Shown here piece by piece: positions 1 through 64,000 of a stretch of DNA of 64,000 nucleotides. The notes under the pieces were generated by a model. The model had not been told where the DNA came from. It did not search any database and was given only the letters and a program-made list of their open reading frames with translations. The first letter of the stretch is position 1. Every line of letters begins with the position of its first letter. A program made the translations under genes and the position numbers. Origin of the DNA: Basidiobolus meristosporus CBS 931.73 (lineage: Eukaryota; Basidiobolomycota; Basidiobolomycetes; Basidiobolales; Basidiobolaceae); NCBI GenBank assembly GCA_002104905.1, contig MCFE01000022.1, positions 171,240 to 235,239 on the forward strand. Reading direction: 5' to 3'.

Positions 1-729
1 CCTAAACCCAACGATAGATTTGAGAAAGCACCTCCCTTTCTATCGACCGAGAGGATTTCCCCCAGCTTTGGATTGGCCCGCGATGGCATGGGTATCATCA
101 TTCATGCATCAAAAGAGGCTTCAAAAAATGAAGCCCAGCGCCCATCATATGACCATGGTCTGCGAAACATGGTGGCAATGGGAAGTTCTAGAGCGATAAG
201 CGTATCCGATGATTCCGAAGAATCCTCCTCTAATGAGGACGACTCACCATCGCCCTTTGACATCAATTTTCTTCTCAATCCAGATCCATACCAATGCCCG
301 GATGTCCGCCGCGGAAAAGCCTCTAGGCAATCCACCATTCACACACCAGCGACTTCTCTTAAACCCCCCTCGATCAAAGCAACCGCAACTGTAGCCGTGA
401 CAGCGACAGCGACCGAATCTTGCGAATTTCAGAAACTCAAGTTCGTCCATTTCCCAAACTCTCTGAACCCACCTGTTGAAGACAAGGGGTACCGGTGTGA
501 CGTGTGCAGGCGAGAATTCCAAAGGCCAAGCACCTTGCGAACTCACATGTACTCCCACACCGGTGAGAAACCGTTCATCTGCACATTCGAGGGTTGTAGC
601 AAGCGGTTCTCGGTGGAGTCCAACATGAGAAGGCACCTAAGACTACACTTCGCCTCCAGTCGTCCGGCGAAACACTCCCGAAGGCGAAAAACATGGGTTC
701 ATACATTTACGCACCACTTCAACCTGTAG
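1..729 (+). CDS. C2H2 zinc-finger protein, 5' end cut by the window edge
   Basis: Probable nuclear DNA-binding regulator. Two adjacent C2H2 fingers lie at about nt 490-650: the first opens YRCDVCRREF and the second FICTFEGCSKRF. They are joined by the classic HTGEKP linker, and each has the C-x2/4-C...H-x3-H spacing. An acidic serine-rich patch precedes them (about nt 200-245) and a basic tail (KHSRRRK) follows. The frame is open from base 1 with no stop, and the first in-frame ATG is only at 88, so the true start or an upstream exon probably lies outside the window. The RPSTLRTH finger helix is of a kind common in fungal two-finger regulators. The target is unknown. Alternative: a complete short protein starting at 88. 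Confidence 0.8.
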   Translation, partial: PKPNDRFEKAPPFLSTERISPSFGLARDGMGIIIHASKEASKNEAQRPSYDHGLRNMVAMGSSRAISVSDDSEESSSNEDDSPSPFDINFLLNPDPYQCPDVRRGKASRQSTIHTPATSLKPPSIKATATVAVTATATESCEFQKLKFVHFPNSLNPPVEDKGYRCDVCRREFQRPSTLRTHMYSHTGEKPFICTFEGCSKRFSVESNMRRHLRLHFASSRPAKHSRRRKTWVHTFTHHFNL

Positions 730-1998
730 TCGGCCCCTCCCCTTAGTAACCGCCAGTATATTACTTGATTCCTATCATGGCTGCCTCGTTGGGGGCTGTA
801 GTGATCCTGATGTCCGGATCTGTTTTTGTATTCGCTGTTGATCACATTAAAGTAAATGTTGATAGAATGCGGCGATGGTGTGGGTTTTCTTGTTTGGGGT
901 GCGGATCTATCAATCAGAGGCGTGGAATAGTTCGTGGGAGCTGGCCTGACTTGATGCGTGGAAACGGATAATGGCACTTCCTTCGTTTGATGGGTTGATT
1001 GGTTATGTGCATGTGAACTGCCGTCAGCCCGGCCTCCCAAAATATTTGAAATCGAACCAGTGCTAGACTTGTTGGTGTTGGCATGGACTACAATTTACTG
1101 TATGCAAGATGATTACTTGCAAGTGATACATCATTTATACCCGCTGGCAGAACACATGTGATAGCTACTTTGGAAAAGATGCCTTGAATATATCTTCTAC
1201 TCCAGGTCTACCTTTGCTCATTATGACTCACTTGTGAGGCGTGGTACAATCCCAATGTCGTACCATATATTCATCGCTCGCACTTCAAGAGCAAGCTACT
1301 ACGTCCTAGCACCTGTGTGTGCTCAGTGGTAAGCACTCTTTTTCCACTTGGGCTCTAAGTAGGTGTTGGAAAGACATTGCGCTGAAGCGAGTTCAGAACC
1401 TTAATCAACATTACCTTCGGCAACACCAGCAATGCAATCCCAAGGATACTTCCTGTATGTCTCTAAATGGTAATTTGGGTGTGATTATCCTCTCACTTTT
1501 ATGGGCAGAAATGAATCATTCTAGCAATAGCGGCGTGTCCCATAGCATTCTACTACATTTGGGCAGGGCGATATATATATGGGAAAAATCCTATCTACAC
1601 GCAAATTTCCATACTGGATAGGCCGTCAGATTTACAATCAAGCATCTAGAACCATTAAAAGGTAGTCCGATTCATCGTGCTGAAGTATCACTTTCTAAAC
1701 CAGGTAGATATCTCAGAGAGACTTGTCTGAAATGATGTGCCACCTTAAACCTGAGTAATACAGTAAGTAGGTTGAGACTATGGGGCGTGTCCACAGTGTT
1801 CAGAATCACTGGGCAAATACAGAAACGGTAGACATTGTATTTCAAGTAAGAAGCCTTCGAGTGGCAAATCAAACAAGCATATGCGACATGAAATCGGCAT
1901 CAAAAGCGGCAAGAACCAACAGAATCTATTTCTGGTTAGGCTTGGATATTAATTTATTAGAAATGGGCAGGGAGCCATGTAAATATACACAGAGGGTG
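730..1998. other. Intergenic, no gene supported
   Basis: About 1.27 kb between two convergent genes. Short ORFs occur (for example a 100-codon one near 1319-1621), but none shows a recognisable domain, signal peptide or conserved motif. I see nothing else of note. Confidence 0.6.
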
Positions 1999-2442
1999 CT
2001 AGTACTGAAATCGGAGTCGCTCTTCATCCGTCATTTGCTGCCACAGATTGGCAATTAGACGTGATGCCGGCTCCCCGAATATGTTACATTTCGAAAGTTC
2101 GTCCATCTTGAGCGAACGATAGTTGGAGTAAGCAGTGTGCCACAAGGAGGGGTCTTGGCTGTACTCTCCACTCTCCAGGCCAAACATGTACTTTTTGTGA
2201 TTTGACGGCACGGAGTTGATACCTGGATCGGGGAGGGTGCTTTTGGTGGCGGGAAGGTAGGCACGAATATGGTGGCTCGTATTCTTTGCACGAGTAGATT
2301 CTTCTCTTTGAACGAGAAGGACACGATAGCCCTTTGGTACCAAGTAGTAGGAGCCTTTTACCGTTTCCGATGAGCAATTTCCGGGGAAGGGGGATATCTG
2401 GAAAGGAATGGTACGTTTGTCACTCTCGCATCCCGTCGCCAT
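1999..2442 (-). CDS. Small protein with possible HMG-box-like C-terminus
   Basis: 147-residue ORF from the ATG at 2442. That start is chosen because TATATATA lies about 45 bp upstream (2484-2491), making the longer upstream frame untranslated. The last 50 residues read like an HMG box of the MATA/sexM-P type: a W-containing helix with YSNYRSLKMDEL, then ASRLIANLWQQM, then TDEERLRFQ. This matches the family pattern of SRIIGxxW followed by an EE(K/R)xxY/FxQ stretch. The canonical RPxNAF opening and the third helix are missing: a TAG stop follows FQY directly. It could be a truncated or degenerate HMG protein, or an unrelated protein with chance similarity. If real, the role would be DNA binding. 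Confidence 0.45.
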   Translation of the reverse strand: MATGCESDKRTIPFQISPFPGNCSSETVKGSYYLVPKGYRVLLVQREESTRAKNTSHHIRAYLPATKSTLPDPGINSVPSNHKKYMFGLESGEYSQDPSLWHTAYSNYRSLKMDELSKCNIFGEPASRLIANLWQQMTDEERLRFQY

Positions 2443-2483
2443 GGTTTGTATATTGGAGCAGCTTGGAAGCACATGAGATGGAG

Positions 2484-2491
2484 TATATATA
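2484..2491 (-). promoter_or_regulatory. TATA box of the HMG-like gene
   Basis: TATATATA on the minus strand, about 42 bp upstream of the ATG at 2442. It supports that start over the more upstream in-frame codons. Confidence 0.4.
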
Positions 2492-3222
2492 GAGCAGTAG
2501 TGATGATTCAACACATCAGGGTATGGCGTGTTATTGGCCCCTCCCAGTATTCGCATTGAACCCGGTGCATCATCTTGGAGTTGATTTCGTTGTGATTTGT
2601 AGAGTGTTTTGATGCAGTGCTTGGTGTGGCGATTCTAGTTTCAAGAAAAATATGCTTTCCAACGCTGGCTGTGAAAGCCCAGGTTTCAGGGTGTTCATGG
2701 TGTATGGCATGGATGTAGCTCAGTCAACTAGTTTTCCATGGAGGCCCAGGGACGGTCACAGTGAGTCCATGTGTATACGTTGCACTGAATCGGAGAGGAA
2801 TATTGCTGCCAAAGGCATGGACGATGTAGTCATTTTCTTCACGCTTACATACTAGACCTTAGTACTCAGTGTTCCAGGATTCCAGGAGTCGGGTGTTAGG
2901 TAATGCATGAACGATGTGGGATGATTAGAAAACAGATCAGAAAATTGACGCATTTGATGGGAAAATCCTGTCTGCCCATGTGATCTATCCCACAAAACCT
3001 GCTCTTTTACTACATATATATCGAGGCCGCAACAGCTGACCCCCATGCTTAGTTGACCCTCACAAATATCAAGTCACAATGTTTAGTTGATCAATTTCCA
3101 GGGTTGCGGGCGATATGCATGAGGCGTGGTTATGATGCACATCGTCAACGATGAGCAACATGTATTTGGCATACTAGTGCAGACAGGTGAGTCGAAACTG
3201 CAGCAAATCTGGGATCTCCATC
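2492..3222. other. Intergenic between divergent promoters
   Basis: Spacer between the HMG-like gene and the first glycine-rich gene. Short ORFs in it show no recognisable family. The right part is the promoter of the glycine-rich gene. Confidence 0.5.
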
Positions 3223-3230
3223 TATAAAAG
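3223..3230 (+). promoter_or_regulatory. TATA box of glycine-rich gene 1
   Basis: TATAAAAG about 150 bp upstream of the ATG at 3378, implying a 5' leader of roughly 120 nt. Confidence 0.55.
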
Positions 3231-3377
3231 CAGCTGGTTGCCGCCTTCATCAACATCATCAATACAACAAAGAAATCCTAAGCAGAGTTCTGGAATTTGA
3301 TTGACGCTCATTGAACTTTTTCTCAAAACAAATACCCTCTATATCCAATCCGATTCGATCAATATAAAGTATCAACA

Positions 3378-4918
3378 ATGAAGGTCTTGGCAGCTCATTC
3401 CCTTTTTCTTTTATCTGCTATCTCTTCCGTCCTTGGCTCGTTTATTCCTAGAAGCTACAATGTGGCTGATCAACTCCAGAAGGGCTCAGATTATTCAGGA
3501 GGAGGCAATCATGGTAATGGTGGCGGTGGCAATGGCAATTATGAAGGAAACGGCGGTGGCAACGGCAACGGAGCAAGCAATTATGGCGATATCCACCACA
3601 ACTATGGTGGTAATGGTGGTGGCAATGGTCTCTATGGTAGCGGTGGTGGAAACGGTGATAGATATGGTGGCGGTGGTGGTGGTAATGGCGGCTACGGGGG
3701 CAATGGTGGCGGTCATGGCGACTATGGTGGTGGTAGCGGCAACGGTAATGGCGGAGTAAATGGATACAGCGGCGGTAACGGTGGTGGAGGCAGTGGCTAT
3801 GGTGGCAACGGTGGTGGAGGTAACGGCTATGGAGGTAACGGTGGTGGTGGCAGCGGCTATGGTGGCAACGGAGGTGGTGGTAACGGCTATGCAGTACGGT
3901 GGTGGTGGCAGCGGCTATGGTGGCAACGGTGGTGGTGGTAACGGCTACGAGTGGTGGTGGAGGCGGCAGCGGCTATGGTGGCAATGGTGGTGGCGGCAAC
4001 GGCTATGGTGGCAATGGTGGTGGCGGCAACGGCTATGGTGGCAATGGTGGTGGCGGCAACGGCTATGGTGGCAATGGTGGTGGTGGCAGCGGCTATGGTG
4101 GCAATGGTGGTGGCGGCAGCGGCTATGGTGGCAATGGTGGTGGTGGCAACGGCTATGGTGGCAATGGTGGTGGCGGTAACGGCTATGGCGGAGGACATGG
4201 AGAGAAATATGGTAACGGTGGCGGCGGCGGCGTCAAAGGATACGGCGGAGGACATGGTGGTGGCCACGGATACGGTGGAGGACATGGCGATGGTCACCTC
4301 AAGTCGTACGATAGCAATGACTATGGTGGTCGCGGACGCGGTCACCATGATGGCTATGCTGGAAAGAAGGACTACGGTCACGGCGACGGCGAAGACTATG
4401 GCCATAAGAAGCATAAGGGGTATGGTGGCGGTGGAGATGGAAACGACAAATATGACGACGACTACTCCGGTGGTGGTGGCCACCGCAAAGGCCACAAGAA
4501 GCACAAGAACAAGGACTATGATGGCGATGGTGATGACTATGATGAATACAGAGGGAAGCATGGCAAGGGGCGTGGCCATAAATATGATGATGACGGTGAT
4601 GACCACAAAGACTACCACAAGCACCGCACCAACGCTGATGAAGAAACTGTTAGCGTTGTTGCTGAGCAGCCAGCGACGGAACTCCCGGAACAGCCAGTTG
4701 CCGAAAACGTTAGTGAAGCAACCGATGCTGTCAACTCCCAAACCACCTCAAATACCGTTGAAGAGATTGCCCAACCGGCGACCAATGGCGATGAGTGCAA
4801 TCAAATAGAAATCAATGGCTCACTTGCCGGTACTCCCGCCCATGGTGCAGTCTGCCTCGGCCAGCAGGTTCAGAAAACCCTCAACAATGTCTTGGATGTG
4901 AAGGGGCTTTTAGGATAA
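3378..4918 (+). CDS. Secreted glycine-rich repeat protein 1 (reading frame broken as assembled)
   Basis: Begins with a clear signal peptide (MKVLAAHSLFLLSAISSVLG), then FIPRSYNVADQL, a motif shared with the neighbouring paralogue. The body is a 30-bp tandem repeat encoding GYGGNGGGGN/S units to about 4180, then a Gly/His/Lys/Asp-rich segment. An acidic spacer and a conserved two-cysteine C-terminus follow (C-x~22-C, then AVCLG ... VLDVKGLLG). The N-terminal frame runs to about 3890. The glycine code then continues in the second frame to about 3950 and in the third to the stop at 4918. At each switch one repeat unit looks 2 nt short. No GT..AG intron restores frame. Assembly error in a GC-rich repeat or real decay are both possible. 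Likely a cell-wall or extracellular matrix protein, by inference. Confidence 0.75.
3600..4190 (+). repeat. 30-bp tandem repeat coding GYGGNGGGGN/S
   Basis: Imperfect tandem units of the pattern GGCTATGGTGGCAA(T/C)GG followed by TGGTGGCGGCA(A/G)C, most regular at 3780-4190. Two units near 3891-3900 and 3945-3960 are 28 instead of 30 nt, which produces the frame breaks in the gene. Confidence 0.8.
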
Positions 4919-5305
4919 TGGGATTTTGTCATTTCAATAGAGATAGTTTTGTGCACAACAGTTTGCTACAAGATAGAAGATAAGAGAATTTACTATTTGT
5001 TGATGCTTGTACTTAGCCTTCATCTCACTGTTCACTATAACACAACATCAATAAATTCATTACCCCCCCAAAAAAATTGCCACTGATTCATTTTAACCAA
5101 GATGCTGAAGGGAAAGGAAATGTTGGGATTTTGGCTTGTTTTCATTCACATTGCAAGTACATATTCCATTCTTCCACAGCCCGAACCTCGTTCCCCGTGC
5201 ATTGGCCCTAAAAATATGAATGCACAAACCAACACACGTGGTGGTTGACCTCGAGATACCACCTCTTATTTAGCGTGTGCTACCCACCTGTGTTTCATGA
5301 GAGGT
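4919..5305 (+). other. Spacer between the two glycine-rich genes
   Basis: 3' flank of gene 1, including an A/C homopolymer run near 5065, and the promoter of gene 2. No ORF of interest. Confidence 0.5.
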
Positions 5306-5312
5306 TATAAAA
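5306..5312 (+). promoter_or_regulatory. TATA box of glycine-rich gene 2
   Basis: TATAAAA about 90 bp upstream of the ATG at 5398, supporting that start rather than upstream in-frame codons. Confidence 0.5.
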
Positions 5313-5397
5313 CTCGCAACCCGGCCCACATTCCAAGTCAATATTGATTCCCATCTACACGTATTGTATCCTTTCCACATATCTTTACGACCGAAAA

Positions 5398-6252
5398 ATG
5401 AAGGCCTTTGTGTACGACGTGCTGTTTTTACTTCCAGCCATTCATTCCGTGTTTGGTGTATACATCCCTAGAGGATACAATGTTGATGATCAACTCTCAA
5501 AGGCAGACAATTACGGAACAAATGGCGGTTTCGGCGGGAGCGGTGGTGGTGGCAATACAGAACACTCATATGGTAATTACAGGGGACATGGTGATGCCAA
5601 TGACTATAGAAATGGCAATGGTAATGGCCAGTCGCACGATTATCAGGGATATCACAACTCCGGTGACGGAAGAGGTGGACAACATGGAAAGTTCTACAAC
5701 AATGAAGATTACAGTGGTGGTGGCCATGGACAAAGGGAGTACTACGGAAATACCGGAGCCGAGTATGGAGGCTACAATGATGGGAGGGGAAGGGGATACA
5801 GAGGGGACGGATATGCTCGATACAATGAGGGTGACTATTCCGGTGACGGTGGATACTTCAACAGTCATAGGAAACACAAGCACAAGGAATACAGGGAAGA
5901 CTACAACGGGGACTATGATGATGGTGAAGACTATAGAGACTCAGGTCGGCACCGTAAACACAGAGAAATCGAGCCTTCTACTGATCCAGTACCTGAACCA
6001 CCAGTTTCCAAGGTTGCTGAACAGAACGCCAACGATTTCACCAGTGTTCAACCATCGACCTCAGATTCTGCGATCAATTCTAACATAAAACCGAATAATG
6101 CCCAACAGCCACAATCAAATGATTTGTGCAAAGATGTAGATGTCAAGGGGAATGTTGTAAATATTCCTGCAAATGCAGCAGTATGCCTAGGTAAAGACCT
6201 CACCAACACCGTCCATCAGGTATTGAACGTCGAAAATCTTCTTGGGATGTAA
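5398..6252 (+). CDS. Secreted glycine-rich protein 2 (paralogue of gene 1)
   Basis: 284 residues, single exon, intact. Signal peptide MKAFVYDVLFLLPAIHSVFG is followed by YIPRGYNVDDQLSKADNYG, almost the same as in the upstream gene. The middle is Gly/Tyr/Asn/Asp/His-rich but lacks the regular 30-bp repeat. A basic KHKHKEYREDY patch, an acidic and proline-rich linker, and the same C-terminal domain follow: a Cys pair about 22 residues apart, PANAAVCLG, VLNVENLLG. The conserved ends with a variable middle suggest a family whose termini do the work (sorting, anchoring or dimerising by disulfide) while the glycine body forms matrix. I know no named family with this pair of motifs. Tandem duplication with gene 1 is clear. 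Confidence 0.85.
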   Translation: MKAFVYDVLFLLPAIHSVFGVYIPRGYNVDDQLSKADNYGTNGGFGGSGGGGNTEHSYGNYRGHGDANDYRNGNGNGQSHDYQGYHNSGDGRGGQHGKFYNNEDYSGGGHGQREYYGNTGAEYGGYNDGRGRGYRGDGYARYNEGDYSGDGGYFNSHRKHKHKEYREDYNGDYDDGEDYRDSGRHRKHREIEPSTDPVPEPPVSKVAEQNANDFTSVQPSTSDSAINSNIKPNNAQQPQSNDLCKDVDVKGNVVNIPANAAVCLGKDLTNTVHQVLNVENLLGM

Positions 6253-6472
6253 ATTTCACAGTTGCCGTGTTCTCATTCAGCATGTTTAAGACTATCATTT
6301 ATGTGATTTAGTAGCAACCTCCATGCATCATGATCTCCATAGTAACAATATGATCATTTGCAACCAGATTAGGATTATTATCATTAAAGTATCGTCACGA
6401 TGACTAGGTATTATACAATATTTCTATCAGATACCCAACGTGTTGAGGTGAAGAGCAAGGAGACAAGTAACA

Positions 6473-8018
6473 ATGGTGAAGCTTTTCAAGTCGCTTATTT
6501 GCACCCTCGCGATACTCTCAAGCGTTCACTGTCGAATAGATCAGGAGGAGCTATTCCGCCTGCACGAACAACTTGTTTCCATTAATTCGGTCACGGGCAA
6601 TGAAGCTCAAGTGACCGACTTCTTAAGCGAATACCTGGAGGATCTCGGCTGGTCCATAGAGACACAAACCGTCTCCGAAGGGGTTAACGGAAAGCCCAGA
6701 GAAAACATATTTGCGCATCTGGGCAACAGTAATCCTGCCATCGTAGTTTCCAGCCATGTTGACACAGGTTAGCGTTGAACCGTTATCATGCGCCATATGC
6801 GAGTATCTAAGCCTTTTGTTGTACGAAAAGTACCCCCATTCCTCCCCTATAGAGTTGAAGGAGACAAGATATTTGGCCGTGGCGCCTGCGATGCAAAAAG
6901 CTCTGTTGCAGCTCAGATCGTTGCTGTCGAACAGCTCTTGCTGGAGAATCCGGACCTTGATATTCGGGTAACTCGCTATTTGTTATCTATGGCAGGAAGG
7001 TGCAGTGAACTAAGGACTTGAAAAACATAGACTACTGTACGTGGTTGGAGAAGAAAAGGGAGGTCAGGGTATGACTAAAGTACCAGAGGTTGGTTGTTAA
7101 ATCCTTTATTATCATTGAGCCTGAGCAAAAACCCTAACAAGTCGATATTTCAAAGCTGGAGCTTGCCCCTTCGGCGTTGATCATTGGCGAACCGACCGAA
7201 AACAAATTGGTTTTGGGACATAAGGGAATCATGTCATTTTCGATTGAAAGCCAGGGCATAGCCGCCCACTCTGGATATCCTGAACTCGGACGCTCGGCCA
7301 TCTCCCAGCTTCTCAGCGCGATCATCTCTCTTAACACCATTGTAAGAAACCCCTCTGCGTATACGAACCACCCATGTGTACATTCAATAATATGCACTTT
7401 AGGTTTTCCCAGCGGTTGATCCCATACTTGGAGCTGACACGATAAATATTGGCTTGGTCAACGGTGGTGTAGCAGCCAACGTTGTTCCAGGAGTTTGCGT
7501 ACGCCAACGCAACAATAAGAGTTGCCACAAATACTACCTTTGTTTGGGACACCATCACCAAAACCATCGGAAGCCCGCAAGGCATCAAGCTGACCCTCCA
7601 TAACAAGTACGAACCGGTGAAACTTAGCTCGATCGAAGGATTCGACACCAGCGTTGCCAAATTTAACACAGGTTCCCCGTTCATCCATGAATATCGGTCT
7701 CTTCGTTTCTGGCGACTAACCCCACTGACTTCCCTGTGAATAGATTTCTCCCGTTGGAAAGGCCCAGGAAAGAACTATCTTCTCGGACCAGGTAGGATCT
7801 GTGATATACACCCGGCCGTATCTAGATCACCTCTCACTTACACACTGCCTCCAAAACTAGGAACCATTCAGGTTGCACACAAGCCTGAAGAATACATCAC
7901 CAAGTCTGAGCTAATCGATTCGGTTGAGCTTTACAAAAAGCTCATCCAGAAGATCCACCAAGAGCTGGGAACAGGTTCTAAGCCTAACTTCCGGTCTAAG
8001 ATTGTCGAACAGTTGTAG
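6473..8018 (+). CDS. Secreted M20-family metallopeptidase (frame breaks as assembled)
   Basis: Zinc exopeptidase of the M20 (ArgE/carboxypeptidase) type, secreted by an N-terminal signal (MVKLFKSLICTLAILSSVHC). Exons: 6473-6767, 6831-6967, 7031-7079, 7156-7341, 7403-7671, 7744-7791, 7861-8018. Metal and catalytic motifs are all present: SSHVDT, GRGACDAK, VVGEEKGGQGM, GEPTENK and a C-terminal VAHKPEE. Two places do not keep frame. The exon 2 to 3 junction is off by one (CGGGT donor), and near 7490 an extra G separates NVVP from the expected EFAYANATIRV. Both are +1 changes at G runs, so indel errors or a recent pseudogene are possible. Expected role: trimming peptides or N-acyl amino acids outside the cell. 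Confidence 0.75.
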
Positions 8019-8518
8019 CCTCCCCTCCCCTCCATAAAGAGTAGTTCGATTAGTGGTTTTCGAAGTTCACTGTAGTTTTAATAAAACTCTCCTCGGCATT
8101 AACAATACGTGAAGATTTGCTTCGTAGTGAAGATGTGTTCGGCTCTAATCAAGTCCAACAAATACCGCCAATCTATCTGGAGAGTGCACATCGATCGAAC
8201 AATTACTGATTACGAATGAATCGTTAATCAAATTGAATTGAGCAACTACGATAATATTCTGGTCGAAAATCGATCGTTTATTAATTAAATTAGATCCCGA
8301 AAAGCCAGTAACTAAGTGAAACACAATTAATCACACTGGTTAGTCGAAGGGCACAATTCTCTAAATAGTGCGATAGGTATTAGGAAAACGAAAAGGAACT
8401 TGCGCTTCAAAAGCAAAAGCTTTCGGAAAATAATCCGAGATGCTCATTATGTATCAAGTCAATGGAAGGTGCGAAGGAATGGAAAGGACATGCAGTGGAA
8501 ATATATTGGCTGGAATCC
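8019..8518. other. Intergenic between convergent genes
   Basis: About 500 bp, AT-rich, shared 3' flank of the M20 gene and H+-ATPase gene 1. No gene seen. Confidence 0.6.
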
Positions 8519-11209
8519 TTAAGCGGTGGTGCGCTTCTCGGAGACCCCGTTTTGGAGAAGGGCGACGGCACCGATGGCACGGACAGCAGTACGGACCTTC
8601 TCGGTGTTGGTGGCAACACGAGCAGAGAGTTCCTTTTGAGCCTTGCGCTCGACCAACTTTCTGCGGCGAGATGGAGAAGGCCACAAGGTAGCGGTGAGCT
8701 CGAAGGACCAGACTCTGAACAAGAACACCTTGACGAAGTCGAGAACGATGAAGTAACCAAGGGAAATGGCAAGAACACCACAACCCCAGCCCCAACCAAT
8801 AGCATGGGTAAGTCCTGGAACACCAAAGACGGAGATCAACATGGCGAACACCTGGGTACCGAGAATGGCAACGGTGAATGTCCATGAGGGAATGTTCTCC
8901 CAGAAGAAGCCACTAAGACGAGTGGAGAAGATGACGAAGTGAGGGCAGGAAGAGATGTGGAGGTACATGATGGTTTCCAATTCCTTGGCTCCGACCTCAA
9001 ATACATCACGAGCAATGAAGAAGTGGGCGAATGAGGCAGCGGTAAGGAAGACGGCCAACACGAAGGACATGGTGATCAGTTGTCCGATTCTCCACTTATC
9101 TGGTCTCTGGGAGATTTGAGCATTGTCGACGGCAATAACGAGAGTGGCGCAATCGTTGAGGACAGCAATGAAAATCAATAGAATGGCCTCAAGCTTCCAT
9201 TGGTAGATAATGGTAACGAAGAAGAAGAAGAGCAAGAAATGAATGGTGGAGGTGATACGGTACAAGGCATAGGAACGCATGCGTTGGAAAATGGCACGAG
9301 AGGTGGTGATACCATCGACAATCGTGGAAAGACCTGGGGCAAGCAACACAATATCCGAGGCAGAGCGAGCAGCATCAGTACATCCATGCACGGCAATACC
9401 AACGTTGGCCTTCTTCAGAGCTGGGGCATCGTTCACACCATCACCAGTCATACCAACCAACAATCCCTGTTCCTGGAGCAACTCAACCACACGGTACTTG
9501 TGCTCAGGAATGACTTGAGCAAAACCGTCAGCCTTGACACAACGACGAACAATCTCTTCTTCAGAAACATCGGCTTCAACCAACTTGTGAGCATCCAAAA
9601 TAGCACGTTGCATACCAAGACGTTGAGCAACTTCCTTGGCAATGATCAACTGATCACCAGTAATCATCTTGACTGAAACTCCCATCTCGTGGCAGCGAGC
9701 AATGGTCTCGGCGGAATCAGGACGAGGAGGATCCAACAGGGAGATCATGCCAATCAACTCCCATTGTTCAAGGTCACCTGGAATGGTACGAGCAACTCCC
9801 AAAGCACGAAGACCACGGCGGGCAAGACTGTTAACTGCATGGACGGCATCATCATTACCACCAACCAACTTGATGATCACTTGTGGGGCTCCCTTGGCGA
9901 CCTTGAAGGTCTCTCCGGTCTCTTCGTTGAGGATGGTAGCTTGGGTGAGCTTGGTAACAGGGTTGAATGGAAGGAAGGAGTTGGTCTTGAATCCGGGGAT
10001 CTTGGTGTCGCGCTCACCGAGGCTCTTGAGGACCTCGAGTTGGGAACGGGCGGCAGTTCTAACAGCGTATTCAATTGGGTCGTTGGCACCTTGCTCAGCA
10101 GCCATGTAAGAGTACAACAAGATGTCATCACTGCTGTAGCCCTTGCACAACCAGGGCTCATCGAAAGTGAGTTCGTTGAGGGTGAGAGTACCGGTCTTGT
10201 CGGAGCAGAGAACAGACACGGAGGCCATTTCCTCGACAGCAGTCAGTCTCTTGACAATAACCTCCTTCTTGGCCAATTGCTTGGCACCGACAGCCATGGT
10301 AACGGACATCACAGTGGGGAGACCGACTGGGATAGCAGCAACAGTCAACACGAGCACATCCTTAATAATGTTGAGGACATCGTGGGCATGGGTCTTCACC
10401 ATCAGGACAATGAATAGGATAACAACCAATACGACAGTAATAAAAACCAAGAAGTTTCCGATCTTGTTGATGATCTTCTGGAAATGACCTTGCTCGTTGG
10501 TGTTCGACATGAGGGTGGCAGCACGGCCGATGAAGGTGTTCTCTCCGGTCTTGGTAACAACACCCATTTGCTGACCTTGCTTGACAATGGAGGACGAGTA
10601 GGCAGTGGCTCCCTTGCCCTTGCTGACGGGGAGTGACTCACCAGTCAAGGCAGACTGATCGATTTGGAGGTTTCCTTCGACTGGCTCACCATGAACACCA
10701 ATTCCAAGAAGACGGCAATCAGCAGGGACGATATCACCCAGACGTAAGACAATAATATCACCAGGAACCAGATCAGAAACGTCAATTTCAATCAAGTCAC
10801 CGTTACGCCAGACACGAGTCTTCAGGGCAAGAGTGTTCTTCAAGGCATCCAAGGCATTCTCGGCCTTGGATTCTTCAATGAAACCAATAGCAGCGTTGAC
10901 AAGCAAAAGAGCACCGATAATACCAAAGTTTACCCAATCCTGTACAACAGCTGAGAGAATCCAGGCAATTTCGATCAAGTAAGCAATGGCACCAGTGAAG
11001 TAGCCGAGGAACTTAAGGAACACATTCTTCTTGACTTCGGTCAACTGATTGGGACCGAACTTGGCTAAACGTTCGGTAACCTCAGCGGTAGTCAAACCTT
11101 TGGAAGGATCAGTATGTAAGAAAGCCTCCAGTTCAGGGGAAATCTCTTCAGCCATCTCCTGGTGAGCATGCTCTTCGAGCTGCACCTTTTTCTCCTCGTT
11201 GGCAGTCAT
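8519..11209 (-). CDS. PMA1: Plasma-membrane H+-ATPase (P3A-type), copy 1
   Basis: 896-residue proton pump, single exon; fungal Pma1 is about 920. ATP-driven H+ export energises the plasma membrane. Visible motifs: LTGES (actuator, about 188-192), the phosphorylation site CSDKTGT with Asp337, KGAPQ in the nucleotide domain, MTGDGVNDAP, and about ten membrane segments. The N-terminus is short and acidic (EEHAHQEMAEEISPELE). The basic C-terminus (SRRRKLVERKAQ) differs from the Ser/Thr regulatory tail of yeast Pma1, so control may differ. It is divergently arranged with a second, near-identical copy 4.7 kb away, and patches of almost identical DNA suggest gene conversion. The minus-strand TATATAA at 11356-11362 fits the chosen start. 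Confidence 0.96.
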   Translation of the reverse strand: MTANEEKKVQLEEHAHQEMAEEISPELEAFLHTDPSKGLTTAEVTERLAKFGPNQLTEVKKNVFLKFLGYFTGAIAYLIEIAWILSAVVQDWVNFGIIGALLLVNAAIGFIEESKAENALDALKNTLALKTRVWRNGDLIEIDVSDLVPGDIIVLRLGDIVPADCRLLGIGVHGEPVEGNLQIDQSALTGESLPVSKGKGATAYSSSIVKQGQQMGVVTKTGENTFIGRAATLMSNTNEQGHFQKIINKIGNFLVFITVVLVVILFIVLMVKTHAHDVLNIIKDVLVLTVAAIPVGLPTVMSVTMAVGAKQLAKKEVIVKRLTAVEEMASVSVLCSDKTGTLTLNELTFDEPWLCKGYSSDDILLYSYMAAEQGANDPIEYAVRTAARSQLEVLKSLGERDTKIPGFKTNSFLPFNPVTKLTQATILNEETGETFKVAKGAPQVIIKLVGGNDDAVHAVNSLARRGLRALGVARTIPGDLEQWELIGMISLLDPPRPDSAETIARCHEMGVSVKMITGDQLIIAKEVAQRLGMQRAILDAHKLVEADVSEEEIVRRCVKADGFAQVIPEHKYRVVELLQEQGLLVGMTGDGVNDAPALKKANVGIAVHGCTDAARSASDIVLLAPGLSTIVDGITTSRAIFQRMRSYALYRITSTIHFLLFFFFVTIIYQWKLEAILLIFIAVLNDCATLVIAVDNAQISQRPDKWRIGQLITMSFVLAVFLTAASFAHFFIARDVFEVGAKELETIMYLHISSCPHFVIFSTRLSGFFWENIPSWTFTVAILGTQVFAMLISVFGVPGLTHAIGWGWGCGVLAISLGYFIVLDFVKVFLFRVWSFELTATLWPSPSRRRKLVERKAQKELSARVATNTEKVRTAVRAIGAVALLQNGVSEKRTTA

Positions 11210-11355
11210 CTTAGGCCAAGATCGAAATTGGTCTTCAATAAATTAAGGCAAACACCGACTAAGTTTGGAAGTTGAGGAAGGAAAGGTGGAATACCTCACT
11301 TATTGAAGGGAAACAACAGATGATTGAATGTTCTTCCGCAAACTCGCCTCCAGGC

Positions 11356-11362
11356 TTATATA
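11356..11362 (-). promoter_or_regulatory. TATA box of H+-ATPase copy 1
   Basis: TATATAA on the minus strand about 150 bp upstream of the ATG at 11209. Confidence 0.5.
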
Positions 11363-14300
11363 GGTTTTCCAGCCGGGATCGCAGTGGGTGTGGTGCACAG
11401 TGAATGCTATGGAAAATATACTGATTACTTTACCTCGGCCAGTCTCCCATTCAGGCTCTATTTAGATCATTGTAATTGCCCAGTAGTCTAAATTCCAGAA
11501 TGGTATTTTCTCTTTTGTGCGCCCATGCCCTCTATGGCACAGCTTCGTTTGCACCAGTAACCAGCAATTTTGGAAATTTTGGGTGAGCGAAGTAATGTTG
11601 GCCTTCAATTAAATGCAACGGTGATAATTTCAGAATGGGAATATGAGATGTATTCGTGACCCACCCATTGACATGTTTAAACAGAGTAGGTTTGACTGAA
11701 GCGGGTTACACAATCTGTGAGTGGTAGACTTACCTGATTGAATGCTTTAGGCAGTTGAAAATTTTTATCTTGATCTTTAAGTATGTTCTGTACCATATCT
11801 GACCGGTAGTACACGCCTGTATCACGAGAACACCTACCCTACCCTACCTTACCTCGAAAGCGAAGTCTAAATTATAGAACTTTCTTTTCCAACTGAGAGC
11901 CAGAATTGTTCAGCCATCTTAGGCTGACATGGAGCCCACCTCACATGTCAAAAATTTCCAAATTGGCGAAATTATTCTCACTATTTCTCCATCGCATTAG
12001 AGGGTGATTGCTGTTTGAATCGGTCGAGTCCTTCACCCGCCATCTACACATCGTTTGCATCCCATAGGTGTTATACTCAGGCCTCTGTCACCATCAGAAC
12101 CTTGATTTCTTATGGGTGCTATTTAGTAATCGTTCACACGCTTTAATTCAATTAAGCTTGAATTACCCGCGATTCTGAGTTTGGGGTCATACTAAATTAA
12201 TCAGTGGTATTCTTGCGACATTGGCCTCTGCCAACTCTATTTGAAAATAAAGTTTTAGCTTCCATTTAGCTTTGCCAGGAGACTCGGTTTAACTTTAAGG
12301 AAGACACGTAAACCGCCTCCATTTTAGGCCCGTCCTAGCCTAGGAAGGAAATGGCTGATTAAAGTTTTAAGCACCTCGGGATGAATGATTCTGCGAAGGC
12401 TCGGCAGGCGAGTTCGACCATGGCTGTTCGTAATGAAACATGCCCCACGTTTGTCCCAAGTCATGTAAGATTACTGATACAACCGGCACCTTATTTTCTG
12501 AATGAGGTGTTCAAACGCACACCAACAAGTGCGGTGCGTTCCCTGTGAGACGGATGATTCAATGAATCTTGGGTTTTCCAGTTGCTGCTCCAGCGCCACA
12601 TCCATATGCACACTAATCCCCACGATATTGCACTCCCTCTCATTGCACAGTACTGAGGTTGAGCTTAGCTACGCTCCACATCCACGCCATTTCCAACATT
12701 TCGTACGCAATAAAGAAGACGATCTATAGGAATATAATGTCAACTCGGTGGATAGGAATAGAGTATAAACTCTGTGAATAGGAATACAGTGTACGGCTCG
12801 GTGGTGGTTCCAAACTGATCAATCCAGAAAAAGCAAGAATAATGGAAACTTGCGAATTTGCATATCAAAACAGAAATGTGCATAATCGATTTGTAATGAA
12901 TAGATAGAGATCTTACCGGGGTTGTGCTCCTCATTCTGCCAGTATATTTCAATGGATCACCTGATGCTTCCTTAGCTGGCCTTGTGGAGATTATCTCTAG
13001 CCTACTAGCTCAGTCCTCTCCCTTTTCGGTCAGAGCTATGATGCTGCTGTAACTGTCAGATACGTGACTACCCTACCTTCCTAATGTGGTCAGCATTTGC
13101 ATGATAAAGATTCGTCTTTTTCGCACCATTTCAATTGGCGCTGGTTCAGCTGGAGTATATCCTGTGCGACGGTGTTTGGGATTCCCGTTGACGTTTGGCT
13201 GCTTTAATTTAGATAACAATTATACTCGCTCCCTATTATATCGTCAGATTATCACAACCACTTCCCATTTAGGTATGATAGCCAATGAATATATTCCATT
13301 TGACACGTGTGCAAGTAACTGGAAAGTGGAGCCAAAGAAGTAGTGATTCATCGGATTATTTACTGGCAATCAGATGACCATATTCAGTTTTCACGCCACA
13401 CTGCCATTGATGCTCTCGTTCACTCTAGCAGCCAGGTGCGAATCAATCTGAGCGTCGCAATTGACCTTTGCTGGAGGGATGGCTCTACTCTGGCGTGTTC
13501 CAGGTGAATAGAATGCCACGTCTGATACTAACCACTTTGGTTTGATGTTTTAGCCGCTGTCCCACTGCGAGCTGTGCCACAGAAAACTTCTTCCCTTCCA
13601 TCATCTGTCGAGCACTAATCGACCTTATCGCAGGCAGGTCTTCTCCACATACATGTGGCATGTACAAGACTGTTACCTGTTTGGATTAACTGTCATTGAT
13701 TGCCGTTGATTTCGTCGAGTTTCGAGTAGTTTCTTTCACCCCAGTCATCACAGCATTTAGGGGAAAGGTCTACCATGTGGAGTCACCAGAGATCCCGATC
13801 AAACAGGCTCTAAGGGTAACCTTGCTCTTGTCATCATTACAGCCCAGGAAGAGTTATATTGGCATCTCCATATTGCGAACATATGAAGGAGATCTTTGCT
13901 CTTCCACATGGTTTATTTGTAGGCTGTCTCCTGCAATTGGACAGTTTTGTTAATCAGACCTCGACTAATATGAATCTGCGAAACGATCCCAGCCAATATC
14001 ACCAGATCTTGAATTAGGGAAATACTAGATAGGGAAATCTAAGAGTGTCGTTATTTATTAGCCGCATGGCCCAATTTGCCCACCACACCACTACGCCAGC
14101 GAACTCCGCTGCACCCGCCGGAACCCAGGTGGAATCCCAAAGACGCTCTTCAACAAGAGGGCCTCCCCCATTCTCATAGGCCTCTTTGGAGTGTCATGTT
14201 GGCTCAAGACTCATCGACATTGGCCGTTATCGCTTGCTACTTCCTGTTGGAGCTCACGATCCAATAAGCGATAGTGATCGGGACTCATAGTTACACCATG

Positions 14301-15780
14301 TTGTGGGAAAGGGGATGGTTAACCGGCAGGAGATATACCCGGTAGGTTCTGAGCCATTTCATTTTACCCGAGTCCTACCCCATGGTTTTTGATGGCTCTT
14401 TCGTAAACAATTGGAAGCTACGAAAAGGCCCGTAGGTCACTGAGGTCTTAACTTGGTGATTGCAGGACAAGGGGCACTTCGTGAGTAAACTTGGGCCTCG
14501 GTTGCCGCTTAAACGAAATGGCAGCTGCAGATGATGAAAAATTCCCACATCCTCAATACATCATTTTGACACCTGTAGTCTCCTCGTGTCAAGGCAGAGT
14601 GATGAGAATGGGTCTATCGCGTCTCAGATCACCGGATTTCCACGCTGTATTACTGGATAGCTATCAGGGAACAAGGATCACTTGATATTGTAACTGGAGG
14701 GAGCTGATTCATTTGCTATCAAATACGTTGCCCGGCTGTCCATAGGATAATAATTCCCCTATCTGAATATTTCCCATGCCTCTTTTACTATATAAGACTT
14801 AATCATTCGCGCCTCGAAGTAAAAGGAAAATATGGGCTCGGTTGAAAATATACACGGGCCTCTGAATATGCATTGATAATATATATGGCCCACTGGATAT
14901 CAGAGCAATCTTAGCACTAAACTAGTTGTGATGCCTGCGGCGAAAATGGCTGATAATGTGACATGCGGGTTATAGGAATGGTTCCGATACACGGCGTTGG
15001 CGTGATGGAGCCAAGCAATGCATCGGATTATCTGGCTTTTTATTGGAGGATGCAGGACGAATCATTGGGGTGGTTCGGAAGGCCAACTTCGTGTACCAGT
15101 ACTTCGGGTAGTCCACATTAGGGCTGTCTGCTACTTGGGTTGAGGATAAGATTTAGGCTTCGAGGTGAAGCTTACTCTATCCCTAATGCCATTAAACACC
15201 CTACAAGTGTTGCAGGTTGCCGGCCCTGACCCAGCTGCTGCTCCGTTAGAGAGGTAATCCTCAGATTAAACAATGGCAGATGATTCACAATTGCCTTTTC
15301 GGGGCAACCGATCTACACATATGGACCTATGTTTGGGAATAATTTAATTGCTATTAAACGGCAATAAACAAATTGGCAAACATTCAGAGATTGGTGGCGA
15401 GATGAACAATGATTGCTGCCTTTCATTACGCTAAACGATGAGGTGTATGTTTGAGACGAGATGGATGGTGGTTAGTAAGTGTGCTTAAGTGAAGCGGGCC
15501 TAATCAGGGAATGGATTCAGTCGAAATTAAAATCCTGCCAGCCAGTAGCTAGCTGTTAGTTTCATCTTACCCCAAATCAAGGCAAATCTGAATGTCAGCA
15601 TAGCAACTAAAACAAACTTGATTCGGGGCTCGGGAGAAGAGGACACTACACTCACCGAAATGTCTTCACCTGTCTTGGTGGATTGATTTGCTGAAACCTG
15701 GTTGATTGTTAGGTAGCTTGAAAGTTGATCCATTATGTATGAACAGTCATTTGCCTGGAAATGGGTTTGGCTCATGGTCA
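11363..15780. other. Large gene-free spacer between divergent H+-ATPase genes
   Basis: About 4.4 kb with no ORF over 85 codons and no recognised domain. It probably carries the regulatory DNA of both pump genes. I saw no tRNA, simple-repeat array or transposon ends in it. The length is unusual beside the 0.3-1 kb spacers elsewhere in the first 46 kb. Confidence 0.5.
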
Positions 15781-15782
15781 TT

Positions 15783-15795
15783 TGATATAAAAAAT
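15783..15795 (+). promoter_or_regulatory. TATA-like element of H+-ATPase copy 2
   Basis: TGATATAAAAAA about 90 bp upstream of the ATG at 15880. Weak but suitably placed. Confidence 0.35.
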
Positions 15796-15879
15796 CATCA
15801 GGGCCGCCTACGGAACCTCAGACCAGTGAACATTTATACTATCTGAGGTCGTAAGTAATCTCTGCGCTGTTCAAAGAAA

Positions 15880-18577
15880 ATGTCCAAGGAGGAAGGCAAG
15901 AAGATAGAGCTTGAAGAGCATGCTCACCAGGAGATGGCTGAAGAGATCTCCCCCGAGCTGGAGGATCTCTTGCACACCGATCCGTCCACAGGTCTGACTA
16001 CGGCCGAGGTTGAGCAGCGATTACAGCAGTTTGGCCGAAACGAGTTGATTGAGAAAAAAAGGAATCCTATACTCAAGTTTCTTGGTTACTTCACTGGTGC
16101 CATCGCGTACCTAATTGAGATTGCTTGGATTCTCTCCGCTGTTGTACAGGATTGGGTTGATTTTGGGATTATCGGTGCACTACTATTCATCAACGCCGCC
16201 ATTGGGTTCATTGAAGAGGCCAAAGCTGAGAATGCGTTGGATGCCTTGAGGAACACTCTTGCCTTGAAGACTCGTGTCTGGCGTAACGGTGACTTGATTG
16301 AAATCGAAGTAGCTGAATTGGTTCCTGGTGATATTATTGTCTTACGTCTGGGTGATATCGTCCCTGCTGATTGCCGTCTTCTTGGAATTGGTGTTCATGG
16401 TGAGCCAGTTGAAGGAAACCTCCAAATCGATCAGTCTGCCTTGACTGGTGAGTCACTCCCCGTCAGCAAGGGCAAGGGAGCCACTGCCTACTCGTCCTCC
16501 ATTGTCAAGCAAGGTCAGCAAATGGGTGTTGTTACCAAGACCGGAGAACACACCTTCATCGGCCGTGCTGCCACCCTCATGTCGAACACCAACGAGCAAG
16601 GTCATTTCCAGAAGATCATCAACAAGATCGGAAACTTCTTAGTTATTGTTACTGTTGTATTGGTTGTTATTATCTTCATAGTTCTTATGGTCAAGAGCCA
16701 CGGCCAGAACGTCCTGAAGGTCTTGGGTGACGTCCTTGTGTTGACTGTTGCTGCTATCCCAGTCGGTCTCCCCACTGTGATGTCCGTTACCATGGCTGTC
16801 GGTGCCAAGCAATTGGCCAAGAAGGAGGTTATTGTCAAGAGACTGACTGCTGTCGAGGAAATGGCCTCCGTGTCTGTTCTCTGCTCCGACAAGACCGGTA
16901 CTCTCACCCTCAACGAGCTCACTTTCGATGAGCCCTGGTTGTGCAAGGGCTACAGCAGTGATGACATCTTGTTGTACTCTTACATGGCTGCCGAGCAAGG
17001 TGCCAACGACCCAATTGAATACGCTGTTAGAACTGCCGCCCGTTCCCAACTCGAGGTCCTCAAGAGCCTCGGTGAGCGCGACACCAAGATCCCCGGATTC
17101 AAGACCAACTCCTTCCTTCCATTCAACCCTGTTACCAAGCTCACCCAAGCCACCATCCTCAACGAAGAGACCGGAGAGACCTTCAAGGTCGCCAAGGGAG
17201 CCCCACAAGTGATCATCAAGTTGGTTGGTGGTAATGATGATGCCGTCCATGCAGTTAACAGTCTTGCCCGTCCGTGGTCTTCGTGCTTTGGGAGTTGCTC
17301 GTACCATTCCAGGTGACCTTGAACAATGGGAGTTGATTGGCATGATCTCCCTGTTGGATCCTCCTCGTCCTGATTCCGCCGAGACCATTGCTCGCTGCCA
17401 CGAGATGGGAGTTTCAGTCAAGATGATTACTGGTGATCAGTTGATCATTGCCAAGGAAGTTGCTCAACGTCTTGGTATGCAACGTGCTATTTTGGATGCT
17501 CACAAGTTGGTCGAGGCTGATGCACCCGAAGAGGAGATTGTTCGCCGTTGTGTCAAGGCTGACGGTTTTGCTCAAGTCATTCCTGAGCACAAGTACCGTG
17601 TGGTTGAGTTGCTCCAGGAACAGGGATTGTTGGTTGGTATGACTGGTGATGGTGTGAACGATGCCCCAGCTCTGAAGAAGGCCAACGTTGGTATTGCCGT
17701 GCATGGATGTACTGATGCTGCTCGCTCTGCCTCGGATATTGTGTTGCTTGCCCCAGGTCTTTCCACGATTGTCGATGGTATCACCACCTCTCGTGCCATT
17801 TTCCAACGCATGCGTTCCTATGCCTTGTACCGTATCACCTCCACCATTCATTTTCTCATTTTCTTCTTTTTTGTCACCATAATTTTCCAGTGGCAGCTTA
17901 GAGCAATTCTATTGATTTTCATCGCAGTTCTCAATGATGCCGCCACTCTGGTCATCTCAGTCGACAATGCCCAAATCTCCCAGAAGCCAGACAAGTGGAG
18001 AATCGGACAACTGATCACCATGTCCTTCGTGTTGGCCGTCTTCCTTACCGCTGCCTCATTCGCCCACTTCTTCATTGCTCGTGATGTGTTCCACGTCACG
18101 AGTGACGAATTGGAAACCATCATGTACCTCCACATCTCTTCCTGCCCTCACTTCGTCATCTTCTCCACTCGTCTTAGTGGCTTCTTCTGGGAGAATCTAC
18201 CATCATGGACATTCACTGTTGCCATTCTCGGTACCCAAGTGTTCGCCATGTTGATCTCCATCTTTGGTGTCCCAGGACTTACTTCAGCTATCGGGTGGGG
18301 ATGGGGCTTTTCAATTATCGGAATATCGCTCGGGTATTTCATCGTTCTCGATTTTGTCAAAGTAATGCTGTTCAGAGTCTGGTCCTTCGAACTGACGGCC
18401 AAATTGTGGCCGACCCCTTCCCGTCGCAGAAAGCTTGCCCAACGCAAGATCCAAAAGGAGACCAAGGCCCGCATCGATGCAAACACAGAGAAAGTCCGTT
18501 CTGCTGTGCATGCCATTCATGCTATCCATCTCCTTCAGAGCAGATCAAGTGAAAAAGCCACAGTGCAAGTAGCCTAA
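15880..18577 (+). CDS. PMA2: Plasma-membrane H+-ATPase, copy 2 (one-base frameshift as assembled)
   Basis: Paralogue of the pump at 8519-11209 with the same motifs (LTGES, CSDKTGTLTLNEL, GDGVND). Against copy 1, one extra T at about 17271 turns LARRGLRALG into LARPWSSC. The frame stops at 17316, while the rest of the protein (RGLRALGVARTIPG onward) continues intact in the next frame to 18577. Removing one base gives 898 residues. No splice sites explain it, and the downstream frame is free of other damage, so a sequencing error or a very recent mutation is likely. The protein differs from copy 1 mainly at the N-terminus, the loop around 16690 (KSHGQNVLKVLGD) and the C-terminus (KIQKETKARIDANTEKVRS). 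Confidence 0.9.
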
Positions 18578-18904
18578 TGAATATACGTTGTACAGATAAT
18601 TTTCATTCACATCTAACACCTACTTCACCCCCATACCTTACTTCCCTTTGATTGCCATTAAACCCTCATCCGCGCATCAATTAATAAATGGTCGGATTCG
18701 TGTTGTATATCTTATCCAAGAAAGTGCATCCTCATAATCAGTCACAGTTTGTTGGCACAACTGAGTGGTATTATTCGAGTAATCTATTATAATGTGACTT
18801 GATAGCAACACCAAAATTTTCCATCAAACATTTGCTTACGTGACTTATTTATCATACGATTTACTAGCTCAGCAAACACCACGATTAAACCAACAAGAGC
18901 CAAT
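18578..18904. other. Intergenic
   Basis: 3' flank of H+-ATPase 2 and 5' flank of USE1. AT-rich, nothing further seen. Confidence 0.5.
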
Positions 18905-20391
18905 ATGCCAGGCAATACCGCACATTCATTAAACCCAAATTCCGAGGTCAATCTCCGGAGATTACTGAACAAATGCGAAGCACAGCTTGAACTAACGAAC
19001 ATGAAAGAGTTATCGGACGTCCGGAACAAAAGTAAACTTGCGGCGGTAAGTAGAGATCGAAGGGAGGGGGAGGTTTTTCCTGGGGTTCGGTGCATGCGTC
19101 TTTCCCATACCGCCAACGCCAGTTTTTCGGGTTCTCCCCTTGTTATGGGGGGGAGTGTGGGAAGGCCTTTTTATTGCGGATGGGAAATGGACTTGGTTTG
19201 GGAGGGGTCGTTATTTTGCGTTCAGAGCCTTCATCTTTCTCATGCTGAAACTCACGCATACCAATAGAATATAGCTTATTTAAATCGACTCTTAGAGGAA
19301 GTGCGGAAAGACAAGTAAGGGTTTACTCCAGGTTTCGCCAATTTTCAGCCGGTCATAACAAAACTTTCTCAACTGGTTACCCTCGACCAAACCGACCTTC
19401 TCAGTAAGACTACCGTTGCAACGATCAATGAATACTCCCGAAAGATCACCATCTTGAGCAACATTGTGGATGAAAATAAATTGGTAGGTCATGGTTGCTT
19501 CGGTGGTCCCACGTAAGGCTCAAGCCAACTCGCATTCCCCGCCTTCTAGATATCCCCAGTAGAGAAGGGACTGTCCCAGATTCGTTTGTCGAAGCAACCC
19601 CACGAATCTCAACACGCCAGGAACTTGGAGAACGGGGTCGAGAGAAAGATCGTTCGCATGGCGGAGCGGGAGATGAAAAACGATCTTTTAGAGGTAAGCA
19701 ATACGATATGGATTCTAGTTGACCGCCTAAGCTGACTTGGTGCAAGCTGCCCGATAGACACGAAGCCCACGAAGAAGAGAGCAGAACGTTGGGCGACAGA
19801 CGTTCAGGTGACATAGCTTTTCCATTCTCCTCTGGTCGTTGATGCTTGTTACTCACAATAGCCTTGAATATATTAGATCTGTTCGATTTGAATTCGGGCA
19901 TGAGACAGCGAAGGTGAGAAGGCAATGCTGTCGCATGTTTGTCAATACTGCTAATACTTCGGAACGCCGCCTTAGATCACCTACCCACGAGGAAGACCCC
20001 ACCGAGAGTGCGGAAACACTATTGGAGCATCATCGGGCCACCCAAGAGGAACTAACCAATGACTTGGTACGAATGGCGGAAATTCTGAAGAACAACTCCA
20101 TGTCTTTCGGAGATATCCTCAAGCGAGATGAGAAGGAAAGTACTTTCTGAATAGCCTTGCTCGCTTCAAACCCATAATTTGACGGAACCCGCTTGATAAC
20201 AGGTGCTGGACGAGGCGCACAACGCATTGACAGGAAATCTTGATCGACTGAAGAAAGAGAGCGGCCGTCTCACCCAATTTACGAAGCGTTCTTCGAAAAC
20301 CACCTGGATTACTTGGGGAGTGGTGGCCCTGGTGTGCCTGACGTTCATTTTCATGTTCTTGTTCATCCGTATTTTCCCCAAGCGTCGATAG
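18905..20391 (+). CDS. USE1: Use1-type SNARE of the ER
   Basis: ER-resident SNARE for Golgi-to-ER retrograde fusion. Eight exons: 18905-19045, 19268-19314, 19405-19483, 19550-19693, 19747-19807, 19862-19913, 19976-20135, 20203-20391; in frame this gives 290 residues. The N-terminus NLRRLLNKCE, the TINEYSRKI stretch and the C-terminal SNARE helix are all typical of Use1. The SNARE helix runs from LLEHHRATQEEL to LKKESGRLTQFTKRS and is followed by one membrane anchor and the luminal IRIFPKRR end. Oddity: the last junction keeps frame only if exon 7 ends at AAG (20135), so the intron begins GAAAGT. The nearby GT (20140) is off by one. Either a non-canonical donor or an extra A in the assembly. 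Confidence 0.9.
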
Positions 20392-21158
20392 AGCATGATC
20401 GACACTTCCATTACAGAATAAACACTTCCCGATCGATGTTGGGTTAGGATTTGGCTCGATTATCAGGATCGGTGAATTGGAAACTGAAACCAGGCATGTA
20501 TTGAGGTAGATGATAGCACAGATAGCGGTTGTGTCCAGCTGACCTTGGGTAGCGTGTCCAGCTGATCGTGGGTAGCACACAGGAGTTGAGCGCTGGTAGT
20601 GCTACATTTATGCACCGTGGGCACTCTTCACACCAATATCCCGATCAGTGGTAATTGGGCTGATGGTCAGGGGGATTTCCGGGTTTCCTGTTCAATGATG
20701 CAATGGCCCAGGTCCCTATTTGCCATAAAAGTCACTTTGATAATGTGAGAGAATGTGGGTGCTAAACACAGTCTCAGTAGGTGGAGGGATTGGTAAAGGG
20801 TGGATTCCAGCATTCTCTCACCATCTCACCCCCCCCCCTCTCATTTGGTTCTGCTTATGTATTGATTGAACTGGGATTGTATTCGAAATCTCGGCATTGA
20901 AGGATCTCGCAGTGATACAACATCAAGACCGAAATCACATCCCTCCCTCTGATTCACATGGTCATGACAGCGTTTATTGGCAGGAGGGGATGTTCGACAT
21001 ATTGGACTCTCCACCCAATCCCTTTTTTCACGCTTTATGACCGAGCTAAACTTTGAATTAGATGCTTCGCGCAAACCCAAGCTGTCGTGTGGGTATTTAA
21101 CACAAGCAATTCAAACAGGCACTCGACATTCCAATCCCACTCTACAATCGACGTAGCT
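20392..21158. other. Intergenic
   Basis: About 770 bp. Contains a short direct repeat near 20535-20575 (GTAGC-GTGTCCAGCTGA motif twice) and a C-run near 20830. No gene supported. Confidence 0.5.
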
Positions 21159-22118
21159 ATGTACATCCGTGACATAATAACGTTCATCCTTTTTTCGTAC
21201 TGCATCTCGGCCGTTCTAGGCGAGAAATTCCCCTACTGCAAGAATCAATATGAAATCACCAATCAACATTGCCAATATCTTCGCAAATACCCACAGAGTA
21301 ACCGCAATTATGAGAAAAGAATCAAGCGGCTTTCAATGGTGGATCTGCAATCTAAGCCTAAGCTGATGGCCAAGTTGATCACCAATGTGTTCGAGTACGG
21401 ATCAACGACATTTGGCTACGCGACGTGTGAGAAACTGGGGGATGGGCGTGGGTATACCTGTGGCTTGGTCGGATTCACCACAGGGACAAATGACGCCTTA
21501 GCTGTAATCGCCGCATACGACAAGCTCAAGCCCGGCTCCGAATTATCCAAGTTTATTCCGGAACTCACTCGGATAAGCAAACTAGACTGGGATACTAACG
21601 GGCGAGATAATACCAATAAGCTTCAAGGATTTACCGAGGCATGGTCAAAAATCAGTTGCTCTGACCCATTATTTCGCGCAGTTCAGGACAAAGTTGCTGA
21701 CCAGCTTTATCTCGTCCCAGGTCTTCAGTTGGGTGAAGCAGCAGGTGTTCAAACCAACTTGGGCAAAGCTATCATGTACGATACTGCTGTCCAGCATGGA
21801 TGGGAAGAGGATGACGGAGTCAGTTTGCTTACTATACTGAACTTGGTTGGCTCTCCTAATGGTCGAACGGAAGCCCAATATCTTGAGGATTTTATAAAGG
21901 CTCGTTGGATTGTGCTCTGCTGTACCAAAGATAACGTTTGGCCAGCTTCAGCAGACAGGACCAGTGATTTAATGGATTTACTGAAGACCGGGAATTTCGA
22001 CCTGACCCCGCCCGTGAGCTTGAAGGCTTACACAACTCGGATTTCGGGGAATGAAGATCCTGGTAAAAACATAACTGGGTGCAGCGGGAGTAAAAAGGGG
22101 AAGAGCGGAGGTAAGTAA
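21159..22118 (+). CDS. Secreted GH46 chitosanase
   Basis: 319-residue enzyme that cuts chitosan (endo-beta-1,4-glucosaminidase). The start at 21159 is the first ATG of the frame and gives a good signal peptide (MYIRDIITFILFSYCISAVLG). The family core is plain: the EKLGDGRGYTCGLVGFTTGT stretch, then NDALAV. The catalytic acid is Glu91 and the assisting Asp is Asp112, aligned with Glu22 and Asp40 of the Streptomyces N174 enzyme. Later blocks GEAAGVQTNLGKA, YDTAVQHGW and the FIKARW helix also fit. The C-terminus has a short basic Gly/Ser/Lys tail (GSKKGKSGGK). The final GGTAAGTAA could be an intron donor (GTAAGT), so a further exon is not excluded. GH46 is mostly bacterial and patchy in fungi, so ancient transfer is plausible. 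Confidence 0.92.
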   Translation: MYIRDIITFILFSYCISAVLGEKFPYCKNQYEITNQHCQYLRKYPQSNRNYEKRIKRLSMVDLQSKPKLMAKLITNVFEYGSTTFGYATCEKLGDGRGYTCGLVGFTTGTNDALAVIAAYDKLKPGSELSKFIPELTRISKLDWDTNGRDNTNKLQGFTEAWSKISCSDPLFRAVQDKVADQLYLVPGLQLGEAAGVQTNLGKAIMYDTAVQHGWEEDDGVSLLTILNLVGSPNGRTEAQYLEDFIKARWIVLCCTKDNVWPASADRTSDLMDLLKTGNFDLTPPVSLKAYTTRISGNEDPGKNITGCSGSKKGKSGGK

Positions 22119-22555
22119 TATGGAACAGCTGTTGACAGCTTTTTCACTCAATATCCTGGCTCTTGTTTTGTGTATATGTATGATAGCTACAGCTTTTTTG
22201 AATCCACAATACCGAAGCGTTGATTGCAATAAACTAGACTTGTCTGCAAGTTATCTTAATTTTGCATGTTACTTCTACCTAAATTTAACCAGTCTTGTTT
22301 TAAGTTGGAATGCGCTCTGCTATATATATTAACGAAGTTTGAGTAAGCTAGCATGAAGATGGCTTTACACTTAATCATGATTGTTTCGTTTCATAGTTGG
22401 TGCTAAAATCTGTTAGGAGTGTTCTCTAATCGAGCCAGCAAAGTATCAACATTGACGAATAAGATGGAAGATTACGAAAAAAAATCGATGTCACTGATTC
22501 TTATGTAAAGATGGAGATTGCACAGGATTCCGTTCACTTCACAGTTACCTTCAAG
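22119..22555. other. Intergenic
   Basis: 3' flank of the chitosanase. A 70-codon hydrophobic ORF (22120-22332) follows directly but shows no family. If the GTAAGT at the end of the chitosanase were spliced, some of it could be coding. Not annotated as a gene. Confidence 0.4.
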
Positions 22556-25073
22556 ATGGCTTCCATCGTGATCGCACATAAGGCCAATCCTTTGGCGTAT
22601 GGTTAGTTAATGTTAGTCTGTTCGTATACATAGCTGTTTACTTACCCGAAATTATTCAGCTCCTCTTGCCTTGGCTTTCTATTTGAAAACTCAATCCGTT
22701 GAGGTCAAATTTGAAGATGCCGATTCCTTGAAAGACGGCGCAAACGCTCAACTTATTATTGGCAGGTTTGTAAAAGTAGAAGACGACTGCACGCTTCAAG
22801 TACTAATAGTTTTTCTGGCCCTATTAGCGAAACTTTCGTTGGTGATGATATTTACAAACAATTGTCTGCTAAATTCGCTGATACCTTGGGCGAATTCACT
22901 GCTGAGGTAATATTGGATTCACGCATGCATTGGCAAGCTATTTTCTGACTTTGAATATGGTAATTTAGAGTGAAAAGGCACTTGAGAAGGCAAAGGCCAT
23001 TACTGCTGCTGACTTCAAATCCCTGAACGCCATCACTGGCGAGTTGGATCACTTTTTGACAATGCGCAGCTTCGTCTCTGGTTATAAGCTCTCAGTTGCT
23101 GATTTCGCACTTTTCGGAGCCTTGAAAGGTACTTCATCTAACTAGTGTATTTTCATCAATAATTTCTAACTTGTTATTTCACAATAGCCAATGCCGTTTT
23201 CAGTCGTCAACTTAAGACCAACCAAAATATTGGTACCCATCTAGCTCGTTGGTTCCAATTCATTGCTTCTCTTGACTGCGTTAAGGAAGCTTTAGTTGCT
23301 CTTCAACAATCTATCGATTCCGTCAAGGTAAAGTTATTTTCGATTTACTTCGAGCCATGATCTCGTATTTAAACCACATTCTCGTAGGATCGCAAAGATC
23401 AAGGTTCCTTTGATATTGATCTCAAGGGAGCCAAGATGGGTGAGGTTGTCACTAGATTCCCCCCTGAGCCAAGTGGTTACCTTCACATTGGACATGCCAA
23501 GGCTGCATTGTTAAACCAGTATTTTGCTGAAACCTACAAAGGAAAGATGATCGTCCGTTTTGATGACACCAATCCTTCCAAGGAAAAGGTCGAATACGAA
23601 GAAAGCATCAAGGAAGATTTGAAGCTCATCGGAGTCGATTCTGACAACGTCACTCATACCTCTGACTACTTCGATCAACTCTACGAGCACGCCCTCCAAC
23701 TTATCAAGAAGGGTCTTGCATATGCTGATGATACTGATCAAGCTACCATGCGTGATCAGCGTATGCATGGTGTTCCTTCTAAGAACCGCGACAACTCAGT
23801 TGAGGAGAATCTTCGCCGCTTCGAGGAGATGACAAAGGGTACTGAATTTGGACAAACCAATTGTCTACGTGCCAAGATCTCTGTTGACAACAAGAACAAG
23901 GCTTTGCGTGATCCTGTTATTTATCGCTGCAACTTGCTTCCCCATCACCTTGTTGGCGACAAATGGAAGGTCTATCCTACCTACGACTTTGCATGCCCTA
24001 TCGTGGACTCTCTTGAAGGTGTCACCCATGCCCTCAGAACCAACGAATACCGTGACCGTAACCCACAATACGAATGGATGCTTGAAGCCACTGGCGTTAG
24101 AAAGGTTCACATCTGGGATTTCTCCCGTATGAACTTTGTCTACACCCTACTCTCCAAGCGTAAGCTCCAATGGTTTGTTGACCAAGGTTTGGTCACTGGT
24201 TGGGATGATCCTCGTTTCCCTACTGTTCGTGGTATCCGCCGCCGTGGTATGACTATTGAAGCTTTGAAGCAGTACATTTTGATGCAAGGTGCTTCCCAAA
24301 ATGTTCTCATGCTCGAATGGGACAAACTATGGGCTTTGAACAAGAAGGTCATTGACCCTGTTTCTCCTCGCCACACCGCCGTTGCCAAGGATAATATGTG
24401 CAAGGTTACCATTGTTGGTGGTCCCGAGAAGCCATATGTCAAGGATATGCCAAAGCATAAGAAGAATCCTGAAGTTGGCCTCAAGAAGACTGTCTTCTCA
24501 TCCACCATCTACATCGAACAAGATGATGCCAAGGCCCTTCAAGCTGGTGAAGAAGTTACCCTCATGGATTGGGGAAATGCCATTGTCTCCAAGGACTTCA
24601 AGGTCGAGGAAGGCCAAGCTGTTGAATCTGTCACCATGGAGCTTCATTTGGAAGGTGACTTCAAAAAAACCAAGAAGAAGATCACCTGGTTGGCTGCTGA
24701 CGGTCAAGAGGAGTTTGGCAAATTGGTTAATCTTGAATTATTGGATTATGACTATTTGATCACCAAGAAGAAGCTCGAGGAGGATGATGAAATCAAGGAT
24801 GTCATCACCCCCGTGACCGAATTTAAATCCATCGCCGTTGGAGATGCCAATCTTGCTGAAGTGAAGGTTGGTGATATCATCCAATTGGAGCGCAAGGGAT
24901 ACTACATTGCGGATCAAGCAGCCTCCGCCGACTTGCCATTGAAGCTGATCCGTATTCCTGATGGTAAGGCCAACACCATGGCCTCCAAAGCCGATGACAG
25001 CCAATCCAAGAAAGCCAAGGCACCCAAGAAGGAGAAGAAGGAGAAGAAAGCGAAGGAACAAAAAACCCAATAG
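22556..25073 (+). CDS. GUS1: Cytosolic glutamyl-tRNA synthetase
   Basis: Charges tRNA-Glu in the cytosol; class I synthetase of the archaeal/eukaryotic type. Six exons: 22556-22601, 22660-22765, 22828-22906, 22969-23128, 23188-23327, 23388-25073. All have canonical GT..AG introns in consistent phase; the product is 738 residues. The N-terminal 180 residues are the GST-like domain that in yeast binds Arc1. HIGH is at 210-213 (SGYLHIGHAK). The KMSKS equivalent is LLSKRKLQW. The anticodon-binding beta-barrels follow, ending in a lysine-rich tail (KAPKKEKKEKKAKEQ). All introns sit in the first 830 bp. It is a useful control here, since its frame is unbroken. Confidence 0.96.
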
Positions 25074-26025
25074 AGAAATTTCAAGCATTGGTTTGTGAGT
25101 CGCCAATTGTGTACAAACAAGCTGTAATAAAGAAATCCAGAGTATATGCAAATATTGTTTGGTAACCAATAGGAGGGCCACTCTATACAATCATAACAGC
25201 GAGACAAGAATAATCATATGATTTGAGATGAAGGTTTAACCTTCTTCGGAATGAAACATCCGAACCCCAAAATTGCCCATCGAAGGAGCGTGATTAACGC
25301 ATAAATAGAATGACAATGAACTCAAATGAAACAGGTATTGGACAAGTAACCATGCCACTGAAATGAGAATATCTATCAGAAGACGGCGAAGGCGAATCTA
25401 TCAACAAACAGAATGTGAGGAGTCACGCCATCTGAAAAATGTAGGGATAATCTCGCAATAGTTTTATTAGTGTCCACAAGCGCTCCAGCCTCATCAACTC
25501 CACCACGGTCAACGATTCAGAAGTCTTACAGCAATTAATCATTCTCAGACCAGCCAAATCTTCGACATTACAACACATCGAACCACAGTTTTAAACGAAC
25601 CCTAAGTCTGGCTTGGCTGGATAGTATTGATGCATCCTAAACCAGGATCACCAGACAGAGCTACATAAAGGATCTCTACCACAGTCCCATCTACAATGAT
25701 CCATTTCTACGTAAGGCAGTAGCTTGAGGAGGATACATGTAATATGACTTACTGATATGAGTTATTTGAAGGGTAGTAACCAGCACCGATGAAACCTATG
25801 TGTAGTATCATGTCAGCCAAGTATAGCTAAAACCTGCCCTGGTGAAATAGGAAATCGCCATTAATCAACCGGAATCCGCACTGGGAATTAGATATATAAT
25901 AAACTCGCCGCCGCTCGCCTGTGCTATCCGGAAGTTTTGGATTTGTTTAATGCCCTCCATCCGTTAATAAGTTGTTTTCCTTTGATTGAGCCCATTGTAC
26001 ATTATCTATCCGTCTGCGTATTCCC
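25074..26025. other. Intergenic, no gene supported
   Basis: About 950 bp between two plus-strand genes. AT-rich, only short ORFs without recognisable features. Confidence 0.6.
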
Positions 26026-27228
26026 ATGGAGGCGACGATACCTGCATTGCGTAGAGAACAGATCGATCTGATTGCAACCATGAGCCTAAGCATCAGTACT
26101 ATTTCTCTTGCTTGCAGTCTCTTTGCCATCCTCATCTTACTGATACTCTGTCCCTGCTCCAGAGGAAACACGAATCAAGCCTCGATACGGCTCCTGACTT
26201 TTATCGCCTTTGCGGATGCTATGTATTCGGTCTTTCAAATCGTAAGCCATACCATGCCCTCTGAGAGTTTCCTATGCAGTCTCTCAGCCTGGGGACTGAT
26301 CTACTTCACCCTATCCTCGGTGTTCCTTCGACTCGCAGTCGTGATAAACATTCAGCTAGCTGTTGTGAAAAGCACAAAGAGCACCACCATTTCTGCGTTT
26401 CACTACCTTTTGGTTGCCATGGCTTTGCCTCTGCTGCTCTCTATCGTACCGATCAGCATCAGAATTTTTGGTCGAACCCCTCACAAGGATATTTGCTGGT
26501 TCAAAAATGATGGAGACAATACCAGCTTTCTGTGGCAATGGTTTTTCTACTATATGTGGGTGTTGTTGGGAGTCCTTTATTCCATCATATCCATACTACT
26601 CATTGTCCGTTACCTGCAAGAGCAACAATCGGAAATTCAGGGAGACATCGAGGCGGCAGTCCCAAGAAATCCTCTGGAGTACGATTCATTTCCTCAATAC
26701 CAGTCCAATGGACTTATCAAACAAGCCATCTATCGTACTTGCTGGTATCCCATCATTCCTATCATCTCGCAAAGTTTTGTTATGGTGAGTGCTCTGATCT
26801 TGACCACTAGAAAGGAGACTATATTCCCGGTCTATCTTATCTCAGTAATTGCCACTGCTTTGCAGGGCACTTTGACTGCCATTGTGTTTGCTAACGATCC
26901 CGCAGTCAACGAAGCTGCCTCCTACTTTCAAAAGTCCCTGGTGAAGAAATATTACTACGATTACCAGCAAGCACAACACCTTCCGCCCAAGATTCAAGGG
27001 AGGAAGGGATCGATTACCTCACTACTATCCAATGGGTCTTCCCCTGAAACCACAACCAGTTACTCCACTCATTCCCCTGGAATTGCCTCTGACAATGGTA
27101 TGCAAGTCGATCAAGGGATTACGATTGATTCGAATCCGAATAGCTCTTGGCTCTCTCACTTACTGTACAAAGTTGTTAGGAGAGCTCTGGTAAGGGTCGA
27201 GCTCGATGCCCACCCTCCTTCACATTGA
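26026..27228 (+). CDS. Seven-transmembrane receptor, cAMP-receptor/Git3-like
   Basis: 400-residue single-exon membrane protein with seven hydrophobic segments between about residues 18 and 290. The arrangement RLLTFIAFADAMYS in the second helix, a Cys in each of the first two extracellular loops (FLCSLSAWG, DICWFKND), CWYPIIPI in helix 6 and GTLTAIVFANDPAV in helix 7 fit the CAR/Git3 group of fungal and amoebal GPCRs. The cytosolic tail (from about 300) is Ser/Thr-rich and suited to phosphorylation. Likely a nutrient or signal sensor coupled to a G protein. The ligand cannot be inferred. The start is the first ATG after in-frame stops. Confidence 0.8.
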   Translation: MEATIPALRREQIDLIATMSLSISTISLACSLFAILILLILCPCSRGNTNQASIRLLTFIAFADAMYSVFQIVSHTMPSESFLCSLSAWGLIYFTLSSVFLRLAVVINIQLAVVKSTKSTTISAFHYLLVAMALPLLLSIVPISIRIFGRTPHKDICWFKNDGDNTSFLWQWFFYYMWVLLGVLYSIISILLIVRYLQEQQSEIQGDIEAAVPRNPLEYDSFPQYQSNGLIKQAIYRTCWYPIIPIISQSFVMVSALILTTRKETIFPVYLISVIATALQGTLTAIVFANDPAVNEAASYFQKSLVKKYYYDYQQAQHLPPKIQGRKGSITSLLSNGSSPETTTSYSTHSPGIASDNGMQVDQGITIDSNPNSSWLSHLLYKVVRRALVRVELDAHPPSH

Positions 27229-27528
27229 AAATGTCGCTTGACACCTTGAAGTAAATGTGCATGTATATAAGTAGCCACCCTCTGTATTTACTGCCATGTT
27301 CTGGGTGCCTGGTTTCAGTTGGACTCAGGTGTCCAGAATAAAAACTGCTTCCTTCGCTTTTTGATTTTAATACATAATAACCAGCTGTTGGATCAAGGAC
27401 CATGGCTTATTTTCCAACCCGTCGATTCTTTCTTCGAATGTATGATTATGAAAGATAGAAGCAAAAATTTATAAACATAGAATCAGAGCTGTCAATTTGC
27501 TCTCTCATACGTGTGCATAACTACAGAC
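27229..27528. other. Convergent 3' flanks
   Basis: 300 bp between the receptor and RAP1 stop codons. No gene. Confidence 0.5.
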
Positions 27529-30133
27529 TTACATAGATTCTGAATAAAAGTTCAAGAATTGATTCCTCAAATGAGTACGCTTATGGCCCTTTCTGTTTAA
27601 GAGCTCTTGGATGACATCACTATTGTCTCCATCTAGTAGGATTTGGTCTTCAGCTGCAGTCCAGCAAATGTCACTACATTCTAATACGTTGTTAATAATG
27701 GCTCTGATTTCTCTCTTTCCCTCAAGACATACCTTTTTCTCCGTGAAGCAGGATTTGATGAGCATCCGCGAAGTTACCAGAAGTGGACTTGATGGCTTTG
27801 ATAGCTGCCTCGGGTGTAGAGTTCGTGGCTGCACAGAGTCCTTTGATCATCCTCAAGTATAGTGTCCTATATGTGTGGAAAGCATCACCTTGATCATCAC
27901 CTAGAGAGTAGTCATAATAGCATAAGTTTCCATGTTAATCCTGCGCATCAGAGCCGATAATACCTTGCTCATGATCATCATGTATAGCTGTAGTCATAGG
28001 AATGTTGTCTGTAACAGTATTATCTGCTGTGTTTGGCTTACGAGGTATTATGGGAGGCTTGCCGACGGCTTTGGTCACCGTAGCCTTTGAATCTTGGTGA
28101 TTGGAAAGTGCAGGTGTATTGCTTCTGGCTCTGGCAACTCTTCCCGAGCTCTTTTGTTTATGAGAGACAGGAGTCTGACTTCTATTCCTAGTGATTGGCG
28201 TCGAGGAAGCCCTTATTTGCTGACGCACCGGCTCAAGTTTTTCACCAAAGGAAGCATGATCAGCAGTTGAATCATTTGACGCTTCAAGATTCTCGGAACT
28301 AGGATTGGTTACATTTACAATTGATGGGTCTAGCTCATTGACATGATCTTCGGTCTGTATATTTGTCTCAGCATTGCGAGAATCCGGGTCTTGTTCGGCT
28401 TGCTCCAGCTGAGTAAGTCTATCCGCAGCACCATCATCAACCCCCTCCTCCTCATCGTCGTTGCCATTATCGTCTACTTGGGACTCAAAAGATTCCGCTA
28501 GTGCTTCACTTTGAGCTTGAGAGAGATCTTCCATTGACTCATCTAGAGTGTCGTTAAACTTCTGAGTAAGGGGCTGAATCTCTTGTGACTCCACATCACC
28601 ATCTTCCTCGATCGACGCCATATCCGCATCATCCTCTTCAATTTGAAGTTCTATTTCCATCCCACGCATCTCGTCATGGTCTTTTATGTTTGACTTTTCC
28701 ATCGCACCACCACTGGGTTCACTAAAAATTGCTAAGATTGAGGGGAATGCAATTATTCAAATTGTATGAAAATGAAACCTACCGTATTTTTGAAGAGCTT
28801 AGAGATTGTGATTCCAATTCACTTTCGTGATACTCAGATTCCTGAGTTAGCAATTGGTTCTCCGAAACCATTTGCGACTCTGGCTCATCACTGATTTCTT
28901 CTTGTGTTTGTTGAGTGATCTCTTCGTAAGATTCAAACGCTGGAATTGACTCTTCTTGTGAGGATCTAAAGTCGATGTCTTCCTTTTCGCTTGTTACATT
29001 CGACAAATTTATTTCGTCGACCATGTCGGTATCAGCTTGAGTGTGCTCGGTCACCTCCTCATATAAGATTGATTGGTCTACGTCTTCCTCGTCAGAATCT
29101 TCGATGACATAACTCTCTATCATCGAGACTCGTACTGTAGGAGTACCCTGTACCTCAAGAGGCTCGCTACGACCTTTCGCGTCAGAGTCGTTAGCAGGCT
29201 CAGATTTGATTTTTATAGAAATTTCGTCATCCACTTCTTCATCAGAAGCCTCCTGCTCCCCTACGCCTATCTGCTCTTCACCTTCACCTTCCTCCATCTC
29301 TTCCTCACCCTCCTCGTTCACGTCTTGATAATCTTGAGCCTGAGTTAACGGTTGGTTGCTATCAGAATCAGAGTCAGATTCAGGCTGGGATATTCTGCGT
29401 TTTTTGAATGCTGTCGCGTCAGAAGCACCATTACTTGCAGAAGGACCCAAAGATTTTCTTTGGTTCGGTGCTAAAAATTTGATGTATCTATCTCTCCAAG
29501 ACTGCCAGGTATGTCTTCGATTCTACCGTAGGTGGATTTGCATTAATTTTCTCATGCTTGATGATAGTGGATAACAACTACGTATGTAAAATACCTTTGC
29601 CTCCAACTCCTTGTATATCTTGTTTCCATGAGCAGAATCGGGGTTTTTAGATACCAAATCTAAGAGCACACGATCATCGCTGGAGGTGAAAGTAGTACGA
29701 CTAAAGAGGCGGATTGATTAAGACTTAGCTAACACCCGATTTGTACGAACTTCTATTTCCATACCCTTTTTTGAGAGCCTTTGGCTTTCTAGGCGTTTGT
29801 TTGATCGCATACTTCAAATTTTCTTGAAGCTTCCCGCTTTTCACTGAATCGTAAATGAAATTTTTGGAGAATATCTGACTTCCAGTGTCATTGTGGAAGG
29901 TCTTCTCCCATAAAACCACATCGGCTGCCTTTTCGTCTCTAACGACTTTACCGCCATGTTTCTAAAAATCGAGTTTAGTTTTTTGACGCGTAAAAAAGTG
30001 GAGTTGCCGCGTGTATAAGGATTCACCCTACCGTGATCAACTCGACCAGTTCGCCTTTCTTGACCCCTGCTGGTACATAAAAAGACATGGGCTTTCCATT
30101 TTTCTGAAATATATTCTTGACTTGCTTCGTCAT
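27529..30133 (-). CDS. RAP1: Rap1-type telomere protein (BRCT, Myb, RCT)
   Basis: Subunit of the telomere-capping complex. Seven exons, from the ATG: 30133-30032, 29961-29747, 29700-29595, 29522-28783, 28721-27964, 27900-27733, 27680-27529. All are GT..AG and in frame; 746 residues. Residues 1-95 form a BRCT domain of the Rap1 kind (KNGKPMSFYVPAG, KHGGKVV, then IFSKNFIYDSVKSGKL). A Myb domain follows at about 107-165 (RTTFTSSDDRVLLDLV ... HTWQSWRDRYIKFL). A long acidic, Ser/Gln-rich low-complexity linker occupies about 170-640. The last 100 residues match the RCT domain (ADAHQILL, CWTAAEDQILLDGDNSDV, then HLRNQFLNFY), which binds a TRF-type partner in animals and S. pombe. Having one Myb and an RCT makes recruitment through a partner more likely than direct DNA binding as in S. 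cerevisiae. Confidence 0.9.
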
Positions 30134-31004
30134 AACGGTTTACGGCGTTTTCTGGCAAATTGTCTTCGGTGTATTGCTTGACAAGTGGTGAAATTTACAG
30201 TAACACGCCTGATGTTTGTTGCGACATTTGCTTCAACCAATAACAATGACCTCTACTCCGAATGGGAGTATTTATTTTGTTTTCCATCAGCTATTATTAT
30301 TGACCCAATTCCTGGAACACATATGACAAATGCTGTGTGTATATGCACGGGAGCTGCACCCACGATTACAACCCGCAGTATTGATATGGAATCCTATATT
30401 CCACATCATTCTGCTATCTAATTAATCAAGAATTAATTCCCTTCCCAGTCGGCTTAACCTTTTTGGTTAATCCAGTCGAAACATAAGGAGGTCATCAATA
30501 AGACTACCCAATCGAGCAGCAAGCGCATATTTGGTCTACATCATGTAATGGCTTGATTGGCTAATGCTCAAGATGTACTCCTCAATAAATTAGCATTTCA
30601 CGAGTCATTAAGCTAGGAGTACTAGCTGTCCTTTAACAGAAATTCCGATCGTAAATCATTGAATAGTATTGTTCCGTAAACTGGATAGTTGATCCAACAT
30701 AATTAATTGGAAAGGACAGCAAGTGAGAAGCCCGAATTTAGAAATCTACTATTAGCAAACCCATGAATGTAGACTTGCTCCATTATGCTTGTACGACTCT
30801 ATTACATGAGTGATGATGGGTGCAACCCCTAAGTTCCGACTATTGTCACGATTATATCCATTCCATTCTTTGTAAATTAGTTTCTGCCTTTTCTCCGATT
30901 CTGCGGCTTTGTCAAAACATAACTACCCTCAGTACCCTTTAACCTTGTTAATCTACAAAGTCGTTTTATCTTCTCTTTATTCTTCTACGAACTAAAGCTT
31001 CACT
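30134..31004. other. Divergent intergenic region of RAP1 and ARF6
   Basis: About 870 bp. A 78-codon ORF (30185-30421) has no recognisable feature. Presumed promoter region of both genes. Confidence 0.5.
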
Positions 31005-31754
<750 letters not shown>

Positions 31755-32529
31755 CTTCAAAATATCGCAACCAACCCTTTTGTACTCGTACTCCTATTAC
31801 ACTTCCATTGAAATCCGATATACCAGCAGTTCTTCAGATATGTCAATATGATATATTCAGGCACTCATTATTACGTAGAGTTTTATTTATTCCAGAATAT
31901 ACAGTATTTCCCCTAAGCTATAATATGTAACACGCTCGATTGCTACGGCGCCATCATCGATACATCAACTTTACATAGTAGTTTATATCAATTCTAATAA
32001 ACTAATCACCTATTTAGCAATCTATACAGCCAGCCAGCCCCGATAAGTGGGCCGAAGTAGCCGTGCATTTGAGCATGCCTTGACTCTACTGTAAAGGCAA
32101 TTGATCCAAAATGCTTTATCAGTTGTTCTTACTGAATGCTCACTTTTTAGTCCTCATGACTAGTGAACTCCAATCCACCAATAATCTGGAATTTACATGT
32201 CGCCATCATTGCTGATCATTGCGAGTTGATTTGTGTGTTTGTGCGCTAGATTTCCCCCAGTTTTAGTTGAATTTCGGCTATTTATTTTGTATGTTTTACC
32301 TATTTCTACGCTTGTGATAGGTTTGAACGCTACATCTGAGATCTGTTGAGCACGACATGTTTAGTAATACTGGACTGTACTTACCTCAGACCCATTAATA
32401 AGCACGCTATCTGGTGGAATATATAGTGCCGTGGAGCACCCGTGGTTCCATTCTGCGCTTGTATTTATCTTCGATTTAATTTTTTTCTTTCCACATTACC
32501 ATCTTCGCTTTGAGCGTACTGCATCGCCA
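31755..32529. other. Intergenic
   Basis: 3' flank of ARF6 and promoter of the acyltransferase; AATATATAG near 32419-32427 is a TATA candidate about 105 bp before the ATG. No gene seen. Confidence 0.5.
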
Positions 32530-34104
32530 ATGTTTTCTCGTTCTGTCATAAGAAATATTGCTGGGTCGTTTCGTACACCCTATCACAGCAAGGGTCCTGC
32601 TTCTATTAGCAAGATCCTCTCCACGGCCGCGTTCCACAGCTACACTCCCTCTCAAATTCGCCAATCCACCGTTACCCATAGCGGAAAACCCGAGCTCGAA
32701 ATGCCCCATTTCCCTTGCTTGGAGCGCTTGGAGAACCGTACTCGCTCTTTGCTTGACATGGGGCCGGAGCCAGCGTATCAAAACGTAATAACTGGCTACA
32801 AAACTTACCACCATTCTCGCCCCTTTTTATGTGATCATGGAGGAGTGTTGCGTGAATATGATCTTGCTTATGAGACGTGGGGGACGTTAAACGAGAAGAA
32901 AGACAATGTTATTCTATTACATACTGGTCTCTCTGCTAGTAGCCATGCGAAAAGTCATGCAGAGAATCCCAATCCAGGCTGGTGGGAAAAATTCATTGGT
33001 AACTTTCGGTTGTTTAAGACTAGCATTGTTCAACAGCGAAGCTAACACGTATTTCCAGGCCCGGGTTTGGCTATTGATACGAACCATTTCTTTGTCATTT
33101 GTACCAACGTCATAGGGGGCTGTTATGGCTCCAGCGGACCAAGCTCCATCGACCCGAATACCAACGAGCGCTACGCTACTCGGTTTCCTATTCTCACCAT
33201 CTTCGATATGATTCGCGCGCAATTCCATTTGTTGGATCACCTTGGTATCGATAAGCTCTATGCTAGTGTTGGAGCTAGTATGGGTGGGATGCAATCTATC
33301 GCCGCAGCTTCGCTCTTTCCCGAACGCGTCTCACGCGTTATTAGCATCTCTGGATGTGCAAGATCGCACCCCTACTCGATTGCTTTGAGACACACTCAGC
33401 GACAAGTCCTTATGTCCGATCCTAGCTGGAACCGTGGATTTTATTATGATGGGATCCCACCCCATATCGGTATGAAACTGGCTAGACAAATTGCAACGAT
33501 CACCTACAGATCTGGTCCGGAATGGGAGCAAAGATTCGCACGCAAAAGATTCCAAGAGGATCAAATTCCCTCATTATGCCCAGACTTCTTGATCGAAACG
33601 TACCTGGACCACCAGGGGGAAAAGTTCTGCCTGCAGTATGATGCCAATTCGCTACTGTACATCTCCAAGGCCATGGATATGTTCGACATGTCGGCTTCGG
33701 CGGTAAGAAAACTGCAAGAGAAGCGTGAGGCCAATGCAGCAAATATGAAATCGATATTGGCTGATAATGAGATGGTGGACGGTGCTGGGTTTTGCCTTAC
33801 AAGTGCACGCACAGCAGAAGATTCGGACTTTGAGAATGAGGATGTCAACCTTGATGTGGAGAAGGCCGATCTCATTAGAGGTATGAGCAGGATCAACATG
33901 CCAATCTTGGTTCTTGGTGTTCAGTCCGACATTCTATTCCCATCATGGCAGCAAAAGGAAATTGCTGACAGTATTCGAGCCGGCGGTAACAAATCCGTAA
34001 CTTATTACGAGTTGGATTCCCTCTATGGCCATGATACATTCTTGATCGACAGGGTGGGTGTAGGTGCTGCTGTCAAAGGCCATTTGGAGAACAGCGTAGT
34101 TTAA
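32530..34104 (+). CDS. Mitochondrial MetX-family serine O-acyltransferase (CysA/Cys2 type)
   Basis: Alpha/beta-hydrolase that activates serine (or homoserine) by O-acylation for cysteine/methionine synthesis. Exons 32530-32998 and 33059-34104; 504 residues. The basic Ser/Arg-rich N-terminus ([20 protein letters not shown]) looks like a mitochondrial presequence. Nucleophile elbow GASMGGM; charge-relay Asp in VQSDILFP and His in YGHDTFL. Blocks such as [28 protein letters not shown] and [17 protein letters not shown] resemble fungal CysA/Cys2 more than Met2. Homoserine O-acetyltransferase remains the alternative. The frame also reads upstream from a GTG, but 32530 is its first ATG. Confidence 0.9.
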
Positions 34105-34401
34105 CGGGACTTTCTAAATAATCATACTCACTTGCTCTTTAACTTGTAAATAACATTCAACTAGCATTTCTTACATACCATCAATAAACCAGATCCCTTA
34201 TCTAATTCCTCACGCAATTCCCAAGACATGTGCCAGGTATTTGGATTTGGAAACACATGTAGTACGAGGGGTTGAATCGATTTATTATTGTAGCATTAGC
34301 TCAATAAAGTCATGTCTAAAGGATTTAACAGAAGCGGTGATAATTTGTTTACATATATATGGATTATGAGACTCTGGATGGATTCTACGTAAATGAAGAT
34401 A
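34105..34401. other. Convergent 3' flanks
   Basis: About 300 bp between two stop codons. No gene. Confidence 0.5.
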
Positions 34402-35013
34402 TTAATTGGCCTGACTCAAGCGAGTGTGCTCCTCAATATCAAGCGCATCCCAAGGGTAAACGATCCACTTATCCTCAACATTTTCAGCGGCAAAGTAGGA
34501 GTCCTTCATGATGTACTCGGGGAGATCACGCTTCTTGGGCTTCAACTTGTTGTGGATCACAAAAATTCCGATCTTGGTTTCTTTGTCACTAAGCTCAGGG
34601 TGCTCCTTCTTTTGCTCCTCGATATCCTTCATCAACTCTCTGACAGCAAAGCTCAATGTTTGACGGGTGTCGTCTACCTCGTCAACAATAAGGATACGGC
34701 GGCCTACAAGGATAGGGCTAGCAGCACCTTGGAAGTCCAACCATTGGGTTTTTTGAACTTGAGGCTCGTTGTCTTCGCCAGCGGCAGTAAGCTCCTCAAT
34801 CTCTTCATAAAGAGAGAGACCGATGGCCTGAATGTGGATGTTCTTCTTGTTGGGCTTCTTCAAGAAAGTACGCAAAATACGGGCAGGGATGAAGCCGCCA
34901 CCACCAATGGCCACAAGAAGCTCAGGGTCAAACTCCAAAATCTGGGGAACAGTCTCCTTGATGGAAGTATGGATTTGGTTGTAGCTAATGTGTGTCTTGA
35001 CTGGAGCGGACAT
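34402..35013 (-). CDS. HPT1: Hypoxanthine-guanine phosphoribosyltransferase
   Basis: Purine salvage: transfers the phosphoribosyl group of PRPP to hypoxanthine or guanine. 203 residues, single exon, matching yeast Hpt1 in length and layout. The PRPP-binding loop is ILIVDEVDDTRQTL (107-120). IGGGGFIPARILRTFL (36-51), WLDF, and the C-terminal DKWIVYPWDALDIEEHTR complete the active site. The yeast-type family also includes Xpt1 (xanthine), but the SYNQIH opening and PWDALDI ending favour Hpt1. No oddities. Confidence 0.93.
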   Translation of the reverse strand: MSAPVKTHISYNQIHTSIKETVPQILEFDPELLVAIGGGGFIPARILRTFLKKPNKKNIHIQAIGLSLYEEIEELTAAGEDNEPQVQKTQWLDFQGAASPILVGRRILIVDEVDDTRQTLSFAVRELMKDIEEQKKEHPELSDKETKIGIFVIHNKLKPKKRDLPEYIMKDSYFAAENVEDKWIVYPWDALDIEEHTRLSQAN

Positions 35014-35649
35014 GCTGGCGAACGGCTAAGGAACTACGTCGAGGTGGAAAGCAGTTGGATGAAAAAGCTTGGGCCAAATATCTCAAAATATGTGCATGGA
35101 AAAAAAAGATTTTTCACGTTTCGCGACCAACCATTATTGAAGTTTCTGGGAGCGAATTTAAATACCCCATTTGACAAGGAAATTATCCTGGTGCTCAAAT
35201 TGCCATAGCATATAGCGCAGAATCCCATCCACGCAGGTCCTCGGCTCAATTTTCAATGCGTCAATCCTATGGATAAATGCAGCATCAGAGCTTGTTTGAT
35301 TATCGCAATTATGCGAAGTCACAGATGTAAGTCACTAGTGCTATTTTGTTAAAGCTCCTCACCGAATACACCCGATCACATCTTGATCTGACAGTACACT
35401 CTTGAGGTGTCCGGTGTTCGGACCTACTTGATAATGCTAAAAGTCATTAAGATTTAATACTTAGATTTATCCCAGTTTTATACAATTTGTATTTTTGGGT
35501 GGCCAGCCAAATTTGTCCTACATTTCTGAGCAGACAATTAATTAATCAATAATACTCATTGGGATTATCCATTCACTATTCGTAATTTGCTCACACCCAC
35601 CCTCAAGAGGCTAGTTTTTGTTCAGAGAGGGGAAGTAACTTGAGTTAAG
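35014..35649. other. Divergent intergenic region of HPT1 and MCU
   Basis: About 640 bp, AT-rich, presumed shared promoter region. No gene. Confidence 0.5.
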
Positions 35650-36931
35650 ATGCAAGCGAGACTCTTCAACTATTCTTCAGGAATTCTACGAGGCATAACC
35701 CGTGGTTATTTAAACAAACCACTTCCTCCTTCAGCACCCCTAAACCAATATAGAAGACTATTCCACCTCCTTCCTCAACATAGGTCTCCTGTCAACCCCA
35801 TCTTTCGAGCCAATACATTTAGTAAAGCCTGGTTTACCAACGGGGGCAAAAAGTATAACGAAAAGGTCGGCCACTTGAAGCCTGAAGAGCGGGACCAGGC
35901 CGAATTTATCACAGATGGGGAAGGTGGTCAGGTAGCAATGGGTATGTCAACCAATAGGGATTTTCGAGACCTTTATTCACTCCCCATATATTTTAGGCTA
36001 CCTTGACTTCGACACTTACAACGGAAATCCCAGGTTCTTTTTACCGGTGCCGACTCCCAACTCCAAGCAACCCGAAGCTTGCATCTATGCTGCTGGATTT
36101 CACTTTGCCTGTATCAACCATCAGCCAACAAATCAAAGAGGAGTACCCAGAGATTGAGAAGGTCTCCATTCACGAAGCTCTGCATGGCTTGAAGATTGGT
36201 GATGACTGGACGAAAAGCTTTCAAGTGGATGACCTGATTCGAACAGCAACCCGTGGAGATGCCAAAGGGTTTCTCGTCTTGGTGGATAACGAAAAAATCT
36301 TCGTTAAAATTCCAACCTTTGACGGTAAGGGCTTCTGGGCACCGCTCTTTGAACAGTTTTCTGAAATAGGAAATGTTGCACTTTTTGTAGAACGAGCGGC
36401 AGGTTTAGTCAGACACCATAACTATCTGCTCTCTAGAATCGACCCCATGTCAACCCTTAAAAAGACCTTGGACAAACAGGCTCAAACAGCTTCGTTGGTG
36501 TTGGCTACTGGAAGCTTTACTGGTTTGGTCGCTTATGTCGCAGTCATGGTAACTCAAGAACGGAATCTCTGTCCATCCAAATGCAATAACACGCTTTATA
36601 GGCACGTTTAACCTGGTGGGATTACGGATGGGATGGTAAGGCAGTTTTTTCATGGGTTCCTAGTGGCACGCGAATCTAAAGTACCTTCTCTACAGTCATG
36701 GAGCCAGTTGCATACTTCACTAGTATCGGAATGGGTATTGTTGGGTACTTGTACTTCCTAATCACAAAGCGAGAGTACACGTATGAGGCATTGGCACATT
36801 ATGCAGTATCCCAGAGACAGATGAGGTTGTACATCAAACACGGGCTGGACATCAATCAGTACCAGTCGCTGGTAAGTGAGGCCAAAGAGTTGGAGCGTCG
36901 GATCGAGGATGTCCGTGACGATTACGATTGA
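35650..36931 (+). CDS. MCU: Mitochondrial calcium uniporter pore subunit
   Basis: Forms the Ca2+ channel of the inner mitochondrial membrane. Four exons: 35650-35931, 35997-36548, 36602-36635 (34 nt), 36696-36931; 367 residues in unbroken frame. The N-terminus (MQARLFNYSSGILRGITRGY) is basic and amphipathic, as for mitochondrial import. Soluble domain, then TM1 (about TASLVLATGSFTGLVAYVAV) and the selectivity loop WWDYGWDVMEP. The loop has the WDxxEP acid pair with Val in place of the common Ile of DIME. TM2 (YFTSIGMGIVGYLYFLI) and a C-terminal coiled coil ending RRIEDVRDDYD follow. The intron splits the Val codon of the filter. No MICU or EMRE gene is visible in this window. Confidence 0.92.
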
Positions 36932-37358
36932 GGAGCCTTAAGAGTCTTAGATTACGATCAACTAATATCCATAACAAGAGATGATTAATAAAATCCAAGC
37001 CTGATGTTAGCAAATGGTTGGAGTTTCCCCTAGCGTTGCTAGCAAAATTGGTCGGTTTGAGGAGGCTTGCCATTTGAGGGATCGTAGGTCTCACATCAGA
37101 AGCCAACCTACGAGACACCGGTCTATGGAAACGTAGGAAAATCTACTGGCTGCTCTAGCCTTGAACACGCAGTCTATATACCTGTTCATTTAACATCAAT
37201 TAATCTTGCTCAATTCACAAGGTTTCTTATGCCGGGATGGCCTTGAAATACCTGATACTTTTAATATATTGTTTTTCAGGGGCTCTGGCCAGAAAGCACT
37301 GCTTTACTCCATGAAACTTATCAGCTCGTTCAAGCGGAAGTAGATGGCTGATCACAAG
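36932..37358. other. Intergenic
   Basis: 3' flank of MCU and promoter of the aquaporin. The last 80 bp are repeated in decayed form near 39245-39330. Confidence 0.5.
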
Positions 37359-37366
37359 TATAAATA
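37359..37366 (+). promoter_or_regulatory. TATA box of the aquaglyceroporin gene
   Basis: TATAAATA, 69 bp upstream of the ATG at 37428. Its position inside the longer possible frame (from 37344) argues for the downstream start. The element is retained as TATAAGTA in the duplicated relic near 39298. Confidence 0.5.
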
Positions 37367-37427
37367 TGGATGTTCGACGCAAGCATCGACAAGCCTTCCC
37401 TGCTATAGTCATCTAATAACTGAAGGA

Positions 37428-38252
37428 ATGTCAGAAATTGAAGCTGGGCAGCACACTGAGCACGACAGTCTTCTGGGCAACCGGTCACAAGCACTCAACA
37501 AATGGGACCATTTCAAATCAGAGCACAAGCCAGCTTTGGCGGAGTTTCTTGGCACATTCGTCCTAGTTCTTTTTGGATTAGGGGTTAACGCACAGAACAC
37601 ATTCAATTCGGGTGCTTCAGAAAGTGCTTACTTGAGCAATAACATTGGCTGGGGGTTAGGCCTGGCTGCTGGTATCTATGTGTCAGGTGGGGTCTCTGGC
37701 GGACATCTTAATCCTGCAGTGACGGTCGCCATGGCCTATCTACGCAAATTTTCCTGGAATCGAGTGTTGAGTTACATCGTGGCGCAATTTTTCGGTGCGT
37801 TTCTAGCTGCCGTGGTTGTTTACCATGTTTACAGCCCTGCGTTTGCTGAGTTGGATGAGAACAAGGCTTCGCTAGCATTTGCTGGGATATTTGCTACCTA
37901 TCCTCAACCATTTAATACTATTGGCTCAGCATTCTTTGCCGAATTTGTTGGCACTGCTGCACTAACTTTAGGGATTTTTGCTATCACTGATGAGCGTAAC
38001 AACCAGGGTAAAGGCTATGTTGCCCTGGCTATTGGATTGCATTTGACAGCAGTTGGGATCAGCTTGGGATGGATGACCGGATACGCATTGAACCCTGCCC
38101 GTGATTTTGCTCCCCGCCTGTTCACCGCGTTATACGGTTGGGGGTGGCAAGTTTTCTACGCTCATAGCTACTATTTCTGGGTCCCTGTAGTCGCACCCTA
38201 TGTAGGTGGTGTTGCAGGTGGTGTCCTGTACAATTTGTTTATCCTTTCATAA
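37428..38252 (+). CDS. Aquaglyceroporin (MIP family)
   Basis: Channel for glycerol and water in a plasma or internal membrane. 274 residues from the ATG at 37428; an upstream in-frame ATG at 37344 would add 28 poorly protein-like residues and overlaps the TATA box, so I prefer 37428. Six membrane helices and two pore half-helices, with both NPA boxes: SGGHLNPAVT and ALNPARDFAPRL. The Asp after NPAR is the classic mark of glycerol facilitators rather than strict water channels. It heads a duplicated block: decayed copies of its 3' half lie before each of the two downstream SRPBCC copies. Confidence 0.93.
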   Translation: MSEIEAGQHTEHDSLLGNRSQALNKWDHFKSEHKPALAEFLGTFVLVLFGLGVNAQNTFNSGASESAYLSNNIGWGLGLAAGIYVSGGVSGGHLNPAVTVAMAYLRKFSWNRVLSYIVAQFFGAFLAAVVVYHVYSPAFAELDENKASLAFAGIFATYPQPFNTIGSAFFAEFVGTAALTLGIFAITDERNNQGKGYVALAIGLHLTAVGISLGWMTGYALNPARDFAPRLFTALYGWGWQVFYAHSYYFWVPVVAPYVGGVAGGVLYNLFILS

Positions 38253-38398
38253 CCGTAATCACATTCGAATCTATACAACAGTAAATAAATCACAGGTTCT
38301 GGATGTATGTAGTCTACAAGCCGTGCGAGTAATCCCTGTGTGATACTGAAAAGAGATACCTGAAGCACTCCCATATTCTGATGAGAGCTACTCCGGGC

Positions 38399-38435
38399 TA
38401 TAAGAAGTCGAACACACCGCAGACAATATGCAACC
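38399..38435 (+). promoter_or_regulatory. TATA box and three-codon upstream ORF of SRPBCC copy 1
   Basis: TATAAG (38399-38404) lies only 37 bp before the ATG. Between them, ATGCAACCATGA (from 38428) forms a Met-Gln-Pro-stop ORF whose stop overlaps the main ATG (ATGA). The same layout recurs at copies 2 and 3. Confidence 0.4.
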
Positions 38436-39068
38436 ATGAATCTATCACTTCGCCTACTAACCTTCGCCATCGCCTTGCAAGTGAGCTTCGTGCTCACAGC
38501 TGCGCAGTCAAGCTCTGAGTATCGCCCGGTCCATGTCACCCATAGTGTGGAGTATGATTCACCTATTGATGATATATGGGTGTTTTTCGCTCGCTTTGAT
38601 TCTATCTCGAAATGGGACACAAATTTTATCAGCTCATGTCTCGTTGAAGCGCCATTTTCCGAGTCGTTTAAGAGCTCAACCGGCGAGTGCTTGATCCGCT
38701 ACAACCGGAACACTCCAGTTGGCAGCATCCGTGATCTGTCTGTGAAGGACAAACACGTATATGAGCAACTTTTGGTCTCGGACGCGGGTGAACATAGAAT
38801 CTCCTATCAACAGTTTAGATATCCCGAATCCCGGATCAGCCTTAGCCCACTCCCTGCAAGGTTCATTCACGAATACACGAATGTAAATTTGTATGCAAAA
38901 GCCCTGAATCGCACCAAAGTAATCTGGTCAGCATCCCTGCGCTCAGAAAAGCCTGCAGATTTGTATGATGCATACAAGAGTGTATATACTCGCGCAGGAG
39001 AGGGGATCAGAAAGACAGTTCAGATGCTCAAGGAAAGAAATATCCGCCCTATAGATTACTTGCAATAA
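38436..39068 (+). CDS. Secreted SRPBCC-like protein, tandem copy 1
   Basis: 210 residues, single exon, intact. Signal peptide MNLSLRLLTFAIALQVSFVL, then a domain that reads like the SRPBCC/polyketide-cyclase (START-like) fold. Its features are VEYDSPIDDIWVFFARFDSI with SKWD (the usual VW..v.DF..W opening), GECLIRY, KDKHVYEQLL, HRISYQQFRYP, and the final long helix RAGEGIRKTVQMLKERN. Such folds bind hydrophobic ligands, but secretion with this fold is unusual and the ligand is unknown. First of three tandem copies. The fold assignment is inference from pattern, not a named family match. Confidence 0.75.
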   Translation: MNLSLRLLTFAIALQVSFVLTAAQSSSEYRPVHVTHSVEYDSPIDDIWVFFARFDSISKWDTNFISSCLVEAPFSESFKSSTGECLIRYNRNTPVGSIRDLSVKDKHVYEQLLVSDAGEHRISYQQFRYPESRISLSPLPARFIHEYTNVNLYAKALNRTKVIWSASLRSEKPADLYDAYKSVYTRAGEGIRKTVQMLKERNIRPIDYLQ

Positions 39069-39278
39069 ATACCAAGTACATACTCTCGTACTCACATTTA
39101 CGTGCTAACAATAAGTTCGGGCATATTTAGCTTATTCTAGACAGTATCTAATCGAAATGTATGGCACACTGTTTACTATTTATGATCTCTCTGTAGCTTA
39201 GGGAGTGGATCCTGTTGTTCTATAAAAGCGTGAAGTCTGAGGATTTCGAATGAAGCATATCGACTCGTCCAAGCTGAC

Positions 39279-39585
39279 GTAGATGGCTGATCACAAGTAT
39301 AAGTATGCATGTTCGACGTAAGCATAGATAGACCTTTACTGACTGATGAGCGTAACAGGGTAAAGTGTATGTCGCCCTGGCTTTTGGATCACATTTAATA
39401 GCAGCCGAGATCAGCTTGGGATGGATGACCGGATATGCACTGCTCCTCGCCTGTTCACTGCATTATACGGTTGAGAGTGACAAGTTTCTATGCTCATAGC
39501 TACTATTTCTGGGTCCCTGTAGTCGCACCCTATGTAGGTGGTATTGGAAGTGGTGTCCTGTACAATCTACTTATCCTCTCCTAAT
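39279..39585 (+). pseudogene. Decayed aquaporin fragment in the duplicated block
   Basis: The opening (AGATGGCTGATCACAAGTAT) and the last third of the aquaglyceroporin gene are recognisable, including the stretch for ITDER and for YFWVPVVAPYVGG. The middle is deleted and so is the second NPARD box; single-base changes break the frame. It shows that the duplicated unit was aquaporin plus SRPBCC gene, with the second aquaporin lost. Confidence 0.85.
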
Positions 39586-39767
39586 GGTAATCACATTCGA
39601 ATCTATACAATAGTAAATAAATCACAGGTTCTGGATGTATGTAGTCTACAAGCCGTGCGAGTAATCCCTGTGTGATACTGAAAAGGGATACCTGAAGCAC
39701 TCCCATATTCTGATGAGAGCTACTCCGGGCTATAAGAAGTCGAACACACCGCAGACAATATGCAACC

Positions 39768-40396
39768 ATGAATCTATCACTTCGCCTACTAACCTTCGCC
39801 ATCGCCTTGCAAGTGAGCTTCGTGCTCACAACTGCGCAGTCAAGCTCTGAGTATCGCCCGGTCCATGTCACCCATAGTGTGGAGTATGATTCACCTATTG
39901 ATGATATATGGGTGTTTTTCGCTCGCTTTGATTCAAACTCTAAATGGGATACAAACCTTATCAGCTCATGTCTCGTTGAAGCGCCATTTTCCGAGTCGTT
40001 TAAGAGCTCAACCGGCGAGTGCTTGATCGCTACAACAGGAACACTCCAGTTGGCAGCATCCGTGATCTGTCTGTGAAGGACAAACACGTATATGAGCGAC
40101 TTTTGTTTTTGGATGAAAGCGAGTACAAAATCTCCTATCAACAGTTTAGATATCCCGAATCCCGGATCAGCCTTAGCCCATTTCCTGTACGATTCATTCA
40201 CGAATACACGAATGTAAATTTGTACGCAAAAGCCCTGAATCGCACCAAAGTAATCTGGTCAGCATCCCTGCGCTCAGATAAACCCGCAGATGTGTACGAT
40301 GCATTCAGCGGCGTATATACTCGTGCAGGGGAGGGAATCGGAAAACTTGTGCAGACGCTGAAACAAAGAAATATCCGCCCCATAGATTACCTATAA
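39768..40396 (+). CDS. Secreted SRPBCC-like protein, tandem copy 2 (one-base frameshift as assembled)
   Basis: Nearly identical to copy 1 through signal peptide and first half. At about 40027 one C is missing (TTGATCGC against TTGATCCGC in copies 1 and 3), shifting the frame and giving a stop at 40076. The second half is intact in the next frame to 40396 (KDKHVYERLL through RNIRPIDYL). TATAAG at 39731-39736 and the ATGCAACCATGA leader are preserved. Either a pseudogene or a sequencing indel; the downstream half carries no other lesion. Confidence 0.75.
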
Positions 40397-40654
40397 TAAT
40401 CACCAAATACACTCTCACACCGACATTTACGTGCTAATGGCCATCTTCTAAGCCACTAATAATAAAGAAGCATCAAATCTAGGCATTTTTGGTGTTTTCT
40501 AGCAGCACTAGCTGTTATCCGATCTCTTGTTACTGCCGTTCCACAAAAGAGTGAAGCCTGAGGGGTTTTAATCATTCCGCCTATATTCAACATATGTGGA
40601 AAGGGGTTATGAACATGAACCAAGAGTCAACGTAGTCTCCTCAGATAATTGGTC

Positions 40655-40705
40655 ATAGCAGGTGGTGTCCTGCGCAATTTGTTTATTCTTCAACAGCACC
40701 TAGCA
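40655..40705 (+). pseudogene. Short aquaporin 3'-end relic before copy 3
   Basis: About 45 bp (AGGTGGTGTCCTGCGCAATT and onward) match the end of the aquaglyceroporin gene (GGVLYNLFIL). It marks the third duplicated unit. Confidence 0.6.
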
Positions 40706-40877
40706 TCGTAAGCGTGATCATAACTATACAGTAATAAATAAATCACACGTTGAGGAGTGCTTCCGTGTGATATTGAAAAGGGATTGCTGGAGTACACTCG
40801 TGCACTGACGAGACCTACTTGCGACACTACTACCTTAAGCTATAAGAAGTAGAATACACCACAGACAATATGCAATC

Positions 40878-41510
40878 ATGAATCTATCCCCTCGCCTACT
40901 AACCTTCGCCATCGCCTTGCAAGTGAGCTTCGTATTCACCGCTGCGCAATCGAGCCCTGAGTATCGTCCAGTCTATGTCACCCATAGTGTGGAGTATGAT
41001 TCACCTATTGATGATATATGGGTGTTTTTCGCTCGCTTTGATTCCATCTCGAAATGGGAAACAAATCTGATCAGCTCATGTCTCGTTGAAGAGCCATTTT
41101 CCGAGTCGTTTAAGAGCTCAACTGGCGAGTGTTTGATCCGCTACAACAGGAACACTCCAGTTGGCAGTATCCGTGATCTGTCAGTTAGGGACAAACATGT
41201 ATATGAGCAACTTCTGCTCCTGGACAAGAACGAGTACAAAATCTCCTATCAGCAATTGAGATATCCCGAATCCCGGATCGACCTTAGCCCATTCCCCGCA
41301 GGGCTAATACACGAATACACGAATGTAAATTTGTATGCAAAAGGTCTGAATCGCACCAAAGCAATCTGGTCAGCATCCCTGCGCTCAGATAAACCCGCAG
41401 AAGTGTACAATACATTCAAGGGCGTATATACTCGCGCAGGAGAGGGACTAAGAAATACAGTCCAGATGCTCAAGGAAAGAAATATCCGCCCTATAGATTA
41501 CTTGCAATAA
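40878..41510 (+). CDS. Secreted SRPBCC-like protein, tandem copy 3
   Basis: 210 residues, intact. Same architecture as copy 1, with scattered substitutions (for example SPEYRPVYVTHS, KWETNLISS, FPAGLIHEYTNV). Most variation lies in the region for residues 105-150, while the signal peptide and the IDDIWVFFARFDSI block are unchanged. TATAAG at 40841-40846 sits 37 bp before the ATG, and ATGCAATCATGA makes the same three-codon upstream ORF. The downstream flank (TTCCATAAAAGAGCGAAG region, about 41640) resembles the flank of copy 2, so the duplication unit includes 3' DNA. Confidence 0.8.
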   Translation: MNLSPRLLTFAIALQVSFVFTAAQSSPEYRPVYVTHSVEYDSPIDDIWVFFARFDSISKWETNLISSCLVEEPFSESFKSSTGECLIRYNRNTPVGSIRDLSVRDKHVYEQLLLLDKNEYKISYQQLRYPESRIDLSPFPAGLIHEYTNVNLYAKGLNRTKAIWSASLRSDKPAEVYNTFKGVYTRAGEGLRNTVQMLKERNIRPIDYLQ

Positions 41511-41989
41511 ACACTGAATACACACATTTGCATTGACAATTACGAGCTAATGGCCCTCCTCTAAGCCACCGGTATAAAGAGTGTAAACATTAAATCTCCT
41601 CAGCAGCGATATTGGCTGTTTTTCGATCTCTTATTGCTGCCGTTCCATAAAAGAGCGAAGTCTGAGGATTTTTAATCATTCTGCATATATTCAACATATT
41701 TGGGAAGCAGTTATGAATATGAACCAAAAGTTAATGGGGCTTCCTCAGATAATTGGCCTGGGGTAGAACTAAAGAACCTGATATTTGTAATCAATTACTA
41801 CTTTAGTCGGAAATGAGTCAAATTTCGCCAAATGAAGATCCTTTAAACCTGTTCAAATCAGCTCTGACTCATGGTTAACCGAAAAATTGATCCCAGAAAG
41901 GCGCAGTTTTTCCTTTTCACTCTTATATTCTTTGTACTCAGATCAAACAATACTTGCCCAAGCGCACTAACTTTCAGTTAATTGTCAAG
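41511..41989. other. Intergenic
   Basis: Left half is repeat flank of the SRPBCC array (about 41640-41760, similar to 40541-40650); right half is the CIA2 promoter. Confidence 0.5.
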
Positions 41990-42601
41990 ATGCCAGGTCC
42001 CAATCTCATCAACGCCAATCCTGTCATTCATACACCAAAAGCTCAGTTGGAGAGAGTCTTTCGCATTGAAGAAGAGGACGAATCCGTTCATGACCTTTTC
42101 GATCAACAGGAAATCTATGGTAAATGCCTGAGCACATTTCCATTTATCTGAAGAGACCTGCTAATCTGAAACCTACATGATAGAGCTCATCAGAAACATT
42201 AACGACCCAGAGCACCCTTTGACTTTGGAGCAACTGAACGTTGTTCAACCAGATCATGTTCATATCGATGATGCCGGCAACTCAGTTTTGGTGGAATTTA
42301 CCCCAACTATCCCACATTGTTCCATGGCAACCCTGATTGGACTTTGTATTCGAGTGAGACTGCTTCGCTCGCTTCCTGAGCGCTTCAAGATCGATATTTC
42401 CGTACGTGAGGGAACGCATCAAAGCGAAGTAGCTGGTAAATATCCGTTTGCCTTGGCTATTTCTTGATGTCTCGCTAACCTGAGAATCTATTTCTACTTG
42501 CAGTCAACAAGCAACTGAATGACAAAGAGAGAGTAGCAGCAGCTTTGGAGAATTCCCACCTCCTTGAGGTGGTCAACCAATGTCTTGCATCAGCCCTCTA
42601 G
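41990..42601 (+). CDS. CIA2: Cytosolic Fe-S assembly factor of the MIP18 (FAM96B) family
   Basis: Targeting subunit of the cytosolic Fe-S assembly (CIA) complex, which delivers clusters to nuclear and cytosolic enzymes such as DNA polymerases. Three exons: 41990-42119, 42184-42435, 42504-42601; 159 residues, canonical introns. The family's reactive Cys is in [20 protein letters not shown] (Cys89). [20 protein letters not shown] and the ending [14 protein letters not shown] match human CIAO2B closely. The start at 41990 gives [14 protein letters not shown], similar to other fungal orthologues. No oddities. Confidence 0.95.
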
Positions 42602-43767
42602 TCCACCATCCAAAAGCCCTTTCTGACTGCTTGCCATCGAAACTCTCGCATCTCTATTATCAATATTCCACGATTTATTTATTACTCGGTATACAGACTG
42701 ATCCGGAGCAAAACTCGAAAAACCGACCTAAACGCCAAAAATAGCTTTCAACAACCTAGGGGTAGTCTGATCACATCTTCGTCTTCGACTTGATAGCCAC
42801 TCAACCAGCGTTTCGAGGTAACTAGACACGAAACAAATCCCCTACCTTGAAGCGGAGTGAAACTTGTGTACAAATGTATTCACAATTTAATAAATTTCCT
42901 TGATACAATCTACGGACTGTTGACATTTAGGATGGGAACAATGCAGAAGGAGGGCCCAAGACTCATCATGTCATGCACAGAAGGGAGAAATTGCTTCGAA
43001 TAAGATTTGCTAGCAACCTTCACTACAGTCGTCTGATTATTGCTTGTGGCGCAAGTTCAGACCACGCGGAGTAACATCCTTGAAACCGGTTTGTAGGTGG
43101 AAAGCATGGGTGGTTTGGGATTCTGATGTAAATGGGAAACAAGGGGTGCCTTGCTGATCACCATCTTCTACCACCACACTTCATCTGCAACTGCAACTGC
43201 AACTGCTACGCCAAAATGCTTGATTGCTTTGCCATGTTCACACCAACCGAATCGTCAAACAAGTACGAGGCTGGGATTAGATTGGTTTCTAAATTAGGAA
43301 CATTCCTACCAATTACCCGTTCCTTATCCATAGTGTACTAGTGTACAACCCACCAATGCCAGTCACGCCATATGTTGAATAACTGGAGAGCATTAGCAGC
43401 ATCGTTCTGCTGGTTTCATTGATGGATTATGTTGTAGTGCCAAATCGTGCCCAACAGCCTAATTACGAGATCTAGTTGCTTGAAGTGCCAATTCGCTATG
43501 ACTGGCTATATTTAAACATCCACTCTCTTGAGATTTGAGGGAAGAAATCGCTGGCAGAAAAGGGGCTCATAAAAATATCTGTTATATTGATTAGTTGTTT
43601 GGTGTGCGTGCCTCAACTCTGTCTGCATACTTATACATTCACCTCTCTGAGTACTGCGAGACGACGTTGTATAGTTTATTTAGCTCGGACAGCCCGGTCT
43701 CTTCCCTTCGAGGTTTTGTCTTGACTCCTCCACACACAGAGTACTTCAGCCGCCACGATATTCTAGT
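42602..43767. other. Intergenic, no gene supported
   Basis: About 1.17 kb. Contains a short CTGCAA microsatellite (about 43185-43205). Short ORFs show no family. Confidence 0.55.
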
Positions 43768-44960
43768 ATGGCCGAGCACAAAGGGGAACGAGATGCGTTC
43801 CAGCTTAGGTCCGTCAAGGTTCCTTTACCCCAGTCTGCCCTTTTACCCAACGCGAGCACCTATGCGACAGGCTCTTTCTCTTCAGGCCTAGGCTTGACTA
43901 TGGAGCCGGCCCCATTGTCCTTCGACGTATCTAGAGCCTCACACGCGCGTTCTATTACTCCCAAATTAACCTGCGATATTCCTCAGTACAGTGAGGCGGT
44001 ACACAGTCTATTAACACCAATCTATACGCCAGTGTCTTCGGTCCTGTTTACCGTCGGTTCTTACGGCGTATTACGGCCTCTAGGCTCTGGCTCGTTCTCG
44101 GAAGTGTTTCTCGCAGAGGATCCAGCAGAGATAGGGCGACTGGTTGCCTTGAAGATGGTGGAATTGAGTTGTGACCAGTCAATTAAGAAACTCATTTCGC
44201 GGGAAATTCAAATGCTCAAGGTAAGTCACGGCTCATAGCGTGAAGTTCTGCTCCCCCGTATCTTACCAAAACCAGGTATTGAACCATCCCAATGTGGTGG
44301 GTTTCTATGAATCCTTCGAAACTGAAAGCCACCACGTACTGGTTTTGGAGTATGTTGAAGATGGGGATCTATTCGACTATGTTGCCAATCATTCAAGCGA
44401 CAACTGTGAGGCCAGAGCAAAGATGATATTTCGACAACTAGTAGAAGGTTGGTATTAGCTAAGCTTATTCGGCACTTCCTTGTCTCACAACACAACCAGC
44501 GGTGGAATACCTTCACTCCAAGTGTATTTGTCATCGAGACTTGAAGTTGGAGAATGTTCTAATACACGAATCGCCGAACGGGACGGTGTCCGTTAAAGTT
44601 ACTGACCTCGGGCTTGCGGAGTTCATTAGGGACAACTCCATCTTAACGACCCGCTGTGGGTCAGAAGAGTATACCGCACCTGAGGTGATACTTGGGCATC
44701 CGTCTAACGGATTCAAGGCAGATGTGTGGTCGTTAGGGGTGATGCTATATACAATGTTGGTTGGGTGTTTACCATTCTCAATGGACGGCAGCCAGTCTCG
44801 AAGGAGTTTCTTTTACAGAATTGCTAATGCCGACTATCGATTGCCCCAAGATAGGCCCATTTCGCAAGAAGCTAAGGATATTCTAAGGGCAATATTGCAA
44901 AGCAATCTCGAGAAGCGTTTGGATGTGAAGGAAATCAAGAAGCACCCTTGGTTGAATTAA
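43768..44960 (+). CDS. Serine/threonine protein kinase, CAMK/Snf1-like
   Basis: Exons 43768-44220, 44276-44447, 44500-44960; 361 residues. About 100 poorly structured residues precede a kinase domain that fills the rest. Gly loop LGSGSFSEVFL (105-115), Lys129 in VALKMVEL, HPNVVGFYESF, hinge LEYVEDGDLFDYV, catalytic HRDLKLEN, CGSEEYTAPEV activation-segment end, and ADVWSLGVMLYTMLVG. The metal-binding DFG is DLG (VTDLGLAE), a change that many active kinases tolerate. No regulatory domain follows the catalytic domain. Substrate unknown. The HPNVV and GDLFDYV features favour the CAMK group. Confidence 0.88.
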
Positions 44961-45427
44961 TCTTGATCCAAGAGTTGTATGAATGGGGCTGGAGCGCAGA
45001 TAGAAATTGTCTACATATAGCCCCAGATTTAATGTTATGTATATAGTTATTGTATCTTCGGTTATGCATCACTTGCCTTGTCCAATATTGTACTGGGTAG
45101 CTACAGCCAAATATTGTCAAGTTGTAGCCATCAGGGCAAGCTCTGATTAACCTTTTTAAGGTTTAATCGCACCGATTTGGCGCTTCTTATACTCTAACGG
45201 GGGATAGCATACTGTACTATCCACTATATGGTGAACATATCGCAATCATAAATAATGCCAACCTTGCCCTGATTTGGGAAATCTAATGTTTGCAAACTAT
45301 ATTAGGCTATGCCAAGATGCTTTTTTATTTCAACATGCTACAGCCTCTTGGCAATCGACTAGAGAAAACTTGCAAGAATATAAAGCAGATTACGGTTCCT
45401 TGGAAACACATCAATCACATTGGGAAT
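44961..45427. other. Intergenic
   Basis: 3' flank of the kinase and 5' flank of the membrane protein. The next gene's frame is open through part of this stretch (from about 45290), so its start is uncertain. Confidence 0.4.
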
Positions 45428-46219
45428 ATGACCACTCATATCGTCTTGCTCATACTTTGCAGCGCTCTCTTCGGGGTTTTACTGTTTCCTGCTACTTTCC
45501 GTTATATACGCAGTCGATGGTTTGTAAATCTAATGTTGCTAGCATTCGTAATTGTAAGATGTGTTGCCTATGGTATAGAGAGCTATGCGCTCATCCATCT
45601 GGATGCTTCCAACTTTATTGATTTGTATATCACATCATCTTGCTTACTTGCTGGTGGCTTTACTTTTCTGTTGCTTGCAACCGCATACTGTCTTCAATCA
45701 CTAGTTAAAGAAGTCAGAATGGAGTCAATGCTGAAAATCGGCCTTGTGGAAAACTTTCTCTTTCCGCACCTTCGACACATACTCTCCATCACATCCATCC
45801 TCGGAATTGTTGGCGCCATACTGATGCAGAGTCAATTCGACACAGGGATGATTCTTCGGAAGATCTCTTACATCCTGTACCTTGTCCTGACTGCTCTATT
45901 ACTGCTGATCTCATTGGGTTATTCGTTTACATCTCCGTACAAAACAGCCAGATCATCCTTTTTAATATTGGCTCTTTGTAACGCTCTTTTGTTAGTGAAA
46001 GTAATCTTTGGGACGGAAAATTTGCTGGCAACTCACTTCGCCATACCTGATATGGACACTCTGGCAGGACTCTCTGTATTCACTTCGTACATGGATAACT
46101 TCACAGCCTTTCTCATTTGTGAACCCCTTATGGAATGGTCGACCACTGTCATCTTGTTGTGCCTCAATTTAGCAGTGCGCTTCCGATATACACCTGAGGA
46201 TTCTATCAGTAAGGTCTGA
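45428..46219 (+). CDS. Multi-pass membrane protein, about seven TM segments, unknown function
   Basis: 263 residues from the ATG at 45428 (MTTHIVLLILCSALFG), chosen because the first membrane helix begins there. The frame is open further upstream, with ATGs at 45317 and 45335. About seven hydrophobic helices with short loops, the pattern FVIVRCVAYGIESYALIH in the second helix and GGFTFLLLATAYCLQSL in the third. The layout recalls fungal RTA1-like or DUF7702-like membrane proteins, but I cannot assign it. It is the last ordinary-looking gene before the repeat-rich subtelomere. Confidence 0.65.
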   Translation: MTTHIVLLILCSALFGVLLFPATFRYIRSRWFVNLMLLAFVIVRCVAYGIESYALIHLDASNFIDLYITSSCLLAGGFTFLLLATAYCLQSLVKEVRMESMLKIGLVENFLFPHLRHILSITSILGIVGAILMQSQFDTGMILRKISYILYLVLTALLLLISLGYSFTSPYKTARSSFLILALCNALLLVKVIFGTENLLATHFAIPDMDTLAGLSVFTSYMDNFTAFLICEPLMEWSTTVILLCLNLAVRFRYTPEDSISKV

Positions 46220-48150
46220 AAAGAAAATGTAAAAACTCAATAATAATATCTTTTGGTTTATGTTTCTCAATTTATTGAATTATGCTTAATGGAGCACACC
46301 TCCCTATTTGCAACCAGCAATGTAGAGAGCAGGAGAGTGTATTTCATGGTTGATGGGTATCAAAGTCGGTATGTGAGTATATTTTGGATCAGGTTAAATA
46401 CATATATACATTGAATACGCTAATATACTCACTAAAATGCTCACAATGCTGCTACAGAATCCATGTGAGATCTTAACGAGCCATCATCAGTTTTAGACTG
46501 TACCATGTAGCGCAAGTGGCCTCCAACGATCAAGAAAATCATTCTCATGCTTTGACCGTAGTGTTCCCATGATTAAGGTATATTTTGTACACTGTTGATC
46601 AGCATAAGTTTAGTTATATGGAGGCAGAAGCTTTGTCGATCCTTACCGAATTAGTGTAGAATACTTCTATTTAAGTGCGATGAGACTTAGCTGGGCATTT
46701 GACAGTGGTTCAGGTTGATGCATTCTCAAGATATGCTCCAAAAGTACGAGCCAGTAGGCCAGGTACTACCATTCTCATATTACTAATTGAGCACATTAAT
46801 CTTCTCTGCTCGTGTGTATCAGAACGAATTAGCGGACAATGAGTGGTACAAAGGCTGGCTTCACGGTAGCAACGGGGCTGTATGTTTGTGCATTACTCAA
46901 TCAACATATTTATCAAGTATCTTGAATAATTTCCCATTAGGTTACTTGATTTGCACTGGCTGGAAATTCTATGGTGAGTCTCTTGGACATGTTGAAGTTG
47001 CGTAACAATTTATGTTCCAACATGGGTGAAGCGGGAATAGCAGTGCCCATCAAACCCCTTTTACTGCATATTTCCTTGGTGTATTAGTAAAGCATCAAAC
47101 GTTTTCTATATCATTGGAAAACACTGACTGATATGGTGAATAACGCTTTGGCTTGGATTATACGGCCGATAGGAGTTATTAGCCTAACCCTTTATCTTGA
47201 AGGTGTCATTGCTCTGGAATAATTGTTATTGCGACAAATGGCGAAGAAATATTAGCCGGGCTACAAGTTGTAACACGTTGTTGCACTATTTCAGAGAATA
47301 GCTCTCTCAAGTTGGAAACGTGTTAAACTTACGTTTGTTACTAGGATGTATTTTGAATGCCAAAACGTAACGTTTATTGTATTTGCTTGAGATAGTATTT
47401 TGGAAATATATGTCGGTTCATCATAAGGTTTCTGATTCCTCAATTTTACATATTCAAGAGGATTCCGAGTTGCAACATATAGCTTTAACCTTGGTTTTGG
47501 CTTTGTACCGTACATATTTTGTTACAGCGTAACGTGAATACCTGGCATTAAAGCAAAATCAGAGCATATAGGCAAGACTCAATCCGGAGTATTACGATTA
47601 CACTCCAAATTGGAATACTTTTCGGAGCAAGTTGGTGTGGACATATATTCCGACTAATATTCCTTTCTGCCGAGCCTTTCCTGCTGTCTTCCTAATCATT
47701 TTGCTTATTAGCTAATGATGTAAAATTGTAAGTGTATGCTGGTGATGTAAAATTGTAAGTGTATGCTGGTGCAGCCTATAGTTTCTGATACCCATTTCCT
47801 TATTGAATCCGGATTGAGTCATAAATGTATGCTATGATTTGGCTTTAATGCAACATGCCCACTTGACCCCAAGACAATTCGTAACGGTTCTTAATATAAA
47901 TAGGGATGTAGGTACCGCAAGTGGTACTAAGAAGGGTGTTATTCAGATAGAAGATTCGGGTCAGGAGGGTATTCTAGGGTTCATGGGGCACGCTAATATC
48001 AATTCCTGCTGCTGCTTCTTCACCTACCTCCAACCTTAAGTATGCTTACAATCGGTCCAGGCTTGGTGAAGTATGTACAATAATTGCACCATACTTTGAT
48101 ATGGGAACACTTATCAGATATTACGGCCCACTTTATTCAGTATTTCAGAT
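46220..48150. other. AT-rich subtelomeric sequence without supported genes
   Basis: About 1.9 kb. Only short ORFs. One at 46787-47005 contains RVYQNELADNEWYKGWL, faintly like a fungal lectin repeat, but no gene can be built. Otherwise nothing apart from a 27-bp duplication near 47716. Confidence 0.45.
47716..47769. repeat. Two perfect 27-bp tandem units
   Basis: TGATGTAAAATTGTAAGTGT plus ATGCTGG occurs twice head to tail with no mismatch. A recent local duplication in non-coding sequence. Confidence 0.85.
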
Positions 48151-48152
48151 CA

Positions 48153-48217
48153 AGCTGTGTGGTTGAATGGTTAGGATGTTGGATGAAAATCTAATGACCA
48201 GGGTTCGAATCACAGAT
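48153..48217 (+). tRNA. Degenerate tRNA-like sequence (relic or SINE head)
   Basis: About 65 nt. AGCTGTG at the left pairs with CACAGAT at the right in six of seven positions. TGGTTGAATGGTTAGGAT resembles an A box/D arm with the conserved A..GGTTA loop. GGTTCGAATC is a near-perfect B box/T loop. The T stem's 3' strand is missing and the anticodon loop is irregular (GAA could be read at its centre), so it is not a functional tRNA. Could be a pseudogene or the head of a tRNA-derived SINE. Confidence 0.35.
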
Positions 48218-48950
48218 ACACTTGTTCATTTAAACTTAAATGATGACATTACAATCAAATCAGTTATCCCTGTCCGAAAAGACTATGTGGAGAAACATTG
48301 TAAGCTGAATTTTTAAGCTAAATTGCTATTCCATGGCCATCTCATACTGTTTCCGTATACTGGTCCGCAAAAATTGCTCAGAAATTTTTCTCATTTTCAT
48401 CCCAAGTATGGTTACAAAAGTAATATGGTACTTAATCAATCAATTTTTTTTCAACCAAATTCAAGTTGATAAATTATAGCTTTGGTTTCCCAATTGTGGG
48501 ATTCAAGGCCACAATGGATTCAATTGTAATGGGAAATAGGAGGTGAAGTGGGGGTAATAATAGCCTAACCACTAATGATTCAAGACAAGTTAATCATGAA
48601 CAATACTAAGCCCTAAGAAAAAACTCAAGAAAAGGCTAGTAGAATACCATCCTAATATCTGCTGAACTCCAAGTCTCTCAAAATTGACAACTCAATATAT
48701 CAGGTACTAGCTATTGCCCAGACAAGTAGACATATTTCCAGGCAGAGACTAGGTCAACTAGTATTTGTACCTAAATTGGAACCAGCAGCTCACTACATCC
48801 ACCCAGAGTTGTAACTGAAAACTTGAAGGAAAAACACTGGCTGAATACCAGCAGAATACTTGCTGAAAATAGAGATTTTTGATATGGAAAACATTGCACA
48901 CTGAGCAATGTTGCAGTCCATAGGTGAATAACTTTGTGATCAAGCTGGAG

Positions 48951-49095
48951 TAAAAGTTTGTAGTTACAACTAAATATTCACCCAAGTTGGTTCATTAGAT
49001 TGCTACCTACAAGTCTCAGAGAACTCTGACCAAATTTCTTGTTGGGATTTACTTGGATTATTTTCACCAAAACATCCAGTACCCAGAATATGTAG
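48951..49095 (-). repeat. Repeat R1, partial inverted copy
   Basis: Reverse complement of the right half of R1 at 49503-49848. Shared blocks are the complements of TTTTGGTGAAAATATT, AAATCCCAAG and GGTAAATATTTAGG. Truncated where the E2 repeat begins at 49096. Confidence 0.6.
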
Positions 49096-50095
49096 CCAAC
49101 TTTACTCTGCTAGAACAGCCAGTACCCTAACTGATTTTCCCAAACCCAAACATAACTAATCCCAGTTATGGCTCATTTTATCCCTTCTCAGAATCTATTT
49201 TTAGCTGTTACACTTGATAAATTTTCATGTGGTCATTATGTCCTCAACTACTCTGCTAAGCCTTTTCAAGTGACTAGTCATCTGAGATCTATCCACCACT
49301 TAGCAGTTGCCAAGACATAGGCTGTTTGATGATGCAATCTGCATATATCTTATGCACCTGTCAACACCCAAGCTGATTGCAATCAATCCAGTATCTTGCA
49401 CTTACTAATTCAACTTAATCAGAAAGTTATAAGTAAAGCTTACTGAACCTTTTGGTTTACTGTGTGTCTCAGCAAAATTAAGAATTTAGCAATTCTACTC
49501 TATGTTGTAAGCATCTTGGAGATATTGGAAGTGATTGGGACAACAAGTAGATTATGTGGTTTTCACTTAATGATTTATTGAATATAAAAGTAGTATTTAT
49601 ACTTTTACATGGTCTTGGCATTACAAACACATAGAATAGGTTAACAAAGGTCCCAAGAGCATGTGTGCAAACTTTGGGGCTGTTTGGACAACTTTGAGAA
49701 TTTTCATGTTCTGGGTACCTGGTATTTTGGTGAAAATATTCTAAGTAAATCCCAAGGAATTTGGTCAGTATTCTCTAAAATTTAAGGGTAATGATTTAAG
49801 TAACTAAGTTAGGTAAATATTTAGGTGGAATGATGAATTTTTACAACATTTTAGACTCTACCCAAGCCTAGCATATCTAGCACCCCAAGAACATCAAGCC
49901 TAGCCTGCATAGCAAGCCAACTCTGTTGCCTTTATAACTAAACCCAGCTATATACAAGACCACTATTAGACCGGAATCTCTCTGCTAATATTTCCACCAT
50001 CCTCTAACAATTCTAAGATTCCTCACTTGATTATCCCTTTGGTTCAGCTGAACCATTCAGGAGTATTATTTCACTTTTCTCTTCTATACAACAGT
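49096..50095 (+). repeat. Repeat E2, copy 1, interrupted by R1
   Basis: 49096-49502 and 49849-50095 match 57881-58556 block by block. Shared words include TACCCTAACTGATTTTCCC, AGTCATCTGAGATCTATCCA, ACTGAACCTTTTGGTTTA, TCTGCTAATATTTCC and CCTTTGGTTCAG. The R1 element lies between the two halves, so R1 inserted into E2. E2 is probably an old LTR or long terminal repeat. The sequence after it (50097 onward, with SADKLDG ... WWVKKRM visible across frame breaks) faintly resembles a copia gag start. Confidence 0.7.
49503..49848 (+). repeat. Repeat R1, full copy with TG..CA ends
   Basis: 346 bp beginning TGTTGTAA and ending TTACAACA, a perfect 8-bp inverted terminus of the LTR kind. About 300 bp of it recurs at 51200-51502, and its right half recurs inverted at 48951-49095. 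Best read as a solo LTR nested inside E2. I could not identify a clean target duplication. Confidence 0.65.
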
Positions 50096-50736
50096 TATGA
50101 GCCCCAAGCTGCCATTCTCTGCAATGTCTGCCAATGCTATTGCTTGTATTTTCCCCTCTGCTGACAAGCTGGATGGAGTTAACTCTTAAGACTGGTGGGT
50201 GAAGAAGAGGATGCTGCCATAGGGAACAGTCCTTAGGGCTATTTTTACAGAGAAGAGTGCCCTCATATTGGTTTAGGAGAAGAATCCTTAAAGTGCAAGA
50301 AGAAAGTACAAGGGCTAATCCACCATTGAATTAGTGACTTTGCCATTATATCCTTTGCCCATAACAGTGAAAAGTTTATGTATCAGAAGATGTTTGAGAA
50401 ACATCACCTTGGAGGGTTTGAAAAGCACATCCAAAATTTTGACATCAAGTGCCCCTCAGATGTCATTGTATTAGTTCTTGGCTTACAGCTTGTTTCCTGA
50501 TCCCCAACAATCATCAGGCCCTACTTTACACCATAGTGGCCTACTACTGCTAACATATCTTACCTCTAGCCTAGTCACCTCTGTTTCACTTACACTATTA
50601 CAGCAAACTATTTGACTTATTTCCACTAAAGCTCAGATGGCCACATGCACTACCTGTATTTCCCATCATAACCTGTACCATTATTACTCTCAACCTTATA
50701 TATTGCCAGCAGCCCTGTCAGAGTCTGCCATGCTAT
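50096..50736. other. Degenerate interior between inverted E2 copies
   Basis: No intact ORF. The left end has a broken gag-like reading (MSPKLPFSAMSANAIACIF, then SADKLDG). The rest is unrecognisable. Confidence 0.4.
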
Positions 50737-51199
50737 TGCAGCTGAGAGAAAAGTGTAATAAAAACTCTCAAATCTCTTAGCTGACCCAAAGGGACAGTTG
50801 AGTGCATAATCTCCAAATTGTCAGAGAGAAGTGAAAATATTAGCAGAAAGGTTTTGGTCTGATATTGATCTTGAATATAGCTTTGTACTGCTATATAGGC
50901 AATACAGTGGATTTGCTATGCTGACTAGGTCAGGGTAGCATCTAGAACAGAATTGCTGAATTATTAATTTTGCTGAGAGATAAACTTAAATTTATTGAGA
51001 CATAGACTTAACCAAATTTTATGGTAAGCTTAGTTTATACTTTTCTGGTCAAGATATATTAGCAAGCACCAAGAGACAAGATTACTAATTGAAATCAATC
51101 TGGGTATAGATAGGTGGATAAGATAAGTGAGAATTGCATCTTCAATCAGCTGCTGTCTTGGCAATTGCTGAGTGATTGAATGGATATCAGATGACTAGG
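50737..51199 (-). repeat. Repeat E2, copy 2, inverted and partial
   Basis: Reverse complement of most of E2. Blocks such as AACCTTTCTGCTAATATTTT, TCTGACAATT, AGAAAAGTATAAAC and CCTAGTCATCTGA align with 58060-58530. With copy 1 it makes a fold-back arrangement whose inner ends face each other. It stops exactly where the next R1 copy starts. Confidence 0.6.
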
Positions 51200-51502
51200 T
51201 GTTACAAGAGTCTTGGAGATATTAGAAGTGATTGCAAGAGCAAGTACATTATGTGTTTTTCACTTATGAATCATTGAATGTGGAAATACCCTTTATACTT
51301 TTACATTGTCTTGGCATAGCAAGCATGTAAGATATATATAGGAAGGTCTTAAGAGCATGTGTGCAGAGTTTGGGGCTGTTTGGATAACTTTGTGAATTTT
51401 CATGTTCTGGGTATCTGGTGTCTTGGTGAAAATATTTGTATGTTATGATATCTGTAACTAAGGTAGGTGAATATTTAGGCACAATTACAAGTTTTTATAA
51501 CA
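51200..51502 (+). repeat. Repeat R1, second direct copy
   Basis: Starts TGTTACAAGAGTCTTGGAGA and ends TTTTTATAACA. Matches 49503-49848 along nearly its whole length (for example AAGAGCATGTGTGCA, TTTGGGGCTGTTTGGA, TTTTCATGTTCTGGGTA). Confidence 0.65.
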
Positions 51503-52944
51503 TAGAGATCATATGACTATATCTTACCACTTGCAAATTTGTCATGAGTAGGATGTTAAAATCTCATCAGATACACAATACTGTTGACTAAGACAAGTAT
51601 TACAAGCTAGTATATAATGGACCATTTAGAAGTGGGAGAAAGTGCAATAATCAATGAAAGAAAGGCACACACATGAACTTGCCATTATGAAGCTAGGATG
51701 AGCAATGTGAGACTTAAATTGCAAAATATTTCCCAAGGTAAGCCATATAACTGTTTGGCCAAAGGCAGACACAACCCTGATCAAAAGCAAATTCAACTAA
51801 TAATGAGAGAAAGATACAACTGGGGGGACCAATGCTTAACAAGGTGAGGGAGCATGTTGGCTCAATAGAGTGAGCTCATAGTTGGTCTCCAGTATACCAT
51901 TATGGCTAAAGTGTCTGCATCAAAGCATATGCTTGCCAAAGATATAGGATGCAAATATTTTGGGAATGTGCCAAATTTACAAGCTTTGCACCAATAAACC
52001 ATCCAGTCTGAGTATTAAAAGTATGCAGTTGGAGCATGTGGGCATGTATTCAGAGGTTAATTGGTAAGAAGCAATAGCTTGTGCAGCTCATACTATATTC
52101 AATGTACCTGTGGTTAAAAAGTGATTTTTTTGTTATGCACTGAATTGCCAATACTGGGGGGGGGGTGTTGGAGCAGCAACATATCTTGAAAAATAGTATG
52201 GTGGAAGCACACAATATGTAATGGCAGTCTTTATGTATACCACTGTAAGTCCATCAAGGATTTGGCAGCAGGTCATCAAAACACTATGACTGTTTTTACT
52301 ACTGCTGGCAATCCATACCAATTGACCAGTTATGTGGAGCAGATCTGCCATGATAATCCAATCAAGACAACTCCAAGATTTAGCAGTTTTGCTAGGTGGA
52401 GCTATTTTAGTTGTGTCATAACAGATTATTGAGAGTTAGATCTGGTTCAGATTCACCATGGAAGATGAGCAATGTACTCCAACATACTGACATTCTCTAT
52501 TATTGTGAGTGTGGCAAACCAGATGTTGTACTAGCCCTCTGCACCTACTTATGCACCCTTGTTAACAACTGAACAGCAAGGTAATGAAGAATACAAAGAT
52601 CATGAATCCAACAACATTAATAAATGGGGTAAAAAAATGACTATTCAGTGAGACTTATAACCCATTCATTATGGACATTAGATGCTAAAACCATCAGCAC
52701 AGACTGCCACAAGGTCAAGAGCACTTTTCTCTTGAATGCAAGTAACACTAATAATGGAACAGTAGCTATGGACCTAAGCTGTCTGTAGGGTACACTAGTG
52801 CAATACATTGACTATAGCAAATTACCAAGGTGGTGGCAAATATTGTTACTGTTATTAAAGGATGAGTTAATCCCAAAATTCAATGCCAATTGGCCAAATA
52901 TTTACCAAGTGCTTATTTATCCATGTTGACTGTGCCTGATTATA
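51503..52944. other. Subtelomeric sequence without supported genes
   Basis: About 1.4 kb, AT-rich, includes a run of ten G at about 52156-52165. No ORF with recognisable content. Confidence 0.45.
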
Positions 52945-53640
52945 TCAGGCTTTCCACTTTGTCTAATGTGACATGGCCTAAGAATTGCCCACTACTCAAA
53001 GCTGGCTTTCCGTCTTCAATTGCTTTTGCAAACTGGACTGCCTTATCGTGCTTCCACTTCTTGAAATGGCGATATACCTGAGGATACTCAGTCTTCATAT
53101 TGATCAACTTCAAGTGCACTCCCATCGCGCCACCCCATAGAAATAGGCATCGGCAACAGTACACGAGTCTCCAACAAGCCAAGAAGCTCTTCGAGTCGTG
53201 CATAGCCAAGTCTTATACGCTCCCCTCCCTTGTCTTATTGACTGTTGGGCTTCTGGATCATCAGCCAATTTATGTGGACTGAAAATAGGTATGAACGATG
53301 TGTGGAAGCCAGCATGGAGATAGGCGAGAATGTAGTTGAGTCTGCCAGACTCCCTTGTTCCCTGTTGGAAGCCTAGTCGCTTACTAAGATCCTTTGTGGC
53401 TTGGTGATGTAGAATCGCCAGGCTTTTACTTAGCGCCTCATTATCGGGAAGTAATAGTTCTGGAGTTTGGCGCTGTCAATTGATCTTAACATACCTAGTA
53501 TCATCAGGATTAATAGGCATCTCAATTCGGCATAGCTTAAATGGTTCGTTGAGCCACTCGGCAGCTACAATGGAGCCAAAGGAGCAGCCGTGCGGAACGC
53601 CGTAAAATAGGATATACTCACTGGCACATGCATTTTGTTA
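52945..53640 (-). pseudogene. Decayed glutathione S-transferase gene
   Basis: On the minus strand a GST can be followed in order across several frames. The thioredoxin-like start is YILFYGVPHGCSFGSIVAAE with NEPFKLCRIEMP. A middle stretch has SGRLNYILAYLHAGFHTSF, then RLGYARLEELL and LVGDSCTVADAYFYGVARW (the usual LVGD..TVADAY signature). The last helix is EYPQVYRHFKKWKHDKAVQF. Joining these needs at least two frame changes within 100 bp near 53110-53200, and no splice sites do it, so the gene is dead. The longest surviving piece is an 89-codon frame at 52940-53209. Confidence 0.75.
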
Positions 53641-55097
53641 CCTGTTGGTGGGGGATATTTAATAGGTAATTGAGTCAAATATACACTGGTTGATGATCTT
53701 CAAACTGGATTATTGAGCGTCCACCTTAACTAATACTGATTATCTTTACTCCCAGGTGCAGCAAGTCGATCCGATGTTACTTCATATGAGCAGGCACAGC
53801 AGATGAATATTCTAAACAATCATTTAGCAGTCACCACTTTGCAATGTACGATGCTCCTGGTGTTGTTTTTGCAAACTGGATTCTCGTGTCGTGCTTTCAC
53901 TCAACGAGTCTGTCCAATACCCTGGTTCTTGTGCTGGCATTGGACATGTAAGGCGACTAATGGAATGAACAATGAATATTTATTGACGTTGGGTGAAAGT
54001 GCAGTTTTCGGTACATTGGGTGTCTTATATAGGCTCAAGAGACTGCGAATCCTGATTAGCACAATCATCGCCACATCGAACGTCTTCCATAGGCTCAGTG
54101 TACTGTGTGTCATGGTCAGAGCATCCTTCAACGCATTGAGTGTCTACTACCAGTGTTAAGTATATCTCATCTCGTGCTGGATGAACAATAACAATGGGGT
54201 TAGAGCTGTTGTCTGAGTGTTCGGAACTCTTCTGTTTCTAAAGTGCACACCTTCCTTGCCAACGTTGATTAAATGAGGACTTACTATGGTCCCAAAGAGC
54301 TGTTTGTTGCACTGAATATCATCCAGTATCCTTGTTGGGAATGCACTCTACAGGTAGTTCTGTAAAGTAGTGTTCCCGAAGTTTTTTTGTCATTGTGCTC
54401 ACAGAATCCCATGACATTTGAAAAGAGTATAATAATGGCTATTATACAACAGTCCATGTAAGAATACTGCCAATCCTGTGTGCATAATCAATACCGGCTT
54501 GTGTATACTTGAAATATTTAGCTCTTTATTTTGGAAAATCACTAGCCCCAAGCCATAACTTGACGAGGCAATAAGCACATCACTTATATTTCTTGTGGCT
54601 GGCCAGGTGATGATGGCTGCTGCTAGGGCTGATGGAGCGTTTAGTTGATAACATGGGCTTGATCGAACTGCGTGAGATTGTAAAGTGCACAAACCTTTTT
54701 GGAAAGAATGCTATTGACAACGCCCAACAAGACTTAGGATTGCTGAAGCTTGGAGAGATCGAACCCTTGTAATCTCAAAGTCTAGCTTGACCGGTACAGC
54801 TCACCCATTTCCAAATCATCTCCCTCCTCAGTTGACAGCTGATATCCATTGCTAGGGATCAATGTCTCCTGACAGCAAGCTCCAGATTGTTTAGCCTTTT
54901 CTTGCTTGATGCGGATTACGGTCACGATATTGAGTAATGGTACATATGGAGGGATTCAGGGACAAAATATATTGTAAATTCTGGAGCAGGGTCGGTTAAA
55001 ATTACCCCTTGAGCTCAAATTCTTATGGTTAAGAACAAAGGCGTGTTGTAGATAGGCCCAGGGCCACGGTCGCGGCTATTAGGTGAATGTGAATAGA
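53641..55097. other. Subtelomeric sequence without supported genes
   Basis: About 1.45 kb. A 118-codon frame at 53803-54159 contains imperfect internal repeats but no recognised domain and no good context. Not called. Confidence 0.4.
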
Positions 55098-55400
55098 CTA
55101 ATTGTAAAGTTTCAGCACCACATACAGCATCCTCCATACTACACTGTCAAAGTCCGTGTTGATACCATTGGGCAACCTGGCCAACAGTGCCTGATCCTGT
55201 AAAATGAAGACGACCTCCCCTTTCTTTGGCTCACACACCTTAAATAGTCCAGAGTAGGCAGTCATACTTGGTAATCCCAAGTCACCAAGATGGTATGCCG
55301 GTGGAAGAGAAAATCACTTGCGTCCTTAATCTTGAGAAGGTCTTTATCTAGGGGGAATGGCTGAGTATTTTTCCATCCCGGAAGTTTGCTCATTCATATT
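55098..55400 (-). pseudogene. Relic of an MDR-family NADP-dependent alkenal reductase
   Basis: On the minus strand LPPAYHLGDLGLPSMTAYSG continues LFKVCEPKKGEVVF, the signature stretch of PTGR/2-alkenal reductases (LGxLGMPGxTAYxGLxxxxxPKxGE). It then jumps to LPNGINTDFDSVVWRMLY, matching the later LPNGIDxYFDNVGGxML block. The Rossmann segment between is deleted. Upstream, LDKDLLKIKDASD lies in another frame. Clearly a broken fragment. Confidence 0.7.
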
Positions 55401-56051
55401 GTTACTATACGAGTATGATGGCCACATGCAATTTGCTTAGGTTGGTATTGGTGCAGATAACTCAATCACATCGCTATCATTAGTATTTTGCGCTGCCACC
55501 AGATTAGTTCCGGTAGCCGAGTTTGAGGAGTATCAGGTTGCTTGCCCCAGTCTACTGAAGCAACCTGCTTGCTGATCCTTATCTCAATATTAATCCTGTT
55601 CTAGATCTGTTTTATAAACTTGCTTGAATACCTGTTTGTTGATAACACATACTTCTCAAGCATATAAATCGTAGATTAGGCTGGATAGTCCCAGGCAATC
55701 CGTCAGCTTCAGATTGGTTAACAACCTGATCAATACTGTGACATGGTTGTCGATATTTCGAAATTGGTTACCAGTCGCAGGTGGTTGGACATTAAGGTGA
55801 TATCTGTGAGAGTACTGACTAATTGCCAGAGTTGAAGTACAACAAGGCACAGAAATATGGAGTGTGTCCACTATGAAGCCAACTATTTTAACATTAACCT
55901 GGTTACATTCTCTCCGACCTGAAGGTCTCACACTAGAGAGTAAATGTTACAATGGCTAATTGCTGTTCAGCCAATGTCACTCATATACCCAAAATATGTC
56001 TTGTGGACTCACTGGCAAGATGCCAGTGGCATATTAGAGCATGCCCAACAG
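55401..56051. other. Intergenic
   Basis: 650 bp of upstream sequence before the lipase. No gene seen. Confidence 0.4.
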
Positions 56052-56058
56052 TATAAAA
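56052..56058 (+). promoter_or_regulatory. TATA box of the lipase gene
   Basis: TATAAAA, 47 bp upstream of the ATG at 56099, implying a short leader. Confidence 0.5.
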
Positions 56059-56098
56059 TCAGATCCGTAACCAGTTAGCCAGTCAGGAACACATCACG

Positions 56099-57257
56099 AT
56101 GAAGTTTCTTCTAAATATCCTTGTAGTTACCTTGTCTATTTTCGGGGCACTCTCATTACCTACATCAGCGGGGGGAAAACAACTATCTAAAGAATCAATA
56201 AGCACCTTGTCCCGCCATGCTGTCTATGCAGATGCCGCTTACTGTCCTCGGCTCCTCGGAGAGGTGTGCAGTGCAAGGTACAGGAAAGAAGAAATGAGTT
56301 ACTTGTCAAAACAGCAATTGGGTTGGTTAGATGAGCTGAAAGTTATGCATCACTTTTACTTTAAGCCGGCAAAGCTTTACGCATATATTGGCTACTCCAA
56401 AAAGTACAAAGAAGTAGTTCTAGGCTTTAAAGGGTAGAGTGCACTTTACTCCCCAGCAATACTTCCAAGGTTGTTAATTTTATGCCCCATTTAGTACCTC
56501 GTTTACAAGCTTTAAAAGTGTGACGGTGAATGTTCGTCAGACTCTGGTAAAATACAAATATCCCGATCAAAAGAGCACAGGCAGCAGCAATTACATGGTG
56601 CATCAGGGATATTCTTCAGCCTTCTCCGGTCTTGCTAGGTCTACTCTGATTAAGCTGGAGCAACTAGCTAAGGCCAATATACCAGGGAGTGGCTACAAGT
56701 TGGTGATAGTTGGCCACTCGCAGGTAATTAACTGTATTCTTGTGTGCCGAGAGTATATGCTAACTGTATATTAGGGCGGTGCTGTAGCTAGTGTAGCTGC
56801 GATGGAAATCAAGAAAGCATATCAATTGCAAAAGCCTATTATCTCTAAGCTGCGTGCAAAAATACCAAGCTCCCATATTTTCCTCCACACGTTTGCCCAG
56901 CCTCGTATCGGAAACAAGGATTTTGCAAACCTAGTGCACAGTGTAATTGGAGTCAACAATGTAGCCAGAGTTACCAACTACTGGGACCTTGTTCCTAGCC
57001 TCCCTTCTTTGAAGGACTCCTATTTCCATCATCCAAATGAGATATTCATTACAGGTAAGCATAAGGTTGTGCGTTGCAAAGACGTGGCCAATGGCAAAGC
57101 CATTGAAGATGCATCATGCAGCGCAGCTGCTAGGGTATTGGCACTGTATATGTGCTCTGATTCTAATGCTGGTGTATGTTCTGAGGCTCTCCGTTCTCAG
57201 TTTGAGGAGCATAGACTCTCACAGTACGTCAAGTACCTAGGCGCAGCAGCTAACTGA
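56099..57257 (+). CDS. Secreted class 3 lipase
   Basis: Extracellular alpha/beta-hydrolase of the fungal triglyceride/feruloyl-esterase-like lipase family. Exons 56099-56433, 56495-56723, 56775-57257; 348 residues, canonical introns. Signal peptide MKFLLNILVVTLSIFGALSL. The oxyanion region FKGTSSF-type motif (VLGFKGTSF), nucleophile elbow GHSQGGA with Ser187, Asp259 in TNYWDLVPSLP, and His273 or 274 in YFHHPNEIF form the catalytic set. Many conserved Cys in the last third (CKD, CSAAA, CSDSNAGVC) suggest disulfides. It is the only intact-looking gene in the repeat-rich end and fits the pattern of secreted hydrolases placed in fungal subtelomeres. Confidence 0.93.
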
Positions 57258-57880
57258 TCGGTTGCTTTTTCATCCACCTCAAATAAACAATTAAATGATA
57301 ATTAATTTAATCCAATGTCTCAAATATAGTCAGAATTAAGCTTCAAATTTATATTTGCGGAGTTGGTATTGTGATAAAAATTAGAAAAGGATAGAAAGGT
57401 GTTTATCAACAGAACCAGGTGACACAACCCATCATAGCAAAAATTAAAGGGTATCATACTCAAGTGCGCTGTTGTATGTCCCAAATCAAATCTGGATTAC
57501 AATGGCAAAGTGAGAGGAATACAATCACCTACAGGTAAGGCTTGTATTTTGAGCAAAACAAAGTAGCTAGTGATACTTGTTTAGCTTCTCTTCAAGAGTG
57601 TGGGGGTCAGAGGGGCTTTCATATAGACTAGAAAGAAGAAATGACAAGTTGTCATTGCTTAAGATATGTTTTTAAGGAAAAGGCAAAACTTACCTTTGCA
57701 AAAATGGTTTGTAATTATTTTTAATAAGGTAATTTTAATCATAGTCAGTATCTTCCATAAAGGGAGTATTATACATAATCTATTATTGTCAGAGGTCTAT
57801 CAAGCACTGCACAGAGAAAAGCTTTGGCTTCCATAACTTAAGTATTTGTGGTGAGTGTTGTGCATCAACATTTAAAACTT
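57258..57880. other. 3' flank of the lipase, no gene
   Basis: About 620 bp, AT-rich. Nothing recognised. Confidence 0.5.
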
Positions 57881-58556
57881 TGCCAATTTTACTCCGTTTG
57901 AAAATCTAGTACCCTAACTGATTTTCCCTAACCCAAACATAACAAATCCCAGTTACAGTTTATTTGATCCCACCTCAGAATCTATTTTTAGCTATCACAC
58001 CTGATCTATTTTCAAATGGTCATCACGTTATCAACCTATCTGCCAAGCCTTCCCAGGTGATTAGTCATCTGAGATCTATCCAACCACTGTGCAGTTGCCA
58101 AGACATCAGTTGATTGATGATGTAATTTTCATTTATCTTATGCACCTATGAACACCCAAATTGATTTCCATCAATCCAGTCTCTTGGCGCTTACTAATTC
58201 AACTTGATCAGAAAAGTATAAATAAAGTGTACTGAACCTTTTGGTTTAGTGTGTGTCTCAATGAAATTAAGATTCTGTCTCAGCAAAAATAAGAATCCAA
58301 CAATTCCGTTCTAGTTTCTATCCAAGCCTAGTATATCTAGCACTCCAAGGAACACCAAGCCTAGCCTGCCTAGTAAACAAATATCATTGCATTTATAGCC
58401 AACCCAGCTATATCCAAGACCAATATTAGATCAGAATCTTTCTGCTAATATTTCCGCCACTCTCTGACAATTCTAAGATTCTGCACTTAATTGTTCCTTT
58501 GGTTCAGTTAAACCATTCAAGAGTTTTATTACACTTTCTCTTGGATACAACATTTT
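57881..58556 (+). repeat. Repeat E2, copy 3 (uninterrupted)
   Basis: Reference copy of E2, lacking the R1 insertion. Ends in CTCTTGGATACAACA, an LTR-like terminus, and is followed at 58593 by a gag-like ORF. Best explanation: 5' LTR of a retrotransposon cut short by chromosome breakage. Confidence 0.65.
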
Positions 58557-58592
58557 TTTTGTTGAATTCCATTACATTCAGCCGATTAGAAG

Positions 58593-58811
58593 ATGTCCTC
58601 AGCAGCAAGCAATCCAAACCTTTCCATGTTGGAAGAAGCCAGAAGAAATCAGGAAGAACTTACTGAACAGCTTGAAAACATCATGCTTGAAAGAAATACC
58701 ATGATGATTGAGCACTCAAAGCTTGCCAAAACAAGATCTGATAATCACCGTAGAGATGAACTCCTTGAAGTTATATCCGGTTACCAAGATGAAATTGGAA
58801 TAATTAAGGAA
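58593..58811 (+). CDS. Truncated gag-like coiled-coil ORF at an old chromosome end
   Basis: About 73 codons starting MSSAASNPNLSMLEEARRNQ and continuing as a charged, coiled-coil-like helix. It runs straight into telomere-like repeats at 58812 and stops there. Its place just after an LTR-like repeat suggests the start of a retrotransposon gag, but no zinc knuckle or other proof is left. Confidence 0.4.
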
Positions 58812-58841
58812 GGTTAGGGTTAGGATAGGCTCAGGGTAGGG
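58812..58841 (+). repeat. Internal degenerate telomeric tract
   Basis: GGTTAGGGTTAGG followed by ATAGGCTCAGGGTAGG: two good TTAGGG-type units then mutated ones, between the gag fragment and the 3' end of the inner LINE. Likely the remains of an earlier chromosome terminus. Confidence 0.7.
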
Positions 58842-60795
58842 GGGGAGACAGTCACCAACAGGTGAAATCTTTATTTCAGTTGAAACAAAGAAGCCAGTGC
58901 TACTGTTGTAGCTTTGATACAAGAGTGTGTAGCTGAGAGGAACTTGTAGGTAAGTTAATAAGAAGTGATGATAGTTCTTCAGTGCTCAAGACACTGTTCA
59001 GTGGGAAGGGGGGTAGCAAGAGAGGTAAGAATGACTTGTGAACAACATTAATGAGGGGAATGTGATAAGGATTGATATTCATCATAAAGGGAGTGTGCTG
59101 CTGCAGATATTGCTGCCAAAGGTCTGTCAAGTACTTCAGGTAGGCCAGCTTGGGTTTATCTGACTGCAGAATATAGTGAGCAAACTTCTTGACTTCAGGA
59201 TCTCCAAGTATAGTTCTCCAGCAGGAGTCAGGTGTTGTGTGGTGTGTTCTCTTCCAGGCCTTAATCAGTGGGTTGTTGCAGTTGTGAAGTCTGAGGTATA
59301 ATCTGGTTCTAAGGTAGAGAAGTCTGATCTTATAGGGCATAAACCCAAAAGCACCAAGAATAGCATGTCTGTAGGGGCATTCAGGCAAATGAGGCACCAA
59401 GGAGGTAATGCACCATACTGCAAACTTGTCAAGCTTAGTGCAGTCTCTAGAAGTAAGAGAGAGAAGTGGTAAGCCAAATTCCAGGACAGGGAAGACAAAC
59501 TGCTTGAGTAGAAGGAGGCAGCTGGGAGCTGAAGTTGTAGGAGGAGTAACAGCCAGTAGCTTGTGGAGTGCCTGTCTTGCCAGGATAATTCTCTTCTTCA
59601 GGTGTGCTCCAGAGTCTAGTCCAGTAGGAAGGAAAGGAAAGCCAAGATATGTAGCAGAAACCTGAGCAGGTAGAGTGGAGTTCTCCAAGTTGATGGGAGA
59701 GCCCAAAGGTACTGTCTTTGCAATGGAAAGCTGGAGATTGTTCTTCTGCAGATACTGGTGGATGGTCTGGGAGTCTTGTTGCACATTGGAGGAGGATATT
59801 CTGATGTCATCAGCAAAGAGAGTAACCAGGCAGTCAGCTGAGAGTCTTGGGAAATCATTCAGGAAGATGGCAAACAGTATAGGACCAAGCACAGAGCCTT
59901 GAACCACTCCATTAGGAACTGAGAACACAGCTGATTGCTCACTTGGATGCAGAATTCTTGCTTGTGGATCCAGAAACAGAGACCTGACAAGGAGGGTGAG
60001 AGAGGTACTGGAGAAGCATTGCAACTTGGACCAAAGCAGATTTCTGTCAACTGAATCAAAGGCCTTAGTAATATCAAACAGAACAGAGGGATACTTGCAC
60101 TGGAGAGAGTGATCTTGGCTAAGTATGACTGCATATTCCAAGGAGAGGCCAGGAACAAAGCCAAACTGTGCAGGATGAGACTTGAGGGAGTCAGAGTAGA
60201 GCTCCTGAGCAAGCAGAAGCTCAAACACCTTTCTGCAGGTGGGCAGCAGAGATATTGGCCTGTAGGAGCTAGGATCCAGGTGCTTTCCTTTACCCTTGTA
60301 CAGTGGCAGAACATTTGCAAAGGACCATTCCTCAGGAGTAGAAAGCTGGGCTGAGCATTGCTGAAACAGTGGAAGCAGAAGTGCAGACATGGCCTTGGTA
60401 CTAGTCTTCAGAAGCTCATAGGAGATTGTGTCCACACCTGGAGCAGTAGAGTTGGGAAGCCTCTTGAGCACATTATGGATTCTCCTTTGATCAAGTGCAA
60501 GTGGGATGGGCAGAGTCTTGAAGTCAGGATGAAAGCCAGGAGTTGAGTGCTGCTTTGTAGAGAAGAAGATGTTAGCCAGCTGTTCTGTTGAAGGTAACTT
60601 CCTGGAAGAGGGCCTCATTGCCCTGTAGAGTCTTGATACTGTTCTTGTTATAGAGTTGGAAGATTGCAGAGGCAAGGAACTCATAATATGATCCCAGAGC
60701 TGAGTATGCAGAGTGTGGTGAATTGCCTTGGAGTGGTGTATTGCTGTCAGGAGGAGTTTCTCTGTTTTTGGGTTAGGGAAACTCAGGTAGCTTTG
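58842..60795 (-). mobile_element. Telomeric APE-type LINE, inner copy, 5'-truncated
   Basis: Reads toward the centromere. Carries the reverse transcriptase and C-terminal part of ORF2; the frame is open from the truncation point to the stop at 58900. RT motifs: SYRPISLLPTCRKVFELLL, DITKAFDSVDR, PNGVVQGSVLGPILF, LVTLFADDIRIS, YLGFPFLPTG. The short 3' UTR holds AATAAA and ends in GACTGTCTCCCC, joined to telomeric repeats without a poly(A) tail. The endonuclease and everything upstream are missing; the 5' end joins TTTAGGGTTAGG at 60796. It is near-identical to the outer copy and keeps Tyr where that one has a stop. Confidence 0.9.
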
Positions 60796-60807
60796 TTTAG
60801 GGTTAGG
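60796..60807 (+). repeat. Two telomeric units between tandem LINE copies
   Basis: TTTAGGGTTAGG separates the truncated 5' end of the inner LINE from the 3' end of the outer LINE. It indicates that the outer copy inserted into, or was added onto, telomeric repeats capping the inner copy. Confidence 0.85.
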
Positions 60808-60865
60808 GGGGAGACAGTCACCAACAGGTGAAATCTTTATTTCAGTTGAAACAAAGAAGCCTGCG

Positions 60866-63634
60866 CTACTGTTGTAGCTTTGATACAAGAGTGTGTAGCT
60901 GAGGGGAATTTGTAGGTAAGTTAATAAGAAGTGATGATAGTTCTTCAGTGCTCAAGACACTGTTCAGTGGGAAGGGGGGTAGCAAGAGAGGTAAGAATGA
61001 CTTGTGAACAACATTAATGAGGGGAATGTGATAAGGATTGATATTCATCATAAAGGGAGTGTGCTGCTGCAGATATTGCTGCCAAAGGTCTGTCAAGTAC
61101 TTCAGGTAGGCCAGCTTGGGTTTATCTGACTGCAGAATATAGTGAGCAAACTTCTTGACTTCAGGATCTCCAAGTATAGTTCTCCAGCAGGAGTCAGGTG
61201 TTGTGTGGTGTGTTCTCTTCCAGGCCTTAATCAGTGGGTTGTTGCAGTTGTGAAGTCTGAGGTATAATCTGGTTCTAAGGTAGAGAAGTCTGATCTTATA
61301 GGGCATAAACCCAAAAGCACCAAGAATAGCATGTCTGTAGGGGCATTCAGGCAAATGAGGCACCAAGGAGGTAATGCACCATACTGCAAACTTGTCAAGC
61401 TTAGTGCAGTCTCTAGAAGTAAGAGAGAGAAGTGGTAAGCCAAATTCCAGGACAGGGAAGACAAACTGCTTGAGTAGAAGGAGGCAGCTGGGAGCTGAAG
61501 TTGTAGGAGGAGTAACAGCCAGTAGCTTGTGGAGTGCCTGTCTTGCCAGGATAATTCTCTTCTTCAGGTGTGCTCCAGAGTCTAGTCCAGTAGGAAGGAA
61601 AGGAAAGCCAAGATATGTAGCAGAAACCTGAGCAGGTAGAGTGGAGTTCTCCAAGTTGATGGGAGAGCCCAAAGGTACTGTCTTTGCAATGGAAAGCTGG
61701 AGATTGTTCTTCTGCAGTTACTGGTGGATGGTCTGGGAGTCTTGTTGCACATTGGAGGAGGATATTCTGATGTCATCAGCAAAGAGAGTAACCAGGCAGT
61801 CAGCTGAGAGTCTTGGGAAATCATTCAGGAAGATGGCAAACAGTATAGGACCAAGCACAGAGCCTTGAACCACTCCATTAGGAACTGAGAACACAGCTGA
61901 TTGCTCACTTGGATGCAGAATTCTTGCTTGTGGATCCAGAAACAGAGACCTGACAAGGAGGGTGAGAGAGGTACTGGAGAAGCATTGCAACTTGGACCAA
62001 AGCAGATTTCTGTCAACTGAATCAAAGGCCTTAGTAATATCAAACAGAACAGAGGGATACTTGCACTGGAGAGAGTGATCTTGGCTAAGTATGACTGCAT
62101 ATTCCAAGGAGAGGCCAGGAACAAAGCCAAACTGTGCAGGATGAAACTTGAGGGAGTCAGAGTAGAGCTCCTGAGCAAGCAGAAGCTCAAACACCTTTCT
62201 GCAGGTGGGTAGCAGAGATATTGGCCTGTAGGAGCTAGGATCCAGGTGCTTTCCTTTACCCTTGTACAGTGGCAGAACATTTGCAAAGGACCATTCCTCA
62301 GGAGTAGAAAGCTGGGCTGAGCATTGCTGAAACAGTGGAAGCAGAAGTGCAGACATGGCCTTGGTACTAGTCTTCAGAAGCTCATAGGAGATTGTGTCCA
62401 CACCTGGAGCAGTAGAGTTGGGAAGCCTCTTGAGCACATTATGGATTCTCCTTTGATCAAGTGCAAGTGGGATGGGCAGAGTCTTGAAGTCAGGATGAAA
62501 GCCAGGAGTTGAGTGCTGCTTTGTAGAGAAGAAGATGTTAGCCAGCTGTTCTGTTGAAGGTAACTTCCTGGAAGAGGGCCACATTGCCCTGTAGAGTCTT
62601 GATACTGTTCTTGTTATAGAGTTGGAAGATTGCAGAGGCAAGGAACTCATAATATGATCCCAGAGCTGAGTATGCAGAGTGTGGTGAATTGCCTTGGAGT
62701 GGTGTATTGCTGTCAGGAGGAGTTTCTCTGTTTTTGGGTTAGGGAAGCTCAGGTAGCTTTGTTGCAGGGCTGAAACAATGGATTCCCATTTTCTTGAGGT
62801 AACAGCAGTAGTCTTGCATGGCAGTGAGAGGGAGTCAGACACCAGAATCAGATGCTTCACAAAGAGCCAGGCAAAGTTGAGACCATCTGGCAGAGAAAGT
62901 AGCAAACTGGCAAGCTTCAAGTAGTTCCCAAAGTCTTTCTTCTGATTCTTGGTAGCTTTGTGGGTGAGCACAGTAAGTTTTGGCAGCTTCTTCTTCACAG
63001 CTGGTTGCATAGAAAGGGACCAGGCTGGGTGGTCAGAGGCTCTCAAGGATCCTAGCTCAGCTCCAGAGAATTGCTTAACTTCATTCACAAAGTAGAGGGC
63101 AGCAGCAGAAGGGCAGATCCAGTCAACACATCTTTTCTCAGATTGAGCACCTAGTGCTAGCAGGTGGCTTTCTCTCAGGAAGTTCAGTAGGAATGTAGAC
63201 CTTGGCTTCATTCTTGCAGTCAGAGTAGTCTTGTTCTCAGGATGGGGAATGTTGAGATCTCCAAGCAAGATAACAGGTGTTGATATAGATTGTTGGTATT
63301 GCTGAACCTTCTGGCATATAACTTGCACTTCCTGAAGGGCTAGACTTGGAGGCAGATAGCAGAGCACCAGACTGATAGTTGGCAACTGGAGAGCAGCACA
63401 GTAAGGGGAGTAAAGAGGAACACAGAGCTGAGGAGTATTGATGGTAGAAGAGATGAAGCAGATAGAGGAGGTATTCTTTGTTCTAGGAGTAGAAAAGCAA
63501 TATAGATTAGTCAAAAGTATAGAGGGTAGCTGGACATCAATCAAACACAGGAGGGAAAATCTTGAAAGAAGTCTCTCTAGAGTTGGTCTTGATGGCTGTA
63601 TGCTGTTGCAGTTAAGCAACAGAACTTCAGGTAG
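60866..63634 (-). CDS. LINE ORF2: APE endonuclease and reverse transcriptase, one nonsense codon
   Basis: About 920 codons. The N-terminal 230 residues have APE endonuclease motifs: LLNCNSIQ, VILLGDLNIPHPE, CVDWICPSA and RASDHPAWSL. The reverse transcriptase follows with SYRPISLL, DITKAFDSV, QGSVLGPILF, FADD and YLGFPFLP. No RNase H domain or CCHC knuckle is evident. At 61718-61720 a TAA replaces the Tyr codon of the inner copy (HQ-stop against HQYLQK), so this copy is inactive as assembled. There is no ATG near the start: the frame begins straight after the TGA that ends the upstream ORF. Confidence 0.9.
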
Positions 63635-63775
63635 TCAGGCAGAGGTTGTAGCTTCTTCAGAGGCAGCATTAACAATGTGACCTGCAGAGTCCCAGAGCTC
63701 TTCAAATGGTGCATCACTTAAGTCAGCAAGGAGGGAAATGGCATGGTTCTTGAGGAAGTATGCCACATCATAGGA
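63635..63775 (-). CDS. LINE ORF1, C-terminal fragment
   Basis: 46 codons in the same frame as ORF2, visible as SYDVAYFLKNHAISLLADLS then DAPFEELWDSAGHIV, ending TSA and a TGA stop. The stop is followed by CTA and then ORF2 without a new ATG. Upstream the fragment is cut by the telomere. The similarity to known ORF1 proteins cannot be judged from so short a piece, and it could instead be an N-terminal extension of ORF2. Confidence 0.5.
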   Translation of the reverse strand, partial: SYDVAYFLKNHAISLLADLSDAPFEELWDSAGHIVNAASEEATTSA

Positions 63776-64000
63776 GGGTTAGGGTTAGGGTTAGGGTTAG
63801 GGTTAGGGTTAGGGTTAGGGTTAGGGTTAGGGTTAGGGTTAGGGTTAGGGTTAGGGTTAGGGTTAGGGTTAGGGTTAGGGTTAGGGTTAGGGTTAGGGTT
63901 AGGGTTAGGGTTAGGGTTAGGGTTAGGGTTAGGGTTAGGGTTAGGGTTAGGGTTAGGGTTAGGGTTAGGGTTAGGGTTAGGGTTAGGTTAGGGTTAGGGT
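63776..64000 (+). repeat. Terminal telomere repeat (TTAGGG)n
   Basis: About 37 units of TTAGGG with the G-rich strand running 5' to 3' toward the window end, as at a right chromosome end. One unit near 63984 is TTAGG (one G short). The tract runs off the end of the window. Confidence 0.98.

Follow-up and report, generated by a model that had tools for sequence, protein, structure and literature searches.

The chromosome ends of the fungus Basidiobolus meristosporus CBS 931.73 carry arrays of retroelements that point their 3' ends toward the centromere and rest on telomeric stubs, mostly of two whole TTAGGG units or fewer. The explanation that we favor, with modest confidence, is that a guild of end-specific retroelements is added to very short telomeres by priming at the chromosome 3' end, with telomerase re-capping the product. 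The window, i.e., the whole 64,000-nt stretch analyzed (G000:C447:171240-235239), lies at the right end of its contig (235,239 bp), one of 1311 in an assembly that totals 89,006,234 bases.

A LINE pair on telomeric stubs

Two near-identical LINE copies lie head to tail on the minus strand, their 3' ends (58846 and 60812) on the centromere side, as the preliminary description had it. The copies are spaced 1966 bp apart and share 99.5% identity over 1952 bp, with 9 mismatches. Copy 1 (58846..60797) is 5'-truncated; its ORF2 part, which includes a reverse transcriptase (RT) domain (59635..60273, minus strand; Pfam RVT_1, PF00078, E 9e-25), is open up to a stop at 58900-58902. Copy 2 (60812..63775) comprises the end of ORF1 (63638..63775, minus strand; 47 aa, 83% identical to P0121), ORF2 and the 3' UTR. 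In copy 2, ORF1 and ORF2 share one frame and are separated by a TGA (63635..63637, minus strand) followed by CTA; a predicted APE-type endonuclease domain (63002..63634, minus strand) displays the motifs NCNS, GDLN, CVDW and SDH, and a premature stop at 61718-61720 interrupts ORF2. The sense 3' end of both copies is GACTGTCTCCCC, and their 3' tails contain a hairpin, TCACC-TGTT-GGTGA in copy 1 (58852..58865, minus strand), at 60818-60831 in copy 2.

The LINE 3' ends are joined to telomeric units rather than to poly(A). Inward of copy 2, TTTAGGGTTAGGGGGG forms a two-unit stub (60798..60811, plus strand) that separates the copies; inward of copy 1, GTTAGGGTTAGGATAGGCTCAGGGTAGGGGGGG is a decayed telomeric tract that occupies 58813..58845 (plus strand; C447:230085), between the LINE and a part of a dispersed repeat (58062..58812, plus strand) that stops at 58812. 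On the outer side, a terminal (TTAGGG)n array runs to the contig end (63776..64000, plus strand; about 225 nt, 37.8 copies by Tandem Repeats Finder). The arrangement set out in the preliminary description, including the telomeric junctions and the telomeric units between the copies, holds overall and needs three corrections: both copies are 5'-truncated, ORF2 of copy 2 has a stop and the stub of copy 1 is degenerate. Its term "telomere-targeted" is right as to place; as to process, insertion into telomeres and addition to very short ends are competing readings.

The array probably stands on a healed chromosome break within the dispersed repeat. A search with 58300-58840 gave 781 candidates; the 40 that were scored were the window itself and 39 others. 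The matches of these others stop at base 513 of the query in 38 cases and at base 511 in one, i.e., at 58812 or 58810. The segment 58300-58812 belongs to the repeat, and the telomeric tract starts where the matches of the other copies end. From 58593, a frame that stays open for about 73 codons enters the telomeric tract and ends inside it. The repeat part at 58062..58812 is perhaps the start of an LTR retrotransposon. The alternative to a healed break is that the repeat naturally ends here. At another locus (L075), a putatively copia-like frame likewise enters a telomeric tract.

The LINE and its proteins

ORF2 encodes an endonuclease N-terminal to the RT, the layout of APE-type LINEs. The APE assignment, originally based on GDLN and SDH, is borne out by both motifs, which are in frame in ORF2, and supported by the predicted fold, which is close to R1Bm, TRAS1 and APE1; Pfam agrees weakly, with 21.9 bits for the window copy against a cut-off of 27.4 and 27.5 bits for its relative P0007. 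These three references score equally in the fold comparison. Membership in the CRE class of MoTeR and FoTeR was considered and rejected: an APE fold is predicted, and the ORF2 proteins scanned have no Pfam domain 3' of the RT, a weak test for a restriction-like endonuclease. The closest organism-named matches to the RT part are K493DRAFT_353650 and K493DRAFT_348252 of B. meristosporus CBS 931.73, and the nearest non-Basidiobolus RTs among the matches listed are 26-36% identical and carry uninformative names; sequence matches in the PDB are L1, R2 and prokaryotic RTs. Given these matches and the tied endonuclease folds, no RT clade is claimed. Pairwise pN/pS of ORF2 parts, computed with copies projected on one copy and with gaps and stop codons skipped, is 0.43 for 35 copies, 5 of which carry stops, and 0.46 for 45 copies, of which 6 do.

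A longer copy, at locus L091, has ORF1 as well as a 5' UTR that includes two tandem units of about 100 bp. The same 5' UTR carries an internal AACCCTAACCCTAA (L091 ~4300-4600); this motif and the tandem units could serve as a promoter or be bound by telomere proteins. ORF1 features a zinc-ribbon-like motif, a coiled coil and a segment that may be called RRM-like purely from its predicted order of strands and helices; its predicted fold has a mean pLDDT of 58 and no Foldseek match at E <= 0.001. Named relatives of ORF1 occur in B. ranarum. The ORF1/ORF2 border has 151 genomic matches; all 100 among the matches listed agree at each of 28 bases, the TGA included. The 3' UTR ends in the small hairpin and a C-run, and the hairpin stem hardly varies.

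Junctions across the genome

The 21-base LINE 3' end has 939 genomic matches with up to two mismatches (848 + 91), against none for the reversed 21-base control pattern. Its strand bias resembles that of the telomere repeat itself: TTAGGG runs lie almost all on the plus strand (7428 : 81), contigs being apparently oriented telomere-right by an assembly convention. Constant 3' ends combined with 5' truncation are evident from these 939 3' ends and the 151 matches to the ORF1/ORF2 border 2.8 kb away, two counts made with different patterns and mismatch limits.

Among the junctions examined, the copies are not scattered mostly over unrelated internal sites. Of 50 junctions on contigs longer than 40 kb, 48 are subterminal, with the contig end faced by the 5' side of the element no more than 20 kb away, at a median distance of 4.2 kb; this set leaves aside 17 junctions on shorter contigs and includes four contigs with strand assigned by hand. 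The two exceptions are on C558, with an array in mid-contig, and on C726, with a copy that is near an end and inverted. On C558, a contig of 218 kb, the mid-contig array (L007, G000:C558:95984-99485) holds at least three elements in a single orientation, a gag-only element and two copies of LINE-A, and may reflect a fusion, a misjoin or the internalization of a chromosome end.

Stub lengths were tabulated for 67 distinct junctions, a non-random set. Its loci are the 30 top-scoring BLAST matches plus the 30 pattern places that come first when contigs are taken in order, and its tails match AGACAGTCAC exactly and lie at least 80 nt from the locus edge. By exact count, 0, 1, 2, 3 and 7 whole units are found at 13, 39, 13, 1 and 1 junctions; two units or fewer are thus present at 65 of 67. 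Because the exact count ends at the first mismatch, decayed tracts, e.g., that of copy 1 in the window, score short; with decayed units counted, 59 junctions still have at most two. The lenient count, which allows mismatches and also catches chance matches, assigns three or more units to the other 8. The distribution of exact stub lengths is about even between 1 and 9 nt and drops beyond, and truncation points and inner flanks differ widely among the 67 junctions. In the whole genome, at least 12 3' ends with G-runs of up to 7 have three or more exact units, and 532 tails have TTAGGG within six bases, a lower bound relative to the 939 matches in that it requires an exact tail where the latter allow two mismatches.

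Among 20 stubs that begin exactly at TTA, 14 have a preceding C (p 0.001 against 1/3, a comparison chosen post hoc), and some terminal arrays also begin with C before TTA; this fits seeding by telomerase. An RNA-templated origin, in which the tail of the LINE RNA itself supplies TTAGGG, was considered as well. G-runs of 9-10 at the 3' ends are more often without a preceding TTA (4/7, versus 9/60 of the others), as would result from direct joining of a C-rich RNA tail to an end that is not telomeric. The shortest copy found, a ten-base remnant (AGACAGTCAC) between two telomeric stubs at L064 ~2089-2120, may represent an aborted or an eroded addition.

Terminal arrays and telomerase

At the 11 telomere ends examined, the arrays are 138-261 nt long, apart from that of C468, which irregular units split into 108 and 99 nt. 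The outermost recognized LINE has a visible 3' end at 8 of these ends, and the stub beneath it contains at most two units in all eight by exact count and, by the lenient count, in the seven other than C398. Stubs this short suggest that addition takes place on ends that are very short or have just been seeded. A TERT RNA-binding domain (PF12009) scores above cut-off in two adjacent stretches of C880 (40.5 and 34.7 bits), the second of which has one TAG, perhaps at an intron border. A telomerase gene is therefore present, and, as far as this gene fragment allows, the array system does not stand in for a lost one.

Companion elements with the same tail

At the loci examined, several families end in one tail, in sense AGATTTCACC-N4..7-GGTGACT..C-run, and the tail hairpin is common to the LINE, SINE and gag-only families. 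The SINE is about 530 bp long and has the features of its class: pol III boxes A (TAGCCTTGTGG, at 15) and B (GGTTCAAATC, at 58) in its head, a constant 5' end, a LINE-like tail (about 45 bp, about 87% like that of the LINE) and no ORF of 130 aa. ARAGORN and Rfam gave no match for a parent tRNA in L091. There are 435 exact SINE tails, most of which follow TTAGGG (379 matches, double counts included: at least 4 of 100 listed). SINE units are often tandem at a near-constant spacing of about 528 bp, and the constant SINE 5' end precedes 10 of the 67 LINE stubs. One contig, C424 (312,558 bp), has a telomere and SINE copies at both ends, in mirror orientation.

The gag-only elements C1 and C2 have one ORF, of 242 or 266 aa, which encodes a leucine-rich coil and a C-terminal part that is 26-34% identical to the ORF1 relatives. 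These ORFs come within about 100 nt of the tail, with no RT in between. For C1, 496 candidates were found, and 42 of the 47 listed are nearly full-length. Judging by pairwise pN/pS of 0.21 for 6 copies and 0.23 for 5, one of which has an in-frame stop, the gag-only ORFs are under purifying selection; a named relative of their protein exists in B. ranarum. A second LINE family is present at L009, L016, L028, L029 and L061, and P0007 matches it at 46-71%. The data fit a single RT machinery that serves several RNAs, some of which it would mobilize in trans.

How the arrays may grow

The favored reading takes as its substrate a chromosome end with a telomere that is down to about two units or was freshly seeded on a break. 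The C-rich 3' end of the LINE RNA would pair with the G-rich 3' overhang, and the RT would extend the overhang outward, laying down a LINE, usually 5'-truncated, antisense to the G strand. As the 3' end of the G strand faces outward and the LINE lies antisense to this strand, the first-strand cDNA would be a direct extension of ...TTAGGG-3'. The 3' end of the cDNA would become the new chromosome tip, to which telomerase would add TTAGGG, and repeated rounds would yield arrays of truncated copies with mostly one or two units between them. The gag-only elements, the SINE and probably the second LINE family would use the same machinery through the shared 3' tail. Some observations count against end priming: among the lenient stubs of three or more units, one (C398) lies under an outermost copy, and the copies on C558 and C726 lack the expected combination of terminal position and outward 5' side.

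The main rival, which we regard as rather unlikely, holds that an endonuclease nicks telomeric arrays of normal length and the LINE inserts there, similarly to MoTeR and SART; inner tracts of three or more units then soon break, while those of two or fewer persist. Such loss is documented in Pyricularia, where TTAGGG tracts of three or more units are reported to break and those of up to two to be stable (PMC7367193), and a stability threshold of this kind would also give the observed stub lengths, flat up to two units and then dropping. The retention of an APE domain with most of its catalytic motifs, which pure end priming would not need, and the copies that do have three or more units are in line with insertion as well. 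Yet the outermost, presumably youngest copies already have short stubs; FoTeR 3' ends typically have 3-7 units (PMC12857005); highly unstable MoTeR ends mostly have much longer inner tracts (PMC7367193); and SART1 is reported to need three TTAGG units and to avoid the first two tracts (PMC7265360).

Copying of subtelomeric arrays between ends by break-induced replication, with retrotransposition rare or past, appears improbable. The regular tandem SINE units do resemble tandem amplification, and contig C2 has two successive 120-bp LINE remnants with near-identical truncation points; copying between ends is, on the other hand, at odds with the diverse truncation points and inner flanks of the 67 junctions, with several element families that share a single 3' tail and with purifying selection on the gag-only ORFs. 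An assembly artefact of repetitive contig ends is barely conceivable, even though the assembly is fragmented and its telomere runs are oddly strand-biased: one junction grammar recurs on many contigs with different inner flanks, C424 is both-ended, and both ORF1 and the gag-only protein have relatives in B. ranarum. Since identical junctions recur on many contigs, the window array is not a misassembly of one contig.

Beyond end priming itself, the data tentatively suggest a hybrid telomere, in which telomerase and the guild, i.e., two APE LINE families, the selected gag-only elements and the SINE, alternate at one 3' end. A shrunken or broken end would first receive one or two units from telomerase; the LINE enzyme would prime there with any RNA that has the shared tail, and telomerase would cap the product.

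Relation to known telomeric retroelements

Many copies of the Drosophila telomeric elements are 5'-truncated, like those in the Basidiobolus arrays. HeT-A, TART and TAHRE also form 3'-inward arrays, are added to chromosome ends and broken ends and include gag-only members beside RT-bearing ones (PMC4700185; PMC10088271). In Basidiobolus, arrays at ends, 3'-inward orientation and a gag-only member are all found. By contrast, Drosophila lacks telomerase and TTAGGG repeats and has poly(A) junctions, whereas Basidiobolus has TERT, with PF12009 over cut-off, TTAGGG arrays, telomeric stubs and a SINE; a system of the HeT-A/TART kind, which lacks telomerase and its repeats, was rejected on this ground.

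MoTeR2 of Pyricularia is a non-autonomous partner that shares a tail with MoTeR1, as the Basidiobolus companions share theirs with the LINE. MoTeR1/2 and FoTeR of Fusarium resemble the Basidiobolus elements in being fungal and telomeric, with 5' ends tipward, truncated copies and interstitial TTAGGG; they differ in their restriction-like endonuclease and, in FoTeR, 3-7 units, where Basidiobolus has an APE endonuclease, two ORFs and mostly 0-2 units. The R1-clade TRAS and SART of insects are similar in their APE endonuclease, two ORFs, telomerase-type repeats alongside and a required 3' UTR. Their telomeric copies are reportedly all full-length (PMC4700185); they lie within TTAGG arrays and have poly(A), while the Basidiobolus LINEs are mostly truncated, stand on stubs and are free of poly(A). 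The TRAS/SART pattern of full-length, poly(A)-bearing insertions in longer arrays was rejected, given two units or fewer at 65 (exact count) or 59 (lenient count) of 67 junctions, the lack of poly(A) and the mostly truncated copies.

Zepp of Chlorella and Tx1-1_ACar of Anolis are both APE-type, and Zepp occurs in stacked, truncated nested copies; both differ from the Basidiobolus LINE in RT type and in their poly(A) ends, and we know of no shared-tail SINE or gag-only partner for either. SINEs of the UnaSINE/UnaL2 type have a tRNA-like head with A and B boxes, a LINE-like 3' hairpin and terminal short repeats, as the Basidiobolus SINE does; the terminal repeat of the latter is telomeric, and its copies lie in chromosome-end arrays. 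If the hybrid reading is true, this would be, to our knowledge, the first chromosome-end SINE. Zepp and Tx1-1_ACar share with the Basidiobolus LINE a location at telomeres, as noted in a 2023 research paper, PMC10088271, whose background list names SART/TRAS, GilM/GilT, Zepp1, MoTeR1, Tx1-1_ACar and Athena and, in the portion available, includes no fungal APE-type case and no SINE. Among the matches listed from the open-licence literature, titles and abstract beginnings report no telomeric LINE or SINE in Basidiobolus and no fungal APE-type telomeric LINE, and the accessible part of PMC7466969 contains neither "telomer" nor "transposable". Telomeric retroelements are known as a kind; we could not find in print the combination of a fungal APE LINE, stub junctions, gag-only elements, a SINE and telomerase.

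Telomeric retroelements are the main natural evidence on the relation between telomerase and retrotransposons. Both seem active on one end here, in a fungus that is far from insects and differs from the CRE-type fungal cases, and the gag-only element apparently recurs as in Drosophila by convergence. Should the hybrid reading hold, Basidiobolus would parallel, among fungi, the end system of Drosophila, with telomerase kept. The guild lends itself to experiments on end priming of RNA on TTAGGG, on the movement of a SINE by a telomeric LINE and on rescue when telomerase fails. End repair may also account for subterminal arrays and for short interstitial tracts of telomere repeats in early-diverging fungi.

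Other features of the window

Pieces of a class 3 lipase gene, apparently split by introns, lie near the chromosome end at 56099-57257, with Lipase_3 (PF01764) within 56802-57257. Far inward, at 3614-4188, a G+C-rich tandem repeat with 15/30-bp units would encode a Gly-rich sequence.
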